A stretch of DNA of 64,000 nt from Ideonella paludis (GTDB lineage: Bacteria > Pseudomonadota > Gammaproteobacteria > Burkholderiales > Burkholderiaceae_C). The position numbers and the translations under genes were made by a program. Shown here piece by piece: positions 1 to 64,000 of this stretch (within the stretch, counting starts at the first letter, position 1; every line of letters starts with the position of its first letter). Location: positions 310,001-374,000 of the forward strand of contig NZ_JAGQDG010000001.1 of assembly GCF_018069865.1 (NCBI RefSeq), read 5' to 3'. A model generated the notes under the pieces. That model was given only the letters and a program-made list of their open reading frames with translations. It had not been told where the DNA came from and ran no database searches.

Positions 1-1446
1 CTGCTTGGCGCTGGCGCTGATCTGGTGCATGGTGGCCACCACTTCACCCACGGCTTCACCGCCTCGCGCCGCCACATCGCTGGCCCCTTGTGCCAATTGA
101 TTGGCCTGGCGGGCGTTATCCGCGTTCTGGCTCACGGTCGAACCCAACTCGTCCATGGAAGCTGCCGTTTGCTGCAAGGCGCTGGCCTGCTGCTCGGTGC
201 GGCTGGAGAGGTCGTGGTTGCCTTGCGCGATCTGGGCGCTGGCTGTGGCCACTTGCTCGGCATTGCCGCGCACCACGGCCACGACCTGCGACAAGCTGTG
301 GGTCATGCGGCTCAAAGCACGCAGCAACTGAGCCATCTCATCCTCACCTTGAGCCGCCAACTTTTGACTCAGGTCGCCGCTGGCCACAGCCTCCGCCACC
401 GCAACGGCTTGTCGCAAGGACGTGGTGGTCTGCCGCCAGACGGCCATCATCAACCCAAAGCTACCCAGTAACACCAAGGCAATCCAAATCATCGACAGCC
501 AGAGTGTCTTTTTGACCGTGCTGACATTCAGCGTCAGGTCGGCAAAAAGCGTCTCTTGCGTCAAGTCACCCAGCTTGAACTGGGCATCGATCACTTGCGT
601 CATCTTTGCCCAGTAATCGGCGCTCGGGTGGTTCAGCGTTTCAGCTGCCACCAACTGCTGCTCCACCAAGCTCAAGCCCTGCTCAACGGCCGCCTGAGCC
701 TGCGCCTTGGCCTCACCCAGCGCACTGGCGACTTTGGGGTCTTGCGCGGCCATCTGCAGGGCCCGTTGCACCTCCTGCGCCTGCACGCGCGCCAGGGCGA
801 TCTGCGCCTGCAGGCGCGCCTTGTCTTGTGCGCTGGCCTCACCCCGGACCAGCAAACCCATGCCAGCACCGCGCATCTGGCCCAAGGTCTCGCTCAGCGC
901 AGGCAAGGAGCGCAGCAGCACATCTTGCAAAAAGTAGCCCGTAGGTTGAGGGTGAAGCACCAACTCCGCATCCACGGCCACGTCATACAAAAGGTTCAGC
1001 TGCTGCGTGATCAGCTCGGTGTGCAGCTTGAAGCTCTGGCCCGCCGCAATGCGCTTGGCCGCCACATCAGCCCCCAAGGCTTTGAAGCGCTGCTGCAGGG
1101 CCTCCAAATTCTTCACATCTTCAGGATGCCCCACCAAGGCGAGCTTTTCGCTCGCAACAGCCCAACCCGCTTCCACAGCCTCTTGGACCTTGGCCCGCTG
1201 CCCAGCTGCGTCTGCATTGCCGCCCAAGGCGCCATTGGACAAGCCCCGGTGCTGCTGCGTCAGCCGGATGAGCTTCAGCAACTCCGTCGCCGGCTGCAGC
1301 CCCAACTCCTCACGCGAGGCCTGCCGCAAGTCGGACAGTGTGTTTTGAACATGCAGCACCGTGGGCACGGCCAGCATGGCCACAGCCAACACGGCCAGCA
1401 ACAAGAACTTGCCGCTCAAGGTGAGCCGGCTGAGCCATCGGTTCAT
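1..1446 (-). CDS. Methyl-accepting chemotaxis protein (3' end outside window)
   Basis: Membrane chemoreceptor feeding signals to CheA/CheW; 482 residues are visible and the frame runs off the left edge. TM1 lies at about residues 11-32. A helical periplasmic domain (about 33-311) contains QQHRGLS, a pattern resembling NIT/helical-bundle sensor domains (tentative). TM2 is at about 312-337, followed by HAMP, and then the start of the MCP signalling domain with methylation-type helices such as SSRTEQQASALQQTAASMDE. The ATG at 1446 is preceded by GGAAGGG at a good distance. The ligand cannot be told from sequence. The conserved hairpin tip of the signalling domain is beyond the window, so completeness is unknown. 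Confidence 0.93.
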   Translation of the reverse strand, partial: MNRWLSRLTLSGKFLLLAVLAVAMLAVPTVLHVQNTLSDLRQASREELGLQPATELLKLIRLTQQHRGLSNGALGGNADAAGQRAKVQEAVEAGWAVASEKLALVGHPEDVKNLEALQQRFKALGADVAAKRIAAGQSFKLHTELITQQLNLLYDVAVDAELVLHPQPTGYFLQDVLLRSLPALSETLGQMRGAGMGLLVRGEASAQDKARLQAQIALARVQAQEVQRALQMAAQDPKVASALGEAKAQAQAAVEQGLSLVEQQLVAAETLNHPSADYWAKMTQVIDAQFKLGDLTQETLFADLTLNVSTVKKTLWLSMIWIALVLLGSFGLMMAVWRQTTTSLRQAVAVAEAVASGDLSQKLAAQGEDEMAQLLRALSRMTHSLSQVVAVVRGNAEQVATASAQIAQGNHDLSSRTEQQASALQQTAASMDELGSTVSQNADNARQANQLAQGASDVAARGGEAVGEVVATMHQISASAKQ

Positions 1447-1524
1447 TGCAATCCCTTCCGTACCTGGGCGATAAGCCCATGTTTTCAGCAGGGATGTTGC
1501 AACGTGTGCGCGACATCCGATCAA

Positions 1525-1556
1525 GGTAAATGGATGCCCATTCGCACCCATTTACC
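1525..1556. promoter_or_regulatory. Inverted repeat upstream of the chemoreceptor gene
   Basis: Perfect 9-bp arms GGTAAATGG (1525-1533) and CCATTTACC (1548-1556) flank a 14-bp loop in the 124-bp gap between the protease stop and the chemoreceptor start. No T-tract follows on the minus strand, so an operator or RNA hairpin is more likely than an intrinsic terminator. No binding protein can be named. Confidence 0.3.
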
Positions 1557-1570
1557 CGCCCCGGTTTGTC

Positions 1571-2914
1571 TTATGGGCACACCACCGTCTTGGGCGCCAC
1601 GCAGCCTTCTGGGTCGATCAACTCATAAGTGTGGCTGCCTGAGGCTTGGCGCGTGAGGCTGGCGCGAGCCAGATCGCCGTTGATGGGCGCGTCTTGGCTA
1701 GCGCCGTCGATGGCGACGACCACCGACTGGCCATCATGGCTGCTGTCTGTCAGACGGACATTGACCGTGATCTTGCCTTTGGCACTGCAAGACGCCTTGA
1801 CGCTGCGAATGCTGCTGCAGGTGGGTGGCGTGGGGGTGGCGCCGCAGACTTGTGTGAAGGCGGCTTGCAGATCAGGGTTGGTGTAGAGGGTGCCTTGGTT
1901 GCCGCCAGTGCCCGAGGTGGTGCAGCCACCGTGGGTGTGAATGGCCACCACATTGCCACCGCTCAGCACCACGGAGCCACTGTTGCCGCCTTCGGTGTCT
2001 GACTTGTACTGCAGCGACTGGGCCGTGGTGTTGACGTTCACGATGGGGCCGTTGGAGACCTGCTGGGTCTGGTTGGCCGAGCCGCTGTCCACGCCATAGC
2101 CGGTGATCACCACATCGGCGCCCACGGCCGGCACGGCGGTGGCGAAGTTCAGGCTAGAGCCTTGGGCCTGCAGCGCCGTCAGGCCGGTGGTGGCATTCGG
2201 GCTGGTGGTGAACACGCCCCAATCCTTGCCCACGCCGCTGTTCTTGAACTGACGGTTGGTGGTGGGCACATATTGGTCTTTAGGTGCAGGGTGCACGATG
2301 GCGCCATTGCTGGCCGATGGCGGCACATTGAACTCCACCACGTTCACTGAACCTGGGCTGGCCAGGCAGTGGCCGGCGGTCACAAAGCAGCCATTGCTCA
2401 TCAGGTTGACGGTGCAGCCCACATTCACCAAGCGAGCGCGATCCGGCGCATTGGAGGGCACGCGGTCGTCCGTTGCGCCGCATTGGCTTTCCGTCTGCAC
2501 CGGCACTTGGCCGACCATCACATGCGAGACAGCAAAGCGATTGCCTTTGGTGCCCTTGCCAGCCAGCAGCTCCACACGCACAGCCTCGCCATTGAAGTAG
2601 GCCGAGGTGTTGCGCCACTGGTGCAAGGTGCGCGCATTCAACTCTTGCACAGCGCCGTCCTGCAAGGAGGTGATGCGCAGCTTGGATCCCGGCATCAAGC
2701 GCACATCCTTGAACTGCAAACGCACCCAAGGCGCACCGGCTGCCTCGACGGTGTGGCTGGCCACCACCTCACCACGGCCTTGCGCCACCTGCTCGGGGCT
2801 GGCAAAGCTGTAAGCCCGCAACTCATGCGGCAGCGCCGCCGGTGCCGCCCAAGCTGCACCCACCAGACACAGGGCCGCAGCGGCTGTGGCCATCAAACGA
2901 GGAAGAGATCGCAT
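1571..2914 (-). CDS. Secreted trypsin-like serine protease
   Basis: Exported endopeptidase of the chymotrypsin fold (S1-like), 447 aa. The ATG at 2914 is chosen over an upstream start because GGAG sits just before it and a signal peptide (MRSLPRLMATAAAALCLVGA...) begins there. Catalytic triad candidates are His182 in FVTAGHC, Asp231 in GKDWGVF and Ser302 in EGGNSGS. An N-terminal region of about 150 residues precedes the protease domain and could be a pro-domain. After about residue 345 there is a small Cys-containing beta-rich C-terminal domain. The many cysteines suggest disulfides and a periplasmic or extracellular location. Substrate unknown. It stands 97 bp downstream of the M48 gene on the same strand. 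Confidence 0.88.
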   Translation of the reverse strand: MRSLPRLMATAAAALCLVGAAWAAPAALPHELRAYSFASPEQVAQGRGEVVASHTVEAAGAPWVRLQFKDVRLMPGSKLRITSLQDGAVQELNARTLHQWRNTSAYFNGEAVRVELLAGKGTKGNRFAVSHVMVGQVPVQTESQCGATDDRVPSNAPDRARLVNVGCTVNLMSNGCFVTAGHCLASPGSVNVVEFNVPPSASNGAIVHPAPKDQYVPTTNRQFKNSGVGKDWGVFTTSPNATTGLTALQAQGSSLNFATAVPAVGADVVITGYGVDSGSANQTQQVSNGPIVNVNTTAQSLQYKSDTEGGNSGSVVLSGGNVVAIHTHGGCTTSGTGGNQGTLYTNPDLQAAFTQVCGATPTPPTCSSIRSVKASCSAKGKITVNVRLTDSSHDGQSVVVAIDGASQDAPINGDLARASLTRQASGSHTYELIDPEGCVAPKTVVCP

Positions 2915-3011
2915 ATGCACTCCAAAGGGTTTGTGAAGGTAGAAGCTGCCATTGCACGTCAAGTGCACACAGCGGCCTATCCCGTAAACCCTGAAGTTGG
3001 CGTTGAAGTCC

Positions 3012-4823
3012 CTAGCTTGAGGGTGGCTTCAGCACCGATGCTGAGTGCGCATGCTCATGGGCCACAAGCCATTCGGGCCAGGCTTCGGTGCTCCACCAGC
3101 TTTGCACCACCGCCACCCTCAGGGGTGTAGCGACACGGGCCATCAACTGCGCATAGACGTCTTGAATCTCTGGCTCCTGAACGCCCTGCGAGACATCCAA
3201 TCGCAGGCACAACATGGCTAACTCGAAGCGGCGACCATCCGCGAGCGCGATGTCATAGCCGATGAGCGAAGCCTGCTGCACCGCCGAGTCCGCTGCCAAG
3301 GCCCGGCGCAAGGCCTCCGTGCGCCACACGGGCAGTTGACAAGCCTGTACACCTTGTGGGCCGGCGCCCAGTGCCTTGGCCCGCGCAGCATCTCGTCGAG
3401 CCAGCGCGCGCGCCCACAAGGCCTCCTGACGACGCCGCTCTTCTGGGCTGGAGCCCAAAGGATTTTCGAAAGCAAGACGCCGCCTCATCGGGGCGGCCAA
3501 CACAGGGGCGCTGCGTATGGCTGCCTCCGCCCAGGCCAGGCCTTGCGGATGCTGGGCCTGCAACAGGGCCACGGCCCACCAGAACAGCGCCAAGGGCTCT
3601 AAACTTGCTTGATCCGGCAGCAAGGGCTCGCCTTCCCAGGCGGGCTCCTCCAGCGTCACCAAGCATTCGAGGCGCTCAGCCTCTCCTCCCGCCTCAGCGG
3701 GCGGTGCTGAGGGCCCCTGCAGCGCAGACAACCGGGCCTCACAAGCGGCATGCCAGGCAGCTTGCGCGGCCCAAGCTCGCTGCCACTGCCCCCGCCATTC
3801 CCGTTCGGCTTGAGCCAACACATCCGGCCACGCGGCGCCCCACCAAACCGGGCCCGCAGCCTGATCCTGGGCCACGCCTTCGAGGCTCAACTGCGGCGGC
3901 ACAGCACCCAAGATCGCGCTGATCCTTGCGTGGCTCGGCGGGTGCGTGTGGGTCAGGGGGTCGGCTGCAACATGGGCCTGGGCGTCCAAACTCAAGGCCT
4001 GTTGGACCCCGGCGGCCGACAGCGGCGCAGCCAGGCGCAAGCCCTCGTCACGCAAGGCACTCTCGGGGCAAGGCCCCACACCAAATCGTCTGCGACGCGC
4101 AGGCAGTTGCGATGCACTCATGCGCAGCAATGCCTGGGCCAAGGCTTCTGGGGCGCAGACCCGAGCCGCCAAAGCATCGGCCTCGTACTCATTGGCCACC
4201 GACTCCTGCACCGTCAGGCGCTGAAACATCGGCGCGAACCACCGTGCATAGGCACCCGCCGCGCGATACCACACCGACTCATCGGCCTGATCAGCAGACA
4301 GCAAGGCCGTCCACCCTGCCCGCGCCCGGTACAGCCAATGACCGCCCCACCCAAAGTGCCGGGAAAAGTGCGCCAACTCGTGGGCCAACACGGCCTTCAT
4401 CTCAGCCGCAGACAAGCCCTGCAGCAGCGGCACCCCCAGCACCAAAGTCTGGTGGTAGACCCAAGGCCGCCAACGGTCTTGATGATCCACAGCCGCCGCT
4501 GTGGCCTCTGTCACCAGCACCACCCGCTGGGGCAGCCTCACCTGCATGGCGGCCGCCAACTCGTCCAACATGGCCCACAGACCCGGCGCTTGGCTGCGCG
4601 AGACCTCTTCACCCTCTGGCTCCTCGCCCCCTTGCATGAGCCACCATGTGCCCACCAGCACCAGCGCGCCGCCCCACACAAACAGCGGGTGCGGATACAT
4701 CCCCGCCACCAGCGCGACACCCAAAGCCATGGGCAGCAAGGCAATGATCTGCACGCTGCTGGCCCCCCACAAGGCCAGCACCGTCAAGCGCCAGCGCTGG
4801 CGCTGCGTGAGGGGTGCAGGCAC
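3012..4823 (-). CDS. M48-type membrane-anchored zinc metalloprotease
   Basis: 603 aa. Two hydrophobic segments (about 13-43 and 47-63) anchor the N terminus. The zinc site HELAH is at residues 148-152, and the distal glutamate is likely in the EYEADALA stretch, as in M48/HtpX-like peptidases. The long C-terminal part (about 300-600) is Trp/Ala-rich and not recognised; it may be a substrate or partner domain. The gene starts with GTG immediately after the TAA of gloA (TAAGTG), so it is probably translationally coupled to it. Family role: membrane or envelope protein quality control; the specific substrate is not inferable. Confidence 0.82.
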   Translation of the reverse strand: MPAPLTQRQRWRLTVLALWGASSVQIIALLPMALGVALVAGMYPHPLFVWGGALVLVGTWWLMQGGEEPEGEEVSRSQAPGLWAMLDELAAAMQVRLPQRVVLVTEATAAAVDHQDRWRPWVYHQTLVLGVPLLQGLSAAEMKAVLAHELAHFSRHFGWGGHWLYRARAGWTALLSADQADESVWYRAAGAYARWFAPMFQRLTVQESVANEYEADALAARVCAPEALAQALLRMSASQLPARRRRFGVGPCPESALRDEGLRLAAPLSAAGVQQALSLDAQAHVAADPLTHTHPPSHARISAILGAVPPQLSLEGVAQDQAAGPVWWGAAWPDVLAQAEREWRGQWQRAWAAQAAWHAACEARLSALQGPSAPPAEAGGEAERLECLVTLEEPAWEGEPLLPDQASLEPLALFWWAVALLQAQHPQGLAWAEAAIRSAPVLAAPMRRRLAFENPLGSSPEERRRQEALWARALARRDAARAKALGAGPQGVQACQLPVWRTEALRRALAADSAVQQASLIGYDIALADGRRFELAMLCLRLDVSQGVQEPEIQDVYAQLMARVATPLRVAVVQSWWSTEAWPEWLVAHEHAHSASVLKPPSS

Positions 4824-5243
4824 TTACCAGCTTCCCACGTTGGGCATACTGACCCAAGGCTCGGCCGGTGCCAGCGCCGGCCCGGCTTGCAGCAGCTCGA
4901 TAGAGATCTGGTCGGGCGAGCGCACAAAGGCCATGCGGCCGTCACGCGGCGGGCGCACCACTTGCACGCCGTGGTCCATCAAGCGCTGGCACGTCGCGTA
5001 GATGTCATCCACCGCGAAGGCAATGTGGCCGAAGTTGCGGCCGCCGGTATAGACCTCGGGGTCCCAGTTGTAGGTCAGCTCCACCTGCGCTTCGGGCTGG
5101 CCGGGGGCGGCCAAGTAGACCAAGGTAAAGCGGCCGGCCTCGTGCTCGGTGCGGCGCAGCACCTCCAGGCCCAGGGCATCGCGATAGAAACGCAAAGAGG
5201 CGTCAAGGTCGGTCACGCGGACCATGGTGTGCAGGTATTTCAT
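4824..5243 (-). CDS. gloA: Lactoylglutathione lyase (glyoxalase I)
   Basis: Cytosolic VOC-fold enzyme converting the methylglyoxal-glutathione hemithioacetal to S-lactoylglutathione. 139 aa, close to the usual 135. The metal ligands match the family order: His5 (LHTMVRV), Glu55 (VELTYNW), His73 (FGHIAFAV) and Glu116 (SIELLQ). The ATG at 5243 is chosen because His5 then falls where it does in known GloA; an in-frame TTG at 5252 would only add three residues. The downstream metalloprotease starts directly at its stop codon. The C terminus carries about 20 extra residues rich in Pro/Ala. Confidence 0.93.
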   Translation of the reverse strand: MKYLHTMVRVTDLDASLRFYRDALGLEVLRRTEHEAGRFTLVYLAAPGQPEAQVELTYNWDPEVYTGGRNFGHIAFAVDDIYATCQRLMDHGVQVVRPPRDGRMAFVRSPDQISIELLQAGPALAPAEPWVSMPNVGSW

Positions 5244-5327
5244 GGGGCTCAACGGGTTGGCAAAGTCGGTATTCTCAGGCGACTGACGGGTGGTGAATCA
5301 TCAGGGCTAAGTTCTGCAGCGCTCTCA

Positions 5328-5789
5328 TCAGGCCTGGCGCGCGGCCCGCAAGGCCGTCGCCAAACGCAGCCCGCACCACGCCATGGGCAGGAAGGCCAAG
5401 CCTAAGTCCAACACCGTGAACCACAGCGGCCCGCCCAGCATCCACACATTGGCCACGCCGCCGCTCAAAAAAAACGCGCCTACCGCCCAGGCGGGCCAGG
5501 CCTTCATGGCCGCGCCACCCCAACCGGCCACTGTAGCCGCCACGGCCGCACCCACCAGCGTGCCCAAGGCATGAGCCAGAAAGGGGAACACAAAGTGCTG
5601 CGGGCCAAACAGCGGCAACGCGGCCGCCAAGCCCTCCATGGTCTGGGTCTGAGTCCCCGGTGGCGGCGGCACAAGTTGGCCGCCCAAGAGGATGAGGCTC
5701 ATGTTGACGGCACTGCCGGCCATCAGGCCAATGACCAGGGCCAGCAGGTGGCGGACGAGTGGGGGCATGAGGGCTCCGGGCTGTGTCAT
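5328..5789 (-). CDS. Small four-helix membrane protein of unknown function
   Basis: 153 aa, almost wholly hydrophobic. Predicted membrane segments are near residues 14-36, 62-90, 95-115 and 120-142, with a Pro-rich loop (LVPPPPGTQTQT) between the first two. No known motif. The ATG at 5789 overlaps the TGA of the decayed DJ-1 gene (TGATG), the signature of translational coupling; a TTG one codon upstream is less likely. Function not recognised. Confidence 0.7.
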   Translation of the reverse strand: MTQPGALMPPLVRHLLALVIGLMAGSAVNMSLILLGGQLVPPPPGTQTQTMEGLAAALPLFGPQHFVFPFLAHALGTLVGAAVAATVAGWGGAAMKAWPAWAVGAFFLSGGVANVWMLGGPLWFTVLDLGLAFLPMAWCGLRLATALRAARQA

Positions 5790-6214
5790 CAAGAGGCGCT
5801 GCCCGCGCCGGAACGGGCGTAGGCCGGCATGCCGGGGTGGTCCATGAAGTTACCGTATCGGCGAGGTGCGGGATAGTACTCGGACGCAAACTGCACCCGC
5901 CCTGCGACCTCATCGCCGGCCACATCGGCGATCACCGCCAGTATCACATCCATACCCGCCGCGACACCAGCAGACGTCCACACCGCACCATCGCGCACCC
6001 AGCGCTCTTCCACCACCGCTACATCGCCCAGTTCTCGCAGGCGTTGCAGAGAGCCACAATGCGTGGTGGCGCGCTTGCCTTCCAAGCAACCCGCAGCGTG
6101 CAGCACAAAGACTCCGGTACGGACAGAGATCAGTGGGTGGCCGAAGAGTATGCCGTCGCCAAAATCACGCGGTGGCGGGCGCCCTTGGGCGCAGTCGGCT
6201 CGGCCATCAGATCC
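5789..6214 (-). pseudogene. DJ-1/PfpI-family remnant lacking N-terminal half and catalytic Cys
   Basis: The open frame from 6214 to the stop at 5789 matches the C-terminal half of DJ-1/PfpI (ThiJ-like) proteins: ISVRTGVFVLHAAG, KRATTH, then WVRDGAVWTSAGVAAGMD. The family normally reads SVCTGAF, with Cys as nucleophile; here Arg replaces it. A TGA (6215-6217) closes the frame just upstream, and no N-terminal beta-alpha half (about 90 residues) is found before the next gene at 6250. No good start codon or Shine-Dalgarno was found for the fragment. It still overlaps the downstream gene by TGATG, so it was probably once the first gene of that pair. Confidence 0.72.
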
Positions 6215-6249
6215 TCAGCTTTGTCGTTGGCTGTGGATCATCACATAAG

Positions 6250-6624
6250 TCAGGTACTGCTGGGCGGGGGCGGCGGGGGCGTGGGGGTTGGCGGGGATGA
6301 CGGGGGCTTCGTCTGGCCCAGCTTGCCGGCCATGCCTTCCAGAAAATCCGCGCCCGCATAGCCTGCGGCCACCAGCCCCATCAAGGCCTTGGCGTCCAAG
6401 CCGCCCGCTGGGTTAGTGGCCGTGCCTGTGGTGGTGGCCATGGTGGCCAGCACGCCGGCGACCGCACCGATCAACAAGCCGACCAAGAGTTGCTGGAGGT
6501 CCAAAGGGGTTGCAGGGTTGTCGCGTTTGGCTTTGGTCACGCCCACCACCACACGCGTCATTTGCCCACAAGCGCCCAATAAGGCCCCCAAGGCCAAGAG
6601 GGGAAGCCATTGCTCTGCGGTCAT
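6250..6624 (-). CDS. Small membrane protein with Pro-rich tail
   Basis: 124 aa; the ATG has an AAGGAG box at good spacing. Hydrophobic segments lie at about 5-27 and 46-64, with a glycine-rich amphipathic stretch at about 78-95. The last 20 residues are almost all Pro/Ser/Thr. No family recognised. The arrangement resembles small holin-like or accessory membrane proteins, but there is no other phage signal nearby and I do not assign that role. Confidence 0.6.
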   Translation of the reverse strand: MTAEQWLPLLALGALLGACGQMTRVVVGVTKAKRDNPATPLDLQQLLVGLLIGAVAGVLATMATTTGTATNPAGGLDAKALMGLVAAGYAGADFLEGMAGKLGQTKPPSSPPTPTPPPPPPSST

Positions 6625-6705
6625 GCCGGTCTCCTTGTTGCAGCAGCCGACATGCTGGCTGATGACGCGGCGGGCGTCATCCCATGCTCAGATGAGGCGT
6701 CCGCC

Positions 6706-7041
6706 TCAATGCGGCGCCGACGCCGAGAACACATTGATCACCACCACGCCGGCCGCAATCAAGCCCATGCCGAGTAGGGCCGGGCCATCCAGCTTTTGAC
6801 CGAAGGCCAACCAGCCCACGATGGAGATGAGCACGATGCCTGCGCCCGACCAGATGGCATAGGCTACGCCGGTGGGAATAGTGTGCAGGGCTTGGGCCAA
6901 GCAGTAGAAGGAGGCGGCATAGCCCACCACGGTGATGAGGCTGGGCACAGGGCGGGTGAAGCCCACCGAGGCTTTGAGAAAGCTGGTGGCAATGACTTCG
7001 GTGACGATGGCAACGGCCAGATAGATGTATGCAGCATTCAT
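6706..7041 (-). CDS. SMR-family multidrug/quaternary-ammonium exporter (EmrE-like)
   Basis: 111 aa with four transmembrane helices, the standard SMR length. The key membrane-embedded acid is the Glu in AIVTEVIATSFLKAS (residue 15), equivalent to Glu14 of EmrE. The helix-3 signature AYAIWSGAGIVLIS is present. It works as a proton-coupled dimer in the inner membrane. Its ATG lies 10 bp downstream of the FAD oxidoreductase stop, so it probably ends the polyamine-like operon. Some SMR members (MdtIJ) export spermidine, which would fit the context, but the substrate is an inference. Confidence 0.92.
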   Translation of the reverse strand: MNAAYIYLAVAIVTEVIATSFLKASVGFTRPVPSLITVVGYAASFYCLAQALHTIPTGVAYAIWSGAGIVLISIVGWLAFGQKLDGPALLGMGLIAAGVVVINVFSASAPH

Positions 7042-7051
7042 GCCGCAGATG

Positions 7052-8692
7052 CTAAGGCGTCGGCTTGGCCCCGGCGCCTGCGGCCAACCCCAAGGTGAAG
7101 GCTTCTTCAAACACCGAGTAGCCGGCCAGCTCGCTGTGGGCGAAGCGGATGCGGCCGCGTTGCTGGCGCAGCGCCGCCAGGGCCGGGTGGCTGCGGGTGC
7201 CGGGGGTGGGGATGCGCATGGCGTGGCCGTGGCGGCACAGCTCCATGGCGCTGACTTTGCCCGCGATGTCGGCATGCATCAGGCTCAGGTCGGCCAATAC
7301 GCGCTGCGCCCAGTGCTCGGCCGGCTGGCTCAGCAAGGCAGCGCGCTCGCTCTCAGGCAGGGCGTGATAGGCGCTGATCACGCCGGGGCCGGTGTGCTGG
7401 CCGCGGTCGGGGCGCAGGCTTTGGTGTTGGGTGTCCACATAGCCCAGGGCGTGGGTGCTGCCGGCGGGCGCATAGGCCACGTTGTCCCAGGCGGGCAGCA
7501 GGCCTGGGCGGTCGATCAGCGGCTCGCGCAGGTGCAGGTGGCTGACCAACCACGGCGCATAACGTGCAGATTGCAGGGCTGCCGGCAACGCAGCGGGTGG
7601 GGTGGCCAGCACGCGGGCGGCCACAAACAGCGGCAGGGCCAAGACCACCTGGGGGGCCTGCCAATGCTCGACCTGGCGGCGGGCTTCGCTCCAGGCCCAC
7701 ACGTCGACCGCGTGCTTGCCTTCTTCGACCCGCAACACGGTGCGGCCGGTGTGCACCTGGGCCTGCAGCGGGCGGGCCAGGCGCTCCACCAGCCAGGCAT
7801 TGCCTTGCGGCCAGGTGAACACGCCCTCGCTGCGCGGGGCCTCGCCGTCGCCGCCATCGCCCTGATCGCCCGGCGCATGAAAGCCATGCCGGCTGGCAAA
7901 GTATTGCAAGCCGGCCCAGGCCGAGACCGTGGCCAAACCCGCGCCATAGTCGTCGCGGCAGGCGTAGTCCAAGTAGGCCAGCAGGTCCGCGTCGTCCAGG
8001 CCTTGCGCCTGCAGCCAGTGGGCAAAGGTCTGGGCATCCAGCGCGGCATGCTCTGCCCCAAAGGGCGCACGGTGGGTGGGCAGGGCAAAGCCCAGGCGGC
8101 TGGCGGCTTGCACCGCGCGGGCAAAGCGCTGGTATTGCGCTTGGGTGGCGGACCGCTCGTGGGCGCGCGGCAGCAGGCCTTCTTGCCACGCACCGTCCTT
8201 CCACAGCCGCTCTTGCGGCGCATGGGCCAGGTGGCGCTCGTCGGGCAGGCTGGTGCCGCGCAGCGCATCAAAGCGCATCAGGCCAATCTCGTGCAGCCAC
8301 TCGCTGACCTCGCGCGCCGCCGGGCCTGGCACCGGCAGATAGTGCGCGCCCAAAGGACAAGGCTGGCCTTTCATCAGATGACCCCGGCTGTTGCCGCCCA
8401 CGCTGTCTTCCAGCTCCAGCAGGCTTGCATCGGCCACACCCGCTGCCTTCAAGGCGCGCAGTGCGGACAAGCCGGCGATACCGCCGCCCAGCACCAGCGC
8501 ACCCACGCGCTGTGGTGGGGCGGCCGTGGCCAGCGAAGGCAAGGGAGCCCGCAGGCGGTGGCCACGCTCAGGGGTGTGGCCCACCCAGCGGGCCGGGGTG
8601 GGGGTGGCCTCGTTGCGGCAGGCGCTGAGCGGCCACGCTGCGCTGGCCACACCGGCACCCAGCAGGGTGCGGCGGCGCAAGCCCTGTCTCAC
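7052..8692 (-). CDS. Exported FAD-dependent oxidoreductase (amine-oxidase-like fold)
   Basis: 546 aa. The GTG at 8692 overlaps the TGA of the aminopropyltransferase (GTGA), so the two are coupled. The N terminus RRRTLLGAGVASAAW...LSAC combines a twin-arginine-like signal with a lipobox, suggesting a Tat-exported, possibly lipid-anchored protein. The Rossmann motif GALVLGGGIAGLSALRAL follows at about residue 55. The rest resembles flavin amine oxidases or protoporphyrinogen-oxidase-like proteins (NAD-binding-8 type). Next to an aminopropyltransferase, oxidation of a polyamine in the periplasm is an attractive but unproven role. Confidence 0.8.
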   Translation of the reverse strand: MRQGLRRRTLLGAGVASAAWPLSACRNEATPTPARWVGHTPERGHRLRAPLPSLATAAPPQRVGALVLGGGIAGLSALRALKAAGVADASLLELEDSVGGNSRGHLMKGQPCPLGAHYLPVPGPAAREVSEWLHEIGLMRFDALRGTSLPDERHLAHAPQERLWKDGAWQEGLLPRAHERSATQAQYQRFARAVQAASRLGFALPTHRAPFGAEHAALDAQTFAHWLQAQGLDDADLLAYLDYACRDDYGAGLATVSAWAGLQYFASRHGFHAPGDQGDGGDGEAPRSEGVFTWPQGNAWLVERLARPLQAQVHTGRTVLRVEEGKHAVDVWAWSEARRQVEHWQAPQVVLALPLFVAARVLATPPAALPAALQSARYAPWLVSHLHLREPLIDRPGLLPAWDNVAYAPAGSTHALGYVDTQHQSLRPDRGQHTGPGVISAYHALPESERAALLSQPAEHWAQRVLADLSLMHADIAGKVSAMELCRHGHAMRIPTPGTRSHPALAALRQQRGRIRFAHSELAGYSVFEEAFTLGLAAGAGAKPTP

Positions 8693-10272
8693 CGCACCTG
8701 CCCCCACTCTGCCTCGAAGGTGTGCACCAGGCCTTGGGTGGAGAGCCGGTTGGGCTCGGCGGGCACGCGGGCCATGTCGGCGGGGAACTCGAACAAGGTG
8801 GGAAAGGTGCCCAGGGTCAAAAAGCGCAAGCCCTCGGGCAACGCCTGCGGCATGCGCCAAGGCCGGCGGCTGGCCAAGATAAAGCCCCACTCGCCAAAAC
8901 TGGGCACATGGGCGTGATACGGCGTGGTGGTCAGGCCCACGGCCTCGAGTGTGGTGGCCACGGTCCAATAGCTTTTGCGCGCCATCAACGGTGAGGTGGT
9001 CTGCACCACCGCATAGCCGCTGGCGGCCAGGTGCTGGTCCAGCAGCGCATAAAAGCTGGTGGTGTAGAGCTTGCCCAAGGCAAAGTTGGTGGGGTCGGGA
9101 AAATCGACCACGATGACATCAAAGGTCTCGCTGTTGCCTTCAAGCCATGCAAACGCATCTTGGTTGATGATGCGCAGCTTGGGCGAGCGCAGGGCTTGGC
9201 CGTTGAGCGCGGTCAGCAAGGGCTCGCTGGCAAAGAGCTGGGTCATGTGCGGGTCCAGCTCCACCAGGGTGACTTGCTCGACCGAGGGGTAACGCAAGAC
9301 TTCGCGCACCGCCATGCCATCACCGCCCCCCAGCACCAGTACACGCCTGGGCGCGCCATGCGCCGCCATGGCCGGGTGGACCAGGGCCTCGTGATAGCGG
9401 TACTCGTCGCGGGAATGGAACTGCAGATTGCCGTTCAAGAACAGGCGCACGCCCGAGTGCCCTTGGGTCAGCACAATTTTTTGGTAGGGGCTGGTGGCGC
9501 GCATCACGATGCGCTCGCCATAAAAGCGGTCTTCGGCCCAGGTGGTCAGCGCATCGGCGCCCCACCACGCAGCCGCCAAAGCGCCCACCACCGCAGCGCA
9601 GGCTGCTGCGTGTGCGCCCCAGCGGCGCAGCTCGCCCCGGAACATCCACAGCGCCCACACCGCCACGGCGGCGTTCAGCAAGCCAAAAAACAGGCCCGTG
9701 CGCACCAGCCCCAGGTGCGGCACCAACAGCAGCGGAAAGGCCACCGCCACGGCCAGCGCGCCCAGGTAGTCAAAGGTCAGCACCTGAGACACCAAATCTT
9801 TGAGCGCATAGGCGCGTGAGAACTGGCGCTTCAAGATCCGCATCACCAGCGGAATCTCCAAGCCCACCAGCACGCCCACCAACCACACCAGGCCATAGAG
9901 CAGCACCCGAAATGGCAGGCCCGAGCCCACCATATGCCCGGCCACGGACAAGCTGGAATGCGCTAAGAACAAGGCGGCGGGCATCAGGCCACCGATCAAG
10001 CCCACCAAGAGCTCGATGCGCAGAAAGTGCGCCACCAATTGCCGCTCAAAAAAGCGTGACAGCCAAGAGCCCACGCCCATGGCAAACAGGTAGGTGCCAA
10101 TGATGGTGCTGAACTGCAGCACCGAGTCGCCCAGCAAATAGCTGGCCAGCGCACCGGCGGCCAGCTCATAGACCAAGCCGCACGCGGCAATCAGGAAGAC
10201 TGAGGCCAGCAGCAGGACTTCAGCGGGGGAAGCGCGGCTGGGCGTTGGCTCCTCGGTCTGGGTCACGCTCAA
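8689..10272 (-). CDS. Membrane-fused polyamine aminopropyltransferase (spermidine-synthase-like)
   Basis: 527 aa. The N-terminal half (about 20-235) holds some seven hydrophobic helices. The C-terminal half is a class I aminopropyltransferase domain: DEYRYHEALVHPA, the nucleotide-binding loop LGGGDGMAVREVLRY, VELDPHM, and the catalytic region VDFPDPTNFALGKLY. Such fusions place spermidine-synthase chemistry (propylamine transfer from decarboxylated S-adenosylmethionine) at the inner membrane. The start is TTG at 10272 with GAGG upstream; a GTG two codons later is possible. It sits 80 bp after the DUF350 gene and is coupled to the oxidoreductase. Confidence 0.9.
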   Translation of the reverse strand: MSVTQTEEPTPSRASPAEVLLLASVFLIAACGLVYELAAGALASYLLGDSVLQFSTIIGTYLFAMGVGSWLSRFFERQLVAHFLRIELLVGLIGGLMPAALFLAHSSLSVAGHMVGSGLPFRVLLYGLVWLVGVLVGLEIPLVMRILKRQFSRAYALKDLVSQVLTFDYLGALAVAVAFPLLLVPHLGLVRTGLFFGLLNAAVAVWALWMFRGELRRWGAHAAACAAVVGALAAAWWGADALTTWAEDRFYGERIVMRATSPYQKIVLTQGHSGVRLFLNGNLQFHSRDEYRYHEALVHPAMAAHGAPRRVLVLGGGDGMAVREVLRYPSVEQVTLVELDPHMTQLFASEPLLTALNGQALRSPKLRIINQDAFAWLEGNSETFDVIVVDFPDPTNFALGKLYTTSFYALLDQHLAASGYAVVQTTSPLMARKSYWTVATTLEAVGLTTTPYHAHVPSFGEWGFILASRRPWRMPQALPEGLRFLTLGTFPTLFEFPADMARVPAEPNRLSTQGLVHTFEAEWGQVR

Positions 10273-10352
10273 ACCTGAACCTCATCGCTAGCGCGAGGCC
10301 CTCGATCTCTGGGCCTCTGCGCCCCCGTGGCGGCGTTCACAACAAGCCCACC

Positions 10353-10574
10353 TCAACCGTGGATCGCCGCTGCGACGATCTGCCCGATGGCGATGAACAT
10401 GCCGGCCACCACCACGCCCAGCGCGATGTTTTTGTGCTCGACGATCTCTTCCCAGAGCTTGTAGGGGGTGAGCTTGTCGATGATGATGAAGCTGGCCCAC
10501 AGCATCACCACGCCGATGACGGCGTACAGCACCGAGCCCAGCACAGCGGCTGGCTTCAACCAATCCATGGACAT
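10353..10574 (-). CDS. DUF350 small membrane protein
   Basis: 73 aa with two transmembrane helices (about 9-30 and 50-70) linked by a charged loop (DKLTPYKLWEEIVEHKN), the layout of half-length DUF350/YjfL proteins. The ATG follows AAGGAGAACAAC. Biochemical role unknown. The family is commonly found next to SPFH, DUF4178 and aminopropyltransferase genes, as here, so a structural role in that membrane module is inferred. Confidence 0.85.
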   Translation of the reverse strand: MSMDWLKPAAVLGSVLYAVIGVVMLWASFIIIDKLTPYKLWEEIVEHKNIALGVVVAGMFIAIGQIVAAAIHG

Positions 10575-10604
10575 GTTGTTCTCCTTTTGATCTGGTGCAG
10601 TGGG

Positions 10605-12278
10605 CTATTTGTGCCCGCCACCCCCGCTTGAAAACCCGCCGAACGAGCCGCCGCTGCTGCGGAAGCCGCCGGAGCTTTGGTTGCGCTTGCACTGCTGATA
10701 CTCGGCACTGGCTTCGCCGTAGGCTTTGCGGGTGCTGTCGCAATCGTCGCTGCTGCACATGGTGAGCATCAGCACAATGACGCCAATCACCACCATCACC
10801 ATGATGGCCCCTGCGCTGAGGCCGGTGTCGGCCGATGCCGAGCCCAAAGAAGCGCCCAGGCCGGACAGCGGTGAGGCATCTCGCCGCAGGGCTTGGCGGG
10901 CTTTGGCGTCGAGCCGGAAGGCCGTGGCCACCTGGTCCAGCGTCAGCGTCTTGCCATAAGACCACACCACCTCGCTGGCGTCTTGGCCCTTGGTTTGCTC
11001 GCGCGACAGCAGCTCACCCTTGGGGCCGACATAGTCGGTGACCCAAGCCATTTCTTCGCGCTGCACGCGCCAGTAAAACTCGCCTTGCACCCAGGTGACC
11101 TTGGCCTGGTAGCGCTCGCGCTGGCGGAACTGCACGCTGGACCAACTGGCCTTCTCGCCACGCACCGTGGGCGCGCCTGTGAGGGGGCGCACGATGCTCC
11201 AACCTTCGTTGGTATCGACCAAAAAGGCAAAGCCCAACTGCCGGTTATAGAGCAGGTACTCGCGCCAGAAGACTTGCTCGTCGTCTTCGTCACTGGGCAG
11301 GGGCACATTGCAGCGCTCTTGGTAGCCCACCACCTGCCAGGACTGCGTGCCTTCGGCCCCGATGTTGAAGCTGCCGACCTTGCCCAGGGGAATTTGGGGC
11401 TCCAGGCCGCCGCCTGAGCCCGAGTTGTTCTGCGCGTAGTGCGCAAGGTCGGCCCCCAGGCCCTGCGAGATGTCCACCACGGCCTTGCACTGGCCACACG
11501 TCAGGCTTTGCGTGGTGGCCAGGGTGGGCGCGAGCGCCGCCCCGCAACTGGGGCACTCCAAGGCCTTGCCCTTCAGGGCCGCGGCAGACTCGCCTTCTTT
11601 GAGGCCCCGCATCTCCAGGCCTTTGAGCGTGATGGCGCGGCCGGTGGACCACTGCGGCTGGGCGGGCGCGAGGTATTGCAGCGAGCCGACCTCACCGCGC
11701 TCATTACGCAGCTCGGCCACGGTGAAGGGCTTGTCCAGCAGCGGGGGCTGGGGCAGCTCGCCCTGGGCGGCCGTGATGCGGGCCTGCACCACGGAGGCCA
11801 CGCTCCAGATCTGCTGATCCACCACACGGCGCTCACCCGCGACGATCTCATCCGCCTTAGGCGCATCGCTGGCCGAGGGCAGATCAAAGGCCAGCACATA
11901 AGCGCCGTTATCTTCACTCAGCCACGCGGACTTGAGCCGCGCCACCTCGCCGGCAGCGGCATCAAACAGCAGATGCCATTCGTTCCAAACACTGTCGGTG
12001 GTGCGGAACTGCAGCCGCCCCACCACCGTGAAGCCCACGCCTTGGTGGCGGCCGGTGGCACCCAGTTGGAGGGGCGAGTGGTCGTCGAAGACCTCAGCGC
12101 TTTCGCCGATGCGGCGCAGGGCGTCGCCCTCGCGCAGCAGGGTGCTGCGGCAAAAGCTGCACACCGCGCTGGCCGACGCGGCCGAGGCAAACTCCACCGG
12201 CGCGCCGCAATGCGGGCAGGTGGATTGCCAGGTGCGTTGGGCGCGCGGGGCGGGCGCGTCAGGCGTGGGTGCTGCCAA
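10605..12278 (-). CDS. DUF4178 zinc-ribbon membrane protein
   Basis: 557 aa. An N-terminal zinc ribbon (CPHCGAP...CSFC, about 21-44) is followed by a DUF4178 beta domain, a second ribbon (CPSCGA...CGQC), a second DUF4178-like domain ending about residue 440, one transmembrane helix (AIMVMVVIGVIVLMLTM, about 490-506) and a tail rich in Gly/Ser (SSGGSFGGFSSGGGG). The repeat of ribbon plus DUF4178 suggests an internal duplication. The only start found is TTG at 12278, 16 bp after the SPFH stop and without a clear Shine-Dalgarno, so the exact N terminus is uncertain. Function unknown; it belongs to the SPFH module. Confidence 0.85.
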   Translation of the reverse strand: MAAPTPDAPAPRAQRTWQSTCPHCGAPVEFASAASASAVCSFCRSTLLREGDALRRIGESAEVFDDHSPLQLGATGRHQGVGFTVVGRLQFRTTDSVWNEWHLLFDAAAGEVARLKSAWLSEDNGAYVLAFDLPSASDAPKADEIVAGERRVVDQQIWSVASVVQARITAAQGELPQPPLLDKPFTVAELRNERGEVGSLQYLAPAQPQWSTGRAITLKGLEMRGLKEGESAAALKGKALECPSCGAALAPTLATTQSLTCGQCKAVVDISQGLGADLAHYAQNNSGSGGGLEPQIPLGKVGSFNIGAEGTQSWQVVGYQERCNVPLPSDEDDEQVFWREYLLYNRQLGFAFLVDTNEGWSIVRPLTGAPTVRGEKASWSSVQFRQRERYQAKVTWVQGEFYWRVQREEMAWVTDYVGPKGELLSREQTKGQDASEVVWSYGKTLTLDQVATAFRLDAKARQALRRDASPLSGLGASLGSASADTGLSAGAIMVMVVIGVIVLMLTMCSSDDCDSTRKAYGEASAEYQQCKRNQSSGGFRSSGGSFGGFSSGGGGHK

Positions 12279-12294
12279 GAGGGAGAACCAAGCC

Positions 12295-13347
12295 TCAGAG
12301 CTTGGCCAGCAGGTCGGCCTTCTTGGCGGCGAATTCCTCGTCGGTCAAGATGCCCTTGGCCTTCAAGTCGCCCAGCTTTTCCAGCGTGGCCATCACTTGG
12401 TCGGCCGTCATGGCAGGGGCTGCAGGCGCGGGCACAGCCGCTGCCGCCGAGGCCGCATTGGCCTGCGCCATGGCCGAGCCCATTTGCTGGGCCAGGACCT
12501 GGCCCATGGCCATGCCCGCACCCAAGCCCATGGCATCGCCCGCGAGACCGCCGCCGCTGCCTTGGCCCACCCCTTGGGCCATGGCCGGAATGGCCTGAGC
12601 GGTTTGGTACTGCATGAACTTGCCCATGTCGTTGCCGACCATGCCCATGCCAATTTTTTGGTCGAGGATCTTTTGCAGCTCTTCGGGCAGCGAGACGTTT
12701 TGCACGGTCACGCTTTCCAGCTTCAAGCCAATGGCCTCAAACGAGCCTGCCGTGGCAGCCTTGAGCGCCTGAGCGAACTCGATCTGGTTGGCGGCCAAAT
12801 CCAAGAAGGGCACGCCGCTGCTGGCCACCGCATCGCTGATGTGCTGCAGCATCATGCCGCGCAACTGGCCGTCCAGGTCTTCCGTGGTGTAGCGGTCGCG
12901 GGTGCCGGAAATTTCAGTGTGGAAGAGCTTGGGGTCGGTGATGCGGTAGGCAAAGTTGCCAAAGGCGCGCAGGCGCACCGCGCCGAAGTCTTTGTCGCGG
13001 ATGGTGACGGGCTGGCTGGTGCCCCAGCGCTGGTCGATCTGCTGGCGGGTACTGAAGAAGTAAACATCGCTCTTGAACGGGCTGGCAAACAGCTTGTCCC
13101 AGTTCTTGAGGTAGGTCAGCACCGGCAAGGTTTGGGTGGTGAGCTTGTACATGCCCGGCCCAAACACATCGGCCACCTTGCCTTCGTTGACGAAGACGGC
13201 CATTTGGCTCTCGCGCACCGTCAGCGAGCCGCCGTACTGGATTTCGTTATCCGCCATGGGGTAGCGCCAGGCCAAGACCCCGTCGCCGGACTCGGTCCAC
13301 TCCAGAATGTCAATGAACTGTTTCTTGATGAAATCCATCAGGCCCAT
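12295..13347 (-). CDS. SPFH/Band-7 protein with C-terminal SHOCT motif (YdjI-like)
   Basis: 350 aa. The ATG at 13347 is preferred over upstream codons because GAAGGAGCAGCC precedes it and the protein then begins MGLMDFIKKQFIDILEW, the usual start of this family. The SPFH (virion-core-like) domain covers about 20-255. Then comes an Ala/Gly/Met-rich linker and a SHOCT oligomerisation motif (LGDLKAKGILTDEEFAAKK) at the C terminus. Related proteins are recruited to membrane microdomains and partner PspA-type stress proteins. It is the first gene of the probable six-gene operon leading to the SMR exporter; no PspA gene is visible here. Confidence 0.88.
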   Translation of the reverse strand: MGLMDFIKKQFIDILEWTESGDGVLAWRYPMADNEIQYGGSLTVRESQMAVFVNEGKVADVFGPGMYKLTTQTLPVLTYLKNWDKLFASPFKSDVYFFSTRQQIDQRWGTSQPVTIRDKDFGAVRLRAFGNFAYRITDPKLFHTEISGTRDRYTTEDLDGQLRGMMLQHISDAVASSGVPFLDLAANQIEFAQALKAATAGSFEAIGLKLESVTVQNVSLPEELQKILDQKIGMGMVGNDMGKFMQYQTAQAIPAMAQGVGQGSGGGLAGDAMGLGAGMAMGQVLAQQMGSAMAQANAASAAAAVPAPAAPAMTADQVMATLEKLGDLKAKGILTDEEFAAKKADLLAKL

Positions 13348-13523
13348 GGCTGCTCCTTCGCGCAATCGTCTGGCCACCTTTGGCCAGCGCGGGGATGATA
13401 CGTGGTGACGCAGGGTTTTTCAGAGATGAACAATCAGCAATCAAGGGGGAATGCACAACGCGTAGACTTCTGCGCAAGCGCCGCCGCCCTGGGCTGATGC
13501 GCGCGCCCCACATCAGGAGAATC

Positions 13524-14909
13524 ATGCTGCACGCTCTCAAACACTCTGCGCTGGCCGTGGCCTTGGGCGCAGCCCTCATCAGCCCGCTGGCACACGCCGC
13601 CGAGGCCACGTTTGACTTTGGCAACAGCCACACCTTTTTGGGCTTTGGCACCCAGGTCTGGCTGAACAATAAAAACCCCGGCGTCACGAGCCAAATGCTC
13701 AAAGACCTGAACGCACGCTTTGTGCGGGTGTCGCTCAACCCCAAGGTTCCGCTCAAAGAGCTGCGCGAAGGCATGACCGTGGAAGAAGGCTTGGCGCTGA
13801 TCAAAAAGCATGACAGCGCCGAGCAACGCGAACGCTTCACCGAGTTTCGCGACCAAATGCGCGCCCTCGGTATCACCCCGCACCTGATTTTTTGGCGCGT
13901 GCCTGAACCTTGGGTGAAGACCCAGGCCAAAAAGGTGGGCTCCAAGTCCAAGGCCAATTACGTTTTGCCCGAGTTGATCGACGACTATGCCCGCAGCATC
14001 GTGGCGCAACTGCTTTATCTCAAGGGCCTGGGGATTGAACCCGACGGCATTGAGCTGGTGAACGAACCGCATGGCGCCTGGGGCACCAAGTTTGTGCCGG
14101 CCCAATACGCGAAACTGGCGCTGAGCACGCGCAAGGCCCTGGACGAGCATGGCCTGAAGAACATCAAGATTGATGGCCCTGGCACAGGCTTGCGCCAGTT
14201 CGACCACTTCATCGGCGGCATGAAAGAGACCAACGCCGAGAAGGCCCTGGGCTATGTCTCGGCCCATGTGTACGACACCCCGGAAGTGCTGGCCGACCGG
14301 CGCGACAGCGGCACGGCCAGCTTCATGGGCCAGGGCAGATTCGGGCCCATCATGATCACCGAGTTTGGTGTGAAGCAGCACTCCGACGAAGACGACTTCT
14401 TTGCAGACGATGAGTTGCAGGTCACCACGCCCGAGTTTGCGGTGCATGCCGCTTCCAGCGCGGTGCTGCTGCTGGGCAAAGGCGCCAGTGGCTTGATCTA
14501 TTGGCAGATCCAAGACTTTGCCTGGCAGAAGAAGGGTAAGAGCCACGGCATGATGTCCGCCACCGGCGAGCGCCGCCCCGTGGCCCATGCCCTGCAAGCC
14601 CTGTTCTCCAAAGTACCGCCGGGCGCCACCGTGGCACAGCGTCCCATCAACTTGCCTAGCGGTGTCTACGGCGCGGCCTTGCAACAAGGCAAGCACAGCT
14701 ATGTGATGCTGGTGAACAGCACCGACCAAGTGCAAGAAATCAGCGCCAAGCTGCAGGGCGGCAGCAAGGCCTGCATGAGCGTGAGCCAGGTCGAGGCCTG
14801 GAGCCCGGCGGGTAAAGGCGATGCCGCCATCCGCCAAGCCAAGGCCGACAACTGCACCCTCAAGGCCACACTGGGCAAACAGGCGGTCGGTACGGTGATC
14901 TTGCAATGA
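13524..14909 (+). CDS. Secreted clan GH-A glycoside hydrolase
   Basis: 461 aa. The ATG at 13524 has AGGAGA four bases upstream and opens a signal peptide (MLHALKHSALAVALGAALIS...AHA). The catalytic domain is a GH-A type (beta/alpha)8 barrel: the acid/base is probably Glu171 in ELVNEPHG and the nucleophile Glu270 in IMITEFGV. After about residue 350 a beta-rich domain follows, as in GH30/GH39/GH5 relatives. The exact family and substrate cannot be fixed by eye. Its TGA overlaps the start of murU (ATGA), an unusual partner that hints at a cell-wall or exopolysaccharide glycan substrate. Confidence 0.8.
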   Translation: MLHALKHSALAVALGAALISPLAHAAEATFDFGNSHTFLGFGTQVWLNNKNPGVTSQMLKDLNARFVRVSLNPKVPLKELREGMTVEEGLALIKKHDSAEQRERFTEFRDQMRALGITPHLIFWRVPEPWVKTQAKKVGSKSKANYVLPELIDDYARSIVAQLLYLKGLGIEPDGIELVNEPHGAWGTKFVPAQYAKLALSTRKALDEHGLKNIKIDGPGTGLRQFDHFIGGMKETNAEKALGYVSAHVYDTPEVLADRRDSGTASFMGQGRFGPIMITEFGVKQHSDEDDFFADDELQVTTPEFAVHAASSAVLLLGKGASGLIYWQIQDFAWQKKGKSHGMMSATGERRPVAHALQALFSKVPPGATVAQRPINLPSGVYGAALQQGKHSYVMLVNSTDQVQEISAKLQGGSKACMSVSQVEAWSPAGKGDAAIRQAKADNCTLKATLGKQAVGTVILQ

Positions 14910-15643
14910 CCGCGGCCCGACGTCCCCCGCGCGCCATCGTCTTGGCCGCAGGCCGCGGCGAGCGCATGCGCCCGCTGACCGATACCACGCCCAAGCCCCT
15001 GCTGGTGGTGCAAGGCCGCCCAATGATCGAGTGGCATCTGCTGGCCCTGGCCCGTGCGGGCGTGCAAGAGGTGGTCATCAACACCGCCTGGCTGGAGGAA
15101 CAGTTCCCCGCTACCTTGGGTGACGGCAGCCGCTTTGGCCTGCGCCTGCATTACAGCCACGAAGGCCGCGACCATGGCGGCGCGCTGGAAACCGCAGGCG
15201 GCATTGCCAAGGCCCTGCCCTGGCTGGCGCCCCAGGGGGATGAGGTGTTTTGGGTGGTGTCGGGCGATGTACTGTTGCCCGGTTTTGCCTTTGCTGCGCA
15301 AGACGCTGAGACGTTCGCCGCCAGCGACCGTGTGGGCGAACTGTGGCTGACCCCGAATGCGCCGCACCACCCAAACGGCGACTTTGCGATCACCGCTGAA
15401 GGCTTGGCCACCAGCCAAGGCGGGCCCAAGCTCACCTGGGCCAGTGTGGGCCTGTTCAAGCCCCAGCCCTTTGCCCACATCCTCCCCGGCACACGCCTGG
15501 CTTTGCGACCCATCTTGGAGAACGCCATCGCCGAAGGTCGATTGGGTGCCCGCCGCTGGCAGGGACGCTGGACGGATGTTGGCCGCCCCGAGACCTTGGC
15601 CGCTGTGAATGCCGAACCATCCTTGTATGCCGCCTATGTCTGA
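14906..15643 (+). CDS. murU: N-acetylmuramate alpha-1-phosphate uridylyltransferase
   Basis: 245 aa sugar nucleotidyltransferase. The N-terminal signature AAGRGERMRPLTDTTPKPLL binds UTP/Mg, with DVLLPG-type metal-site residues in VVSGDVLLPG. MurU turns recycled MurNAc-1-phosphate into UDP-MurNAc in the cytoplasm, bypassing de novo synthesis. It is usually next to the kinase amgK, which is not in this window. It overlaps the preceding glycosidase by 4 bp and the following hydroxylase start by 8 bp. A generic glucose-1-phosphate thymidylyl- or uridylyltransferase is the alternative. Confidence 0.83.
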   Translation: MTAARRPPRAIVLAAGRGERMRPLTDTTPKPLLVVQGRPMIEWHLLALARAGVQEVVINTAWLEEQFPATLGDGSRFGLRLHYSHEGRDHGGALETAGGIAKALPWLAPQGDEVFWVVSGDVLLPGFAFAAQDAETFAASDRVGELWLTPNAPHHPNGDFAITAEGLATSQGGPKLTWASVGLFKPQPFAHILPGTRLALRPILENAIAEGRLGARRWQGRWTDVGRPETLAAVNAEPSLYAAYV

Positions 15644-16883
15644 CGCAACTTCCATGCTGCCAAGCGCGAACGTCCCACCTGTCCGCATGGCCGTGATCGG
15701 CGCAGGCCCCGTGGGCCTCGCCTTGGCCCTGCTGGCCGCGCGCCGCTGGCCCCAAGCCCAAGTCACGGTGTTTGATGCTCGCCCCGCCGACAAAGACGTG
15801 TCGGGCGACCCACGCACCCTGGCACTCTCGCTGGGCTCCATCCAGATGTTGCAGCAGTTGCAGGTGTGGCCCGCAGAGCACGCCCAAGCCATCATCGAGG
15901 TGCATGTGTCACAAGCGCCGCCCACCATGGACTTGGGTGGGGTGCAGCCCGAGGTGCTGATCCGCGCTGCCGACGAAGGTGTGCCACAACTGGGCGCGGT
16001 GCTGCGTTATGGCCAGGTGGTGGCCCCGCTGCAAGCCGCATGGGTAGCCACTTGCGCCGCTCACCCCGAGCGTTACAGCCTGCGCTTTGGCACGCCGGTG
16101 AAGGGCCTGAAAGAGGTGGCTGCGGGCGTGGAGGTGGATGCAGATGTGGCCGAAACCTTTGACTTGGCCGTGGTGGCCGAGGGCGGCGTGTTCGCCGAGC
16201 AAGCCCGCAAGGCCGTGACCCACGACTACCAGCAAACGGCTTGGGTCGGCACCGTCACCCTGCAGCCCCCAGAGCAGGGCGTGGGCGCCAGCCCCGGCAG
16301 CGCTTTTGAACGCTTCACCCGGCAAGGCCCGGTCGCGCTGCTGCCGCTGCCCCCCGGACCACAGACCATGCCCGGTCAGCGCCAAGCCTCACTCGTGTGG
16401 TGCGTTCCAACGGGCGACGACCCGGTGGCCGAATTGAACGACCGCCAGCGTTTGGCGGTGCTGCAAAGCTTGATCCCGCCACAAGCGGGCACCCTGACCG
16501 CCATCACACCACTGAAGTCCTTTGCGCTGGGCCTGAACGCCGAGCGCAGCTTGGTCAGCGGCCGCACCGTGCGCATCGGCAATGCCGCCCAAACCCTGCA
16601 CCCCGTGGCGGGCCAAGGCCTGAACCTGGGCCTGCGCGATACCTATGCCCTGGTGCAAGCCTTGCGCCAAAGCAGCAACTTGGACAAGGCCTTGCGCCGC
16701 GTCGAATGGAGCCGCAACCCCGACCGCTGGAGCATGATCGCCGCCACCGACTTCCTGGCCCGCAGCTTCACTTGGCGCCTGCCGGGCTTGGCCGCTGCCC
16801 GCGGCCTGGGGCTGGCCGCGCTGCAGGCCTTGCCGCCGGTCAAGTCGGCGCTGGCAAGGCAGATGATGTTTGGGCGGCGCTGA
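15636..16883 (+). CDS. UbiH/UbiF/Coq6-family FAD monooxygenase
   Basis: About 415 aa. Rossmann FAD site MAVIGAGPVGLALALLAARR near residue 18; the second FAD motif VRIGNAAQTLHPVAGQGLNL with the GLRD sequence is diagnostic for ubiquinone-pathway hydroxylases. The DG-type motif is poorly kept. The start is unsure: ATG 15636 overlaps the murU stop, 15654 and 15687 are alternatives, and none has a strong Shine-Dalgarno. Likely role is aromatic-ring hydroxylation in ubiquinone synthesis; a hydroxylase serving the adjacent pigment cluster is possible but it lies on the opposite strand. Its last 44 bp overlap the 3' end of galE convergently. Confidence 0.82.
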   Translation: MSDATSMLPSANVPPVRMAVIGAGPVGLALALLAARRWPQAQVTVFDARPADKDVSGDPRTLALSLGSIQMLQQLQVWPAEHAQAIIEVHVSQAPPTMDLGGVQPEVLIRAADEGVPQLGAVLRYGQVVAPLQAAWVATCAAHPERYSLRFGTPVKGLKEVAAGVEVDADVAETFDLAVVAEGGVFAEQARKAVTHDYQQTAWVGTVTLQPPEQGVGASPGSAFERFTRQGPVALLPLPPGPQTMPGQRQASLVWCVPTGDDPVAELNDRQRLAVLQSLIPPQAGTLTAITPLKSFALGLNAERSLVSGRTVRIGNAAQTLHPVAGQGLNLGLRDTYALVQALRQSSNLDKALRRVEWSRNPDRWSMIAATDFLARSFTWRLPGLAAARGLGLAALQALPPVKSALARQMMFGRR

Positions 16884-17877
16884 GCCAGCGCCAACTGTCG
16901 CGGCACATGGCTGCCACGTCACGCTGCGCCTGCCATCCCAAGCGCTGTGCCGCTTGGCTGCAGTCGGCCCAACTCGCGGCCACATCGCCGGCACGCCTCG
17001 GGATGACTCGATAAGGGATCGGTCGACCACAGGCTTGAGCATAAGCAGCAATCATCTGCAGCACGCTCACCGCCTCGCCACGCCCCAAGTTCAAGGTGAA
17101 CGAGTCGGGCTGCTCCATGAGATGCTCGAGCGCAGACACATGTCCGTCGGCAATGTCTTGCACGTGCAAGTAATCGCGCAATCCCGTACCGTCGGGCGTG
17201 GGGTAATCCCGGCCGTATACCCACAGGTGCGGCCGAAGGCCCAATGCCACCTCACCCAAGCAAGGCATCAGGTTGTCCGCAGGGCCACGCGGGCGCTCAC
17301 CGATCAAGCCGCTCTCATGAGCCCCTGCCGGATTGAAGTAACGCAAAGTCGCAACCCGCCACGCCGGAAAGGCCGCCAGCAGATCCGCAAGCAGGCGCTC
17401 GCCCATCCACTTGCTGCGCGCATAGGGATGGCTGATCTCCAGCGCAGCATCTTCTCGCAGCGGCGGCGGCTGAGATGCACCATAAAGGGCAGCGGTGGAA
17501 CTGAAGACCAAGCGCTGGACGTTGTGGGCTTGCATGACTTGGGTCAGCGTAAGCAGCCCCCCCACATTGACAGCCATATAGTCCAAAGGCCGCAGCAAAG
17601 ACTCAGGCACAGATTTGAGCGCTGCAAAGTGCATCACAGCATCAATGCGATGGCGCGCAAAGAGTGCGGACATCGCAGCAGCATCACCCACATCGGCACA
17701 CTCAAACATCAACGGCCCCGACAACAAGCGCGTCAGACCCTCCAGTACCGCCGGGTGGCTATTGGCAAAATTGTCCACACCCACCACGTCCCAGCCCGCT
17801 TGCGACAGCGCCACCCAGGCATGGGAACCGATGTAGCCGGTCGCACCGGTCAAGAGGATCTTTGCCGGCTTGCTCAC
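16840..17877 (-). CDS. galE: UDP-glucose 4-epimerase
   Basis: 345 aa extended SDR. NAD site GATGYIGSHAWVAL at the N terminus; catalytic Ser in SSTAALYG and YxxxK in YARSK; RYFNPAGAHESG and RDYLHVQD are GalE signatures. It interconverts UDP-glucose and UDP-galactose (possibly the N-acetyl forms). The GTG at 17877 overlaps the phosphopantetheinyl transferase stop (GTGA), so it is coupled to the pigment operon and probably its last gene. That could mean it supplies the sugar donor of the cluster's glycosyltransferase, an inference. The C terminus overlaps the UbiH-like gene on the other strand. Confidence 0.94.
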   Translation of the reverse strand: MSKPAKILLTGATGYIGSHAWVALSQAGWDVVGVDNFANSHPAVLEGLTRLLSGPLMFECADVGDAAAMSALFARHRIDAVMHFAALKSVPESLLRPLDYMAVNVGGLLTLTQVMQAHNVQRLVFSSTAALYGASQPPPLREDAALEISHPYARSKWMGERLLADLLAAFPAWRVATLRYFNPAGAHESGLIGERPRGPADNLMPCLGEVALGLRPHLWVYGRDYPTPDGTGLRDYLHVQDIADGHVSALEHLMEQPDSFTLNLGRGEAVSVLQMIAAYAQACGRPIPYRVIPRRAGDVAASWADCSQAAQRLGWQAQRDVAAMCRDSWRWLSAAQTSSALPAPT

Positions 17878-18569
17878 GTTGGCGACACAGTCAAGTCATC
17901 CAGCGCCCAAGTACCGGCATCGGCCCATTCAGCGGGCCGGTTGAACTGGGTCGACCAGCGTATCTGCAGGGCAGCCGAACAGACCACGCTCAGACAACCC
18001 TCACCGCCAGACCAAGCCCGGGCCACGAGTTCGTCTTCTGGCTGTGCAGGGCGCACCCGCAAGGCTTGGAGCAGCCCCGGACTCACACCCAGACCGCCAC
18101 GCTTGAGCCAAGCCTCCTTCAGCGTCCACAAAAGATAAAAGCCATGTGGTTTTGGCACAGCCGCCGCCGCTGTCAATGCCGGAAGCTCGGGACAAACGAG
18201 CGCCGCCAAGGCGCTACGGTCTCGTCCTGCCACCGGCACCTCGATGTCGACGCCCACGTCTTGAGCGCAAACGGCCACCAACACTTGATGTCTCGAATGA
18301 CTGACCGACAAATAGGGCGGCTGGCGCAAACGGCTCCGCAACTGCGGGGCCGCCTCGCTGGGCACAGTGATGTCCCAGTCAGTGATGCAGCGGCCAGGGT
18401 CAATCTCTGTCAGCAGCTCGCGCAACAGCCAGCGGCCAGTCAAGAACTGCGCCGCCCGTTGGGCGGGCAGGGTAGCGGCCCGCAAGGCCTCCTCGGGGCT
18501 GGGCCGATAGCTGACCGGTAGCTGCTGTGTGGCAGCGGCCGCTAACCAGCAATCGCCAGCTCCAGACAC
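17874..18569 (-). CDS. 4'-phosphopantetheinyl transferase (Sfp type)
   Basis: 231 aa. Signatures VGVDIEV and LWTLKEAWLKRGG (with the Glu and Lys that hold Mg and CoA) identify the Sfp/AcpT superfamily. It loads the 4'-phosphopantetheine arm onto carrier proteins; the obvious clients are the two ACPs at 33.9-34.5 kb. Start GTG at 18569, 9 bp after the lipoprotein stop, without a clear Shine-Dalgarno. The downstream galE overlaps by 4 bp. Confidence 0.88.
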   Translation of the reverse strand: MSGAGDCWLAAAATQQLPVSYRPSPEEALRAATLPAQRAAQFLTGRWLLRELLTEIDPGRCITDWDITVPSEAAPQLRSRLRQPPYLSVSHSRHQVLVAVCAQDVGVDIEVPVAGRDRSALAALVCPELPALTAAAAVPKPHGFYLLWTLKEAWLKRGGLGVSPGLLQALRVRPAQPEDELVARAWSGGEGCLSVVCSAALQIRWSTQFNRPAEWADAGTWALDDLTVSPT

Positions 18570-18578
18570 GCGACAAGC

Positions 18579-19184
18579 TTATCGAGTGCCACCGCCAAGG
18601 GCCTTGCCGTCCGCACCGGTGGGGCCTCCGTGAGCATGGCTGTAATTGCTGATGACATAAGCACTGGCCAAGTTGGCCACACGAGTCAGCATGATGTTGT
18701 CGTGCACGCCCATGACCCAGCCAGCAGCCATAGCGTCGGCGCGCTGGAAGAACTCTGGGTTAGCGACTTGTCGGCCCTGGTTGTCGGTAATCTTCAAACG
18801 CATCAATACGCCCGAGCTCCCAGCCAAGGGGCCCAGCAATACGCGCTGGGCACCATGCTTAAATTCCAGCTCTTCGACGATGGGCTCGATCACCAAGGTG
18901 CGACCGTTTTCTGGGCGCTTGTTCCATGCCTCTAAGCTGGCACGAAGGTCCTTGTCGAGATTCTCTTGAATCTTGGCCAAACCGGGTTCGCTCAGCGGCT
19001 TGGTGGCGCGCAAGCGCTTGACTTCAATGCGTCCGAAGGCGCTGAAGACCTCAGCAGGTGGTGGGTTGGTCAGCGCAGTGGCTTTCACATGGGTCGCACA
19101 GCCGGTGGTCAACCCTGCCGATCCCAATGCCAATGTTGCAGCCATGGCCAGCCACAGCCGCCGCGAATTGGTGTTTTTGAACAT
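18579..19184 (-). CDS. Unrecognised lipoprotein in the pigment operon
   Basis: 201 aa. ATG at 19184 chosen because ACAGGAGGAGACTGCT precedes it and a lipoprotein signal follows (LALGSAGLTTGC lipobox, Cys about residue 29). The mature part has mixed alpha/beta character: IEVKRLRATKPLSEPGLAKI, then a strand-rich middle, and a Gly-rich end (HAHGGPTGADGKALGGGTR). It vaguely resembles DUF4410-like or envelope lipoproteins, but I cannot assign a family. The location between the ketosynthase and phosphopantetheinyl transferase suggests an envelope role for pigment placement. Confidence 0.75.
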   Translation of the reverse strand: MFKNTNSRRLWLAMAATLALGSAGLTTGCATHVKATALTNPPPAEVFSAFGRIEVKRLRATKPLSEPGLAKIQENLDKDLRASLEAWNKRPENGRTLVIEPIVEELEFKHGAQRVLLGPLAGSSGVLMRLKITDNQGRQVANPEFFQRADAMAAGWVMGVHDNIMLTRVANLASAYVISNYSHAHGGPTGADGKALGGGTR

Positions 19185-19213
19185 AGCAGTCTCCTCCTGT
19201 TTCAAATGAGTGT

Positions 19214-19651
19214 TCAATTGTCTACTTTGGCGTAAGTGCCCTTGAGGGCGACACCGATGACAACCGCACCGGCATGGCATTCGAAGCTGGTGGAGTTGAC
19301 GACTTCGCGCTTCTTGTAATAGCTCACGATGTCAACGACAGCATTGGCGCCGCTGGCCTTGGCTTTTTCCTGGAAAGCCATCAGGGCAGAAAGCGCCGCC
19401 CATTTGCAGCCCTCAACGTCTTCCTTGTTTACACCGTTAGTCTTCCGGTTCGACACGTCTTCAGAAAAGCGCTGCTGCACTTTAGGCGTGGCTTGACCCT
19501 TCATGAAAAATTTCACCGAGCCATCCAGCTTGCCATTTGCCTCCGGCATGGCCAGCACATCGGCAAGCGCGATCATATAAGGCGTGTCACGGGCCGCCGC
19601 TGGGGCGAGCGCTGCGACACCCAAAGTGAAGGCGATCAAGGCCTTTCTCAT
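19214..19651 (-). CDS. Small exported protein of unknown function
   Basis: 145 aa. The ATG at 19651 (GGAG six bases upstream) begins a signal peptide MRKALIAFTLGVAALAPAAA. The mature domain includes CKWAALSALMAFQEKAKASGANAVVDIVSYY and a later FECHAG, giving two cysteines that could form a disulfide. Homologues are often mislabelled 'excinuclease ATPase subunit', but no ATPase motif exists here. Role unknown; its place in the operon suggests a periplasmic helper for polyene handling. Confidence 0.75.
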   Translation of the reverse strand: MRKALIAFTLGVAALAPAAARDTPYMIALADVLAMPEANGKLDGSVKFFMKGQATPKVQQRFSEDVSNRKTNGVNKEDVEGCKWAALSALMAFQEKAKASGANAVVDIVSYYKKREVVNSTSFECHAGAVVIGVALKGTYAKVDN

Positions 19652-19685
19652 AGTCATCTCCATCATTGAAAGTTCGGAAGCCAAA

Positions 19686-20912
19686 TCAGGCCCAACGCCT
19701 GAAAATCAAAGAAGTATTGATGCCGCCAAAGGCAAAGTTGTTACTCATTACCAGCTCAGTTTGCAGGCTTCGCCCTGCGCCGGTAATGTAGTCCAGCGCG
19801 CCACAGCGAGGATCAACTTCATTCAAATTCACAGTGGGTGCAAACCAGCCCTCGTGCATCATTTGAATGCTCATCCAGGCCTCGAGCGCACCGCAGGCAC
19901 CCAAGGTGTGGCCCATATAGCTCTTCAGTGAGCTGATAGGTATGCGCTCGCCAAACACAGCATGGGTGGCATTGGTTTCAGCCACATCGCCGTGGTCGGT
20001 GGCCGTGCCATGCGCATTGACATAACCGATGTCTTGAGGCGTGAGCCCTGCCTCATTCAAGGCCAAGCGCATGGCTTGGGCCATGGTCTCGGCATTGGGT
20101 TGCGTCACGTGGCGACCATCGCTGTTGGTGCCATAAGCCAGCACTTCGGCATAGATACGAGCGCCTCGGGCGCGGGCATGCTCAAGTTCCTCGAGCACCA
20201 AGGTACATGCCCCTTCTCCCAGTACCAGGCCATCGCGCGCAATGTCAAAAGGCCGCGGCGTGGCCTCAGGCCGTTCGTTGTTGACACTGGTGGCAAACAA
20301 GGTGTCGAAAACCGCGGCCTCGGTAGCATCCAACTCCTCCGCACCGCCCGCCAGCATGGCCACTTGGCGGCCCGCTTGGATGGTCTCGAATGCGTAGCCA
20401 ATCCCTTGGCTGCCCGAAGTGCAGGCACTCGAAGTGGTGATGATGCGGCCCGTCATGCCCAAGAAGACACCCATATTGACTGCCGCCGTGTGCGACATCA
20501 TCTTGATATAGGTACCCGCATTGATGCCTTCGGTGGTTTTCTCGGTGACCATGCGGCCGAAGTCCCCCATGGACTTGGGTGTGCCTGCCGATGATCCATA
20601 AGAGATGCCCATTCGGCCGCTGGTCACCAGGGGGTCGCCCAGCAAGCCCGCATCGGCCAACGCCAGCTCCGAAGCCCGCGTGGCCATGATGGCTACCTTG
20701 CCCATGGTACGAATGGCCTTGCGGTTGTAATGGGCCGGCAGCTCGAAAGGAGCCGCGAGTACGCCCAAGCGCGTGTTCAAGCCTTCATATTGCTCCCACT
20801 CGGAGATCACCTGCACCACATTGCGGCCGGCACGAAGCCCAGCCAATACAGCAGGCCAGTCGTGGCCCAAGGGGCTGATGGCACCAAACCCCGTCACGAC
20901 CACGCGCTTCAT
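19686..20912 (-). CDS. Beta-ketoacyl-ACP synthase (APE ketosynthase, ApeR-like)
   Basis: 408 aa thiolase-fold condensing enzyme. Cys164 in SSACTSGSQG, first His in NAHGTATDHGD, second His in KSYMGHTLGACG: a complete Cys-His-His triad, so active in decarboxylative Claisen condensation of ACP thioesters. The ATG at 20912 overlaps the ketoreductase stop by 4 bp. In aryl-polyene clusters one full KS pairs with the chain-length factor and another (ApeR-type) acts separately; which role this copy has is judged only from gene order. Confidence 0.9.
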   Translation of the reverse strand: MKRVVVTGFGAISPLGHDWPAVLAGLRAGRNVVQVISEWEQYEGLNTRLGVLAAPFELPAHYNRKAIRTMGKVAIMATRASELALADAGLLGDPLVTSGRMGISYGSSAGTPKSMGDFGRMVTEKTTEGINAGTYIKMMSHTAAVNMGVFLGMTGRIITTSSACTSGSQGIGYAFETIQAGRQVAMLAGGAEELDATEAAVFDTLFATSVNNERPEATPRPFDIARDGLVLGEGACTLVLEELEHARARGARIYAEVLAYGTNSDGRHVTQPNAETMAQAMRLALNEAGLTPQDIGYVNAHGTATDHGDVAETNATHAVFGERIPISSLKSYMGHTLGACGALEAWMSIQMMHEGWFAPTVNLNEVDPRCGALDYITGAGRSLQTELVMSNNFAFGGINTSLIFRRWA

Positions 20913-21640
20913 CCGAACATCCCCCCGTTGACGGAGATCACCTGGCGCGTGATGTAGCCGGCATCGGGCGACATCAGGAAGGCCACGAGCCCCGCCACTT
21001 CGGCAGGCTGACCCATGCGGCGCATGGGGATCATCTTCATTGCCTCTTCGAGCACCTCAGGGGGCAACATCTCGGTGTCGATCAGGCCCGGGGCCACGCA
21101 GTTGACTGTGATATTGCGTTTGGCCAGCTCAATCGCCAAGGCCTTGGTGGCGCCGATGATGCCGGCCTTGGCCGCGCTGTAATTGGTTTGCCCCCGATTG
21201 CCCACCAAGCCGGAGACTGAAGAGAGCGTGACGATGCGGCCAGGCTTGCGCCGCTGAACCATGGGCATGACCACAGGATGCAGCACGTTGTAGAAACTAT
21301 CCAAGTTGGTGTGAACGACCTCGTCCCACTCGTCGCCGCTCATGGCGGGGAAGGCATTGTCTCGGGCAATGCCCGCGTTGCAGACGACGCCATAGTAGGC
21401 GCCATGCGCTTCAAGGTCGGCCGACAAGGCTTGCGCCGCAGCGGCACGGTCGCCAACATCGAAGCACAACAATCGGGCTTGGCGACCCATAGCCTGAATG
21501 TCGTCATGCACAGACTGCGCGGCAGCGGACGGCCCGCGGCCATGCACCACAACGTTGTAGCCCTCTCGGGCCAGTCTCAAGGCCACCTCTCGGCCAATGC
21601 CCCTGCTGGAGCCCGTCACCAATACCCAGGCGTCAGACAT
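20909..21640 (-). CDS. 3-oxoacyl-ACP reductase (SDR, ApeQ-like)
   Basis: 243 aa FabG-like ketoreductase. NADPH loop VTGSSRGIGREVA, NAG motif CNAGIARDN, catalytic Ser in TLSSVSGLVG and YxxxK in NYSAAKAG. It reduces the beta-keto group during each polyene extension cycle. ATG at 21640 shares its A with the preceding TGA (TGATG), a stronger choice than the TTG one codon earlier. It is flanked by dehydratase and ketosynthase genes in the order DH-KR-KS typical of these clusters. Confidence 0.92.
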   Translation of the reverse strand: MSDAWVLVTGSSRGIGREVALRLAREGYNVVVHGRGPSAAAQSVHDDIQAMGRQARLLCFDVGDRAAAAQALSADLEAHGAYYGVVCNAGIARDNAFPAMSGDEWDEVVHTNLDSFYNVLHPVVMPMVQRRKPGRIVTLSSVSGLVGNRGQTNYSAAKAGIIGATKALAIELAKRNITVNCVAPGLIDTEMLPPEVLEEAMKMIPMRRMGQPAEVAGLVAFLMSPDAGYITRQVISVNGGMFG

Positions 21641-22104
21641 CAACGCGCTCCTCCCAAGACTTCGCCGGCATCTTCCGGCTCAAACACGGACACTTTGGCC
21701 TGGCACAACAGATGACCAGACGCTGAAATTTGACACTCGAACTGACCGAGCCCATTGTCGGCCATCAACTCACACCGGACCTGAACTTGGAGCGTAGTGC
21801 CATGGGCAAACAACGGGGTGTGAGCCTCATAGCGACGGGTGCCCAGCAAGAAACCCAAGCGCGGCTTACGCCCGGCGCGTTGGGCACGCACTCCCGCCCA
21901 GGCCGCAACGGCCTGCGCCATGTACTCCAGTCCCACCCAAGCCGGCATACCCTCGGGCTGCGCAAAGGGGCTGTCAGGGCGGACATCGACCTCGACCAGG
22001 GCGGTCTCATCGTCCGCCTGAAGCAGGCGATGAATCAATAGCATCCCGCCGCGGTGCGGTAGGCAAGACTGCAAGGGCGGCAAAGGGCTTAGGCTCATGG
22101 TCAA
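21640..22104 (-). CDS. Hotdog-fold 3-hydroxyacyl-ACP dehydratase (ApeP-like)
   Basis: 154 aa. The motif PHRGGMLLIHRL carries the candidate catalytic His, and AWVGLEYMAQAVAAWAG is the central hotdog helix with the acidic Glu. This is the ApeP / FabZ-like branch that removes water to form the conjugated double bond. ATGA overlap with the upstream ketosynthase. A second dehydratase domain is fused to the AMP-ligase at 31.7 kb, so the cluster has the usual two. Confidence 0.86.
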   Translation of the reverse strand: MTMSLSPLPPLQSCLPHRGGMLLIHRLLQADDETALVEVDVRPDSPFAQPEGMPAWVGLEYMAQAVAAWAGVRAQRAGRKPRLGFLLGTRRYEAHTPLFAHGTTLQVQVRCELMADNGLGQFECQISASGHLLCQAKVSVFEPEDAGEVLGGAR

Positions 22105-23288
22105 TCTCTGGCCAGCAACAGAACCGCATTACTCCCACCGAAAGCGAAGGAGTGGCTCATCACCCAGTCCAAGGGTCTGCCCAGGCTATCTCCAGCCTGA
22201 GCCACCGTCAGGGCGGGCAAGGCGGGGTCGATCTGGCCATCCCACCAATGCGGCGGCAAGTGGCCCCGCGGATTGTCCGTCAAGGCCAAAATGCATAGGC
22301 CGGCCTCTACGGCACCGGCCGCAGCCAGTGCATGCCCCGTCAGGGGCTTGGTCCCACTGACAGGCACGCTCGTTCCCAAAACCTGCTGTACCGCCAGGCT
22401 TTCCATGGCGTCGTTTTGAGCTGTCGCGGTGGCATGCAGGTTGACATAGTCCACGACCTGGGGCCCTACCCCTGCCCGCGCCAAGGCTTGTTGCATGGCC
22501 TCGATAGCGCCCCGCCCTTGGGGGTGAGGCGCCGACATGTGGTGTGCATCCGAGGTTTCGCCCCAACCCGCCAAACGAATAGGGCCTGGCTCTCGACTCA
22601 TCAAAAACAAACCGGCGCCCTCACCAATGTTGATGCCATGGCGGTTCACTGACAGCGGTTGACAGATTTGATCCGACACGGAATCCAGGGCGGAGAAGCC
22701 AGCCACCGTCAACTCGCACAGAGCATCTGCCCCGCCCGTCACAACCGCGTCCACCAGCCCCATCCGCAAGAGACGCGCCGCACTGGCCATGGCCTTGGGC
22801 GCCGACGAGCATGCGGTCGACAAGGCATGCACGGGGCCTGTCAGGCCCCAAGCTTGGGCGACAAACGCCGCGCCGTTGGCCATCTCTTGGACGGCATAGT
22901 CAAAGTCTGCGGGCCAGGGCTGACCTTGGGCTCGGGCCCTGGCCGCCTTCTCGCCCTCAGCCACACCCGAAGTGCTGCTACCCAGAATGACCGCCACCCG
23001 GTGCGCCCCGTAGCGTTCGCGCGCGGCCAAGACGGCCGGCTCCAAGGAGGCCATCGCGAGGCGCAGGAGCTGATTGGTACGGCTTCGCCAGCGCGCCGGA
23101 GCCTCTGGCGCCCAGGCGGGTAAAGCGTCGCAGACCACCCCCAGCGGCAGTTCCCTGCCCGGTGACCAAGCGGCACTGCGGCTTAGCCGCCAAGGCGACT
23201 CAGCGAACAGCCGCTGACGAATGTCGGTCAGGCTGCTGCCCAAGGCACAACTCAAACCGAGTGCATGGAGGTAGACAGGCACAGACAT
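22101..23288 (-). CDS. Beta-ketoacyl-ACP synthase (APE ketosynthase, ApeO-like)
   Basis: 395 aa. Triad Cys160 in ALSTACSSAPKA, His in NLHATATAQND, His in KPLTGHALAAAG. The N-terminal half diverges more from FabF than the other KS of the cluster, as expected for the ApeO branch. It starts 3 bp after the DUF3261 lipoprotein stop and overlaps the dehydratase start. Probably the chain-extending KS that works with the N-terminal-only KS (chain-length factor) at 35.2 kb, as shown for ApeO/ApeC in Xenorhabdus. Confidence 0.89.
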   Translation of the reverse strand: MSVPVYLHALGLSCALGSSLTDIRQRLFAESPWRLSRSAAWSPGRELPLGVVCDALPAWAPEAPARWRSRTNQLLRLAMASLEPAVLAARERYGAHRVAVILGSSTSGVAEGEKAARARAQGQPWPADFDYAVQEMANGAAFVAQAWGLTGPVHALSTACSSAPKAMASAARLLRMGLVDAVVTGGADALCELTVAGFSALDSVSDQICQPLSVNRHGINIGEGAGLFLMSREPGPIRLAGWGETSDAHHMSAPHPQGRGAIEAMQQALARAGVGPQVVDYVNLHATATAQNDAMESLAVQQVLGTSVPVSGTKPLTGHALAAAGAVEAGLCILALTDNPRGHLPPHWWDGQIDPALPALTVAQAGDSLGRPLDWVMSHSFAFGGSNAVLLLARD

Positions 23289-23291
23289 GGT

Positions 23292-23891
23292 TCAGCGGCA
23301 AGCGGATCCAAAGGGTAAGGCGGCGGTTTGCGTGGGCTCCGCACTGTGCGTCAACGTGTGGATCGTCAGACGATAGCCTTGCTTCGGATTGTCCAAGCTC
23401 CAGACACGGTTCGCCTCATAGTGCACGCGCAGTCTCAGCTCGCCTGCCTGTCGCAATTCACGCACATTCGTGTCAGCACTCATCGTCCATCCTGGTGGCA
23501 ACGCCTGTTGCACCGCCTGCAGGGGCCAACCCGCCATCTGCAACTCGCTCAAAACGCGCTCACCGGAGAGAGGCTCGGGCGCCCACGCGGCGCGCTGTTG
23601 GTTAAGGGTGAGGCCATCCCAACTCAAGCGAGCGACGGTTTGACCCAGCGCAACCAGCGCCAGGCGAACTGCCTCGGCATCCACTTCGAGCAACACCTCG
23701 GCACTCTGTTCCGCACGCCCTTGCGTCGCCACGACGATACGCTGCTGTGCGCTGAGCACGCAACCCAGGCTGGCAGGCGACAAGCGCAGCAGGGGGAGGT
23801 CATGGCTGGTGTCTGGTGCCGGCGAGTTGGTACAGCCGTGCATCAGCAGCGCAGCCAGCATAGCCAGTGGCAGCTTCTTGCCTTGGCTCAC
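23292..23891 (-). CDS. DUF3261 lipoprotein
   Basis: 199 aa. Signal MSQGKKLPLAMLAALLMHGC with lipobox MHGC; the mature part is beta-rich and fits DUF3261, a family found almost only in aryl-polyene-type clusters. Such proteins, with the LolA-like carrier and MMPL exporter, are thought to move or insert the polyene-lipid into the outer membrane (inferred role). Overlaps the methyltransferase stop by 4 bp. Confidence 0.82.
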   Translation of the reverse strand: MSQGKKLPLAMLAALLMHGCTNSPAPDTSHDLPLLRLSPASLGCVLSAQQRIVVATQGRAEQSAEVLLEVDAEAVRLALVALGQTVARLSWDGLTLNQQRAAWAPEPLSGERVLSELQMAGWPLQAVQQALPPGWTMSADTNVRELRQAGELRLRVHYEANRVWSLDNPKQGYRLTIHTLTHSAEPTQTAALPFGSACR

Positions 23892-24967
23892 TGCGCCGCC
23901 TTGCTAAAACGCATCAGAGAATGGCTGTAGCCAATGCCGTCGCGTACATCCTGCAATTGCAGGCCTGCAGCCTGCGCAAGGCGAATGTAGACCGAGCCCT
24001 CGTAGATCTTGCTGTTGCCACTGGCCATGGCCGTGAAATAGGGCGAGGTATTGATCAGGCAATAGGCCGCGATGTCATACCGCTGACGGTCCCAAAAGGT
24101 GTCCAGGATCAGCAACTGGCCGCCGGGCTTCAAGGCCCGCGCCGCGCGCTGCAAGATGCTGGCCATCGCGCCTTCGCTGAAGCAGCTCAGGAACTGACTC
24201 ATCCACACCAAGTCCATGCCGCCAGGCAACTCAGCCTGCGTGTCCAATAGGTTGCGAGGGTGCAGTGTGGCGCGCTCACGCAGGCCGGCCTCCTTGAGCG
24301 TCATCTCGGCCAGCGCCAATTGCTGGGGCAAATCCACCATGTGCAGGTGGACTTTGGCGTCATGCTGCAACGCCACGCGTGCGAATTTTCCCGTGTTGGC
24401 CCCGATGTCCATCAACTGCAGTGGTTCCGTCTTGAACACATCCGGCAAGATGGACGGGAAGGATGTGTCGGAATGCAGGTGATCAAAGGCAAACCAACTT
24501 GTCTTGGCCGGCTCCGGGAGACGCGACAAACCTTCGTACAAGGTCGGCCATTCCCCCAGCACGCTCAGGCCTCGCGGTGCCTCCTCGTCCAGCGATGCCT
24601 CCAGCTTCATCAGCCCCTCATAGCAAATGTCATGAATGAAATCCAGGTGCACCTGAGTCATGGTGTCAGTCAGAACGCAGTAACCCGTCTTATCCAGCAC
24701 ATAGCGGTCAGCCTCTAGCGCCACCACCCCGGCAGAGAGACAAGACTCCAGCACCACCCGCAATGCGTAGTCAGTGCCCAGGCCTTGCGTCACCATGTCT
24801 GCCACGCTCAATCCCTCCCCGGCACTGTCGGCAATGGCTTGGAGCCAGCCTCGCTTCCACGCCAGCCGCACACAGTGAAAGACGACCGGCCCAAAGGCAA
24901 TGCGCTGGGCCTCAAAGCGAGCCGCGAAGGCCTTTTGACCGGGAGGTGAGAAACGATGCGTGGTCAT
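23888..24967 (-). CDS. SAM-dependent methyltransferase
   Basis: 359 aa. N-terminal dimerisation/winged-helix-like region (about 1-165) followed by a class I Rossmann domain with motif I LMDIGANTGKFARVAL and the later DLVWMSQFLSCF and LKPGGQLLILDTFW strands. The two-domain layout resembles plant-type O-methyltransferases. In aryl polyenes the aryl head group often carries methyl or O-methyl groups, so the aromatic ring or its hydroxyl is the likely target. ATGA overlap with the MMPL exporter. Confidence 0.86.
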   Translation of the reverse strand: MTTHRFSPPGQKAFAARFEAQRIAFGPVVFHCVRLAWKRGWLQAIADSAGEGLSVADMVTQGLGTDYALRVVLESCLSAGVVALEADRYVLDKTGYCVLTDTMTQVHLDFIHDICYEGLMKLEASLDEEAPRGLSVLGEWPTLYEGLSRLPEPAKTSWFAFDHLHSDTSFPSILPDVFKTEPLQLMDIGANTGKFARVALQHDAKVHLHMVDLPQQLALAEMTLKEAGLRERATLHPRNLLDTQAELPGGMDLVWMSQFLSCFSEGAMASILQRAARALKPGGQLLILDTFWDRQRYDIAAYCLINTSPYFTAMASGNSKIYEGSVYIRLAQAAGLQLQDVRDGIGYSHSLMRFSKAAQ

Positions 24968-27333
24968 AGGTTAGTCCGAGCAATGGAAGAGTGAGCCGGT
25001 GGTGACACCAAGCTGAGCCGCATTAGGGGCGCCAGCAAGAGCACCCAGGCCAAGCCCGAGAGCACGGTCACCCCGAAGGCCCGCAGCGCAGGCAGGGCCG
25101 ATAGCCCTAACAAGCCAAACGACAATGCCGTGCTGAGGGCCCCGACGATCACGGCCAACCAGGCGCCACCGTCGTCAGGGTGTTCCAACAAGAACACGCC
25201 GTAGTCGATACCCACGCCCAGCAGGAGCAAGAGGGCCAGCACATGGAACAGTTGCAAGGGTTGCCCTAAGAACGCCAAGCCACTGAGTGTCAAGCCTGTG
25301 GCCAGCACCGTGGGCAACCAGGCACGCCAGGCCGAGCGCCCGAAGCGCCATAGCAAGGCAGCGCCCACCACCACATGGCCCAGCACCAGCAAATAGCCCA
25401 TGGTCATGCGATAGCGGGCCAACAAGGCTGAAGTATCTGCGGTCCTATCTACCCAGCGTACCCCCGGCAGGCCATCTGCGGCCGCCGACAGCAGCGGCAG
25501 ATCGGCCGGTCCAAACGCGCCACGCAGCATCACCACTGATGCCATCTCGCCGCCTACCTCGCCCAGCCACATGCTGCGTGCCGGGCGAGAGGCCTCGCTG
25601 GCCCACCAAACATCCAGGGTAAGCGGGCCTGATGCCATGACAGACCGCTGCAACGGCTCACCCAAGCGGCGCCCTAACTCTGCCACGACCGCGGCTTCCA
25701 AAGCACCTGTGAGAGCTCCATCCGCCTGCTGTTGCGCTACCGACGGTAGCCAATCCGACACCGCGCGCCAGCCTTGCAAACGTCCTTGACGGACCAGGCC
25801 CGCTAGGCGCCGGGTCAATGCCTCCTCACGTTGCAACACCTGCTCAGCCGATGCCCCCGTGACCAAAAACCACTGCAGAGGGCTGGGCAGCCCGAGCAAG
25901 GAGGAGAGTTGTCTTTGCTCTTGCAGACGCTCCGGTGCCCCGCTTTGAAGCTGCCGCAAATCATCCTGGGCGCGCAAAGTCAGCGCGCCCGCGCCCAACA
26001 CGGCCAACATCAGCACTGCAGCGCCCCAGCCGACCTTGGTGGCCCGCCACCGCGGCCAGTGCGGCAAGGAAGCCGCTACGCGAGTAGCCAGTGCCGTGGC
26101 GCGGGGTGCCGCCCCTCGGTCCAGGCCCGGAAACCAAGCCCACGCCGTGATGAAGGTGGCGACCAAACCAGTGGCCGAGAACACGGCCATCTGGCGCAAG
26201 CCCGGAAACGGGGCCAAGCCCAAAACCAGATAGCCCAGCACACTGGTGGCCAGTGCCAGCAGCAAGCCAGGCAGCAGGCTGTGCATCAGTCGAGGAGAGG
26301 GCACTCGCGGCTGGGCTTGCCGGGCTGAAAAGTAATGAATCCCATAGTCCTCGGCAACGCCGATCAGGCTGGAACCAAAGATCAGGGTGACCAAATGAAT
26401 CTCACCGAAGCACAGGATCGTCATCGAGGTGGCCACCGCCACCCCAATCAGCAAAGATGCGGCCGTCAAGGCCAGGGGCTTGAGCGAGCGAAAGGCCAAC
26501 CACATCAAGCCCATCACCGCAGCCAGCGAGCCCCAGCCAATGGTGTTGACTTCGCCATGCGCTTGGGCCGCTGCCGCTTCGGCATGCAGGGGCACTCCGC
26601 CGCGCAAGACCTTTAGATCCGGCGTCTGCGCCTGCGCCGCGATGGCGGCCCGCTCTAGGGCTTGGGCCAGCCGGCGCTCACCGTCCAATTGGGTGGCGGC
26701 GCGGTCCGACTCGTACACCATCACCAACCAGTCGAGGTCTTCACGATGAAGGTGTGCCTCGCCGTCACGCTGACGTGCTTGTACATCGCCAGCACGAGCA
26801 CTCCACCAGGCTGCCCACAAACCCAACGGATCCGCAGCCCAGTCGGTCAGGCGCCCGCTGCCACCAGGCTGCATCAGGCCTGCCATAGCTCGATCTGCCC
26901 CTTGGGCGGGTGTAAGGTGCTGCAACTCCAGCCGTTGTGCAGTAGTCAGCAAACGATCACGCCATGGCGCATAGAAAGCCACCTGCCGACTCAAGGCTTG
27001 AACGTCCGCCAAAGGCTGCTCGCGCAAACCTGCATCAGCCGGCAGCGCCTGGCGCCAGGCCGCTGCAGCGGCCCGGGTGTGCGCCCAGTCTGCGCTGCCC
27101 AGAACCACAACCACCTGACGCGAGGCCTGTGCACTCCAGTGTTGGCTAGCACGCGACAAGGCACTGTCTTGGGGATCCTGCGGAAGCAAGGCCATCACGT
27201 CAGTGGTGATATGGGGCTGTGCCCAAAACCGCCACTGGTGCACCGCCACGGCTAAGACCACCAGCAGCCAAGCCCAAGCCGCCCAACGCCAACGCTGGAG
27301 CGCCTGCGACGAGAGGTTCACCCCATCAAGCAA
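24964..27333 (-). CDS. MMPL/RND-family exporter of the pigment cluster
   Basis: 789 aa, 12 predicted transmembrane helices in the RND plan: TM1, a large periplasmic loop (about 37-265), TM2-6, TM7, a second loop, TM8-12. The two polar transmembrane motifs GVAEDYGIHYF and GVGIDYGVFLLEH supply the Asp-Tyr pairs used in proton coupling. Start: TTG at 27333 has GAGG six bases upstream; GTG at 27321 is an alternative. It overlaps the LolA-like gene by 8 bp and is probably the inner-membrane flippase/exporter for the polyene-lipid. Confidence 0.9.
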   Translation of the reverse strand: MLDGVNLSSQALQRWRWAAWAWLLVVLAVAVHQWRFWAQPHITTDVMALLPQDPQDSALSRASQHWSAQASRQVVVVLGSADWAHTRAAAAAWRQALPADAGLREQPLADVQALSRQVAFYAPWRDRLLTTAQRLELQHLTPAQGADRAMAGLMQPGGSGRLTDWAADPLGLWAAWWSARAGDVQARQRDGEAHLHREDLDWLVMVYESDRAATQLDGERRLAQALERAAIAAQAQTPDLKVLRGGVPLHAEAAAAQAHGEVNTIGWGSLAAVMGLMWLAFRSLKPLALTAASLLIGVAVATSMTILCFGEIHLVTLIFGSSLIGVAEDYGIHYFSARQAQPRVPSPRLMHSLLPGLLLALATSVLGYLVLGLAPFPGLRQMAVFSATGLVATFITAWAWFPGLDRGAAPRATALATRVAASLPHWPRWRATKVGWGAAVLMLAVLGAGALTLRAQDDLRQLQSGAPERLQEQRQLSSLLGLPSPLQWFLVTGASAEQVLQREEALTRRLAGLVRQGRLQGWRAVSDWLPSVAQQQADGALTGALEAAVVAELGRRLGEPLQRSVMASGPLTLDVWWASEASRPARSMWLGEVGGEMASVVMLRGAFGPADLPLLSAAADGLPGVRWVDRTADTSALLARYRMTMGYLLVLGHVVVGAALLWRFGRSAWRAWLPTVLATGLTLSGLAFLGQPLQLFHVLALLLLLGVGIDYGVFLLEHPDDGGAWLAVIVGALSTALSFGLLGLSALPALRAFGVTVLSGLAWVLLLAPLMRLSLVSPPAHSSIARTNL

Positions 27334-27940
27334 GCCAAGCCTCTTCGTCTTTGCTCAGCGCAGGGCTGCTCAGATGGCCACTCATGCGGATGCGGCTCAT
27401 ATCGCCCAAGCCGTCTTGCCACTGCACTTGCCGGACCTGCTTGTCGCCCTCGATCTCCACACGCGTGGCCCACTGTGCCAGGGATGCGTCTTTGGGCAGC
27501 AGAGTCATCTGCCATGCCTCGGCCGTCTTGAGGTGCGGCGATACACTGAAACGCTGTGCCAGCACCGCCAAATCGGCACTCAAAACCGCAAACATCAGTT
27601 CGGTGATGCCGCGTACCGCTGGTTCACGCGCCGCATCCAACTGCTGCTGAACGGTGCCATCGGCACCACGGCTCACCAATCGATCGCGGGTGAGGATTAA
27701 GCTACTAGCCAGTGGCTCCAGGGTACGCCAGATCACACCGCGGCCCCTTTGCACAAGAAAGTCTCCCCGCGAGAGCAAAGGCTGCTTAAAGCCCTTGACC
27801 GTCTTACGTTGCTCGAACTGGCCACGCAGCAAGGCAGTGTTGGACAAGCGCGAGCGAATCTCGGCCAGGGCATCGCGCTCTTGGGCCCACAGTGGCATGG
27901 TCAGGGCAGTGCCCACACCGAGGATGACGCGGCGCTTCAT
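27326..27940 (-). CDS. LolA-like outer-membrane lipoprotein-carrier homologue
   Basis: 204 aa; signal peptide MKRRVILGVGTALTMPLWAQ, then a LolA-type half-barrel pattern (LSNTALLRGQFEQRKTVKGF, VIWRTLEPLASSLILTRD). Dedicated LolA paralogues are standard in aryl-polyene clusters and are believed to shuttle the hydrophobic product across the periplasm. The housekeeping lolA would be elsewhere. Overlaps the thioesterase stop by ATGA. Confidence 0.86.
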   Translation of the reverse strand: MKRRVILGVGTALTMPLWAQERDALAEIRSRLSNTALLRGQFEQRKTVKGFKQPLLSRGDFLVQRGRGVIWRTLEPLASSLILTRDRLVSRGADGTVQQQLDAAREPAVRGITELMFAVLSADLAVLAQRFSVSPHLKTAEAWQMTLLPKDASLAQWATRVEIEGDKQVRQVQWQDGLGDMSRIRMSGHLSSPALSKDEEAWLA

Positions 27941-28392
27941 GCCAAGACTCCAAGCTTCTCCCAGAGAATCTCTGGGCAAAGAAAACGCATCTCTCGGCTG
28001 GCAATGTCCACGGCCACTTGGATGGTGTAGGCCGTGGTCAGACGCTGACCGGTCTGGGCATCTGTGATCAAGAAGTCCACCTTCAAGCGGTTCTCCCATT
28101 CCACGATGCGCGCCCGCACTTTGAGGCGCTGCCCCAATACGGCAGAGCGCACGTATTTGAGCCGCATATCCACCACAGGCCAAGCAAAACCTGAGTCTCG
28201 CATTTCGGCATAGTTGTAACCCAGGCGAGACATCAAAGCACTGCGCGCAAGTTCCATGAACTTCACATAGTGGCCGTGCCACACCACTTCCATGGGGTCG
28301 ATGTCGAAAAACGCAGGCGTCACCTCGATGTCGTGCGTTAGTCGAGCGGACAACTCCGAGCTGACCGGCAAAGGCCATCGAGTCTGGCTCAT
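27937..28392 (-). CDS. Hotdog acyl thioesterase (YbgC/4-HBT type)
   Basis: 151 aa. The 4-hydroxybenzoyl-CoA thioesterase-like motif FFDIDPMEVVWHGHYVKFME contains the catalytic-type Asp and His. It may release the finished polyene or proofread acyl-ACP/CoA. The ATG overlaps the ammonia-lyase TGA by 4 bp and its own stop overlaps the LolA-like start. Confidence 0.88.
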   Translation of the reverse strand: MSQTRWPLPVSSELSARLTHDIEVTPAFFDIDPMEVVWHGHYVKFMELARSALMSRLGYNYAEMRDSGFAWPVVDMRLKYVRSAVLGQRLKVRARIVEWENRLKVDFLITDAQTGQRLTTAYTIQVAVDIASREMRFLCPEILWEKLGVLA

Positions 28393-29954
28393 GCGTTAGG
28401 CTCCTCATACAGACCTGACCATGCCCCTTGCTGCTGAGCCTGCACCAAACTCAGCAGTTCGGCGTCCAAAGCCCTGTCCTCATCCACCAGAGCGACGCGC
28501 TTGCATAGCCCAGCCTGAAAACCTTGCAGCGCCGGGGTGAGTTGCAAGCTGGGCTCCATGTCTTGCCTCAGGCTCAAGCCTTGCCGGGCGGCGATCAGCA
28601 TGCCAGCCAAGACCTGCTCGGTCAGAGTCAAGACCCTCAAGGCATCCCGCGCGGCAATGGTCCCCATGCTGACCTTGTCTTGGTTGTGACATTCGGTCGA
28701 GCGCGAAAACACAGAGGCAGGCATGGTCAGCTTCAAGGCCTCTGCGGTCCAGGCTGACACACTGATCTGCAAGGCCTTGAGGCCATGATTGATGGCTGCT
28801 CGCGCCCCCCGAGCGCCTGATAGGTTAGGGGGCAGTCCATGGTTGTATCGGGTGTCCACCAGCAAGGCGAGCTGCCTGTCCATCAAGTCCGCCACGTTGG
28901 CGACCGCGTTCTTAAGGCTGTCCATGGCGAACGCAATGTGCCCCCCATAAAAATGCCCACCGTGCAGCACTTGCTCGCTGTCGCCATCGATGATGGGGTT
29001 GTCATTGGCGCTGTTCAATTCGTTCTCAATAAGTTGCTGCAGGAACGGCAAGGCGTCCTGGAGCACACCCAACACATGTGGCGCACAGCGCAGTGAATAG
29101 CGATCTTGCAAGCGCTGTTCATTACGAGCGGGACGCGAGCTGGCCAAGTCATCACGAATGCGCTGCGCCACTTGCTGTTGACCCGCATGAGGTTTGACGG
29201 CAAAGAGGCGCTCGTCGAAGTGATGGGCATTGCCCGCACTCGCCACCACATTGCACGCGGTTAATCGTGTTGCAAGCCGCACCACAGACTCAGCGCGCTG
29301 CCAAGCCAAACAGGCCAATGCGGTCATCACCGCAGTGCCGTTCATGATGGCCAAGCCTTCCTTGGGGCGCAGGCGAAGAGGCACCAAGCCACACTCGCGC
29401 AAGGCCTCGTCTGCCGCCCAGCGCTCACCCTTCCACCACACGTCTCGCTCTCCGCACAAGGCAGCGGCCACATAGGACAAAGGAGTCAAGTCACCACTAG
29501 CGCCAACCGACCCTTCGGCGGGAATCAGCGGCAGGAGGTCATGGCACAAGAACTGTTCAAGCTGCGCCAGCAATGCCCAACTCACCCCCGACACCCCTTG
29601 ACACAGCGAAGCCAAGCGAGTGGCCAAGACAGCGCGCGTCTCTTCGGGGCTGAGGAACTGCCCCAACCCACATCCGTGATAGGTGTAGAGATGATGGGGG
29701 AGTTGGGGCACCAAGTCGGCCGGAATGCTGACGGTGCATGAGTCCCCGTAGCCAGTGGTGACGCCGTAGATCACCCCATCCTCACGCAGCAAACGGTCCA
29801 GGAAGTCCGCCCCTCGCTGAATACGAGCCCTGAACTCGGGCGACTCGGACAAACGCGCCTGGGCTTGCCGACGCGACAGGGCTAGTACATCGGCAATATC
29901 AAGGCGCTGGCCATCAAACACGACCAGGGTGGTGGGGGAGGTTGCGGCGTTCAT
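28389..29954 (-). CDS. Aromatic amino-acid ammonia-lyase (HAL/PAL/TAL family)
   Basis: 521 aa. ATG 29954 (overlapping the acyltransferase stop, ATGA) places the MIO-forming triad Ala152-Ser153-Gly154 in GSVGASGDLTPLSY and catalytic Tyr63 in IYGVTTGYG. It eliminates ammonia from an aromatic amino acid to give a cinnamate-type acid, which the AMP-ligase could load as polyene starter. The substrate-selectivity pair, 29 and 30 residues after Tyr63, reads Tyr92-His93; as known, HAL has Ser-His, TAL His-Leu and PAL Phe-Leu. So the substrate is unclear and may be unusual. Tyrosine is the expected one from flexirubin chemistry. Confidence 0.9.
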   Translation of the reverse strand: MNAATSPTTLVVFDGQRLDIADVLALSRRQAQARLSESPEFRARIQRGADFLDRLLREDGVIYGVTTGYGDSCTVSIPADLVPQLPHHLYTYHGCGLGQFLSPEETRAVLATRLASLCQGVSGVSWALLAQLEQFLCHDLLPLIPAEGSVGASGDLTPLSYVAAALCGERDVWWKGERWAADEALRECGLVPLRLRPKEGLAIMNGTAVMTALACLAWQRAESVVRLATRLTACNVVASAGNAHHFDERLFAVKPHAGQQQVAQRIRDDLASSRPARNEQRLQDRYSLRCAPHVLGVLQDALPFLQQLIENELNSANDNPIIDGDSEQVLHGGHFYGGHIAFAMDSLKNAVANVADLMDRQLALLVDTRYNHGLPPNLSGARGARAAINHGLKALQISVSAWTAEALKLTMPASVFSRSTECHNQDKVSMGTIAARDALRVLTLTEQVLAGMLIAARQGLSLRQDMEPSLQLTPALQGFQAGLCKRVALVDEDRALDAELLSLVQAQQQGAWSGLYEEPNA

Positions 29955-30940
29955 GGATGGGAAGGTGGGGGGGCGTGCTGGGGCGCACGCTGCGCCCAGA
30001 ACGCGAAGAAATTGAACCACTCGAGAGGCGCCCTCACCAGCAAGGCTTCAATGCGACTCATGTAGTGCTGCGCCAGATCTGTTGCCGCTTGCACGCGCTG
30101 GCCGCGCGGCAAGCGAACCACCGTGGCCAAGGGCTCAAAAATGAGGGTGTGTTCACGGCCTTCTCGAATACAGGCCAGTAGGTACAAGGGGCACTTCAGC
30201 AAGGAAGCCAACACGTAAGGCCCGATCGGGAGTGCTGCACTGCGCCCTAAAAACTGCACGTCCACACAGCTCTGAGGTCCCATCTGAACCGGGACGCGAT
30301 CTCCGGCGATCGCAACGAACTCGCCTTGGGCCACTTTCTCTGCCAACAGCACCGCCGTGGCCGGTGTGATCTCTGTCACCTGCATCAACTGCACGCCGCT
30401 GTGGGGGTTGAGCCGATTCAACATGCGGTTAAAGCGCTCTGCGTGGCGGGTATGCACCAGCACATGAATGCGCAAATCCTGGCACCGCCCGGCCAAGGCC
30501 TGACAAAGCTCTAGGCAGCCCATGTGGGCGGTGATGAAGACCCCCCCCTCACCACTGCGCACACGCTCCAGCATGGGCTCCAAACCTTCATAGCGGATAC
30601 GGTCAAAGCGATAGCTGCCGCTGGTCGCCAGCGTTTTGTCGAGCAAGGTGTCGGCGAACGACAGGAAGTGGCGCAGGCTGTCACGCCAGGTGGGTGGCCG
30701 AGCGGGTACGCCGTGCTGGCGGTGCATCTGGCGCAGATAGTCAAGGGACGCCTGTCGGGCCGCACGGCGTGTGGCCCAGTAGTAAAAAACGACCGGATAC
30801 AGACACACCAGAAACGGCCCACGGCCCAATAACTTGTATACCCCGTAGAGAAACCACATGCCTGCCACAAAGGTGTTCTCCCCCAACTGCGCCCAATGGG
30901 TGGCAACAGCGGGTGAGCGGCTTGCCGCATCGAGGCTCAC
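29951..30940 (-). CDS. LpxL/HtrB-like lysophospholipid acyltransferase
   Basis: 329 aa. The GTG at 30940 overlaps the glycosyltransferase stop (GTGA) and is preferred to a longer upstream frame that would run through that gene. One N-terminal hydrophobic helix (FVAGMWFLYGVYKLLGRG and following) is followed by the HX4E/D-type region FITAHMGCLELCQAL and the AIAGDRVPV motif of the LpxL family. It probably acylates the glycosylated head or joins the polyene to a lipid anchor. In some APE clusters this domain is fused to the glycosyltransferase; here they are separate coupled genes. Confidence 0.86.
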   Translation of the reverse strand: MSLDAASRSPAVATHWAQLGENTFVAGMWFLYGVYKLLGRGPFLVCLYPVVFYYWATRRAARQASLDYLRQMHRQHGVPARPPTWRDSLRHFLSFADTLLDKTLATSGSYRFDRIRYEGLEPMLERVRSGEGGVFITAHMGCLELCQALAGRCQDLRIHVLVHTRHAERFNRMLNRLNPHSGVQLMQVTEITPATAVLLAEKVAQGEFVAIAGDRVPVQMGPQSCVDVQFLGRSAALPIGPYVLASLLKCPLYLLACIREGREHTLIFEPLATVVRLPRGQRVQAATDLAQHYMSRIEALLVRAPLEWFNFFAFWAQRAPQHAPPPSHP

Positions 30941-31677
30941 GCCGCCACCTTGCGCCACAGGATTTTGGGCAGGCGCAGCAGCATGCCAAAGAACAATTGG
31001 GCATGCATGCGAGAGATCAAGACGTTGTCCAACCAGACCTTGAAGTGCGAGACGCCATCCTGCGGGTAGGTAACCCTCGTTGGCAAGCTGACGATGGACA
31101 CCCCTCGCCAATGCAGGCGCACCAGTACCTCGCAATCAAAGTCCATGCGCTTGCCCAGACGTTCTCGATCGATGACCGCCAGCACGGGCTCCAGAGGGTA
31201 GACCCTGAAGCCGCACATCGAGTCGCGGATGTCGAGCGACAAGGTGTTGATCCACACCCAAACATGGGTGGCGTAACGCGCGATCAGGCGACCTTTGGGC
31301 ACGCTCTCGTCATAGAGGGGACACCCTGTGATGACCGCATCAGGCTGTGTCTGAGACAGTGTCAGGAACTTAGGGATGTCATGCACATCGTGCTGGCCGT
31401 CGGCGTCGATTTGCAAGGCGTGGCTGTAGCCCTGGCGAGCCGCCTCTCGCAGGCCAGCCATCATCGCTCCCCCCTTGCCCTGATTGACAGCCAAAACCAC
31501 CAAGGTCACCGCCTCAGGCTGCGCTGCCGCCAAACTCTTGAGCACAGCTGCACAGCCGGGTTCGCTGCCGTCATCCACCAAGATGCAAGAAAGGCCGTGC
31601 TCTCGCACGCCCGACACCATCGCTGCAATGGTGGAGGGATGGTTGTAGACCGGGATCACGGCCACTGTCTTAGGCAT
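30937..31677 (-). CDS. Family 2 glycosyltransferase (dolichyl-phosphate-mannose-synthase-like)
   Basis: 246 aa GT-A enzyme: VAVIPVYNHPSTIAAMV, metal-binding DADGQHD (the DXD-type site), and a C-terminal amphipathic segment without clear transmembrane helices. It likely adds a sugar to the polyene or lipid precursor on the cytosolic face. The ATG overlaps the AMP-ligase/dehydratase stop by 8 bp (ATGCCTAA). The coupled galE at the operon end could affect its UDP-sugar supply. Confidence 0.88.
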   Translation of the reverse strand: MPKTVAVIPVYNHPSTIAAMVSGVREHGLSCILVDDGSEPGCAAVLKSLAAAQPEAVTLVVLAVNQGKGGAMMAGLREAARQGYSHALQIDADGQHDVHDIPKFLTLSQTQPDAVITGCPLYDESVPKGRLIARYATHVWVWINTLSLDIRDSMCGFRVYPLEPVLAVIDRERLGKRMDFDCEVLVRLHWRGVSIVSLPTRVTYPQDGVSHFKVWLDNVLISRMHAQLFFGMLLRLPKILWRKVAA

Positions 31678-33361
31678 GGAAAATCACCCTTGCGCTGGCA
31701 TGCTTTTGCTCGCCAGACAGATATTGAAAACTCAGCACCGACTTGGCGGCATCCCAATGCAAGTGCAGATGCACGCGGCAGCCCGGGAAGATGGGAACCT
31801 GGAACTTAAGCACATCGACCCGCGTGAAGACACCCGCAGGCGCAAAGCACTCGCGCCCAAGCGCAATCGCCCAATCGAGCTGAGCCACGCCAGGCAGTAA
31901 GGGGCTTCCCGGGAAATGGCCATCAAAGACAGCCAACTCCGGGACGATATCCAGCACAGCCTGTGCTTCTGTGGCGCCGCGATGCAGCCACTGGACGGAG
32001 GGTCGCTCTGGCCGAAACAACTGTGTGAGCAGTGCCTCGGTTACTTTGCCCTGGGCATTGGTAGGCAGGGTCGCGACAAAGCGCCAACGCCTCGGCAACG
32101 CCACCCTCTCGACAACTTGCAGCAAGGCCTGCTTGAGCTGGTCAGTCAAGGCCTTCTTGCCGTGAGTTTGCAAGGCCAACTCACCGGCCCCGCTGAGCAC
32201 CACAACAGCAGCCAAGCGCACACGATCGGCCTCGGTCAAGGGAAGCACCTTGACCTCTCGGACGCTGTCCTGCGCCATCAACATGCGCTCTACAGCGGTG
32301 AGGGAAATGCGCTTTTCTTCGACTTTGACGATTCGATCTGCCCGGCCCAGCAATTCAAAGCAGCCGTCTTCATGAAGCCTCACCAAGTCGCTGGTCAGCC
32401 ACGGTGCAGCGTCGGGGAGATTGGGGGAAGCCACCTCCAACAGCCCATCGACTTGCCGCAACTGGACCGCCGCAAATGGGCGCCAGATGTCGCCATGCTC
32501 GGCACGTTGTCTCCACGCAATGCCACCGGTTTCTGAACTACCGTAGACCTCGATCGGCGACAGGCCGGTCAGGCGATGCACCTCTTGAGATGCGTCAGGC
32601 AGCAGGGGGCCGCCGGATGAAAAAACAGCGCGTGTGTGGCCTCGCACCTGCCCCCATGGCAGAGCGTCTGGAAATCGCTTGAGGTGGGCCGGGCTGGCCA
32701 CCAGCACGTTCGGCCCTTGCGACATGGCTGCCAAGATGGCCTCGGGATACTCCAGCCGACCGGCAACCAAGGCGCGTCCGCTGCTCAATGGCCAGAGCAC
32801 CTGAAACAGCAGGCCGTAAATGTGCTGATGAGACACCGTCGCCAAGACCTTCAGTGCAGGGTCGCTCATCAGGCCACCAAAGGCGGCTTCCAGCGTTCGA
32901 ACTTCGGCGTCGAGCTGTTTCAATTGCTTAGCGATGTCCAAGGGTTCGCCACTGGAGCCCGAGGTCTGCACCACCAAGCGATGGCGTTGCAGGTCCAAGT
33001 CGACAAAGCGCCAGGGTCGGTGCTCAGCCTTCGGGATCGGCCAACACCCCTGGGGCAAGTCCGCAGCATGAATGTCCACCGCTTCAGCCAAGCGCCGCAC
33101 GGTCTGCGGCTGCGCGTCTCCGGGCAGCACCACGGTTTTGTCGGCCTGCCAGGCCCCCATCAGAGCAGCAGCAAAAGTGTAGGTATCTTCGGCCAGCAAC
33201 GCCACGCGCTGCCCGGCTTGGGCTTGGAACATCCAGGCCCAGGCAGCCACATCGTGCTCAAACTCAGCACGGGTACGGGCCTGCCCAGCCACCCAGGCTA
33301 CCACCGCATCGGCGCCTTGCCGACGCGTCATGACGGTGGTCAATCCTTGTTGTTCAACCAT
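31670..33361 (-). CDS. AMP-dependent acyl/aryl ligase fused to a FabA/Z-like dehydratase (ApeH-ApeI fusion)
   Basis: 563 aa. Residues about 1-435 form an ANL adenylating enzyme: P-loop TSGSSGEP (133-140), YGSSETGG, SDLVRLHEDGCFELLGRAD and a C-terminal NAQGKVTE lysine. Residues about 450-563 are a hotdog dehydratase with FDGHFPGSPLLPG (His482). The first part probably activates the aryl starter and loads an ACP, the second dehydrates chain intermediates. The ATG at 33361 overlaps the membrane-protein stop (ATGGTTGA); a GTG three codons earlier is possible. The two activities are known as separate ApeH and ApeI proteins elsewhere. Confidence 0.9.
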   Translation of the reverse strand: MVEQQGLTTVMTRRQGADAVVAWVAGQARTRAEFEHDVAAWAWMFQAQAGQRVALLAEDTYTFAAALMGAWQADKTVVLPGDAQPQTVRRLAEAVDIHAADLPQGCWPIPKAEHRPWRFVDLDLQRHRLVVQTSGSSGEPLDIAKQLKQLDAEVRTLEAAFGGLMSDPALKVLATVSHQHIYGLLFQVLWPLSSGRALVAGRLEYPEAILAAMSQGPNVLVASPAHLKRFPDALPWGQVRGHTRAVFSSGGPLLPDASQEVHRLTGLSPIEVYGSSETGGIAWRQRAEHGDIWRPFAAVQLRQVDGLLEVASPNLPDAAPWLTSDLVRLHEDGCFELLGRADRIVKVEEKRISLTAVERMLMAQDSVREVKVLPLTEADRVRLAAVVVLSGAGELALQTHGKKALTDQLKQALLQVVERVALPRRWRFVATLPTNAQGKVTEALLTQLFRPERPSVQWLHRGATEAQAVLDIVPELAVFDGHFPGSPLLPGVAQLDWAIALGRECFAPAGVFTRVDVLKFQVPIFPGCRVHLHLHWDAAKSVLSFQYLSGEQKHASARVIFHA

Positions 33362-33911
33362 GTTCAACACTCGCCTTGACGCGCTGTCTCACGCACCACT
33401 CGATCCCGAATAACAGACCCATGAGAACGTATGCAACCACGCCGTTGTAGATCGCCCAAGTTTGCTCGTTGCAGGCCAGGGCTGTGTAGGCGGCCACGCT
33501 GCCGTTAAGCACAAAGAAGCCGCACCAAACCTGGGTCACCTGGCGCGTGTAAGCCACCGCACGAGGCGGCAGCTCAGGCTCAGACAGGCGAGCCAGTTGC
33601 TCGATCACCGGCGGCCCACGCCATAGGCTCCAGCCAAACACCAGCAGTAAGACGGCATTGACCCACACTGGATAGAGCTTCAGGGGCAACCAACCGCCCC
33701 CCCAGGCCGTTCCGGCCGCCAATGCAAGCGCTCCCACTGCCGCCAACCACCATAGCGCCTGCTGGCTGGCCCAGGCACGCAGCACCGCCAACAGCACCAG
33801 CCCCAAGGCTAGCCAGCGCGGATCCAGCACGGCGTGCCCGAAAAAAACCACGGCCGGATAGGCCACGGTGATCAAGGCCACCAGGACTGACAGCAGGGTA
33901 GCGGGTTTCAC
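33354..33911 (-). CDS. COG4648-type membrane protein of aryl-polyene cluster (ApeG-like)
   Basis: 185 aa with about six hydrophobic helices and the conserved-looking WLALGLVLLAVLRAW and AVLLLVFGWSLWRGPPVIEQLARL stretches. These proteins occur regularly between the ACP and AMP-ligase genes of such clusters; biochemical role unknown, perhaps in membrane placement of the synthase. Start GTG at 33911, 12 bp after the ACP stop. Confidence 0.82.
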   Translation of the reverse strand: MKPATLLSVLVALITVAYPAVVFFGHAVLDPRWLALGLVLLAVLRAWASQQALWWLAAVGALALAAGTAWGGGWLPLKLYPVWVNAVLLLVFGWSLWRGPPVIEQLARLSEPELPPRAVAYTRQVTQVWCGFFVLNGSVAAYTALACNEQTWAIYNGVVAYVLMGLLFGIEWCVRQRVKASVEHG

Positions 33912-33923
33912 GGTCGTCGGGCT

Positions 33924-34175
33924 TCAACCGGCCTTGTGCATCAGGCCATGCAGCGCGTCGACAACATCTTGCACCGTGCGCACGGATTTAAAGGCTTCGG
34001 GCTGCAGGCGTCGCCCCACCAGCGGCTTGAGTTGCACGATGAGGTCCACGGCATCGATGCTGTCGATGTCCAGGTCCTCATACAAGCGCGCATCGGGTGT
34101 GACACGAGACGCTTCGATTTCAAAGGTCTCTTGAAGGGTGTTGACGATGGTCTGGAAGATCTCGTCCTTGGTCAT
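33924..34175 (-). CDS. Acyl carrier protein (second, ApeF-like)
   Basis: 83 aa. The phosphopantetheine attachment site is the Ser in LDIDSIDAVDLI (about residue 40). The basic C-terminal half (LKPLVGRRLQPEAFKSVRT) is unlike acidic housekeeping ACP and suggests a dedicated partner set. In the described Xenorhabdus system the two ACPs have different jobs (starter loading and extension); which is which here cannot be told. It follows the first ACP by 29 bp. Confidence 0.92.
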   Translation of the reverse strand: MTKDEIFQTIVNTLQETFEIEASRVTPDARLYEDLDIDSIDAVDLIVQLKPLVGRRLQPEAFKSVRTVQDVVDALHGLMHKAG

Positions 34176-34204
34176 GACTGCACCTTTTGGATGGGAGGGC
34201 TGTT

Positions 34205-34465
34205 TCAGGCTTTGCGGTTTGCGGCCACAAAGGCTGCCAGCGAGCGCACGCTGCGGAAGTGGCGACGGGTTTCTTCGCTGTCGGCTGACATGCTGACGCC
34301 GTAGCGCTTTTGAAGAGCCAAGCCCAACTCCAGTGCGTCGATGGAGTCGAGCCCCAAGCCCTCGACGAACAGTGGCGCTTCTACATCAATGTCTTCAGGC
34401 GTGATGTCTTCGAGTTGCAGGGACTGGATGATGATGTCTTTGATCTCTTGCTCAAGCGCTGACAT
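34205..34465 (-). CDS. Acyl carrier protein (first, ApeE-like)
   Basis: 86 aa, acidic. Carrier Ser in LGLDSIDALELGL (about residue 41). The ATG lies inside the end of the PlsC-type acyltransferase gene (14-bp overlap), so the pair is co-expressed. Substrate of the phosphopantetheinyl transferase at 17.9 kb, and probable carrier for the growing polyene or its aryl starter. Confidence 0.93.
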   Translation of the reverse strand: MSALEQEIKDIIIQSLQLEDITPEDIDVEAPLFVEGLGLDSIDALELGLALQKRYGVSMSADSEETRRHFRSVRSLAAFVAANRKA

Positions 34466-35228
34466 GGCGGGTCTCCATCGAAAAATAGTCGGTCAAGTGG
34501 TCGGTCAAGTGGCGCGCCGCCAAGGCTTCTGAGGCGGCCTGGTGTTGAAACGGTGCCACCGCGATGTCTGACTCCACGCGGAAGACAAAGTGAGGCTTGC
34601 GCGTCGGGACTTGGTACCAGGGCTCACCCTTACCCAGGGTGGCTGGCTGCACCGTGATTCGAACCGGCGTGATGTCTCGCCCGCAGCGCACCGCCACATT
34701 GGCGGCGCCGCGCTGCAGCAGCAATCCACCGGTACGCGGGGTTCGGGTGCCCTCAGGAAAGATGATCAGGTTGCTGCCAGCATCGAGACTGGCCTGGCAG
34801 CCTTCCAACAAGCCCGCACCGGAATCATTGAACACAAAGCCTGCGGCCGTGACGGGCCCCCAGGTGGCCGGATGGCGCGCCAAAGCGGCTTTGACGATGC
34901 AGTCGGCGTTGTCAACCAGAGCCATCAAGAACACCACATCAATCAGCGAGGGGTGATTGGCCAAGATCAGCAGGCCTTGGCGCTGCAATCGCTCGCGGCC
35001 GTGCACCTCGTAGCTCAGCACGCCCAAACCGCGCATCATGCCAACAAAGCCGCGAAATGCAGCCTGAATGACGCGCCGCGCCGCCACGGCACGCCTTGCC
35101 GGCTGACGCATCAGCAAACGCATCGCAGGGAACACCAGCACACCCAAGAGCACGCCACCCAGCCCAAAGGTGAAGAAGCACAGGCCGGTGGCCAGCATGC
35201 GCCAGAGGCGCGAGAAGGACTCAGCCAT
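34452..35228 (-). CDS. PlsC-type 1-acyl-glycerol-3-phosphate acyltransferase homologue (ApeD-like)
   Basis: 258 aa. The ATG at 35228 overlaps the chain-length-factor stop by 8 bp (ATGGCTGA). An N-terminal membrane helix (about 12-38) is followed by the HX4D motif NHPSLIDVVF and the substrate loop FPEGTRTPR. It belongs to the LPLAT superfamily; in this cluster it may esterify the polyene to a lipid. It ends 14 bp inside the first ACP gene. Confidence 0.87.
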   Translation of the reverse strand: MAESFSRLWRMLATGLCFFTFGLGGVLLGVLVFPAMRLLMRQPARRAVAARRVIQAAFRGFVGMMRGLGVLSYEVHGRERLQRQGLLILANHPSLIDVVFLMALVDNADCIVKAALARHPATWGPVTAAGFVFNDSGAGLLEGCQASLDAGSNLIIFPEGTRTPRTGGLLLQRGAANVAVRCGRDITPVRITVQPATLGKGEPWYQVPTRKPHFVFRVESDIAVAPFQHQAASEALAARHLTDHLTDYFSMETRHVSA

Positions 35229-35964
35229 GAGCGCACAGCGTCCATTCAATGCCGTCGCGCCACGCGCGCTCGACATGCCCCGGCAGGATGGCGGGGCGCA
35301 GCAGTGCCAGGCCCAACGGGAGTGAGGGGGCCAAGTTTGCTTGCGCGTCTGTGGCAACCCCGCTGCGCCGGGTCAAGGTCCAGCCATGGGCGCCCGGCTG
35401 AGGGGAGGCAGCAATTCGCCAAGCCCAGGCATAAAGGGCCTCGGGCTCGTCCTGGAAGTGCGCATAGTCCGGTGGCAGCGGCGCGTCGTAGTGCACCAGC
35501 AATACCTCAGGGGCACCATCGGCAAGCAAAGCGGCGGCCTCCACAATGCCCGCTGCTGCGCTGGCAGACCCGCCGGCCAACGCCAGCATATTGGCGCGGT
35601 CCTCTCGCACCATGGACACCATGGCGCCGATGGCATTCTGCACCGAGAGCCCAAACGCTGTCGGAGACACGGGCTCAGCTTTCGCCAAGCCGGACAGCAG
35701 CTCCAGAGAGCGGCTGGCATCACCATAGCGAGACGCGAAGATGGTGGGAAAGCCTACCGCATCGGTGGCCGCATAGGAGACCTCTGCGGCCATACGGCCC
35801 AGTGCGTTCAAGCGCCGCCGCATCATGGCGGGCATGGATTTGACCTCAGCCTGTGCCGTGCCCCGAGGAATCGTGGGCGAGCTCGCCCACGCCTGCCAGT
35901 CCTGCGCAGATGACAAGCCCGGCGCAAAAGCCGCCCAGGCATTGATGACGAAATGGACTTCCAC
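35221..35964 (-). CDS. N-terminal-only ketosynthase, probable chain-length factor (ApeC-like)
   Basis: About 247 aa, half the KS length and matching only the first domain. At the place of the nucleophile it reads ALAGGSASAAAG, without Cys, so it cannot catalyse condensation alone. Known ApeC-type proteins form a heterodimer with the ApeO ketosynthase and set chain length. No ATG is suitable; GTG at 35964 is the best start, giving an N terminus VEVHFVINAWAAFAPGLSS, though no clear Shine-Dalgarno is present. It is the first gene of the pigment operon. Confidence 0.83.
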   Translation of the reverse strand: MEVHFVINAWAAFAPGLSSAQDWQAWASSPTIPRGTAQAEVKSMPAMMRRRLNALGRMAAEVSYAATDAVGFPTIFASRYGDASRSLELLSGLAKAEPVSPTAFGLSVQNAIGAMVSMVREDRANMLALAGGSASAAAGIVEAAALLADGAPEVLLVHYDAPLPPDYAHFQDEPEALYAWAWRIAASPQPGAHGWTLTRRSGVATDAQANLAPSLPLGLALLRPAILPGHVERAWRDGIEWTLCAHG

Positions 35965-36159
35965 GGGAATGCAGCAAGGTCTGATTTTGTTTTTTAGACT
36001 CGCGCCAATGTTTGGCGACCCACGGCGCGGGCAGGGCTGCCCGGGGCTCACGGGCGCTCCAAACCCGCGTCTCAAGGGCGTTTCAGCCGCCGAGAAGGGT
36101 AGAGATTGTAGTGCCGCACGGGCTCGCACTGACTGGGGTCATCCCCCCAGAAGCCGACG
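35965..36159. promoter_or_regulatory. Intergenic region upstream of the pigment operon
   Basis: 195 bp between the ROK regulator stop and the chain-length-factor start. It must hold the main promoter of the pigment operon. On the minus strand an AT-rich tract (TCTAAAAAACAAAATC, about 35983-35998) lies 20-35 bases before the GTG, with TTGGCG about 17 bp further upstream, a weak sigma-70-like arrangement. No operator-like palindrome or regulator gene was found nearby. Confidence 0.3.
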
Positions 36160-37416
36160 TCAGGCTGTGTCGGTCTTGAGAAACAAATCCCGATCCGGCG
36201 CAAAGTTGGCATAGAGCGGCAGCATCGCGCCGCCCAGGGCCCGGGCGTCGGAGCCGATCGCGCCGGGTTGGACCAAGGGTGGCACGACGCCTTCCCAGTT
36301 GGTGCGGGCCGAGGCCGCTTGGACCTCGGCCAAGAGGGCGGCGAGCATCTCGCGGCTGAAGCTGCCGTCGATGATGGTGCCCTCTAGGTCCAACAGGCAG
36401 GCCGCGCTGTTGATGGCGTGGGCAATGGCGGCCGCCGCTTGGCGCAGCCACATCTCGGTGTGCTCTCGCCACGGGCTTTGAAGCGCGCGTTCGTCTTGAA
36501 CGGCTTCGGGGTCCAGGCCGGCCTGGGTGTAGAGCGACTCCAAGGTCAGCAAAGAGGCCACGGCCAAGAGCTGGGCCGGGCTCTTGCGGGTGCCGGGGGC
36601 CGTCATGCCCAAGGGCAGGGAGCCCACGGCGCCGGCATTGCCGTGCAAGCCGGCATGCAAATGGCTGTCGATGACCAGGCCGCCACCGATGAAGGTGTCG
36701 ACAAAGAGATACAGGTAGCTGCGCACGCTGCGGCCGCGCCCGGCCACCAGCTCGGCCACGCAGGCGGCGGCCGTGTCCTTCATGAAGGTGGCGGGCAGGC
36801 CGGTGCGGCGCTCGACCTCGGCGGCCAAGTCCACCAAGGCCCAGGCCTGGGCCACCTCGGCAGGCAGGCCCAGCAATTGGCGCCAGCCCCCCAATGAGAG
36901 CGGCGCCGCCACACCAATGCCTTGCAGTCGCTCGCGCCCTTGCAGCCCCAGGCTGCGGGTGAACAGCCGCGTGCTGTGGGCAATGGCGTCAAGCACGGCC
37001 TTCGGCTCGGGGTAGAGATAGCTTTGGGTCTGGCGCTCGCGCACCTGGCCGGTGAAGTCCACCAGCAGCACATCGAGGCTGCGGCGGCCCACTTTGACGC
37101 CGATGGAGAACGCCCCTTCGGGGTTGAGCATCAGCGGCACCGAGGGCTGGCCCACCTTGCCCCGCACGGGTGCGCCTTTGATCAGCAGGCCTTCGTCGAT
37201 CAGGCGCTTGGTGATGAGCGACACCGTCTGCGCGGTGAGATGGGTCAGGCGCGCAATCTCAGCCCCCGGCACTGGGCCATGCAGACGCACCGCCTGCAGG
37301 ACCACGCGCTCGTTGTATTGCGCCAAGCCGCCTTGGCTGGAGCCCCGCGGACGCAGGTGCCGCACATCCGATGCGGCCAGGGGGTCTGCGTGAGGGTCAT
37401 CAGCATCAAGGGACAA
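36160..37416 (-). CDS. ROK-family transcriptional repressor
   Basis: 418 aa. N-terminal winged helix (about 30-90, RVVLQAVRLHGPVPGAEIARL then LTAQTVSLITKRLIDEGLL), then a ROK sugar-kinase-like domain with VDTFIGGGLVIDSHLHAG. The zinc-binding CXCGXXGC of active ROK kinases is missing, as common in regulators. Start TTG at 37416 has GGAG upstream and overlaps the mutarotase-like gene by 11 bp. It ends the frc operon, so it probably senses a sugar (fructose or its phosphate) and controls frcBCA and perhaps the divergent kinase. Confidence 0.87.
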   Translation of the reverse strand: MSLDADDPHADPLAASDVRHLRPRGSSQGGLAQYNERVVLQAVRLHGPVPGAEIARLTHLTAQTVSLITKRLIDEGLLIKGAPVRGKVGQPSVPLMLNPEGAFSIGVKVGRRSLDVLLVDFTGQVRERQTQSYLYPEPKAVLDAIAHSTRLFTRSLGLQGRERLQGIGVAAPLSLGGWRQLLGLPAEVAQAWALVDLAAEVERRTGLPATFMKDTAAACVAELVAGRGRSVRSYLYLFVDTFIGGGLVIDSHLHAGLHGNAGAVGSLPLGMTAPGTRKSPAQLLAVASLLTLESLYTQAGLDPEAVQDERALQSPWREHTEMWLRQAAAAIAHAINSAACLLDLEGTIIDGSFSREMLAALLAEVQAASARTNWEGVVPPLVQPGAIGSDARALGGAMLPLYANFAPDRDLFLKTDTA

Positions 37417-37867
37417 GGGCTTCTCCGATCACACCCTTCTTGAGGATGAAATTGCCATAGGGCTGCAGCTCGCCGGTCAGCACGATGGCAAAGGCGCGGC
37501 GCGTGCGCTCGTAAAACGCAAAGCGTTCCGTGGCTGCGCATTGTGCCGCGCGGGCATGGCCTTCGTGCTCCAACATGGCGATGACGGCGCGTTGCTGCGC
37601 GCTTTGCTGGCCCTGGGGCCAAGCACAGACCTGCATATAGGCCACAGGCTGCTCGACCGCCTCATCCAAGGGCATCAGCGCCAACACGGCGCGGGCCAGT
37701 TGCTCGACCGTGGCACCGGGGACTTGCAAGACCGTGCAGCCGGCGTCGCGCGCCAACGCAGCGGCGGTGAAGTTGGCATCGGCCAGCACGATCTCATCGC
37801 CATGGCCCATCTCAGCCAGCACTTTGAGAAGATCCGGCGTGAGCAGGGGTGAGATGCCTTTGAGCAT
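37406..37867 (-). CDS. RbsD/FucU-family sugar mutarotase
   Basis: 153 aa. Opening MLKGISPLLTPDLLKVLAEMGHGDEI is typical, with the family His (GHGDE) and the later PYGNFILKKGV. These proteins speed interconversion of pyranose and furanose forms of sugars such as ribose and fucose. Next to a fructose-type importer, a role in the anomer or ring form of the imported ketose is likely. 18 bp after frcA; overlaps the ROK gene. Confidence 0.88.
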   Translation of the reverse strand: MLKGISPLLTPDLLKVLAEMGHGDEIVLADANFTAAALARDAGCTVLQVPGATVEQLARAVLALMPLDEAVEQPVAYMQVCAWPQGQQSAQQRAVIAMLEHEGHARAAQCAATERFAFYERTRRAFAIVLTGELQPYGNFILKKGVIGEALVP

Positions 37868-37885
37868 GGCGAGGGGCTTTGATGC

Positions 37886-38668
37886 TCAGGCCAAGCACTC
37901 GGCCGGGAGCTTTGCAGGATCAAGCGCACCCGTCATCACCGCCACGGTGTCGCTCATGGAGATCTTCTTGGGGTTAAGCACCGCCGCGCGTTTGCCCAAG
38001 CGGGCCACATGGATGCGATCAGCGATCTCAAACACATGCGGCATGTTGTGGCTGATGAGGATCACAGGCAAGCCTTTGTCCCGCACGCGGCGGATCAACT
38101 CCAGCACCATATTGCCCTCTTTCACGCCCAGGGCCGCCGTGGGCTCATCCAGGATGACCACGTGGCGCGCAAAGGCCGCCGCGCGGGCCACGGCCACACA
38201 CTGGCGCTGGCCGCCCGAGAGCGTTTCCACCGCCTGCGTCATGGAACGAATGCCGACCTTCAAATCGGCCATGCGCTCGATGGCGGTTTCCAGCATCTTC
38301 TTCTTGTCGAGCTGGCGCAGCACCGTGCCGGCAAAGCCGGGGCGGCGCAGCTCACGGCCCAGAAAGAGGTTCTCGGCAATCGTCATCGCCGGTGCCACGG
38401 CCAGGTCTTGGTAGCAGCACTCAATGCCTTCTCGGCGCGCATCCATGGGGTTGCGGAATTGCACGCGCTTGCCGTCGAGCAGGATCTCGCCTCCATCGGG
38501 CACGGTGGCGCCCGACAGCGCTTTGATCAGCGACGACTTGCCCGCGCCGTTGTCACCAATCACCGCCAGGATTTCGCCCGCGCGCAGCTCGAAGTCCACA
38601 CCATCCAGCGCCGTCACTTGGCCGTAGCGCTTCACCAAGCCTTTGGCTTGCATCACAAGTTTGCTCAT
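37886..38668 (-). CDS. frcA: Fructose-type ABC importer ATPase
   Basis: 260 aa, a single ABC domain, unlike the double-domain RbsA/XylG ATPases but like FrcA. Walker A GDNGAGKSS, signature LSGGQRQ, Walker B VVILDEP, switch His in ISHNMPHV. ATG at 38668 overlaps the permease stop by 4 bp; a longer upstream frame would run into frcC and is rejected. It probably works as a homodimer on the FrcC permease. Confidence 0.93.
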   Translation of the reverse strand: MSKLVMQAKGLVKRYGQVTALDGVDFELRAGEILAVIGDNGAGKSSLIKALSGATVPDGGEILLDGKRVQFRNPMDARREGIECCYQDLAVAPAMTIAENLFLGRELRRPGFAGTVLRQLDKKKMLETAIERMADLKVGIRSMTQAVETLSGGQRQCVAVARAAAFARHVVILDEPTAALGVKEGNMVLELIRRVRDKGLPVILISHNMPHVFEIADRIHVARLGKRAAVLNPKKISMSDTVAVMTGALDPAKLPAECLA

Positions 38669-39621
38669 CGTGCCCCCTTGCGCGAGAGTTGATCCACGGC
38701 CACCGCCAAGATCACCAAGATGCCGGTGATCAAGACTTGGTAGACGGACGACACGCCCATCAGGGTCAGGCCGTTGCGCAACACGCCCACCACGATGGCG
38801 CCGGCCAAGGTGCCCAAGATCACGCCACGCCCCCCGAACAAGCTGGTGCCGCCCAGCACCACGGCGGTGATGGCGTCCAGGTTTTCGGTCTGGCCACCGT
38901 TGGGGTCGCCGACACCCGTGCGGGCCACGGTCAGCAAGGAGGCAATGCCATAGAACAAGCCCGCCAACACATACACACTCAGCAGCACGCGGTCGGTGGG
39001 GATGCCCACCAAGCGGGTCGCTTCGGGGTTGTTGCCCACGGCATAGACATGGCGGCCTGAGGCGGTGTCGCGCAGCCAGTACCAAGCCGCCAGGTAGAGC
39101 GCCACCATCAGCACCACGCCATAGGCGATCTGGCTCTCGCCCACGCTGAAGGTATTGCCCAACCACAACATGCTCTCAGGCACATTGGTCACGGTCTGGG
39201 CTGAGGAGTAGAGCTGGGTGATCGCAAAGGCAATGTTGAAGGTGCCCAGCGTGACGATGAAGGGCGGCAGCTTGATGCGGGTGACCAAGAGGCCGTTGAC
39301 GAGGCCAAACAAGGTGGTCACGGCAATGCCGCAGAGGATGGCCAGCGAGGGCGGCAGGCCAAAGTCTGCGGCGAACTTGGTCATGATGATGCTGCCCAGC
39401 GCCATCACCATGCCGCAAGACAGATCGATGCCCGCGGTGAGGATGATCAAGGTCTGGCCGATGGCGATCACCCCCACCACCATGACCTGCTGCAGGATCA
39501 GCGCAAAGTTGGCCGCAGTAAAGAAGTTGTCGGTGGTCACACCGAAGACCACACAAGCCACCGCCAGGGCGATGAAGGGCCCGAGCTGGCTCAAGGGGGG
39601 CAGCTTTTCTTTGAGGGACAT
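38665..39621 (-). CDS. frcC: Fructose-type ABC importer permease
   Basis: 318 aa BPD_transp_2 permease with about 8-10 helices; the signature AGIDLSCGMVMALGS and the EAA-like loop AVGNNPEATRLVGIPTDR that contacts the ATPase are clear. It belongs to the RbsC/FrcC group of CUT2 sugar importers. Separated from frcB by 128 bp, a gap common after highly expressed binding-protein genes. Confidence 0.92.
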   Translation of the reverse strand: MSLKEKLPPLSQLGPFIALAVACVVFGVTTDNFFTAANFALILQQVMVVGVIAIGQTLIILTAGIDLSCGMVMALGSIIMTKFAADFGLPPSLAILCGIAVTTLFGLVNGLLVTRIKLPPFIVTLGTFNIAFAITQLYSSAQTVTNVPESMLWLGNTFSVGESQIAYGVVLMVALYLAAWYWLRDTASGRHVYAVGNNPEATRLVGIPTDRVLLSVYVLAGLFYGIASLLTVARTGVGDPNGGQTENLDAITAVVLGGTSLFGGRGVILGTLAGAIVVGVLRNGLTLMGVSSVYQVLITGILVILAVAVDQLSRKGAR

Positions 39622-39749
39622 GGAGGAATCCTTAGACGGGCTCGGGTGACGAGAGCGCCACAGCGAACCAGCAAGCCAGGTGGTGCCACGAGGCCACCAC
39701 CGGCTTGCGCACCAGGGGTGAGACCCCCAGCGAATTCAGGCCAGAGGCC

Positions 39750-40739
39750 TTACTTCGTGCCCCAGCACAGGTCGGTGCCGGTCTTCACGTCTTTGCTGTC
39801 CACGCCGGGCACCGCCTTGCCGGCGATCAGCGTCACGCCAGTGTCGACATAGCCGCTGGCCTTCTTGCCGCCCTTGGCGTATTCAACGCCGGCCGCCACG
39901 CCCATGGCCGCCATCTTCAGGGGGTACTGCTGCGAGGTCGCGGCGATCACGCCCTTGCCCACATCCGCCACGCCGGCGCAGCCACCGTCCACCGAGACGA
40001 TGATCACGCCCTTCTCTTTGCCGGCCTTCTTCAGCGCGTTGTAGGCGCCTGCAGCGGCCGGCTCATTGATGGTGTAGACGACGTTGATGTTGGGGTCCTT
40101 TTGCAGGCAGTTCTCCATCGCAGTCTGGCCCTTGGCCTGGTTGCCATCGGTGTCGGCAGCGCAGACGGTTTCGGGCGTGGACGACAGCTCATTGGACTTG
40201 GCGTCATTGGCCTTCAAGCCGAAGCCGGTCATGAAACCGTTGTGGCGCTGGGCGCCCACCGGGTGGCCAGGGAACAGGTCCAGCATTGCAATCTTGGCCG
40301 GCTTGTTGCCCAGGGCTGCTTTGGCATATTGGCCAATCAGCACACCGGCCTTGTAGTTGTCGGTGGCGAACAGCGCATCAGCGCCCTCAAACGGGCTGTC
40401 CAGCGCGATCACTTGCACGCCCTTAGCCTGGGCCTTCTTCACGGCCGGAATGATGGCGTCGCCGCTGGAGGTGATCAGGATGGTCTTGGCCCCCGCCGTG
40501 ACCATGTTCTCAATGGCCGTGATCTGAGCGGCCGTGTCGCCATCCTTTTTGCCCGACGCCGTCATCAGCTTGGCGCCCAACTTCTTGGCCTCGGCTTGCG
40601 CGCCTTCCTTCATCTTCACGAAAAAGGGGTTGGTCTCGGTCTTGGTGATCAGGCCGATGACGGGCTCGCCCGCTGCAAAAGCGGGTGCAGCCAGAGCGGC
40701 CGCAGCGGCCAAAGCAAAAGCGGACAGGGTGCGGTTCAT
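39750..40739 (-). CDS. frcB: Periplasmic fructose-type sugar-binding protein
   Basis: 329 aa. Signal peptide MNRTLSAFALAAAAALAAPAFA, then GLITKTETNPFFVKMKEGA, a stretch very characteristic of FrcB, and other CUT2 features (ITSSGDAIIPAV, LDSPFEGADALFATDN, NEPAAAGAYNAL). It captures the sugar in the periplasm and is the first gene of the minus-strand operon frcB-frcC-frcA-mutarotase-ROK. Fructose is the best guess; ribose or mannose are possible. Confidence 0.93.
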   Translation of the reverse strand: MNRTLSAFALAAAAALAAPAFAAGEPVIGLITKTETNPFFVKMKEGAQAEAKKLGAKLMTASGKKDGDTAAQITAIENMVTAGAKTILITSSGDAIIPAVKKAQAKGVQVIALDSPFEGADALFATDNYKAGVLIGQYAKAALGNKPAKIAMLDLFPGHPVGAQRHNGFMTGFGLKANDAKSNELSSTPETVCAADTDGNQAKGQTAMENCLQKDPNINVVYTINEPAAAGAYNALKKAGKEKGVIIVSVDGGCAGVADVGKGVIAATSQQYPLKMAAMGVAAGVEYAKGGKKASGYVDTGVTLIAGKAVPGVDSKDVKTGTDLCWGTK

Positions 40740-40875
40740 GGGTTTGTCTCCTGAAAGGTCGGGCCGCTGTGGCGCGGCGCCAGCGAGGGGCTGAGAAGGT
40801 GACGCCGTCAGACCTGGTGGTGTTCACACCCCCGTCGTCAGCGCTGGCTGGATTGTGAAACCGGATGGTTAAATA

Positions 40876-40892
40876 AATCAAGTGGATTGATT
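40876..40892. promoter_or_regulatory. Candidate operator between frcB and sugar kinase
   Basis: Perfect inverted repeat AATCAA-GTGGA-TTGATT inside the only AT-rich patch (about 40868-40900) of the 293-bp divergent intergenic region. Its place between frcB (minus) and the kinase (plus) and its symmetry suggest the site of the locally encoded ROK repressor. No footprint or consensus was available, so the binding protein is inferred from context. Confidence 0.45.
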
Positions 40893-41032
40893 AATGGTAA
40901 ACCCCAGTGGGCCCGCAGACGGCTCTTGGGCAGGATGCGAGCCTTGTGCAGCGGCATGCGCACGGCCGCTTGAGCCGCGCTTTGCGTGCTGCTCACCTCC
41001 TCTAGATGTCTCTCCTTTGAAAGTGAAGCAGC

Positions 41033-41959
41033 ATGTTTGTCGTTTGTGGCGAGGCCTTGTTTGATGTGTTTGCGGTGCAGGACACACCCACCGGCATGAT
41101 GCTGGACGCCCGCATCGGTGGCTCGCCCTTCAATGTGGCCGTGGGTCTGTCGCGGCTGGCGCAACCGGTGGCGTTTTTCGGCGGCATCTCCAAAGGCTTT
41201 TTAGGCGACCGCCTAGGGGCCGCCTTGAAGGCCGAGGGCATTGCGCCGGACTGCGTGCAGTGGCTGGACGCGCCCACCACGCTGAGCCTGATTGGCGTGG
41301 ACGCCAGCGGTGTGCCGTCCTACAGTTTTTATGGCGCCGGCTGTGCCGACCGGCAGCTGCCGATGAACGCGCTGGACACCCTGCCCGCCGCCACCCAGGC
41401 CATCCACTTTGGCTCTTACGCCATGGTGGTGGAGCCCGTGGCCAGCGTGCAGCGTGCCTTGGTCGAGCGCGAGCACCAGCGCCGCGTCATCGCTTATGAC
41501 CCCAACGTGCGCTTGAACGTCGAGCCCTCGCTGGACCGCTGGCGCGACACCCTGGACTGGATGGCCGCCCGCACCCACTTGCTGAAGGTGAGCGACGAGG
41601 ACCTGGGCCTGCTCTACCCCGGCGTCGCCTTTGCGGAACTGGCCCAGCGCTGGCGTGCTGCCGGCGTACGCGCGGTGGTGGTGACACGCGGTGGCGAGGG
41701 CGCGTTGGCCTGGACAGCAGCCGGTGAGTTTGAGGTGGCGCCGGTGCGCACCACCGTCGTCGACACGGTGGGCGCGGGCGACACGTTTCAAGCCGCCATG
41801 CTGACCCGCTTGGCCGAGCTGGGCGCTCTGAGCCCCGAGGGCTTGAGCACGCTGTCACTGCCCGCCTGGCAAGGCGTGCTGGCCTTTGCCGCACAAGCCG
41901 CCGCCATCACCTGCGGGCGGCGGGGGGCGGATTTGCCGCGTCGGGCGGAGTTGCCTTGA
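41033..41959 (+). CDS. PfkB-family sugar kinase (probable fructokinase)
   Basis: 308 aa. Substrate motif GGSPFNVAVGLSRLAQPVAF near the N terminus and the anion-hole/catalytic motif TVGAGDTFQAAM (Asp as base) near residue 250. It phosphorylates a hexose, probably the sugar brought in by the divergent FrcBCA importer; the neighbourhood favours fructokinase (FrcK) over ribokinase or 2-keto-3-deoxygluconate kinase. A purine-rich GTGAAG lies about 8 bp before the ATG. Confidence 0.88.
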   Translation: MFVVCGEALFDVFAVQDTPTGMMLDARIGGSPFNVAVGLSRLAQPVAFFGGISKGFLGDRLGAALKAEGIAPDCVQWLDAPTTLSLIGVDASGVPSYSFYGAGCADRQLPMNALDTLPAATQAIHFGSYAMVVEPVASVQRALVEREHQRRVIAYDPNVRLNVEPSLDRWRDTLDWMAARTHLLKVSDEDLGLLYPGVAFAELAQRWRAAGVRAVVVTRGGEGALAWTAAGEFEVAPVRTTVVDTVGAGDTFQAAMLTRLAELGALSPEGLSTLSLPAWQGVLAFAAQAAAITCGRRGADLPRRAELP

Positions 41960-42010
41960 GGGGTGGTGCGGGCGACATGCGATTCGACTTCTGAGGCCTG
42001 CGCGTGCATC

Positions 42011-42092
42011 GGGGATTGGGGGTGCGATTCCGCTCATGTCCCCCGGCCCTCGGCCTCCTCCTTTACTTCGCTCCATCACACCCCCAATCCCC
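42011..42092. repeat. Perfect 14-bp inverted repeat
   Basis: GGGGATTGGGGGTG at 42011-42024 and its exact reverse complement at 42079-42092 enclose 54 bp that hold one arm of the larger REP-like palindrome. Lies in the 388-bp gene-free stretch between the sugar kinase and the HAD gene. It may be the outer border of a mobile repetitive element rather than a terminator: no T-run follows on either strand. Confidence 0.6.
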
Positions 42093-42266
42093 GCTGCTCG
42101 AAATCGGCAATGACTGTCCTGGCGTTGATCACGGCCCACGTCTAGTGCGCTTGCGTCAACAAGCACAACCTCGGCTAACGCAGTGACGCAGGTATTCCCC
42201 AAAGCGAAGTAAAGAAGGAGGCCGAAGGCCGGGTGACATGAGCGGCGGGGAATGCCTGCGGCGCTG
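42030..42266. repeat. REP/BIME-like long imperfect palindromic element
   Basis: The 43-nt arm 42030-42072 is repeated inverted at 42203-42245 with three mismatches (core TCGGCCTCCT and TTTACTTCGCT in both). The second copy is itself framed by a 20-nt inverted repeat (42181-42200 with 42247-42266, three mismatches). This is the pattern of extragenic palindromes that spread through Burkholderiales genomes. No gene is seen within the region, and no transposase of the RAYT type is present in the window. Confidence 0.65.
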
Positions 42267-42347
42267 CGTCAGCGAAAACTTGGGCAAGGGTGTGAGAGAA
42301 AGCACCCGTGCCACCAAGAGAGGATCAGACCTTCACCGACACAGTCC

Positions 42348-43049
42348 TCAACCCGCGCCCAACACCCTCACCAACTCAGCCAAATCCGATCCCTCAAACC
42401 AAGGCTGGGCTGAGGCGCCCTCGGGTTTGGGGGGGGGGCCCGGGCGGCAGACCCAAGCAGCGGCAAGCCCAGCACCGCATGCACCTTCGATGTCCAAGGC
42501 CCAGTCGTCGCCCACATGCAGGACTTGGTGCGGGGTGAGCTGAAGATGCTCACACGCGGCATGGAAGAAGGCAGGCTCGGGCTTGCCCTGGCCAAAGGCC
42601 TTGGCGCTGAGGCCGCCGATGAAGAATTGTGCCAAACCGATACGCTCAAGGTCGGCGTTACCGTTGGTCAGGGCAAACAAAGGCCAGCGAGCGCTCAGGG
42701 CTTGCAGGGCCGCCAAGGTGTCGGGGTACAAGACCACGCGCTGGCGCTCGTCGAAAAACACCTCAAAGGCCGGCGCCGCCAGGGCCTCGTCGTCACCCGC
42801 CTCGCGCAGCGCCCAGGCAATGCTGGTCTGGCGTTGCCACGAGAGGTCGTGGGCCTGGTCCGGGTGGGCGTCAGCCACCGCATTGCGAATGCGGCGCAAG
42901 GCAGCCACATCAAAGCGCGCCGCGGTGCGGGGGGCGTGTTGCTTCAACCAGCCGTGCAGCGCTGCTTCCGCCCGCGCGATGGTGGGCCAGACCGGCCAGA
43001 GCGTGTCGTCCAGGTCCAGCGTCAGCGCTTGAAAGGAGTGCCCGCTCAC
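42348..43049 (-). CDS. HAD-superfamily hydrolase
   Basis: 233 aa. Motif I LDLDDTLWPV (nucleophile Asp and acid/base Asp), motif II FALTNGNAD, motif III Lys in GKPEPAFF, motif IV HVGDDWALDIEGA: all four HAD motifs are intact. A helical cap sits between motifs I and II (YjjG/gph-like). Substrate unknown, probably a small phosphate ester. GTG at 43049 overlaps the corA stop (GTGA). Confidence 0.88.
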   Translation of the reverse strand: MSGHSFQALTLDLDDTLWPVWPTIARAEAALHGWLKQHAPRTAARFDVAALRRIRNAVADAHPDQAHDLSWQRQTSIAWALREAGDDEALAAPAFEVFFDERQRVVLYPDTLAALQALSARWPLFALTNGNADLERIGLAQFFIGGLSAKAFGQGKPEPAFFHAACEHLQLTPHQVLHVGDDWALDIEGACGAGLAAAWVCRPGPPPKPEGASAQPWFEGSDLAELVRVLGAG

Positions 43050-44020
43050 CGCATCCAGCCTTTGCGGCGGAAGTAGATCAGCGGCGCGGCCACCGAGCAG
43101 ACCATCAGCCCCAGCGCGAAGGGATAGCCCCAGGTTTGGCTGAGTTCGGGCATGTGCTGGAAGTTCATGCCGTAGACGCTGGCGATCAGCGTGGGCGGCA
43201 GCAGGGCCACGCTGGCCACCGAGAAGATCTTGATGATCTTGTTCTGGTTGATGTTGATGAAACCGACTGTCGCGTCCATCAAGAAGTTGATCTTGTCGAA
43301 CAGAAACGCGGTGTGGCTGTCCAGCGAGTCGATGTCGCGCATGATCTGCCGGGCTTCTTCAAACTGCTCGGCATTGAGCATGCGGCTGCGCATCATGAAG
43401 CTGACCGCGCGACGCGTGTCCATCACATTGCGGCGAATGCGGCCGTTCAAGTCCTCCTCGCGGGCAATGGCGGCCAGGGCCTCACCGGCGGCGCGGTCGT
43501 CCACATCTTGCTTCAAGACGCGGGCGCTGACTTTCTCCAGCGCGTCATAGATGCCTTCCAGCGCGTCGGCGGAATACTCAGCATCGGCGTCATAGAGCTT
43601 GAGCAGCACATCCTTGGCGTCTTCAATCAAGGCCGGAATGCGGCGGGCCCGCAGGCGCAGCAGGCGGAACACGGGCAAGTCTTCGGCGTGGACCGAGAAC
43701 AGCACGTTGTGAAAGAGGATGAAGGCCACCCGCACATTGCGCGGGGTGATGTCGTCGTCAATCAAGAAGTCGGAGCGGATGTGCAGCTCGCCGTTGTCTT
43801 CTTCGTAGAAGCGAGCCGACTCTTCCAGGTCATCGTCGACGATGTTGTTGGGGATGTGCAGGCCAAAGCGGGCAGCAATCCAGCCAATTTCTTCCGCCGT
43901 GGGGGCTTCCAGGTCGACCCAGACGGGTTGCACGTCGGCCAGGTCAGCGGCCGAGTCGATCTCTTCTTGCAGCAAGCGGCCACTGAGGCGGCCTTTGTCC
44001 AGCGTGAATACGTTCAGCAT
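43046..44020 (-). CDS. corA: CorA-type magnesium/cobalt channel
   Basis: 324 aa. Long N-terminal cytoplasmic domain with acidic metal-sensing stretch (VDDDLEESARFYEEDNGE), two C-terminal transmembrane helices and the selectivity motif YGMNFQHMPEL at the end of TM1. It forms a pentameric Mg2+ channel of the inner membrane. Coupled to the HAD gene by a 4-bp overlap. The 162 bp upstream, before the kinase stop, show nothing I can name. Confidence 0.95.
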   Translation of the reverse strand: MLNVFTLDKGRLSGRLLQEEIDSAADLADVQPVWVDLEAPTAEEIGWIAARFGLHIPNNIVDDDLEESARFYEEDNGELHIRSDFLIDDDITPRNVRVAFILFHNVLFSVHAEDLPVFRLLRLRARRIPALIEDAKDVLLKLYDADAEYSADALEGIYDALEKVSARVLKQDVDDRAAGEALAAIAREEDLNGRIRRNVMDTRRAVSFMMRSRMLNAEQFEEARQIMRDIDSLDSHTAFLFDKINFLMDATVGFININQNKIIKIFSVASVALLPPTLIASVYGMNFQHMPELSQTWGYPFALGLMVCSVAAPLIYFRRKGWMR

Positions 44021-44182
44021 GGTTCAGTTCCAGCGTCGGCATGGCGCACAGCACGAGGGCTGCGGCGCAATTCGGGGCTTTCAACAGGTGCCAAGAGCAC
44101 CTGGGCGGGGGAGTGGGAACCGTCTCACCCCGCATCCTGGCACTGGGCGCTAGGCCTCAGCACACCGGGCTGGAGGGGACGG

Positions 44183-45775
44183 TCACCGCGGGTGAGGGGC
44201 GTCCAAGGGGGGCACCTTCGTAGTGGCGATGGCTGAATTATGGTCCATGGGGGACCCGCCGATGGCCGCGACGGTGACGACAGGCAGAGATAAACGCACC
44301 CGCGTCCCTTGACCTGGCTCGCTGTCGATCTCCATCCAGCCGCCTTGCAGGTCGATGATTTCCTTGCACAAGCTCATGCCCAGGCCTGTGCCGGGGTTGT
44401 GGCGCGACGGATCTGCGCGCCAAAAGCGCTCGCAGACACGGCTGACTTCCTCAGGCGTCATGCCGATGCCGCGGTCGCGGATCTCCAGCGTCAACCACTG
44501 GTCGTCAGCCGCCGCAATGCTGAGTGCGACGGGTTGGCCAGGCTCAGAGTACTGGCGCGCGTTGTCCAAGACCTCGGAGACGGCCTGCACCGCCTTGATT
44601 TCGTCAATGAGCAAGAGGGCGTCGGGACACTCTGCGGGCAGGCTCAAGGGATGGCTGACGCCGGCTTCGAGCTGAGACTGGGCGATTTGCTCCAGCAAAC
44701 GCTTCAAGGGCGTGGGTTTGCGCTCCATGTCTCGACCCTGGCGAGCTTCGATGCGCGCCAAGTCGAGCAGTTCGGTGACGATGCGCATCATCAACTGGCT
44801 CTGCCGCAGCACGATGCTCATGGCTTCTGTGCGTCGCTCCTCAGACATCGGCCGATGCAGCAAGAGCTCGGCATAGCCCAAGATGCTGGACATGGGGGTT
44901 CTGAGCTCGTGCGCGGCGCTGGACAAGAAGTCGCTCTTCATGCGCTCGGTCTCGGTCTCACGCGTGACGTCGCGGATGAACACCACATGTCCGCCGTCGT
45001 CACTGCGGCGCAGCGAGACTTGAACCACGGCGTAGCACGGACGCTCTCGGCGAAGTTCCATCACGGCGTCGTTCTGCCCTGCGCCTTCGGCAATCAACAG
45101 CTCGGTGATGGGGTTGCGCTGGGTTTCAGCGGGTGACAAGAGGCCGACCAGCCTGTCCTCGAACTGCGTCAGGCTGAGCCCCAAGGCTTCTCCTGGCATG
45201 AAACACATCAGCCCATTGAGCACCTTGTTTTGATAACGCAGGCGCTCATCCGCATCGAAGTAAGCAACGCCCGCGTCGCACAGCTCCAGCATGGCTTCGA
45301 TTTGGGCCAAGCGCGCCTTGGATTTGGCGGCCATGCGCATGGCATCGTCTGCCGACAGGGCCATGGTGCGTCCCAGCAGCAGCAACTCCCCCGCGGCGTC
45401 GTGCGCAGCAAAGTCTTTGAGCTTCAGGCCTTTGCCTTGCATGTCTGCCATGCTGGTCACCACCGGTGCCACGACCAGCAGCATGCTGCCGTCGTCCATC
45501 CACTCGGGGCTGCCTCTGAGCTGCAGGCGCTTTTCATCTTTGCTCACCAGCGTGCACAGGCCATGCCCGTGCTGCAGCCAGTCTTTCATCGTGGCATGAC
45601 GCTGTGGTCGCTTGATGTCGAACAGACCGTCCAAGCGTTGGTTGAGGCGATCACCCAGTCCTAAGGCCCAGAGGCTGGACCCCATAGAGCGAATGTGCAG
45701 GTCTTCATCCACCCACACATGAAAGGGGAAGGCTCGGTTGAGCTGATCTCCCCGCAAAGATAAGGTGCTGTCCAT
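44183..45775 (-). CDS. HNOBA-domain sensor histidine kinase, partner of H-NOX
   Basis: 530 aa, no transmembrane helix. The N-terminal 125 residues begin RAFPFHVWVDEDLHIRSMG, the pattern of heme-NO-binding-associated (HNOBA) domains. A short coiled segment and a PAS-like domain (about 155-275) follow, then HisKA with His289 in SSAAHELRTP, and an HATPase (DRGIGMTPEE, GTGLGMSL). All catalytic boxes are intact. It starts 12 bp after the H-NOX gene, so NO bound by H-NOX probably modulates this kinase. Phosphorelay target: the single-domain receiver two genes upstream, or the HTH-REC protein. Confidence 0.88.
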   Translation of the reverse strand: MDSTLSLRGDQLNRAFPFHVWVDEDLHIRSMGSSLWALGLGDRLNQRLDGLFDIKRPQRHATMKDWLQHGHGLCTLVSKDEKRLQLRGSPEWMDDGSMLLVVAPVVTSMADMQGKGLKLKDFAAHDAAGELLLLGRTMALSADDAMRMAAKSKARLAQIEAMLELCDAGVAYFDADERLRYQNKVLNGLMCFMPGEALGLSLTQFEDRLVGLLSPAETQRNPITELLIAEGAGQNDAVMELRRERPCYAVVQVSLRRSDDGGHVVFIRDVTRETETERMKSDFLSSAAHELRTPMSSILGYAELLLHRPMSEERRTEAMSIVLRQSQLMMRIVTELLDLARIEARQGRDMERKPTPLKRLLEQIAQSQLEAGVSHPLSLPAECPDALLLIDEIKAVQAVSEVLDNARQYSEPGQPVALSIAAADDQWLTLEIRDRGIGMTPEEVSRVCERFWRADPSRHNPGTGLGMSLCKEIIDLQGGWMEIDSEPGQGTRVRLSLPVVTVAAIGGSPMDHNSAIATTKVPPLDAPHPR

Positions 45776-45787
45776 GGTGGTCCTTGA

Positions 45788-46333
45788 TCATTGCGTGAGC
45801 ACACGCACCCGGAAGACTGCTTTGGCATCGCCCGCCTCAGGCTGAGGCTCCAGAGAGATGGTCTGATGCGCGCGTTTGGCCAAGCCTCGGATCAAGCCCG
45901 CCACCATGGGTGCCAGACCTTCGCGATGGGAGTTGTAGATCACATCGAAGCTGCCGTCTTCGTTGTCTTGCACCGAGAACACCGGGAGGTGCATCTGGGG
46001 GAAGACGATCTCGACGCGACCGTGCAGGTCGTTGAGGTTGCCCAAGATGTCTCTCAGGTTGTCGCCGGCTGCGTCCAGCAGTTGGCCGTAGCCTTCCTCG
46101 GCGGTGTAGAGAATCCAGTACTCGCCGAAGGCCTCCAGCACCTGCTCTGCAGTCAAGCCCGTTTCGACAGTGACGGCCGATACCAGCTTGTAGGTCAGTG
46201 CATCGTCATAGGGCTGCATGCTGACAAAACCATCGGCGTGCGTGTCCGCCATGGCACACACTCTTTGCCAGCCCGCCTCACCTTTGATGGAGGTGACCAG
46301 TTGCTCAATGGCTCGGTTAACCAGTCCGTACAT
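45788..46333 (-). CDS. H-NOX heme-based nitric oxide sensor
   Basis: 181 aa, the normal length of stand-alone bacterial H-NOX. Starts MYGLVNRAIEQLV; the proximal heme ligand is His104 in LNDLHGRVEIVFP and the heme-propionate motif YxSxR is Tyr133-Ser135-Arg137 in YNSHREGL. Bacterial family members bind NO and control an adjacent histidine kinase or cyclase; the HNOBA kinase immediately downstream fits this. It lies 52 bp after the receiver gene in the same probable operon. Confidence 0.92.
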   Translation of the reverse strand: MYGLVNRAIEQLVTSIKGEAGWQRVCAMADTHADGFVSMQPYDDALTYKLVSAVTVETGLTAEQVLEAFGEYWILYTAEEGYGQLLDAAGDNLRDILGNLNDLHGRVEIVFPQMHLPVFSVQDNEDGSFDVIYNSHREGLAPMVAGLIRGLAKRAHQTISLEPQPEAGDAKAVFRVRVLTQ

Positions 46334-46385
46334 GATGCGCTCCTTGTAGCTGCCGCTGCGAAACGATGCGACCCAATGCCAGAGG

Positions 46386-46766
46386 TCAGCTTGAGGCCTC
46401 AGGCGTCATCAGCTGCTCAATCGTGTCGATCAATTGCAGTGGGCTGAAGGGCTTGATGAGGTACTCATCGGCACCAACATGCTCACCGGCCTCGCGGTCA
46501 CGCTGTTGGCCACGCGCCGTCAGCAGCACCACCTTGATGTGCTGGGTGGCTGGATCGGACTTGATGCGTTGGCAGACCTGCAGGCCGTCAAACTCGCCGG
46601 GCATCATCACGTCCAACAACATCAGGTCGGGCTGAATGGCCGCAGCCATGCGCAGGCCAAATGAGCCATCCGCGGCTTCGTGGATTTCGTAGTTCTCGAA
46701 CTCCAGGGTCATGCGGATGAGTTTTCGGATGTCGGCTTGGTCTTCGACAATCAGGATGCGCTTCAT
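46386..46766 (-). CDS. Single-domain response regulator (CheY-like)
   Basis: 126 aa receiver only: acidic pocket in IVEDQADI, phospho-acceptor Asp52 in LLDVMMP, Thr in LLTARG and Lys in LIKPF. No output domain, so it acts by protein contact or as a phosphorelay intermediate. Between the degenerate kinase (27 bp upstream) and H-NOX, it is the natural target of the HNOBA kinase. Confidence 0.92.
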   Translation of the reverse strand: MKRILIVEDQADIRKLIRMTLEFENYEIHEAADGSFGLRMAAAIQPDLMLLDVMMPGEFDGLQVCQRIKSDPATQHIKVVLLTARGQQRDREAGEHVGADEYLIKPFSPLQLIDTIEQLMTPEASS

Positions 46767-46793
46767 GGTGGAACTCCCTTGAGGTAGAGACGC

Positions 46794-47912
46794 TTAGGCG
46801 GGCTTGTTGGCTTGTGCTTTGCGGTCGCGGGCGCGGGCCATCAAAGCGGCAAGGTCTTTGGCATATTGCTGAGCTTGAGCAATATCGAGTTGGCTGGAGT
46901 CGAACTGGTGCGGGGCGCCGGTGGGCAGGTCGATGACAAAGGTGTGTAGGCCACCTTCGTCTTCTTCGCGCAGCTGGCCGCCGTGCAAGGAGATGATGTG
47001 TTCGGCCAATTGCAGGCCGATGGCTTCGCCCACGGGGCGCTTGGGCGTCTCAGTGCCCGCTGCCTGGGCGGGCGCCCCGCCGGTCAAGGCCACACCTTTG
47101 ACTTCCTCTTGCGAGAAAACGCCGACGTCGCGCAGCATGATGATGGCGCGGGCGCCCATTTGCCGATGCTCGATCTCGAGGGCGCCGCCGGCAGGTACGC
47201 CACGCACCGCCATCTCCAGGCACTCCGTGAACACGCGCTTGAGCCATTGCTCACTGCCATACAAGACGGCAAGGTCCTTGAGTTCGCCCTCGACTTGCAG
47301 GCGGGCCGTGACGCTGCGCTGCTGTGCCAGTGGCTCGACTTCCGCCCAGCATTGTTGAAGCAAGGGCCACAGCTCAATGCGGTCGGCAGACATCAGAGCG
47401 TCTGAGCGCCAGACAGCGGCCAGATCCACCAGCTTCTCGACCAGCTTGATCAAGCTGTCCACGTGCTCTCCAGCCACCTTCATGTCGTTGGCCACGCCGG
47501 TCCTGAGAGCACCCGCCAAAGCTTGCTGCGCTTGGCGCAGCGGGTCTCGCAAATCGGTGCGGATGACTTGCATCAGGTTGTCGAAGGCCACACCACCACT
47601 GTCGGCACCTTCCGCCTGCACCACCACAAAGGCATCGTCTTTGGCAAGGCCCGGCAGCACGCGGCAGTTCAGCTCGGCAGGCGCAGCACCCGGGCGCGGG
47701 GCCGCACCAATGGCCTTGACCACTTTGGGCGTGCGGCTGGTGATGACCTCGACCAAGGCGCGCTTCAAGTCGGGGTCAAACAGCTTGCGGCCCAAGGCCA
47801 AGCCCGTGCGCTGCCCGCCTTGGGAGTTGATGTGACGGATCGTGCCGTCCTGGCCTACCCACAGCAAGCCGTGTTGCGAGTGTTCCAGCAGTTCATCGAG
47901 TGTGGCGTGCAT
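46794..47912 (-). CDS. Degenerate histidine-kinase-like protein (pseudokinase)
   Basis: 372 aa. ATG at 47912 follows AAGGAGG with 8 bp spacing. An N-terminal PAS-like fold (about 1-100) precedes a HisKA-like helix where the H-box reads VIRTDLRDPL: Thr119 stands in place of the phospho-acceptor His. In the ATPase part both N-box Asn are replaced (ECLEMAVRG), the G1 box reads RDVGVFS (second Gly lost) and the G2 region reads GEAIGLQL. Overall fold and length are kept and the frame is open, so it looks like a selected non-catalytic scaffold or signal-input partner rather than a decaying gene. Role unknown. Confidence 0.8.
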   Translation of the reverse strand: MHATLDELLEHSQHGLLWVGQDGTIRHINSQGGQRTGLALGRKLFDPDLKRALVEVITSRTPKVVKAIGAAPRPGAAPAELNCRVLPGLAKDDAFVVVQAEGADSGGVAFDNLMQVIRTDLRDPLRQAQQALAGALRTGVANDMKVAGEHVDSLIKLVEKLVDLAAVWRSDALMSADRIELWPLLQQCWAEVEPLAQQRSVTARLQVEGELKDLAVLYGSEQWLKRVFTECLEMAVRGVPAGGALEIEHRQMGARAIIMLRDVGVFSQEEVKGVALTGGAPAQAAGTETPKRPVGEAIGLQLAEHIISLHGGQLREEDEGGLHTFVIDLPTGAPHQFDSSQLDIAQAQQYAKDLAALMARARDRKAQANKPA

Positions 47913-47956
47913 GTGGCGCACCTCCTTACAGATCAGCGTGCAGAGCAGTTTTCACT

Positions 47957-47966
47957 TTTATCATTT
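47957..47966. promoter_or_regulatory. TTTATCATTT motif, copy 1
   Basis: Ten-base AT-rich motif 45 bp upstream of the pseudokinase ATG (reads AAATGATAAA on its coding strand). An identical copy precedes the HTH-REC gene at 48671-48680. It may be a -10-like element or the binding site of the HTH-REC protein. Confidence 0.35.
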
Positions 47967-48011
47967 TTAACACGAGGACATTTGTCACGAAAGCCGAATA
48001 AGCAGAAGAAA

Positions 48012-48028
48012 TCGCCTGCTTCAGGCGA
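48012..48028 (-). terminator. Possible intrinsic terminator after HTH-REC gene
   Basis: Perfect 7-bp stem TCGCCTG/CAGGCGA with a 3-base loop overlaps the stop codon; on the minus strand it is followed by a T-rich ATTTCTTCT stretch. Weak but well placed to separate the HTH-REC transcript from the pseudokinase operon. Confidence 0.4.
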
Positions 48029-48662
48029 ATTGAGCCGGCTCAGCGGCGCGATCCGCCGCCTTTTGCGCCAGCAAGTGGCGCGCGCGTTGCTCCAATTGGG
48101 AGAACGGCACCGGCTTGGTGAAGGACTCAATGCCGGCGGGCAAGCCCCCGCGGTCGGCAATGTCGGCCGGGCTCAGCGCCGTGACGACCAAGATGTCCAT
48201 GCTTTGCGCCAAGGGCTTCATGGCTTGCAGTGCCCGCAGCATCCGAAAACCGTCCATGCCCGGCATCATCAGGTCGGTGATCAACATATCCGGCGGGTGC
48301 TCGCCCAGGCGCACCAAGCCCTCAAAGCCATTGCGGGCCAGGTCTAGGTCGATGGGCAAGTCCCAGGATTCAACGGTCAAGGCATAGAGCCGCAGCAGGT
48401 CGGCATCGTCCTCGACGACCAGCAGGCGCACGCGCGCTGGCTCGGCTGGCGCCACCGCAGGGTCGGGGGCTGCGTGCATGTCTTGCACTTGGCGCTGCTT
48501 TAAGCGCTCGACCGCGTCGCGCGCAATGCGTCGATGTCCGCCCGCCGTCTTCCAGGCCGGCAAAGCCCCCGCCTCGACCCATAACTGCACCGTGCGCAGG
48601 GCCACGCCCAGCAATTCAGCCGCTTGGCGGGTGGTGAGCACGTCGTCGTCGTGGCGAGTCAT
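48021..48662 (-). CDS. MerR/excisionase-type HTH fused to a receiver domain
   Basis: 213 aa. Residues about 8-55 form an excisionase/MerR-like winged helix (TTRQAAELLGVALRTVQLWVE, then GGHRRIARDAVERL). After a Pro/Ala linker the receiver domain runs from about 78 to 200 with acidic pocket VVEDDAD, phospho-acceptor Asp130 in LITDLMMPGMDGF, Thr-type VVTAL and Lys in SFTKPV. The DNA-binding domain precedes REC, reversed from the usual order. It is probably the transcriptional output of the NO/kinase locus. It is divergent from the kinase at 48774. Confidence 0.88.
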   Translation of the reverse strand: MTRHDDDVLTTRQAAELLGVALRTVQLWVEAGALPAWKTAGGHRRIARDAVERLKQRQVQDMHAAPDPAVAPAEPARVRLLVVEDDADLLRLYALTVESWDLPIDLDLARNGFEGLVRLGEHPPDMLITDLMMPGMDGFRMLRALQAMKPLAQSMDILVVTALSPADIADRGGLPAGIESFTKPVPFSQLEQRARHLLAQKAADRAAEPAQFA

Positions 48663-48670
48663 TGTTCAAA

Positions 48671-48680
48671 TTTATCATTT
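48671..48680. promoter_or_regulatory. TTTATCATTT motif, copy 2
   Basis: Same 10-mer as at 47957-47966, here only 9 bp before the HTH-REC ATG and in the 111-bp region shared with the divergent kinase gene. The surrounding tract (about 48663-48695) is the most AT-rich of this locus. Consistent with autoregulation, not proven. Confidence 0.35.
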
Positions 48681-48773
48681 ATTTTTGAAAATTCAAGCCC
48701 CACCCCTGCGCGCCGAAAGCCATACACCTCTTCACCGCAGCGCCATGGCCCCACGGGTCAGCCGGCTTGACTG

Positions 48774-49865
48774 ATGCCCTCTCCTGCCCACGCCCTCTGT
48801 GATGCCCTGCCTGCGCTGCTGGACCAGGCTCAAGAAGGCATGGCCTGCTTTGACGCTGAACAGCAGCTGTTGTGGTGCAACCCTGCATTCGCCATGGTTT
48901 TCGGCAGCACAGCAGAGGCCTTGCGGGGCGAAACCCTGAGCGCACTCGATGCACTTCTGGCCCCGCTGCTGGCCGGGCGGACGGCCACGATCGGACCTTT
49001 GCTGCAATGCCACGCATCGCTGGGCAGGCCAGGCGCCGCCACCGTGCGTTTGGCCCATGGACGTGAGTGGACGCTGCGCGGCCAGCCCGGGCCCCATGGC
49101 GGCTTCAACCTCTACCTCGCCAGCCTCAGCGCCCCGCAGAGGCAGCGCCACAGCGAGTTCCTGGCGACGGCCGCACACGAGTTGCGCAACCCCGTGGCCA
49201 GCCTCTTTGGATTCGCCCAGTTGCTGCGCAGCCGCAAGCTCAAGCCCGAAGGATTGGCGGAGGTCACGGAGATCCTCTGCCGCCAAGCCGACTCGCTCTC
49301 GCACTTGGTCGAGGAGTTGCTGGATTTGGCCAGGGTGGACGCCAAACAAGGTCAAGACTTCAAACCCCAGGCCGTGTCCTTGACCGCCTTGCTTCAAGAG
49401 GCGCGTGATTCGCTGCCCGCCGAGCTGACCCCGCAGCGCGTGCAAGTGCGCATCGCAGCCAGCGCCGACCTGCTGTGGGTGGACCGCGCCAAAGCCCTGC
49501 GGGTATTGATCAACATCCTCTCCAACGCCTTGAAGTACTCACCACAACACACACCCGTGCAGGTTCATGCTCGTCGAGAGAAGAGCCGTCCGCCATGGGC
49601 AGACATTGAGGTGACGGACCACGGCATTGGCATGAGCGCCGAACAGCAAGCTCGGATCTTCGAGCGCTTCTATCGCGCCGACCCTTCTGGGCCCATTCCG
49701 GGCACAGGTTTGGGCATGAGCTTGGTGCAAGAACTGGTGGTCTTGATGGGCGGCAGCGTGCGGGTGACAAGCGCACTTGGGCAAGGTTGCCGGGTCAGCC
49801 TGAAGCTGCCACTGGCCACGACCCACATCGTGGGCCAGAAGCTCGGCGAAAAACAAGGCGCCTGA
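48774..49865 (+). CDS. Soluble PAS-like sensor histidine kinase
   Basis: 363 aa with no transmembrane helix. A PAS-like N-terminal domain (about 10-115, QEGMACFDAEQQLLWCNPAFA), HisKA with His135 in TAAHELRNPVAS, and HATPase with NALKYS, DHGIGMS and GTGLGMSL boxes intact. Divergent from the HTH-REC gene, which is its likely cognate regulator. The catalytic half is closely similar in wording to that of the HNOBA kinase at 44.2 kb (ERFYRADPS versus ERFWRADPS), suggesting a local duplication. Confidence 0.89.
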   Translation: MPSPAHALCDALPALLDQAQEGMACFDAEQQLLWCNPAFAMVFGSTAEALRGETLSALDALLAPLLAGRTATIGPLLQCHASLGRPGAATVRLAHGREWTLRGQPGPHGGFNLYLASLSAPQRQRHSEFLATAAHELRNPVASLFGFAQLLRSRKLKPEGLAEVTEILCRQADSLSHLVEELLDLARVDAKQGQDFKPQAVSLTALLQEARDSLPAELTPQRVQVRIAASADLLWVDRAKALRVLINILSNALKYSPQHTPVQVHARREKSRPPWADIEVTDHGIGMSAEQQARIFERFYRADPSGPIPGTGLGMSLVQELVVLMGGSVRVTSALGQGCRVSLKLPLATTHIVGQKLGEKQGA

Positions 49866-49878
49866 AGGGCTGGGCAAA

Positions 49879-49969
49879 GATTTTTTGCCCGCTCAGTGCA
49901 GAACTTGGCAAAGCTGCTTCAACCCGGAATCTACACCGATTTTTTGCACCTGAACATGCTTGGCAAAGC
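49879..49969. repeat. Paired direct repeats upstream of hpf
   Basis: GATTTTTTGC occurs at 49879-49888 and 49938-49947, and TTGGCAAAGC at 49905-49914 and 49960-49969, giving two imperfect tandem units of about 57 bp in the 211-bp region between the kinase stop and hpf. A hairpin GGGCAAA/TTTGCCC (49872-49890) overlaps the first unit but lacks a following T-run. May mark duplicated promoter or regulator sites. Confidence 0.4.
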
Positions 49970-50076
49970 GATTTAAAGGGCGCATAGTTGGTCAGACGGA
50001 TCGGCGCTTTTGCCCTCACCGGCAGGCCTGATTCGCAGCTCGTTCCATACGTTTGCGTGCCCGTAAGGAGGCCTCG

Positions 50077-50418
50077 ATGAATCTGAAGATCAGCGGACAT
50101 CACCTGGAAGTGACCCCAGCCCTCAGAGAGTATGTGTTGACCAAGCTGGACCGCATCACGCGGCACTTTGACCAGGTGGTTGATGTCAATGTCCTCTTGA
50201 CCGTTGAAAAGCTCAAGGAAAAGGAGCGTCGCCAGAAGGCCGAAGTCAATTTGCATATCAAGGGCAAGGACATTTTTGTAGAGCAATCCCACGAGGACCT
50301 GTACGCCGCCATTGACCAATTGATGGACAAACTGGACCGCCAAGTGGTTCGCCACAAGGACAAGGTTCAAGATCACCACCACGCCAGCGTCAAGCGCCAA
50401 AGCGTGAGCATGATGTGA
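50077..50418 (+). CDS. hpf: Ribosome hibernation-promoting factor
   Basis: 113 aa, short-form HPF/Yfi[21 protein letters not shown] opens the S30AE domain; the ATG at 50077 has AAGGAGG upstream. It binds the 30S decoding region and promotes 100S dimers in stationary phase. The order hpf-ptsN-hprK is typical of Burkholderiales, but lptB-rpoN normally found upstream is absent here. An intrinsic terminator follows. Confidence 0.95.
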
Positions 50419-50462
50419 GCGATAACTCACAATAGGCAGCTGATGCACTCAGCTTGCCCGCC

Positions 50463-50488
50463 AAAGGCGATCTTCGGATCGCCTTTTT
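50463..50488 (+). terminator. Rho-independent terminator after hpf
   Basis: Perfect 10-bp stem AAAGGCGATC / GATCGCCTTT with a TTCG tetraloop and a run of five T, 45 bp after the hpf stop. Textbook intrinsic terminator; ptsN therefore likely has its own promoter in 50489-50656. Confidence 0.92.
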
Positions 50489-50656
50489 CATGAGTGGCTG
50501 TTGTTGCGACGCAGCAATCCCCAGCAATGCAACAGAATGTGCTCGAATTCAAGTTCCGCCGCCGAGGACCGATTTCTATAATCCGCACCCTTGACCTGAC
50601 GCCTCAAGGTCGTCCTGCCGCAGTATCCCAGTGACCCGTCGTCGAAAGAACCCGCC

Positions 50657-51127
50657 ATGAACCGCCTCGCCGCCATCCTGCCTGCCGACAATGTGTTGGT
50701 CAGCGTGGAAGCCTCCAGCAAGAAGCGCGCGTTCGAGCACGCCGGTATGCTGTTTGAAAACCAGCACGCCATTGCCCGCGCGACGGTCACTGACAACCTG
50801 TTTGCCCGAGAGCGTCTGGGGTCTACCGGGTTGGGCCACGGCGTGGCCGTGCCCCACGGCCGCGTCAAAGGCTTGAAGAACCCGCTGGCTGCCGTGCTGC
50901 GCGTGCAGCAGCCGATCCCCTTCGATGCCCCTGATGACGAAGCGGTCAGCCTGTTGATCTTCTTGCTGGTGCCCGAGGCCGCGACCCAGCGCCATCTTGA
51001 AATCCTCTCGGAGATTGCCGAGTTGCTCTCAGACCGCGAATTGCGCGACAAGCTCAAAACCGCCCCAGATGCCGCCACGGTTCACCGCCTGATTGAAGGC
51101 TGGGAGCCCTTGAAGTCGGTCGCCTAA
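50657..51127 (+). CDS. ptsN: PTS IIA-Ntr regulatory protein
   Basis: 156 aa. Phospho-accepting His in GHGVAVPHGRVKGL. EIIA-Ntr is phosphorylated by the nitrogen PTS (PtsP-NPr) and regulates potassium uptake, carbon and nitrogen responses. Directly followed by hprK at 24 bp, the conserved betaproteobacterial pair. Confidence 0.95.
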   Translation: MNRLAAILPADNVLVSVEASSKKRAFEHAGMLFENQHAIARATVTDNLFARERLGSTGLGHGVAVPHGRVKGLKNPLAAVLRVQQPIPFDAPDDEAVSLLIFLLVPEAATQRHLEILSEIAELLSDRELRDKLKTAPDAATVHRLIEGWEPLKSVA

Positions 51128-51151
51128 GCCCGACCACCCAGGCCCACCCCC

Positions 51152-52108
51152 GTGAAGGCCATTTCCATCAGCGCTGAAGCGCTGTTTGAAGAACACCAGT
51201 CCACCCTGCGCTGGGAGTGGATCGCTGGCCATGCCCACCCCGAGCGGCGCTTTGACGAAAGCGCCATGCGCGAAGCGCGCTCGGCAGCCGACTTGGTGGG
51301 TTATCTCAACTACATCCACCCTTATCGGGTGCAGTTGGTGGGCCACCGCGAGGTGGTCTATCTGCGAGACTGCCCGCCCGAAACCCAAGAGAGCCGCATC
51401 CAGCGTATCGTCACCTTGGAGCCGCCGGTCATCATCGTGGCCGACGGTGAGAAGGCCCCGGACAAACTGGTGGCCATGTGCGACCGGGCCGAGATCCCGC
51501 TGTTCACCACCGAGCATTCAGCCGGCCATGTGATCGACTTGGTCCGGTCTTATCTGAGCCAACTGCTGGCCGACCGCACCACCCGCCACGGTGTCTTCAT
51601 GGACATTCTGGGCATGGGTGTGCTGCTGACCGGCGAATCGGGCCTGGGCAAAAGCGAGTTGGGGTTGGAGCTGATTTCACGCGGCCACGGCTTGGTGGCG
51701 GACGATGCGGTGGACTTGTTCCGCGTCTCACAAACCACCCTCGAAGGCCGCTGCCCCGACCTGCTGATGAACCTGCTGGAGGTGCGCGGCATCGGCCTGC
51801 TGGACATCAAGGCCATCTTTGGCGAGACCGCGGTGCGCCGCAAGATGCGGCTCAAGCTCATCGTGCATCTGGTGCGCAAAGAGACCATGGAGCGCGAGTT
51901 TGAGCGCTTGCCTTATGAGCCGCTCTATGACGAGATCTTGGGCATCCCCATTCGCAAAGTGGTGATTGCGGTGGATGCGGGCCGAAACTTGGCCGTTTTG
52001 GTCGAAGCCGCGGTGCGCAACACTATTTTGCAATTGCGCGGCATCGACACCTATCAGGAGTTCATTCGCCGCCACCAGGCCGCGATGGCGTCTGGCCAAG
52101 ATTTTTAG
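51152..52108 (+). CDS. hprK: HPr kinase/phosphorylase
   Basis: 318 aa. GTG start. N-terminal domain about 1-130; kinase domain with Walker [18 protein letters not shown] and the family signature [17 protein letters not shown]. Phosphorylates/dephosphorylates Ser46-type sites on HPr proteins. Its last 47 bp overlap the end of fur on the other strand. Confidence 0.95.
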
Positions 52109-52532
52109 TCGGACGGTGTTCGCAGTGGGCCTTGGTGCAATGGCCGTAGAGTGAGAGCGCGTGGTCTTGCAGGGCAAAGCCCCGGCTCTGCGCCACCTCC
52201 CGCTGCCGGGATTCGATCTCGGGGTCAAAGAATTCTTCCACCCGCCCGCAGGTCAAACACACCAAATGGTCGTGGTGCTCGCCCTCGTTGAGCTCGAACA
52301 CCGACTTCCCCGACTCGAAGTGGCTGCGCGACAGGATCCCCGCCTGCTCAAACTGCATCAAAACCCGGTACACCGTGGCCAAGCCAATGTCGGCTTGCTC
52401 GGCCAGCAAGGCCTTGAACACGTCTTCCGCCGTCATGTGCCGCTGCGAAGTTCTCTGGAACACTTCCAGAATGCGAATGCGCGGCAAAGTGGCCTTCAAG
52501 CCGCTGCTCTTGAGTTCGTCAACATGGGTCAT
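52062..52532 (-). CDS. fur: Ferric uptake regulator
   Basis: 156 aa. Winged helix with [15 protein letters not shown] and [16 protein letters not shown]; metal-binding [20 protein letters not shown] and CGRVEEF. Iron-loaded dimer represses iron-uptake genes. Convergent 3' overlap with hprK extends the C terminus (THKNLGQTP-like tail rich in Pro/Gly), about 10-15 residues longer than usual. Divergent from bamE, as in many betaproteobacteria. Confidence 0.95.
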
Positions 52533-52680
52533 GAGGAGTCCTGAACACCGGCCGCACCGCCCAGGCGCCGCCGCTAGAATCGCCGCATGATAGCCAGCCT
52601 GCTTGCAGCTTGCCTATCTGTCTGCGCTTTGTGGCCTCTTGGGCCACGGGTTTTTTGCTGATCACCGAGGCTCCTCCTCC

Positions 52681-54697
<2,017 letters not shown>

Positions 54698-54702
54698 GCA
54701 TC

Positions 54703-55122
54703 ATGGCCTTTGGCAGATTGGAGCGCCCCCGGCCCAGCACCCCGATGAGCGACATCAATATGACGCCGCTGATCGACGTGATGCTGGTGCTGCTGGTGAT
54801 CTTCATGGTCACCGCACCGCTGATGAGCAGCAGCCTGCGCCTGGACCTGCCCAAAGCCGACGGCGCCAAGCCCCTTGAGGCCGCCGCCGTGCTGGCCGTG
54901 GGGCTGGACCGCGAAGGCCGCCTCTTCATTGGCGAGCAGCGCAGCAGCCTGGACGAGCTGCGCCAAAAAGCCAAAGAGGCCGCCGAAAAGAACCCCGCCA
55001 CCGAGGTCCATCTGCGGGCCGACAGCACCGCCCCTTACGGCAAGGTGGCGGAGCTGATCGGCCTGTTGCAGCAAGCCGGGCTCACGCGCATCGGCTTTGT
55101 GGCTGAGGCCAAAGCGCCCTGA
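54703..55122 (+). CDS. exbD: ExbD/TolR biopolymer transport protein
   Basis: 139 aa. One transmembrane helix with the channel Asp in NMTPLIDVMLVLLVIFMV; periplasmic domain follows with HLRADSTAPYGKVAELIGLLQQAGL. Starts 5 bp after exbB. The stop is 3 bp from the convergent stop of the next gene. Confidence 0.9.
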   Translation: MAFGRLERPRPSTPMSDINMTPLIDVMLVLLVIFMVTAPLMSSSLRLDLPKADGAKPLEAAAVLAVGLDREGRLFIGEQRSSLDELRQKAKEAAEKNPATEVHLRADSTAPYGKVAELIGLLQQAGLTRIGFVAEAKAP

Positions 55123-55125
55123 GTC

Positions 55126-56064
55126 TCAAGGCAGGATGGTCACCGTCACCGACGGGAAGAACTTCAAGAAATTGGTCTTGCCACCTTGTGCCTTGGTGGC
55201 CATCCACGTGCTGTTCCCGGCATGGTCATACAGCGTGAGTGAGCTGATCGCGTAGTCACCCAGGCGTTGGCTCACGGGGTCCATCAGGCCACTCATCAGC
55301 ACCGAGCTGCGCCCCTGCCCCGTCACGCTGCTTTGATAGCGTAATTCCAGCGTGTCATTCGTCGCGCAGGCAGAGCCGACACGACACAACTGCAGCGTGG
55401 CTTGCTGCAAGCCCGAGAGCGCCGTGTTGCCTTGGTCGCTGACGTCCAATCGGACCCGCACCAAGGGCGGCAACGTGGTGCCCGGAATGCGGTCCGCCAA
55501 GGACAGCACCGGCGTCAAGATTTCCCCGCGATCCAACACGGGTGGCCGAAGGTCCACATGCGGGTTCACCACCGAGAACTGGGCGTCCCAGCCCGCCGCA
55601 GCGATCTCAGCAGGCCCATAGACCCGCGTGTTGCCGGCCATGTCGTGCACGGTCAGCTCCGCCAAGCTCCAACGCCCGGCCTGCGCCCAAGGCATCACGC
55701 TCTGCCCGTTTTGGCCACTGCCCATGCCAAGCGACAGCGCGACATCTCTCGCCACCAGCCCTTGAGCAGCCACATCAGCCTGAACACGCACTTGGCTGAC
55801 CCCCGAGGGCGACTTGAAGCTCAGCCACACGCCTTGCAGGCCCGAGACATCGTCCTGGGCACTGAGCTTGATACGGACCTGCTGCAAGGGCTGGTCCAAA
55901 TCTAAGCGGCCCGTGACACTGAGTTGGGTCACGGCCGGTGGCGTGGCATCCACCACTGACGACGGCGTCACCCTGGCCACTTGGAGGCCAGCGGCCCAAG
56001 CCGCCCCCACACTGCCCCACAGCGCCCCCAGCAGGGCAGCACGCACCGTATCGGCAACATTCAT
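55126..56064 (-). CDS. Secreted protein with two repeated beta-sandwich-like domains
   Basis: 312 aa with signal peptide (MNVADTVRAALLGALWGSVGAAWA). Two halves resemble each other: LTVHDMAGNTRVYG (about 155) and LTLYDHAGNSTWMA (about 285), each after a WSLAEL or YAISSL strand, and ISLSAQDDVSGL/VRLDVSDQGNTALSGL-type openings. This looks like an internal duplication of a bacterial Ig-like or FN3-like unit. Function unknown. It lies 69 bp downstream of the exported PEP-synthase-like gene and may be co-transcribed. Confidence 0.72.
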   Translation of the reverse strand: MNVADTVRAALLGALWGSVGAAWAAGLQVARVTPSSVVDATPPAVTQLSVTGRLDLDQPLQQVRIKLSAQDDVSGLQGVWLSFKSPSGVSQVRVQADVAAQGLVARDVALSLGMGSGQNGQSVMPWAQAGRWSLAELTVHDMAGNTRVYGPAEIAAAGWDAQFSVVNPHVDLRPPVLDRGEILTPVLSLADRIPGTTLPPLVRVRLDVSDQGNTALSGLQQATLQLCRVGSACATNDTLELRYQSSVTGQGRSSVLMSGLMDPVSQRLGDYAISSLTLYDHAGNSTWMATKAQGGKTNFLKFFPSVTVTILP

Positions 56065-56095
56065 CGCTCACTCCTCTTGATTGGTGTATGTCATG

Positions 56096-56115
56096 GCCCG
56101 TGTCGATGCACGGGC
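56096..56115. other. Hairpin in the gap between two exported-protein genes
   Basis: GCCCGTG-TCGATG-CACGGGC, a perfect 7-bp stem in the 69-bp spacer. No T-run on the minus strand, so possibly an attenuating or mRNA-stabilising hairpin rather than a full terminator. Confidence 0.35.
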
Positions 56116-56133
56116 AGGCCATTATCGTCAGCG

Positions 56134-58158
56134 TTACTTTAGGCTGCCTTGCACAAAGGGGCGTGCCTGCAGAAGCACGATGCGCCCTTCAGCGTCAGTG
56201 GCCCATTCGATGTCTTGAGGCCCGTGGCCCAAGAGGCTGCGCACCTGTTCGCCCGTGCGGGCCAACTGGCGCACCAGGTCGTCGCTCAAGACGGCACGGC
56301 CTGGCTCGACAGCCTGCTCGCGCACGCCGCCTTGCGCGTCCAGCAACAGCGCCACTGGGTCGTCCGACCGGCTCAAGACTTGGATCGCATTGCTGCGTTT
56401 GACGTAGAGCACCTGCTCCGCTTGGCGCTTTCCCTCCACCACCCGAATGCCCAGGCCGCGCTTGGCGGACACATAGCTGACCCCCGACTGCGCCGGGTCG
56501 AACGGATTGACGGTGAGCATCACACCGGATGCGCGGGCATCAATGGCCCGCTGCACCAGCACCCCCATCACCACCTTGTCGTGCGGCACGCCGTGCCACC
56601 GCCGCGCCTCCCAAGCCTCCGCATTGAACACCGAGGCCCAAACCGTCTTGACCGCCAGCGGCAGCGCATCAGCCTGCTTCACATTCGGCACCGTGGTGTA
56701 GAGCCCTGCCCCACTGAAACCAGGCAGGTCTTCGGAGTTGGACGAGCTGCGCACAAACACGCCATCGCCCGCCAACTGGCGCTGCCATGTGGCCTGCCAG
56801 CGGGCCGCCAGCCCGTCCGGCAAGGGCAGCGCCACCAGCGCCTCACGCAGCTGCGCCAAGGCGCGTGCGCGCACCTGGCGGCTCTGGGCAAAGCCCGGCT
56901 CAGCCTGTGCCGCCCGCAAGGCCTGCTGGGCCTCGGGCTGGGCCATGAAGGCCGCAAAGTCGGCAAATGGGATGCAAAAGCCGTCCGGCACCGGCGCCAC
57001 GCCCCTCAAGGCCCCGCGCTTGTAGGCATGAGTCAACTCGCCCAGGTTGGCGGCCTTGCTGCCACAGCGCTGACGGTCTACCGCGCGCATCTCGCCCAGA
57101 GGCAGCAGCGCCGTGCGCTTCAGGTCCGGCTGAGGCCAGACTTTGGGTGCGCCAGGGCGCCGCACGGCGGTGCGTGCCTCGGCCGTGCTGGGCCGCAGCG
57201 TGACCCCGGTGCGCTGCACGCTGAGTTGCACCCATTGGCCATCCAGCGCCAGCCAGTCGGCCACCTCGCGCACATAGGCATTGGGAATGCCCCAGCCCTT
57301 GGCCAACAGGTTCACATGCGACAAGGTCGTTGACGGCCGCGTGGTGAGAACGCCCGCCACCGGCGGCAGGCTCAGCGGCACCTCTTGCAGCAGGGCGATG
57401 TCATCGGGCTCCAAGTCGTCCAAGGGCTGGCCTGGTGCCAGCACCCTCAGCCGCCCCACGGCCTGCCCCAGGTTGAGCGGCAGAAAGCCTTGCTGGGAGA
57501 TCACCTCGGCCTGGGTCAGCAGCGCCAGCTTCAGGCCCTGACCGACCGCCTCTTGCGCGGCCGAATTGGGCTTGAAGACCAGGGGCGCAAAGAACTGCTC
57601 GCCCAAGCGTTTGTTGGCCAGCGCGAGTAACTCGGGGGTGAGCTGATCGCCCTCCCAAAACTCATAGGCCCAGGCCTTGGCTTGCGCCCGCCAGGCTAGC
57701 GTGCCAAACAGGTAGCGGCGCTGGGGCGAGCGGTAGTTGTCATTCAAGCTCGCCCGCGCAAATTCGCTGACGTGGTCCCGCGCCTTGAGGAACTGCTCAT
57801 GGAACTGAAAGCGCCGCGAGTGGATGAAGTAGACCTTGTCGGCCTGGCCCCTGTCGATGGCAAAAATGAGGTGCGGCAAGGCCAGCGGTGTGCCGGCGTC
57901 ATAGACGCGCGCCATCTGGTCAAACTCGGCGCGGCTGCCCAGGCGAAACACCCAGCCAGGCAGCGCATCGGCCCGTGGGGCCCGCACGGGCCGGCCCGGC
58001 AGCGCCATCAAGCTGTCGGCCAGTCGCGGCTCGGCCGCCGCCCCCGCAGGGCTCTGCGGCCGATAGCCCGACGGCTTTTGCCCGAGTTGCGCCCCAGCCA
58101 GGCTGCTCCACAGCCCCAGCAAGCCCAGCGCCCAGCGCATCCCCCTCCCAGCACGCAT
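56134..58158 (-). CDS. Apparently exported PEP/pyruvate-binding (PPDK-N/ATP-grasp) protein with swivel domain
   Basis: 674 aa. The ATG at 58158 (GGGAGGATGGC upstream) opens a likely signal peptide (MRAGRGMRWALGLLGLWSSLAGA). Residues about 60-200 are not recognised. A phosphohistidine-swivel-like part follows (GVLTTRPSTTLSHVNLLAKG; His in TLSHV), then a PPDK-N ATP-grasp domain (about 350-674) with CGSKAANLGEL, FVRSSSNSEDLPGFSGAGLY, and IEWATDAEGRIVLLQARP. The chemistry of such domains uses ATP, which the periplasm lacks. Either the signal is not used or the domain binds another ligand. No PEP-binding TIM barrel is present. Divergent from leuS. Confidence 0.78.
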   Translation of the reverse strand: MRAGRGMRWALGLLGLWSSLAGAQLGQKPSGYRPQSPAGAAAEPRLADSLMALPGRPVRAPRADALPGWVFRLGSRAEFDQMARVYDAGTPLALPHLIFAIDRGQADKVYFIHSRRFQFHEQFLKARDHVSEFARASLNDNYRSPQRRYLFGTLAWRAQAKAWAYEFWEGDQLTPELLALANKRLGEQFFAPLVFKPNSAAQEAVGQGLKLALLTQAEVISQQGFLPLNLGQAVGRLRVLAPGQPLDDLEPDDIALLQEVPLSLPPVAGVLTTRPSTTLSHVNLLAKGWGIPNAYVREVADWLALDGQWVQLSVQRTGVTLRPSTAEARTAVRRPGAPKVWPQPDLKRTALLPLGEMRAVDRQRCGSKAANLGELTHAYKRGALRGVAPVPDGFCIPFADFAAFMAQPEAQQALRAAQAEPGFAQSRQVRARALAQLREALVALPLPDGLAARWQATWQRQLAGDGVFVRSSSNSEDLPGFSGAGLYTTVPNVKQADALPLAVKTVWASVFNAEAWEARRWHGVPHDKVVMGVLVQRAIDARASGVMLTVNPFDPAQSGVSYVSAKRGLGIRVVEGKRQAEQVLYVKRSNAIQVLSRSDDPVALLLDAQGGVREQAVEPGRAVLSDDLVRQLARTGEQVRSLLGHGPQDIEWATDAEGRIVLLQARPFVQGSLK

Positions 58159-58220
58159 GCCATCCTCCCTTTGTTGTCCGTGAGCCGGGATGATGCCAGC
58201 GCCTCCGCGATAATCGGCCC

Positions 58221-60932
58221 ATGAACGACAAGTACGCCCCCAACGAGGTCGAAGCCGCGGCCCAAGCCCACTGGAACGCTGCCGACGCCTACCGCGTCAC
58301 TGAAGACGCACGCGACAGCCATGGTCAGCTCAGGCCCAAGTTCTACGCCTGCTCCATGCTGCCCTACCCCAGCGGCAAGCTGCACATGGGCCATGTGCGC
58401 AACTACACCATCAACGACATGCTCACCCGCCAGCTGCGGATGAAGGGCATGAACGTGCTGATGCCCATGGGCTGGGACGCCTTCGGCCTGCCGGCGGAAA
58501 ACGCCGCGATGAAGGGCAAGACGCCACCGGCGGCCTGGACCTATTCCAACATCGCCTACATGAAGGGCCAGATGCAGGCCATGGGCTTGGCCATCGACTG
58601 GTCGCGCGAGATCGCCACCTGCCAACCCAGCTACTACCGCTGGAACCAATGGCTGTTCCTGAAGATGCTGGAAAAGGGTATCGCCGTGCGCCGCACCCAG
58701 GTCGTCAACTGGGACCCGGTGGACCAAACCGTGCTGGCCAATGAGCAGGTCATTGATGGCAAGGGCTGGCGCTCGGGCGCGGTGGTCGAGAAGCGCGAGA
58801 TCCCCGGCTACTACCTGAACATCGTGGGCTATGCCGAAGAACTGCTCTCGGCCGTGGCCAACCCGGAAGACCCGAACTACCTCAGCGGCTGGCCCGAGCG
58901 CGTGCGCCTGATGCAGGAGAACTGGATCGGCAAGTCCGAGGGCGTGCGCTTTGCCTTCCCGCACCAGATCAAGGGCGCTGACGGCCAACTGATCCAGGAC
59001 GGCAAGCTCTACGTCTTCACCACCCGCGCCGACACCATCATGGGCGTCACCTTCTGCGCGGTGGCCCCCGAGCACCCGCTGGCCGCGCTGGCCGCTGCCA
59101 GCCAGCCCGAGGTGGCGGCCTTCATCGCCGAATGCGCCCAGGGTGGCACCACCGAGGCTGAGCTGGCCACGCAAGAGAAAAAGGGCGTGAAGACCGGCCT
59201 GAGCGTGACCCACCCGCTGACCGGCGCGGCCGTGGACGTGTGGGTGGGCAACTATGTGCTGATGAGCTATGGCGACGGCGCGGTGATGGGCGTGCCTGCC
59301 CACGACGAGCGCGACTTTGCCTTTGCCAAGAAGTACGGCATTGCGATCCAGCAAGTGGTCAGCGCCGAGGGTGAAGCCTTCTCCACCGACGCCTGGGCCG
59401 ACTGGTACGGCGACAAGCAGCGCGCCGTCTGCGTCAACTCTGGCGTGCTTGATGGCCTGGCCCACAAGGCCGCCGTCACCAAGGTCGCCGAATTGCTGGC
59501 TGCCAAGGGCCTGGGTGAGAAGAAAACCACCTGGCGCCTGCGCGACTGGGGCATCAGCCGCCAGCGCTACTGGGGCACGCCGATTCCCATCATCCACTGC
59601 GAGTCCTGCGGCGCCGTGCCGGTGCCCGAGAAAGACTTGCCCGTGGTGCTGCCGGAGGACTTGATCCCGGACGGCAGCGGCAACCCGCTGAACAAGTGCG
59701 AGGCCTTCTTGAACGTGGCCTGCCCCTGCTGCGGCAAGCCGGCCCGCCGCGAGACGGACACGATGGATACGTTCATCGACTCGTCTTGGTATTTCATGCG
59801 TTACTGCGACCCCACCAACACCGAAGCCATGGTGGGCGCCGGTACCGAGTACTGGATGGGCAGCGCCGATGCCGCCGGGCACCGCGGCATGGACCAGTAC
59901 ATCGGCGGCATTGAGCATGCGATCTTGCATTTGCTCTATGCGCGCTTCTGGACCAAGGTCATGCGCGACCTGGGCTTGGTCAGCATCAGCGAGCCCTTCA
60001 CCAAGCTACTGACGCAGGGCATGGTGCTCAACCACATCTACTCGCGCAAGACGGCGCAGGGCGGCATCGAGTACTTCTGGCCGCACGAAGTGGAGCATGT
60101 GCACGACGAGGGCGGCAAGATCATCGGCGCCAAGCTCAAGACCGACGGCTCGGCCGTGGACTACCAGGGCATCGGCACCATGTCCAAGTCCAAGAACAAC
60201 GGCGTGGACCCGCAGGACCTGATCAACACCTACGGCGCCGACACGGCCCGCTTGTTTGTGATGTTCGCGAGCCCGCCTGAGCAAACACTGGAGTGGAACG
60301 ACTCGGGCGTCGAAGGTGCGCACCGCTTCTTGAAGCGCGTCTGGAACTTTGCCGCCCAGCGCCGCGAGGCCTTGCAAGCCGCCACCGCCGGCGACTTGAG
60401 CCAAGCGCCGCTGAGCAAGGAGGCCAAGGCCCTGCGCCGCGAGGTGCACCTGGTGCTCAAGCAGGTCAGCCATGACTATGAACGCATGCAGTACAACACC
60501 GTGGTGTCAGGCTGTATGAAGCTGCTCAATGCGCTGGAGGAGTTCAAGGCCAGCGCGGATGCGGGCGACCAAGCCGTGGTCTGCGAAGGCTTCTCCATCC
60601 TGCTGCGCGCGCTCTACCCCGCCTGCCCGCATATCGGCCATGCCTTGTGGTCTGAGCTGGGCTTTGCCGCCCGCCAGGGCGACTTGCTGGATACCGCCTG
60701 GCCCGCCGTCGATGAAACCGCCTTGGTGCAAGACGAGTTGGAGCTGGTGCTGCAGATCAACGGCAAGCTGCGCGGTGCGCTCACCGTGCCCGCCAGCGCC
60801 GACAAGGCCGCCATTGAAGCCGCAGCCCAGGCCCTGCTGGCCAGCTCGGCCGACTTGCAAAAGTTCACCGAAGGCAAGGCCCCGAAGAAGATCGTGGTGG
60901 TGCCGGGCCGCCTGGTCAACGTGGTGGTCTGA
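58221..60932 (+). CDS. leuS: Leucyl-tRNA synthetase
   Basis: 903 aa class Ia synthetase. HIGH-type motif [15 protein letters not shown], editing domain (about 225-420), KMSKS motif [13 protein letters not shown] and C-terminal anticodon/LeuRS-specific domain. Charges tRNA-Leu. Followed 2 bp later by lptE and then holA, the common proteobacterial order. Confidence 0.98.
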
Positions 60933-60934
60933 GC

Positions 60935-61441
60935 GTGAACGCCTTGCACACCCGACGCTCACTGCTGTGTGCCGCTGCCGTGGCGGCGCTCGGCCTGTCG
61001 GGCTGTGGCTTTGCGCTCAAGGCCCCACCTCCACTGGGCGTGCGCAGCGTGGCCTTGCAAGGCTTTGCACCGCAGTCCGAGATGGCCGCCGCCGTGCGCC
61101 GCGCCTTGCCGCGCGAGGTGCGCGTGGTCACCAGCCCCGCCCAGGCCGAGTTGCTCATCAGTGCGCGGGACGACCGCTTTGAGCGCAGCGTGGTCTCGTC
61201 CACTGCGGCCGGCCAAGTGCGCGAGTTTCGCTTGCGCGTCAGCCTACGCTTCAGCCTCAGCACGGGCCAAGGCAAGCTGCTGCTGCCCGACACCGTGCTG
61301 GAACAGACGCGCGACATGAGCACGATTGAAACCGCCGCACTGGCCAAAGAGGTGGAGCAAGACGCCCTGCTGCTGGAGATGCGCGACGACCTGGCACGCC
61401 AGCTCTTGCGCATGGCCGCGACCGTCGCGCCTGCCCGCTGA
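60935..61441 (+). CDS. lptE: LPS-assembly lipoprotein LptE
   Basis: 168 aa. GTG start just after leuS. Lipoprotein signal with LGLSGC lipobox; mature start GFALKAPPPLGVRSVAL is typical of LptE/RlpB. Plug of the LptD translocon in the outer membrane. Confidence 0.92.
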   Translation: MNALHTRRSLLCAAAVAALGLSGCGFALKAPPPLGVRSVALQGFAPQSEMAAAVRRALPREVRVVTSPAQAELLISARDDRFERSVVSSTAAGQVREFRLRVSLRFSLSTGQGKLLLPDTVLEQTRDMSTIETAALAKEVEQDALLLEMRDDLARQLLRMAATVAPAR

Positions 61442-61450
61442 ACGCCACCC

Positions 61451-62539
61451 ATGCAACTGCGCCCTGAACAGCTCGCCGCCCATCTGGCCAAAGGTGAGCT
61501 CAAGGCCGTCTACACCTTGTGGGGCGATGAGCCCCTGCTGGCGCAAGAGGCTGCCGATCAGCTCCGTGCGGCCGCCCGTGCGGCAGGCTACAGCGACCGA
61601 CAGGTGTTCACCGTCAGCGGCGCCCACTTTGACTGGAGCGGCGTGCTCGGTGCCTCGCAGTCCATGGGCTTGTTCTGCGACAAGCAGTTGATGGAGATCC
61701 GCATCCCCAGCGGCAAGCCGGGCAAAGAGGGCTCGGCCGCGCTGCAGCAGTATGCGGAGATGGCCTCGTCCGACAGCCTGCTGACCCTGGTGCACCTGCC
61801 CAAGCTGGATAGGCAGCAGCAGCAAAGCGCCTGGTTCAGCGCGCTGGACCGCGCCGGCATCACGCTGCGCATCGACCCCATCGAGCGGGCGCAACTGCCG
61901 CGCTGGATTGCCCAGCGCCTGCAGGCTCAAGGCCAGAGCCTGGCCCATGATGAGTCCGGCCAACAGGCCCTGGCTTTCTTTGCGGATCGGGTCGAAGGCA
62001 ATTTGTTGGCCGCCCACCAAGAGCTGCAAAAGCTGGCCCTGCTCTATCCGGCCGGGCCGCTGAGCTTTGAACAGATTCAGGCCGCCGTGTTGGATGTAGC
62101 CCGCTATGACGTCTTCCAGCTCGGCGCTGCCGTGCTGGCCGGCCAGACCGAGCGCGCGCTGCGCATGCTCGACGGCCTCAAAGCCGAGGGCGAGGCCGCC
62201 GTGCTGGTGCACTGGACGCTGGCCGAGGACATCCGCGCCCTCAAGCGCGCCCGCGACGCCATGGACGGCGGCAAACCCCTGCCCATGGCGCTGCGCGAGG
62301 CCCGGGTTTGGGGCGATAAGGAACGCGCATTTGAGCGTGTGCTGCCGCAGACCAGCGGCGCTCAGCTGGCCCGCTTGGTGGCCGCCGCCAGCGTCTGCGA
62401 CGGCTTGGTCAAGGGCCTGCGCCACCCGGACTGGCCCGAAGACGCCTGGGACGGCTTGCGCCGTTTGCTGCTGCTGACGCTGGATGCCTTGGCACCGCGT
62501 GAACCCGGTCGGGGCAAGTTGGCGCTGAGCGCGCTCTAA
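61451..62539 (+). CDS. holA: DNA polymerase III subunit delta
   Basis: 362 aa. Opens MQLRPEQLAAHLAKGELKAVYTLWGDEPLL, the standard HolA start; internal DEVRYSV-type regions and helical C terminus LARLVAAASVCDGLVKGLRHPDW fit. Clamp-loader subunit that opens the beta clamp. Convergent with the GhrA-like gene, 70 bp apart; no clear terminator seen between. Confidence 0.95.
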   Translation: MQLRPEQLAAHLAKGELKAVYTLWGDEPLLAQEAADQLRAAARAAGYSDRQVFTVSGAHFDWSGVLGASQSMGLFCDKQLMEIRIPSGKPGKEGSAALQQYAEMASSDSLLTLVHLPKLDRQQQQSAWFSALDRAGITLRIDPIERAQLPRWIAQRLQAQGQSLAHDESGQQALAFFADRVEGNLLAAHQELQKLALLYPAGPLSFEQIQAAVLDVARYDVFQLGAAVLAGQTERALRMLDGLKAEGEAAVLVHWTLAEDIRALKRARDAMDGGKPLPMALREARVWGDKERAFERVLPQTSGAQLARLVAAASVCDGLVKGLRHPDWPEDAWDGLRRLLLLTLDALAPREPGRGKLALSAL

Positions 62540-62609
62540 GCCAAACCGGGGCGAGCCACGGGTCAGTCCTAGCGGACCTCACGCACTGAGGCGCCGCGTC
62601 TCGTGCTCC

Positions 62610-63560
62610 TCAATAGCCCCGGGCCACATCCACCACATGCTGCAGCGGCTCGCCCGCTCGGAGAGCCCGCACATTGGCGGCCACCACAGCCGCTGCACTG
62701 CGCGGGTCGGTTTGGGCAGCGGCGTGCGGCAGCACCGTGATGTCGGGACGCCGCCAAAACGGGTGGTCAGCCGGCAAGGGCTCGGTGGCGAAGACATCGA
62801 GCACAGCATGAGAGAGATGGCCTGAGTCCAGCGCCGCCAAAAGATCAGCCTCCACCAGATGGGCCCCGCGCGCCAGATTGACCACCGCTGCGCCGCGCGG
62901 CAGAGCATCAAAACACTTGGCATTGAGCAGCCCCCGGGTGATCGGCGTCAGCGGCAGCAGGTTGATCAGCACATCGGCCTCGGCCAGAGCGCACCGGAGC
63001 GCCAGCGGCCCTTCATGAAGCGTCACCCCGTGCGCGCCGGAGGCTGTGTCCCTGCGCGTGCCCATTCGCCAGGCGGCCACCCGATACCCCATGCCCTTCA
63101 GTCGCATGCCCAGGGTGCGGCCCATCTCGCCCCAGCCCAGCACCAAGACCCGCACCTCATCAGCCCGCCGTTGCGTCAGCGGCTGCCAACAGGCTTGCGC
63201 TTGCTGGCGGGCATAGCGGAAAAAGCCGCGATGCAGGGCCAGCACCGCCCACTGGCCGGTCTCGGCCATGGCCACATTCATGTGCGGGTCTACCATGCGG
63301 CATACCGGCACCCCTATGGGCAATGATTCATCGGCCACCAAGCGATCAACCCCTGCCCACAAGGACTGGATCAGGCGCAGGCTTGGCAGCTCTCGCAAGG
63401 CGCCTGGCGTTGGATTCGCCACCACAGCCACGTCGATCTCTGCATTTTGTTCAGGCGCCAAGGTGGTCAAAACTTGCTCTTCAGGCATTTCGGCCTGAAG
63501 ATGCTTTTGCCAGTCCTGCAGCGACGCAGCATCCATGCTGCCCAAAAGGTAAATCTTCAT
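62610..63560 (-). CDS. ghrA: Glyoxylate/hydroxypyruvate reductase A (D-2-hydroxyacid dehydrogenase)
   Basis: 316 aa. NAD(P) site VLVLGWGEMGRTLGMRLKGMGY; active-site residues in NLARGAHLVE (Arg), a Glu in DVFATEPLPADHPFW and the His in VLPHAAAQTDPR. The ATG at 63560 has GGAAG upstream. Reduces glyoxylate/hydroxypyruvate; closest in feel to GhrA. 185 bp of sequence with no gene follow. Confidence 0.85.
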   Translation of the reverse strand: MKIYLLGSMDAASLQDWQKHLQAEMPEEQVLTTLAPEQNAEIDVAVVANPTPGALRELPSLRLIQSLWAGVDRLVADESLPIGVPVCRMVDPHMNVAMAETGQWAVLALHRGFFRYARQQAQACWQPLTQRRADEVRVLVLGWGEMGRTLGMRLKGMGYRVAAWRMGTRRDTASGAHGVTLHEGPLALRCALAEADVLINLLPLTPITRGLLNAKCFDALPRGAAVVNLARGAHLVEADLLAALDSGHLSHAVLDVFATEPLPADHPFWRRPDITVLPHAAAQTDPRSAAAVVAANVRALRAGEPLQHVVDVARGY

Positions 63561-63757
63561 GGAGCTTCCGGCTTGACGGGCAAAATTCACAGTTTCGTTG
63601 ATGTTTAGACAACGCTAGCGAGCGACGTTGGCGTCAAACTTTGCCCAAAGCAGGGCTCAGTCGAGAGAATGCTAACTCGACGAAGACAGAGTCATGGGGA
63701 CTGTTGGAGCAGTCCTGCCTCATAACGCGCCACAGAGCGCACACAGTGGAGAGACCG

Positions 63758-64000
63758 TTGGCAAAAGGCGGCAAGCGGCCCATCAAGTGGTCTTTGCGCG
63801 CGACAGTGATCAGCATCATCGTCGCAGGCATTGTCGTGCCCGCCTTGTTCTTGGTCGCCCTGGAGCCCAAGCTCAGCAGTGGCACCGACCCAGCTTTGGG
63901 CGCGCCCTATCGGCACGACATCCTGAACCAAGCCGCGGCCTCCCTGGAAACACTGCCCAGCCAAGACGCGCTGGAGCCGTGGCTGCAAAAGCTGCTGGCC
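63758..64000 (+). CDS. N terminus of a membrane-anchored protein (cut by window end)
   Basis: 81 codons in frame to the window edge. Start TTG at 63758 has GGAGAGA upstream; an in-frame GTG at 63746 is an alternative. A basic N terminus (LAKGGKRPIKWSLR) is followed by one transmembrane helix (ATVISIIVAGIVVPALFLVAL) and an extracytoplasmic part. This is the usual opening of sensor proteins (histidine kinase, GGDEF, chemoreceptor), but no signalling domain is visible yet. Confidence 0.6.
   Translation, partial: MAKGGKRPIKWSLRATVISIIVAGIVVPALFLVALEPKLSSGTDPALGAPYRHDILNQAAASLETLPSQDALEPWLQKLLA

Follow-up and report, generated by a model that had tools for sequence, protein, structure and literature searches.

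Bacterial proteins that keep the fold of a histidine kinase (HK) but have lost its catalytic residues, the pseudo-histidine kinases, are already a known class, of which few members have been studied so far. NifL of Azotobacter vinelandii, which combines a PAS domain with an HK-like module, acts through protein binding; its partner is NifA and its PAS domain binds FAD. RetS, a hybrid protein of the membrane, has a kinase as its binding partner. The chief example is DivL of Caulobacter crescentus, which binds DivK~P and lengthens its half-life while having neither kinase nor phosphatase activity (PMC4211667). Heterodimers involving HK-like proteins are known as well, for instance ChrS/HrrS (PMC9491836) and FasB/FasC (PMC12675982).

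Here, we analysed a His-less HK-like protein, hereafter the pseudokinase, encoded in a 64,000-nucleotide stretch of Ideonella paludis DNA (the window; contig NZ_JAGQDG010000001.1, positions 310,001 to 374,000). A preceding sequence-only reading had described it as a non-catalytic kinase in an NO-sensing operon. The features of the locus are as follows (window coordinates):

48021..48662, minus strand: MerR-type HTH + receiver protein, ending 108 bp upstream of the pseudokinase gene
47921..47927, minus strand: Shine-Dalgarno sequence AAGGAGG of the pseudokinase
46794..47912, minus strand: His-less pseudo-histidine kinase of 372 aa, encoded by 46797-47912, with PAS, DHp-like and CA-like parts and a C-terminal helix
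47613..47912, minus strand: PAS-like N-terminal domain, residues 1-100 (AF2 model, structure matches)
47409..47597, minus strand: DHp-like helical hairpin, residues 106-168 (AF2 model, structure comparison)
47556..47558, minus strand: ACC codon of Thr119 at the phospho-acceptor position
46923..47384, minus strand: CA/HATPase-like domain, residues 177-330 (AF2 model; the lid is of low confidence)
47211..47225, minus strand: degenerate N-box, in which E230 and M234 replace both Asn (HK853 alignment)
47115..47129, minus strand: partly degraded G1 box D262-V-G-V-F266, opposite DNGIG (HK853 alignment)
46809..46895, minus strand: conserved family-specific C-terminal helix, residues 340-368 (AF2 model, homologue conservation)
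46386..46766, minus strand: single-domain receiver, the constant partner of the pseudokinase, adjoining it downstream
45788..46333, minus strand: H-NOX protein, a lineage-specific neighbour (HNOB match, 9e-42)
44183..45775, minus strand: HNOBA-PAS histidine kinase with an intact H-box (HELRTP)

The reading frame is uninterrupted from its ATG start, and frame and Shine-Dalgarno sequence are intact as the earlier reading had it; the receiver, the H-NOX protein and the active HNOBA kinase named there are likewise present. That the pseudokinase is the first gene of this set is uncertain, as the MerR-type HTH-receiver gene lies upstream on the same strand and possibly shares its transcript.

An AlphaFold2 (AF2) model based on 7 sequences (mean pLDDT 67, pTM 0.44) shows the predicted kinase-like PAS-DHp-CA fold, with a pLDDT of about 80 across most of the PAS-like domain and a long C-terminal helix beyond a flexible linker; a second model with the PAS domain removed was of lower confidence. 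Structure comparison matched the model to HK853 (Z 18.3) and, among its best matches, to DivL (4q20; Z 17.5, 185 residues), in agreement with the overall kinase fold pattern noted before. Both matches extend over residues 116-331, the matched region being 103-334 at its widest, and the C-terminal helix falls outside them, which sets the protein apart from DivL. Full-length matches to PAS-HK structures were obtained as well, and further matches included NifL-NifA (9qq6), by sequence and by structure, and the RetS/GacS-type structures 7n0e and 6dk7. Searching Pfam with the pseudokinase gave HATPase_c alone, below threshold (22.9 versus a cut-off of 26.4 bits), and no HisKA match, while HisKA scores of 61-65 bits were obtained for the HNOBA kinase nearby and for the other PAS kinase. 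NCBIfam returned weak matches to many kinases, every one far under its cut-off; no curated Pfam or NCBIfam model spans the whole protein as a family, and a PDB profile search using the narrow family alignment gave no match at 1e-12.

Active HisKA kinases carry an acceptor His in the H-box and, for Mg-ATP, the N-box Asn and the G1/G2 glycines. When catalytic positions were assigned by aligning the family profile to HK853, Thr119 fell on the acceptor His, and E230 and M234 on the two N-box Asn, exactly as had been read from the letters. The description of G1 and G2 as degraded holds for G2, of which (I)GL...HGG is left, and only in part for G1, where Asp262 and Gly264 are kept and the final Gly is replaced by Phe; the lid is variable among homologues. 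The acceptor column of 38 aligned homologues reads A11 S8 T7 D6 E3 H1 L1 R1, so that 37 carry a residue other than His and the Thr is not conserved. A conserved replacement acceptor (Tyr, Ser or Asp) was rejected because of this variability, and Tyr, the residue at the DivL acceptor site, occurs in none of the 38. The sole His (L069; codon CAC, draft genome 84% complete) looks secondary since this homologue is devoid of an N-box and is nested in a clade of 12 rows, with support, whose other members do not have His; orthologues with an intact His, which would have spoken for recent decay, are thus limited to this case. N-box position 1 is Glu in 38 of the 40 homologues, and the second Asn is retained in nine outgroup members (L063, L064, L085-L089, L100, L101), which is why the ATP site seems to have been eroded by degrees.

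Could the protein nonetheless act on phosphoryl groups, as a receiver phosphatase or a phosphotransfer shuttle? Many HKs are bifunctional, and an acidic residue (D/E) follows the acceptor position in 35 of 38 homologues, D120 being kept here. The HisKA phosphatase motif (E/D-x-x-T/N in the H-box) is nevertheless broken by Asp at position 123, and Thr or Asn is absent at H+4 from all aligned family members, which carry D, P, E, Q or others instead. Together with the missing acceptor His, this makes such a role, including the phosphatase-like one considered by the sequence-only reading, very improbable.

Homologue searches, which spanned genus, family, order and class as well as genome contigs, yielded 40 homologues at 39 loci, all from Burkholderiales. 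Within the GTDB family of the window they occur in 25 of 400 genomes (E<=1e-20), with further ones in other families of the order; hosts include Ideonella livida, Rubrivivax gelatinosus, R. benzoatilyticus and unclassified Burkholderiales. Family members beyond the order were dismissed, as a class-level profile search (369 genomes) returned generic active kinases only, with matches that cover DHp-CA to about residue 339 and exclude the tail. In the tree, a 100/100 branch parts all pseudokinases from the 13 active kinases added for comparison, among them the HNOBA and PAS kinases encoded nearby; being unrooted, the tree is compatible with a single origin without proving it. Second, diverged pseudokinase copies were seen in two genomes (L062, 5909-6943, G005; L077, 6641-7690, G171), the L062 branch being very long. 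At L038 and L079 the homologue N-terminus leaves the alignment abruptly, possibly due to a frameshift in the draft sequence. Searches of open-access literature on H-NOX with single-domain receivers or on degenerate HKs with receivers gave no description of this family, which may carry a name elsewhere.

Reading frames are intact in nearly all homologues and dN/dS of close pseudokinase pairs amounts to 0.06-0.37. Given the conserved family and the purifying selection, the pseudokinase appears to be maintained rather than decaying; a recent pseudogene was rejected on the same grounds, and the catalytic loss is, judged from these comparisons, apparently old and selected. The protein therefore belongs to the pseudo-histidine kinases, as an HK fold that has lost its catalytic residues and is maintained by selection. 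A functionless, decaying kinase gene might be suspected from the vanished catalytic motifs, from the syntenic locus of G026, where the pseudokinase is missing and only HTH-receiver, receiver and corA are present, and from the further advanced erosion in G002, G011 and G014. Faced with intact frames, low dN/dS and a strongly conserved non-catalytic tail, we find this reading hardly credible.

A single-domain receiver lies at most 160 bp downstream of the pseudokinase in 37 of 40 rows, 11 of which show a 4-bp ATGA overlap of the two genes; in L080 the distance is 768 bp, and L062 and L077a have no adjacent downstream receiver. D9, D52, T83 and K105 are invariant in the 38 receivers, which should therefore be phosphorylatable. 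Of 16 genomes of the genus, 6 encode a receiver of at least 83% identity, and precisely these 6 also encode the pseudokinase. G026 and G275 encode a receiver of 75-78% identity while the pseudokinase is missing, hence the receiver can presumably work alone, and the pseudokinase is likewise absent beside those of the distant receivers (60-68%) that were checked. By gene content, the dependence between the two appears to be one-sided. Adjacency and co-occurrence may also come from shared inheritance of one operon. K15, Q63 and T83 were considered as marks of pseudokinase-paired receivers and dropped, as they were specific against 5 controls and weakened against 16.

Since many related species keep the pseudokinase beside the same receiver, it is probably a non-catalytic receiver partner. 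A maintained non-catalytic kinase partnered with the receiver, as already proposed from the sequence, is well supported by family conservation, purifying selection and tight pairing. The best explanation, to which we give an even chance, is that of a conserved Burkholderiales protein which reads or holds the downstream receiver in a DivL-like manner. A kinase, here HNOBA under H-NOX control and elsewhere a multi-PAS kinase, would phosphorylate the receiver. The receiver lacks an output domain of its own and would dock on the pseudokinase; docking would relay the receiver state to a further target, or store and stabilise receiver~P in the way known for DivL and DivK~P. Like DivL, the protein has an HK fold that lacks the acceptor His, presumably makes little or no use of nucleotide and, judged from gene pairing, probably works with a stand-alone receiver. 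To our knowledge, DivL and DivK do not form an operon pair of this type.

Where would the receiver dock? Conservation by segment is highest in an LPTGAP stretch (3.21 bits) and in the C-terminal helix (3.07 bits), followed by G2/HGG (2.80 bits) and the N-box helix (2.70 bits), whereas the part of DHp helix 1 that follows the H-box is one of the segments with the lowest conservation (1.42 bits). As DHp helix 1 is the usual receiver-docking surface, canonical DHp docking is not favoured. The C-terminal helix has the signature LDxxQAQxYAxDLAxLMxR, with Gln346 and Leu357 invariant in 40/40, and was not found in other ORFs of the loci examined; one-sided conservation of the tail helix was not significant (p 0.11). 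Attached by a variable linker, this helix is the leading candidate for a docking site, either for the receiver or for a downstream target. More tentatively, the family, possibly unnamed until now, and its receiver may form a two-protein switch that is tied to no fixed kinase, in which the receiver docks on the C-terminal helix and kinases (PAS, NO/H-NOX or none) are swapped freely.

The kinase varies. Some loci have a multi-PAS kinase alone, H-NOX with an HNOBA kinase is found in the window, L069, L079 and L080, both kinase types occur at L076, L083, L100 and L101, and none at L065-L067. In these last three genus members, the pseudokinase is shortened, has no recognisable PAS and stands beside an 82-83% receiver. 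H-NOX is present at 10 of 39 pseudokinase loci and, within the genus, at this locus in the window's genome only. Thus, the window resembles known H-NOX/HNOBA operons in having both genes beside a receiver, but the pseudokinase-receiver pair mostly occurs without H-NOX, and a constant genomic association expected of an H-NOX signalling component was not found. The H-NOX/HNOBA part of the earlier description stands, the pseudokinase as a specific element of NO sensing does not, and we regard the NO connection as a lineage-specific input. Across loci, it follows that the receiver persists most, the pseudokinase next and the kinase least.

The main rival explanation is that the pseudokinase heterodimerises with the active kinase of its locus and tunes the balance of kinase and phosphatase activity, as RetS does with GacS. 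The modelled DHp-like hairpin is kept, a same-strand kinase lies downstream in 34 of 38 receiver-paired rows, and the heterodimerising pairs cited above provide precedents; with RetS/GacS, the protein shares an HK-like module suited to modulating another signalling protein. However, the constant partner here is the receiver, the kinds of partner kinase differ between loci and DHp helix 1 is poorly conserved. Above all, G002, G011 and G014 keep the pair although their locus has no kinase and the multi-PAS kinase has no close orthologue elsewhere in these genomes, where its matches are partial and reach 43%. Dimerisation with the active kinase, also raised by the sequence-only reading, is thereby weakened as core function, and we consider it unlikely.

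Somewhat less likely still is a NifL-like sensor, gated by nucleotide or PAS ligand, that binds another protein directly and takes the receiver as one input. Most members have a PAS-like domain, the G1 Asp and Gly and the G2 GL are kept in the window protein, the second N-box Asn survives in the outgroup, and NifL-NifA is among the matches by which this likeness is proposed. On the other hand, the main clade has lost the N-box Asn and eroded its lid, recognisable PAS domains are lost in G002, G011 and G014, and the receiver is the sole constant downstream effector.

Reading or holding of the receiver remains our preferred function; the pseudokinase may also titrate the receiver, as the sequence-only reading had suggested. 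The family offers many natural homologues, a near-constant receiver, an ATP site lost to different degrees and natural experiments that lack either kinase or PAS domain, and hence a tractable system for a dead kinase that reads a receiver, with inputs swapped onto a fixed output pair. Genes like this one may carry a sensor-kinase annotation and should be treated with caution.

The surroundings of the cluster show some recurrent elements. A divergent PAS histidine kinase (48774-49865, plus strand) lies beside the MerR-type HTH-receiver gene, relatives of which recur near many pseudokinase loci. An HD-GYP-like gene often directly follows the receiver (L037, L070-L072, L076, L079, L098, L099), with the motif HHERWDGSGYP in L037, which suggests a link to c-di-GMP. 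In the window (43046-44020, minus strand) and in many genomes, corA comes after the cluster in the same orientation, with HPF at the opposite end, so that the cluster is flanked by HPF and corA.
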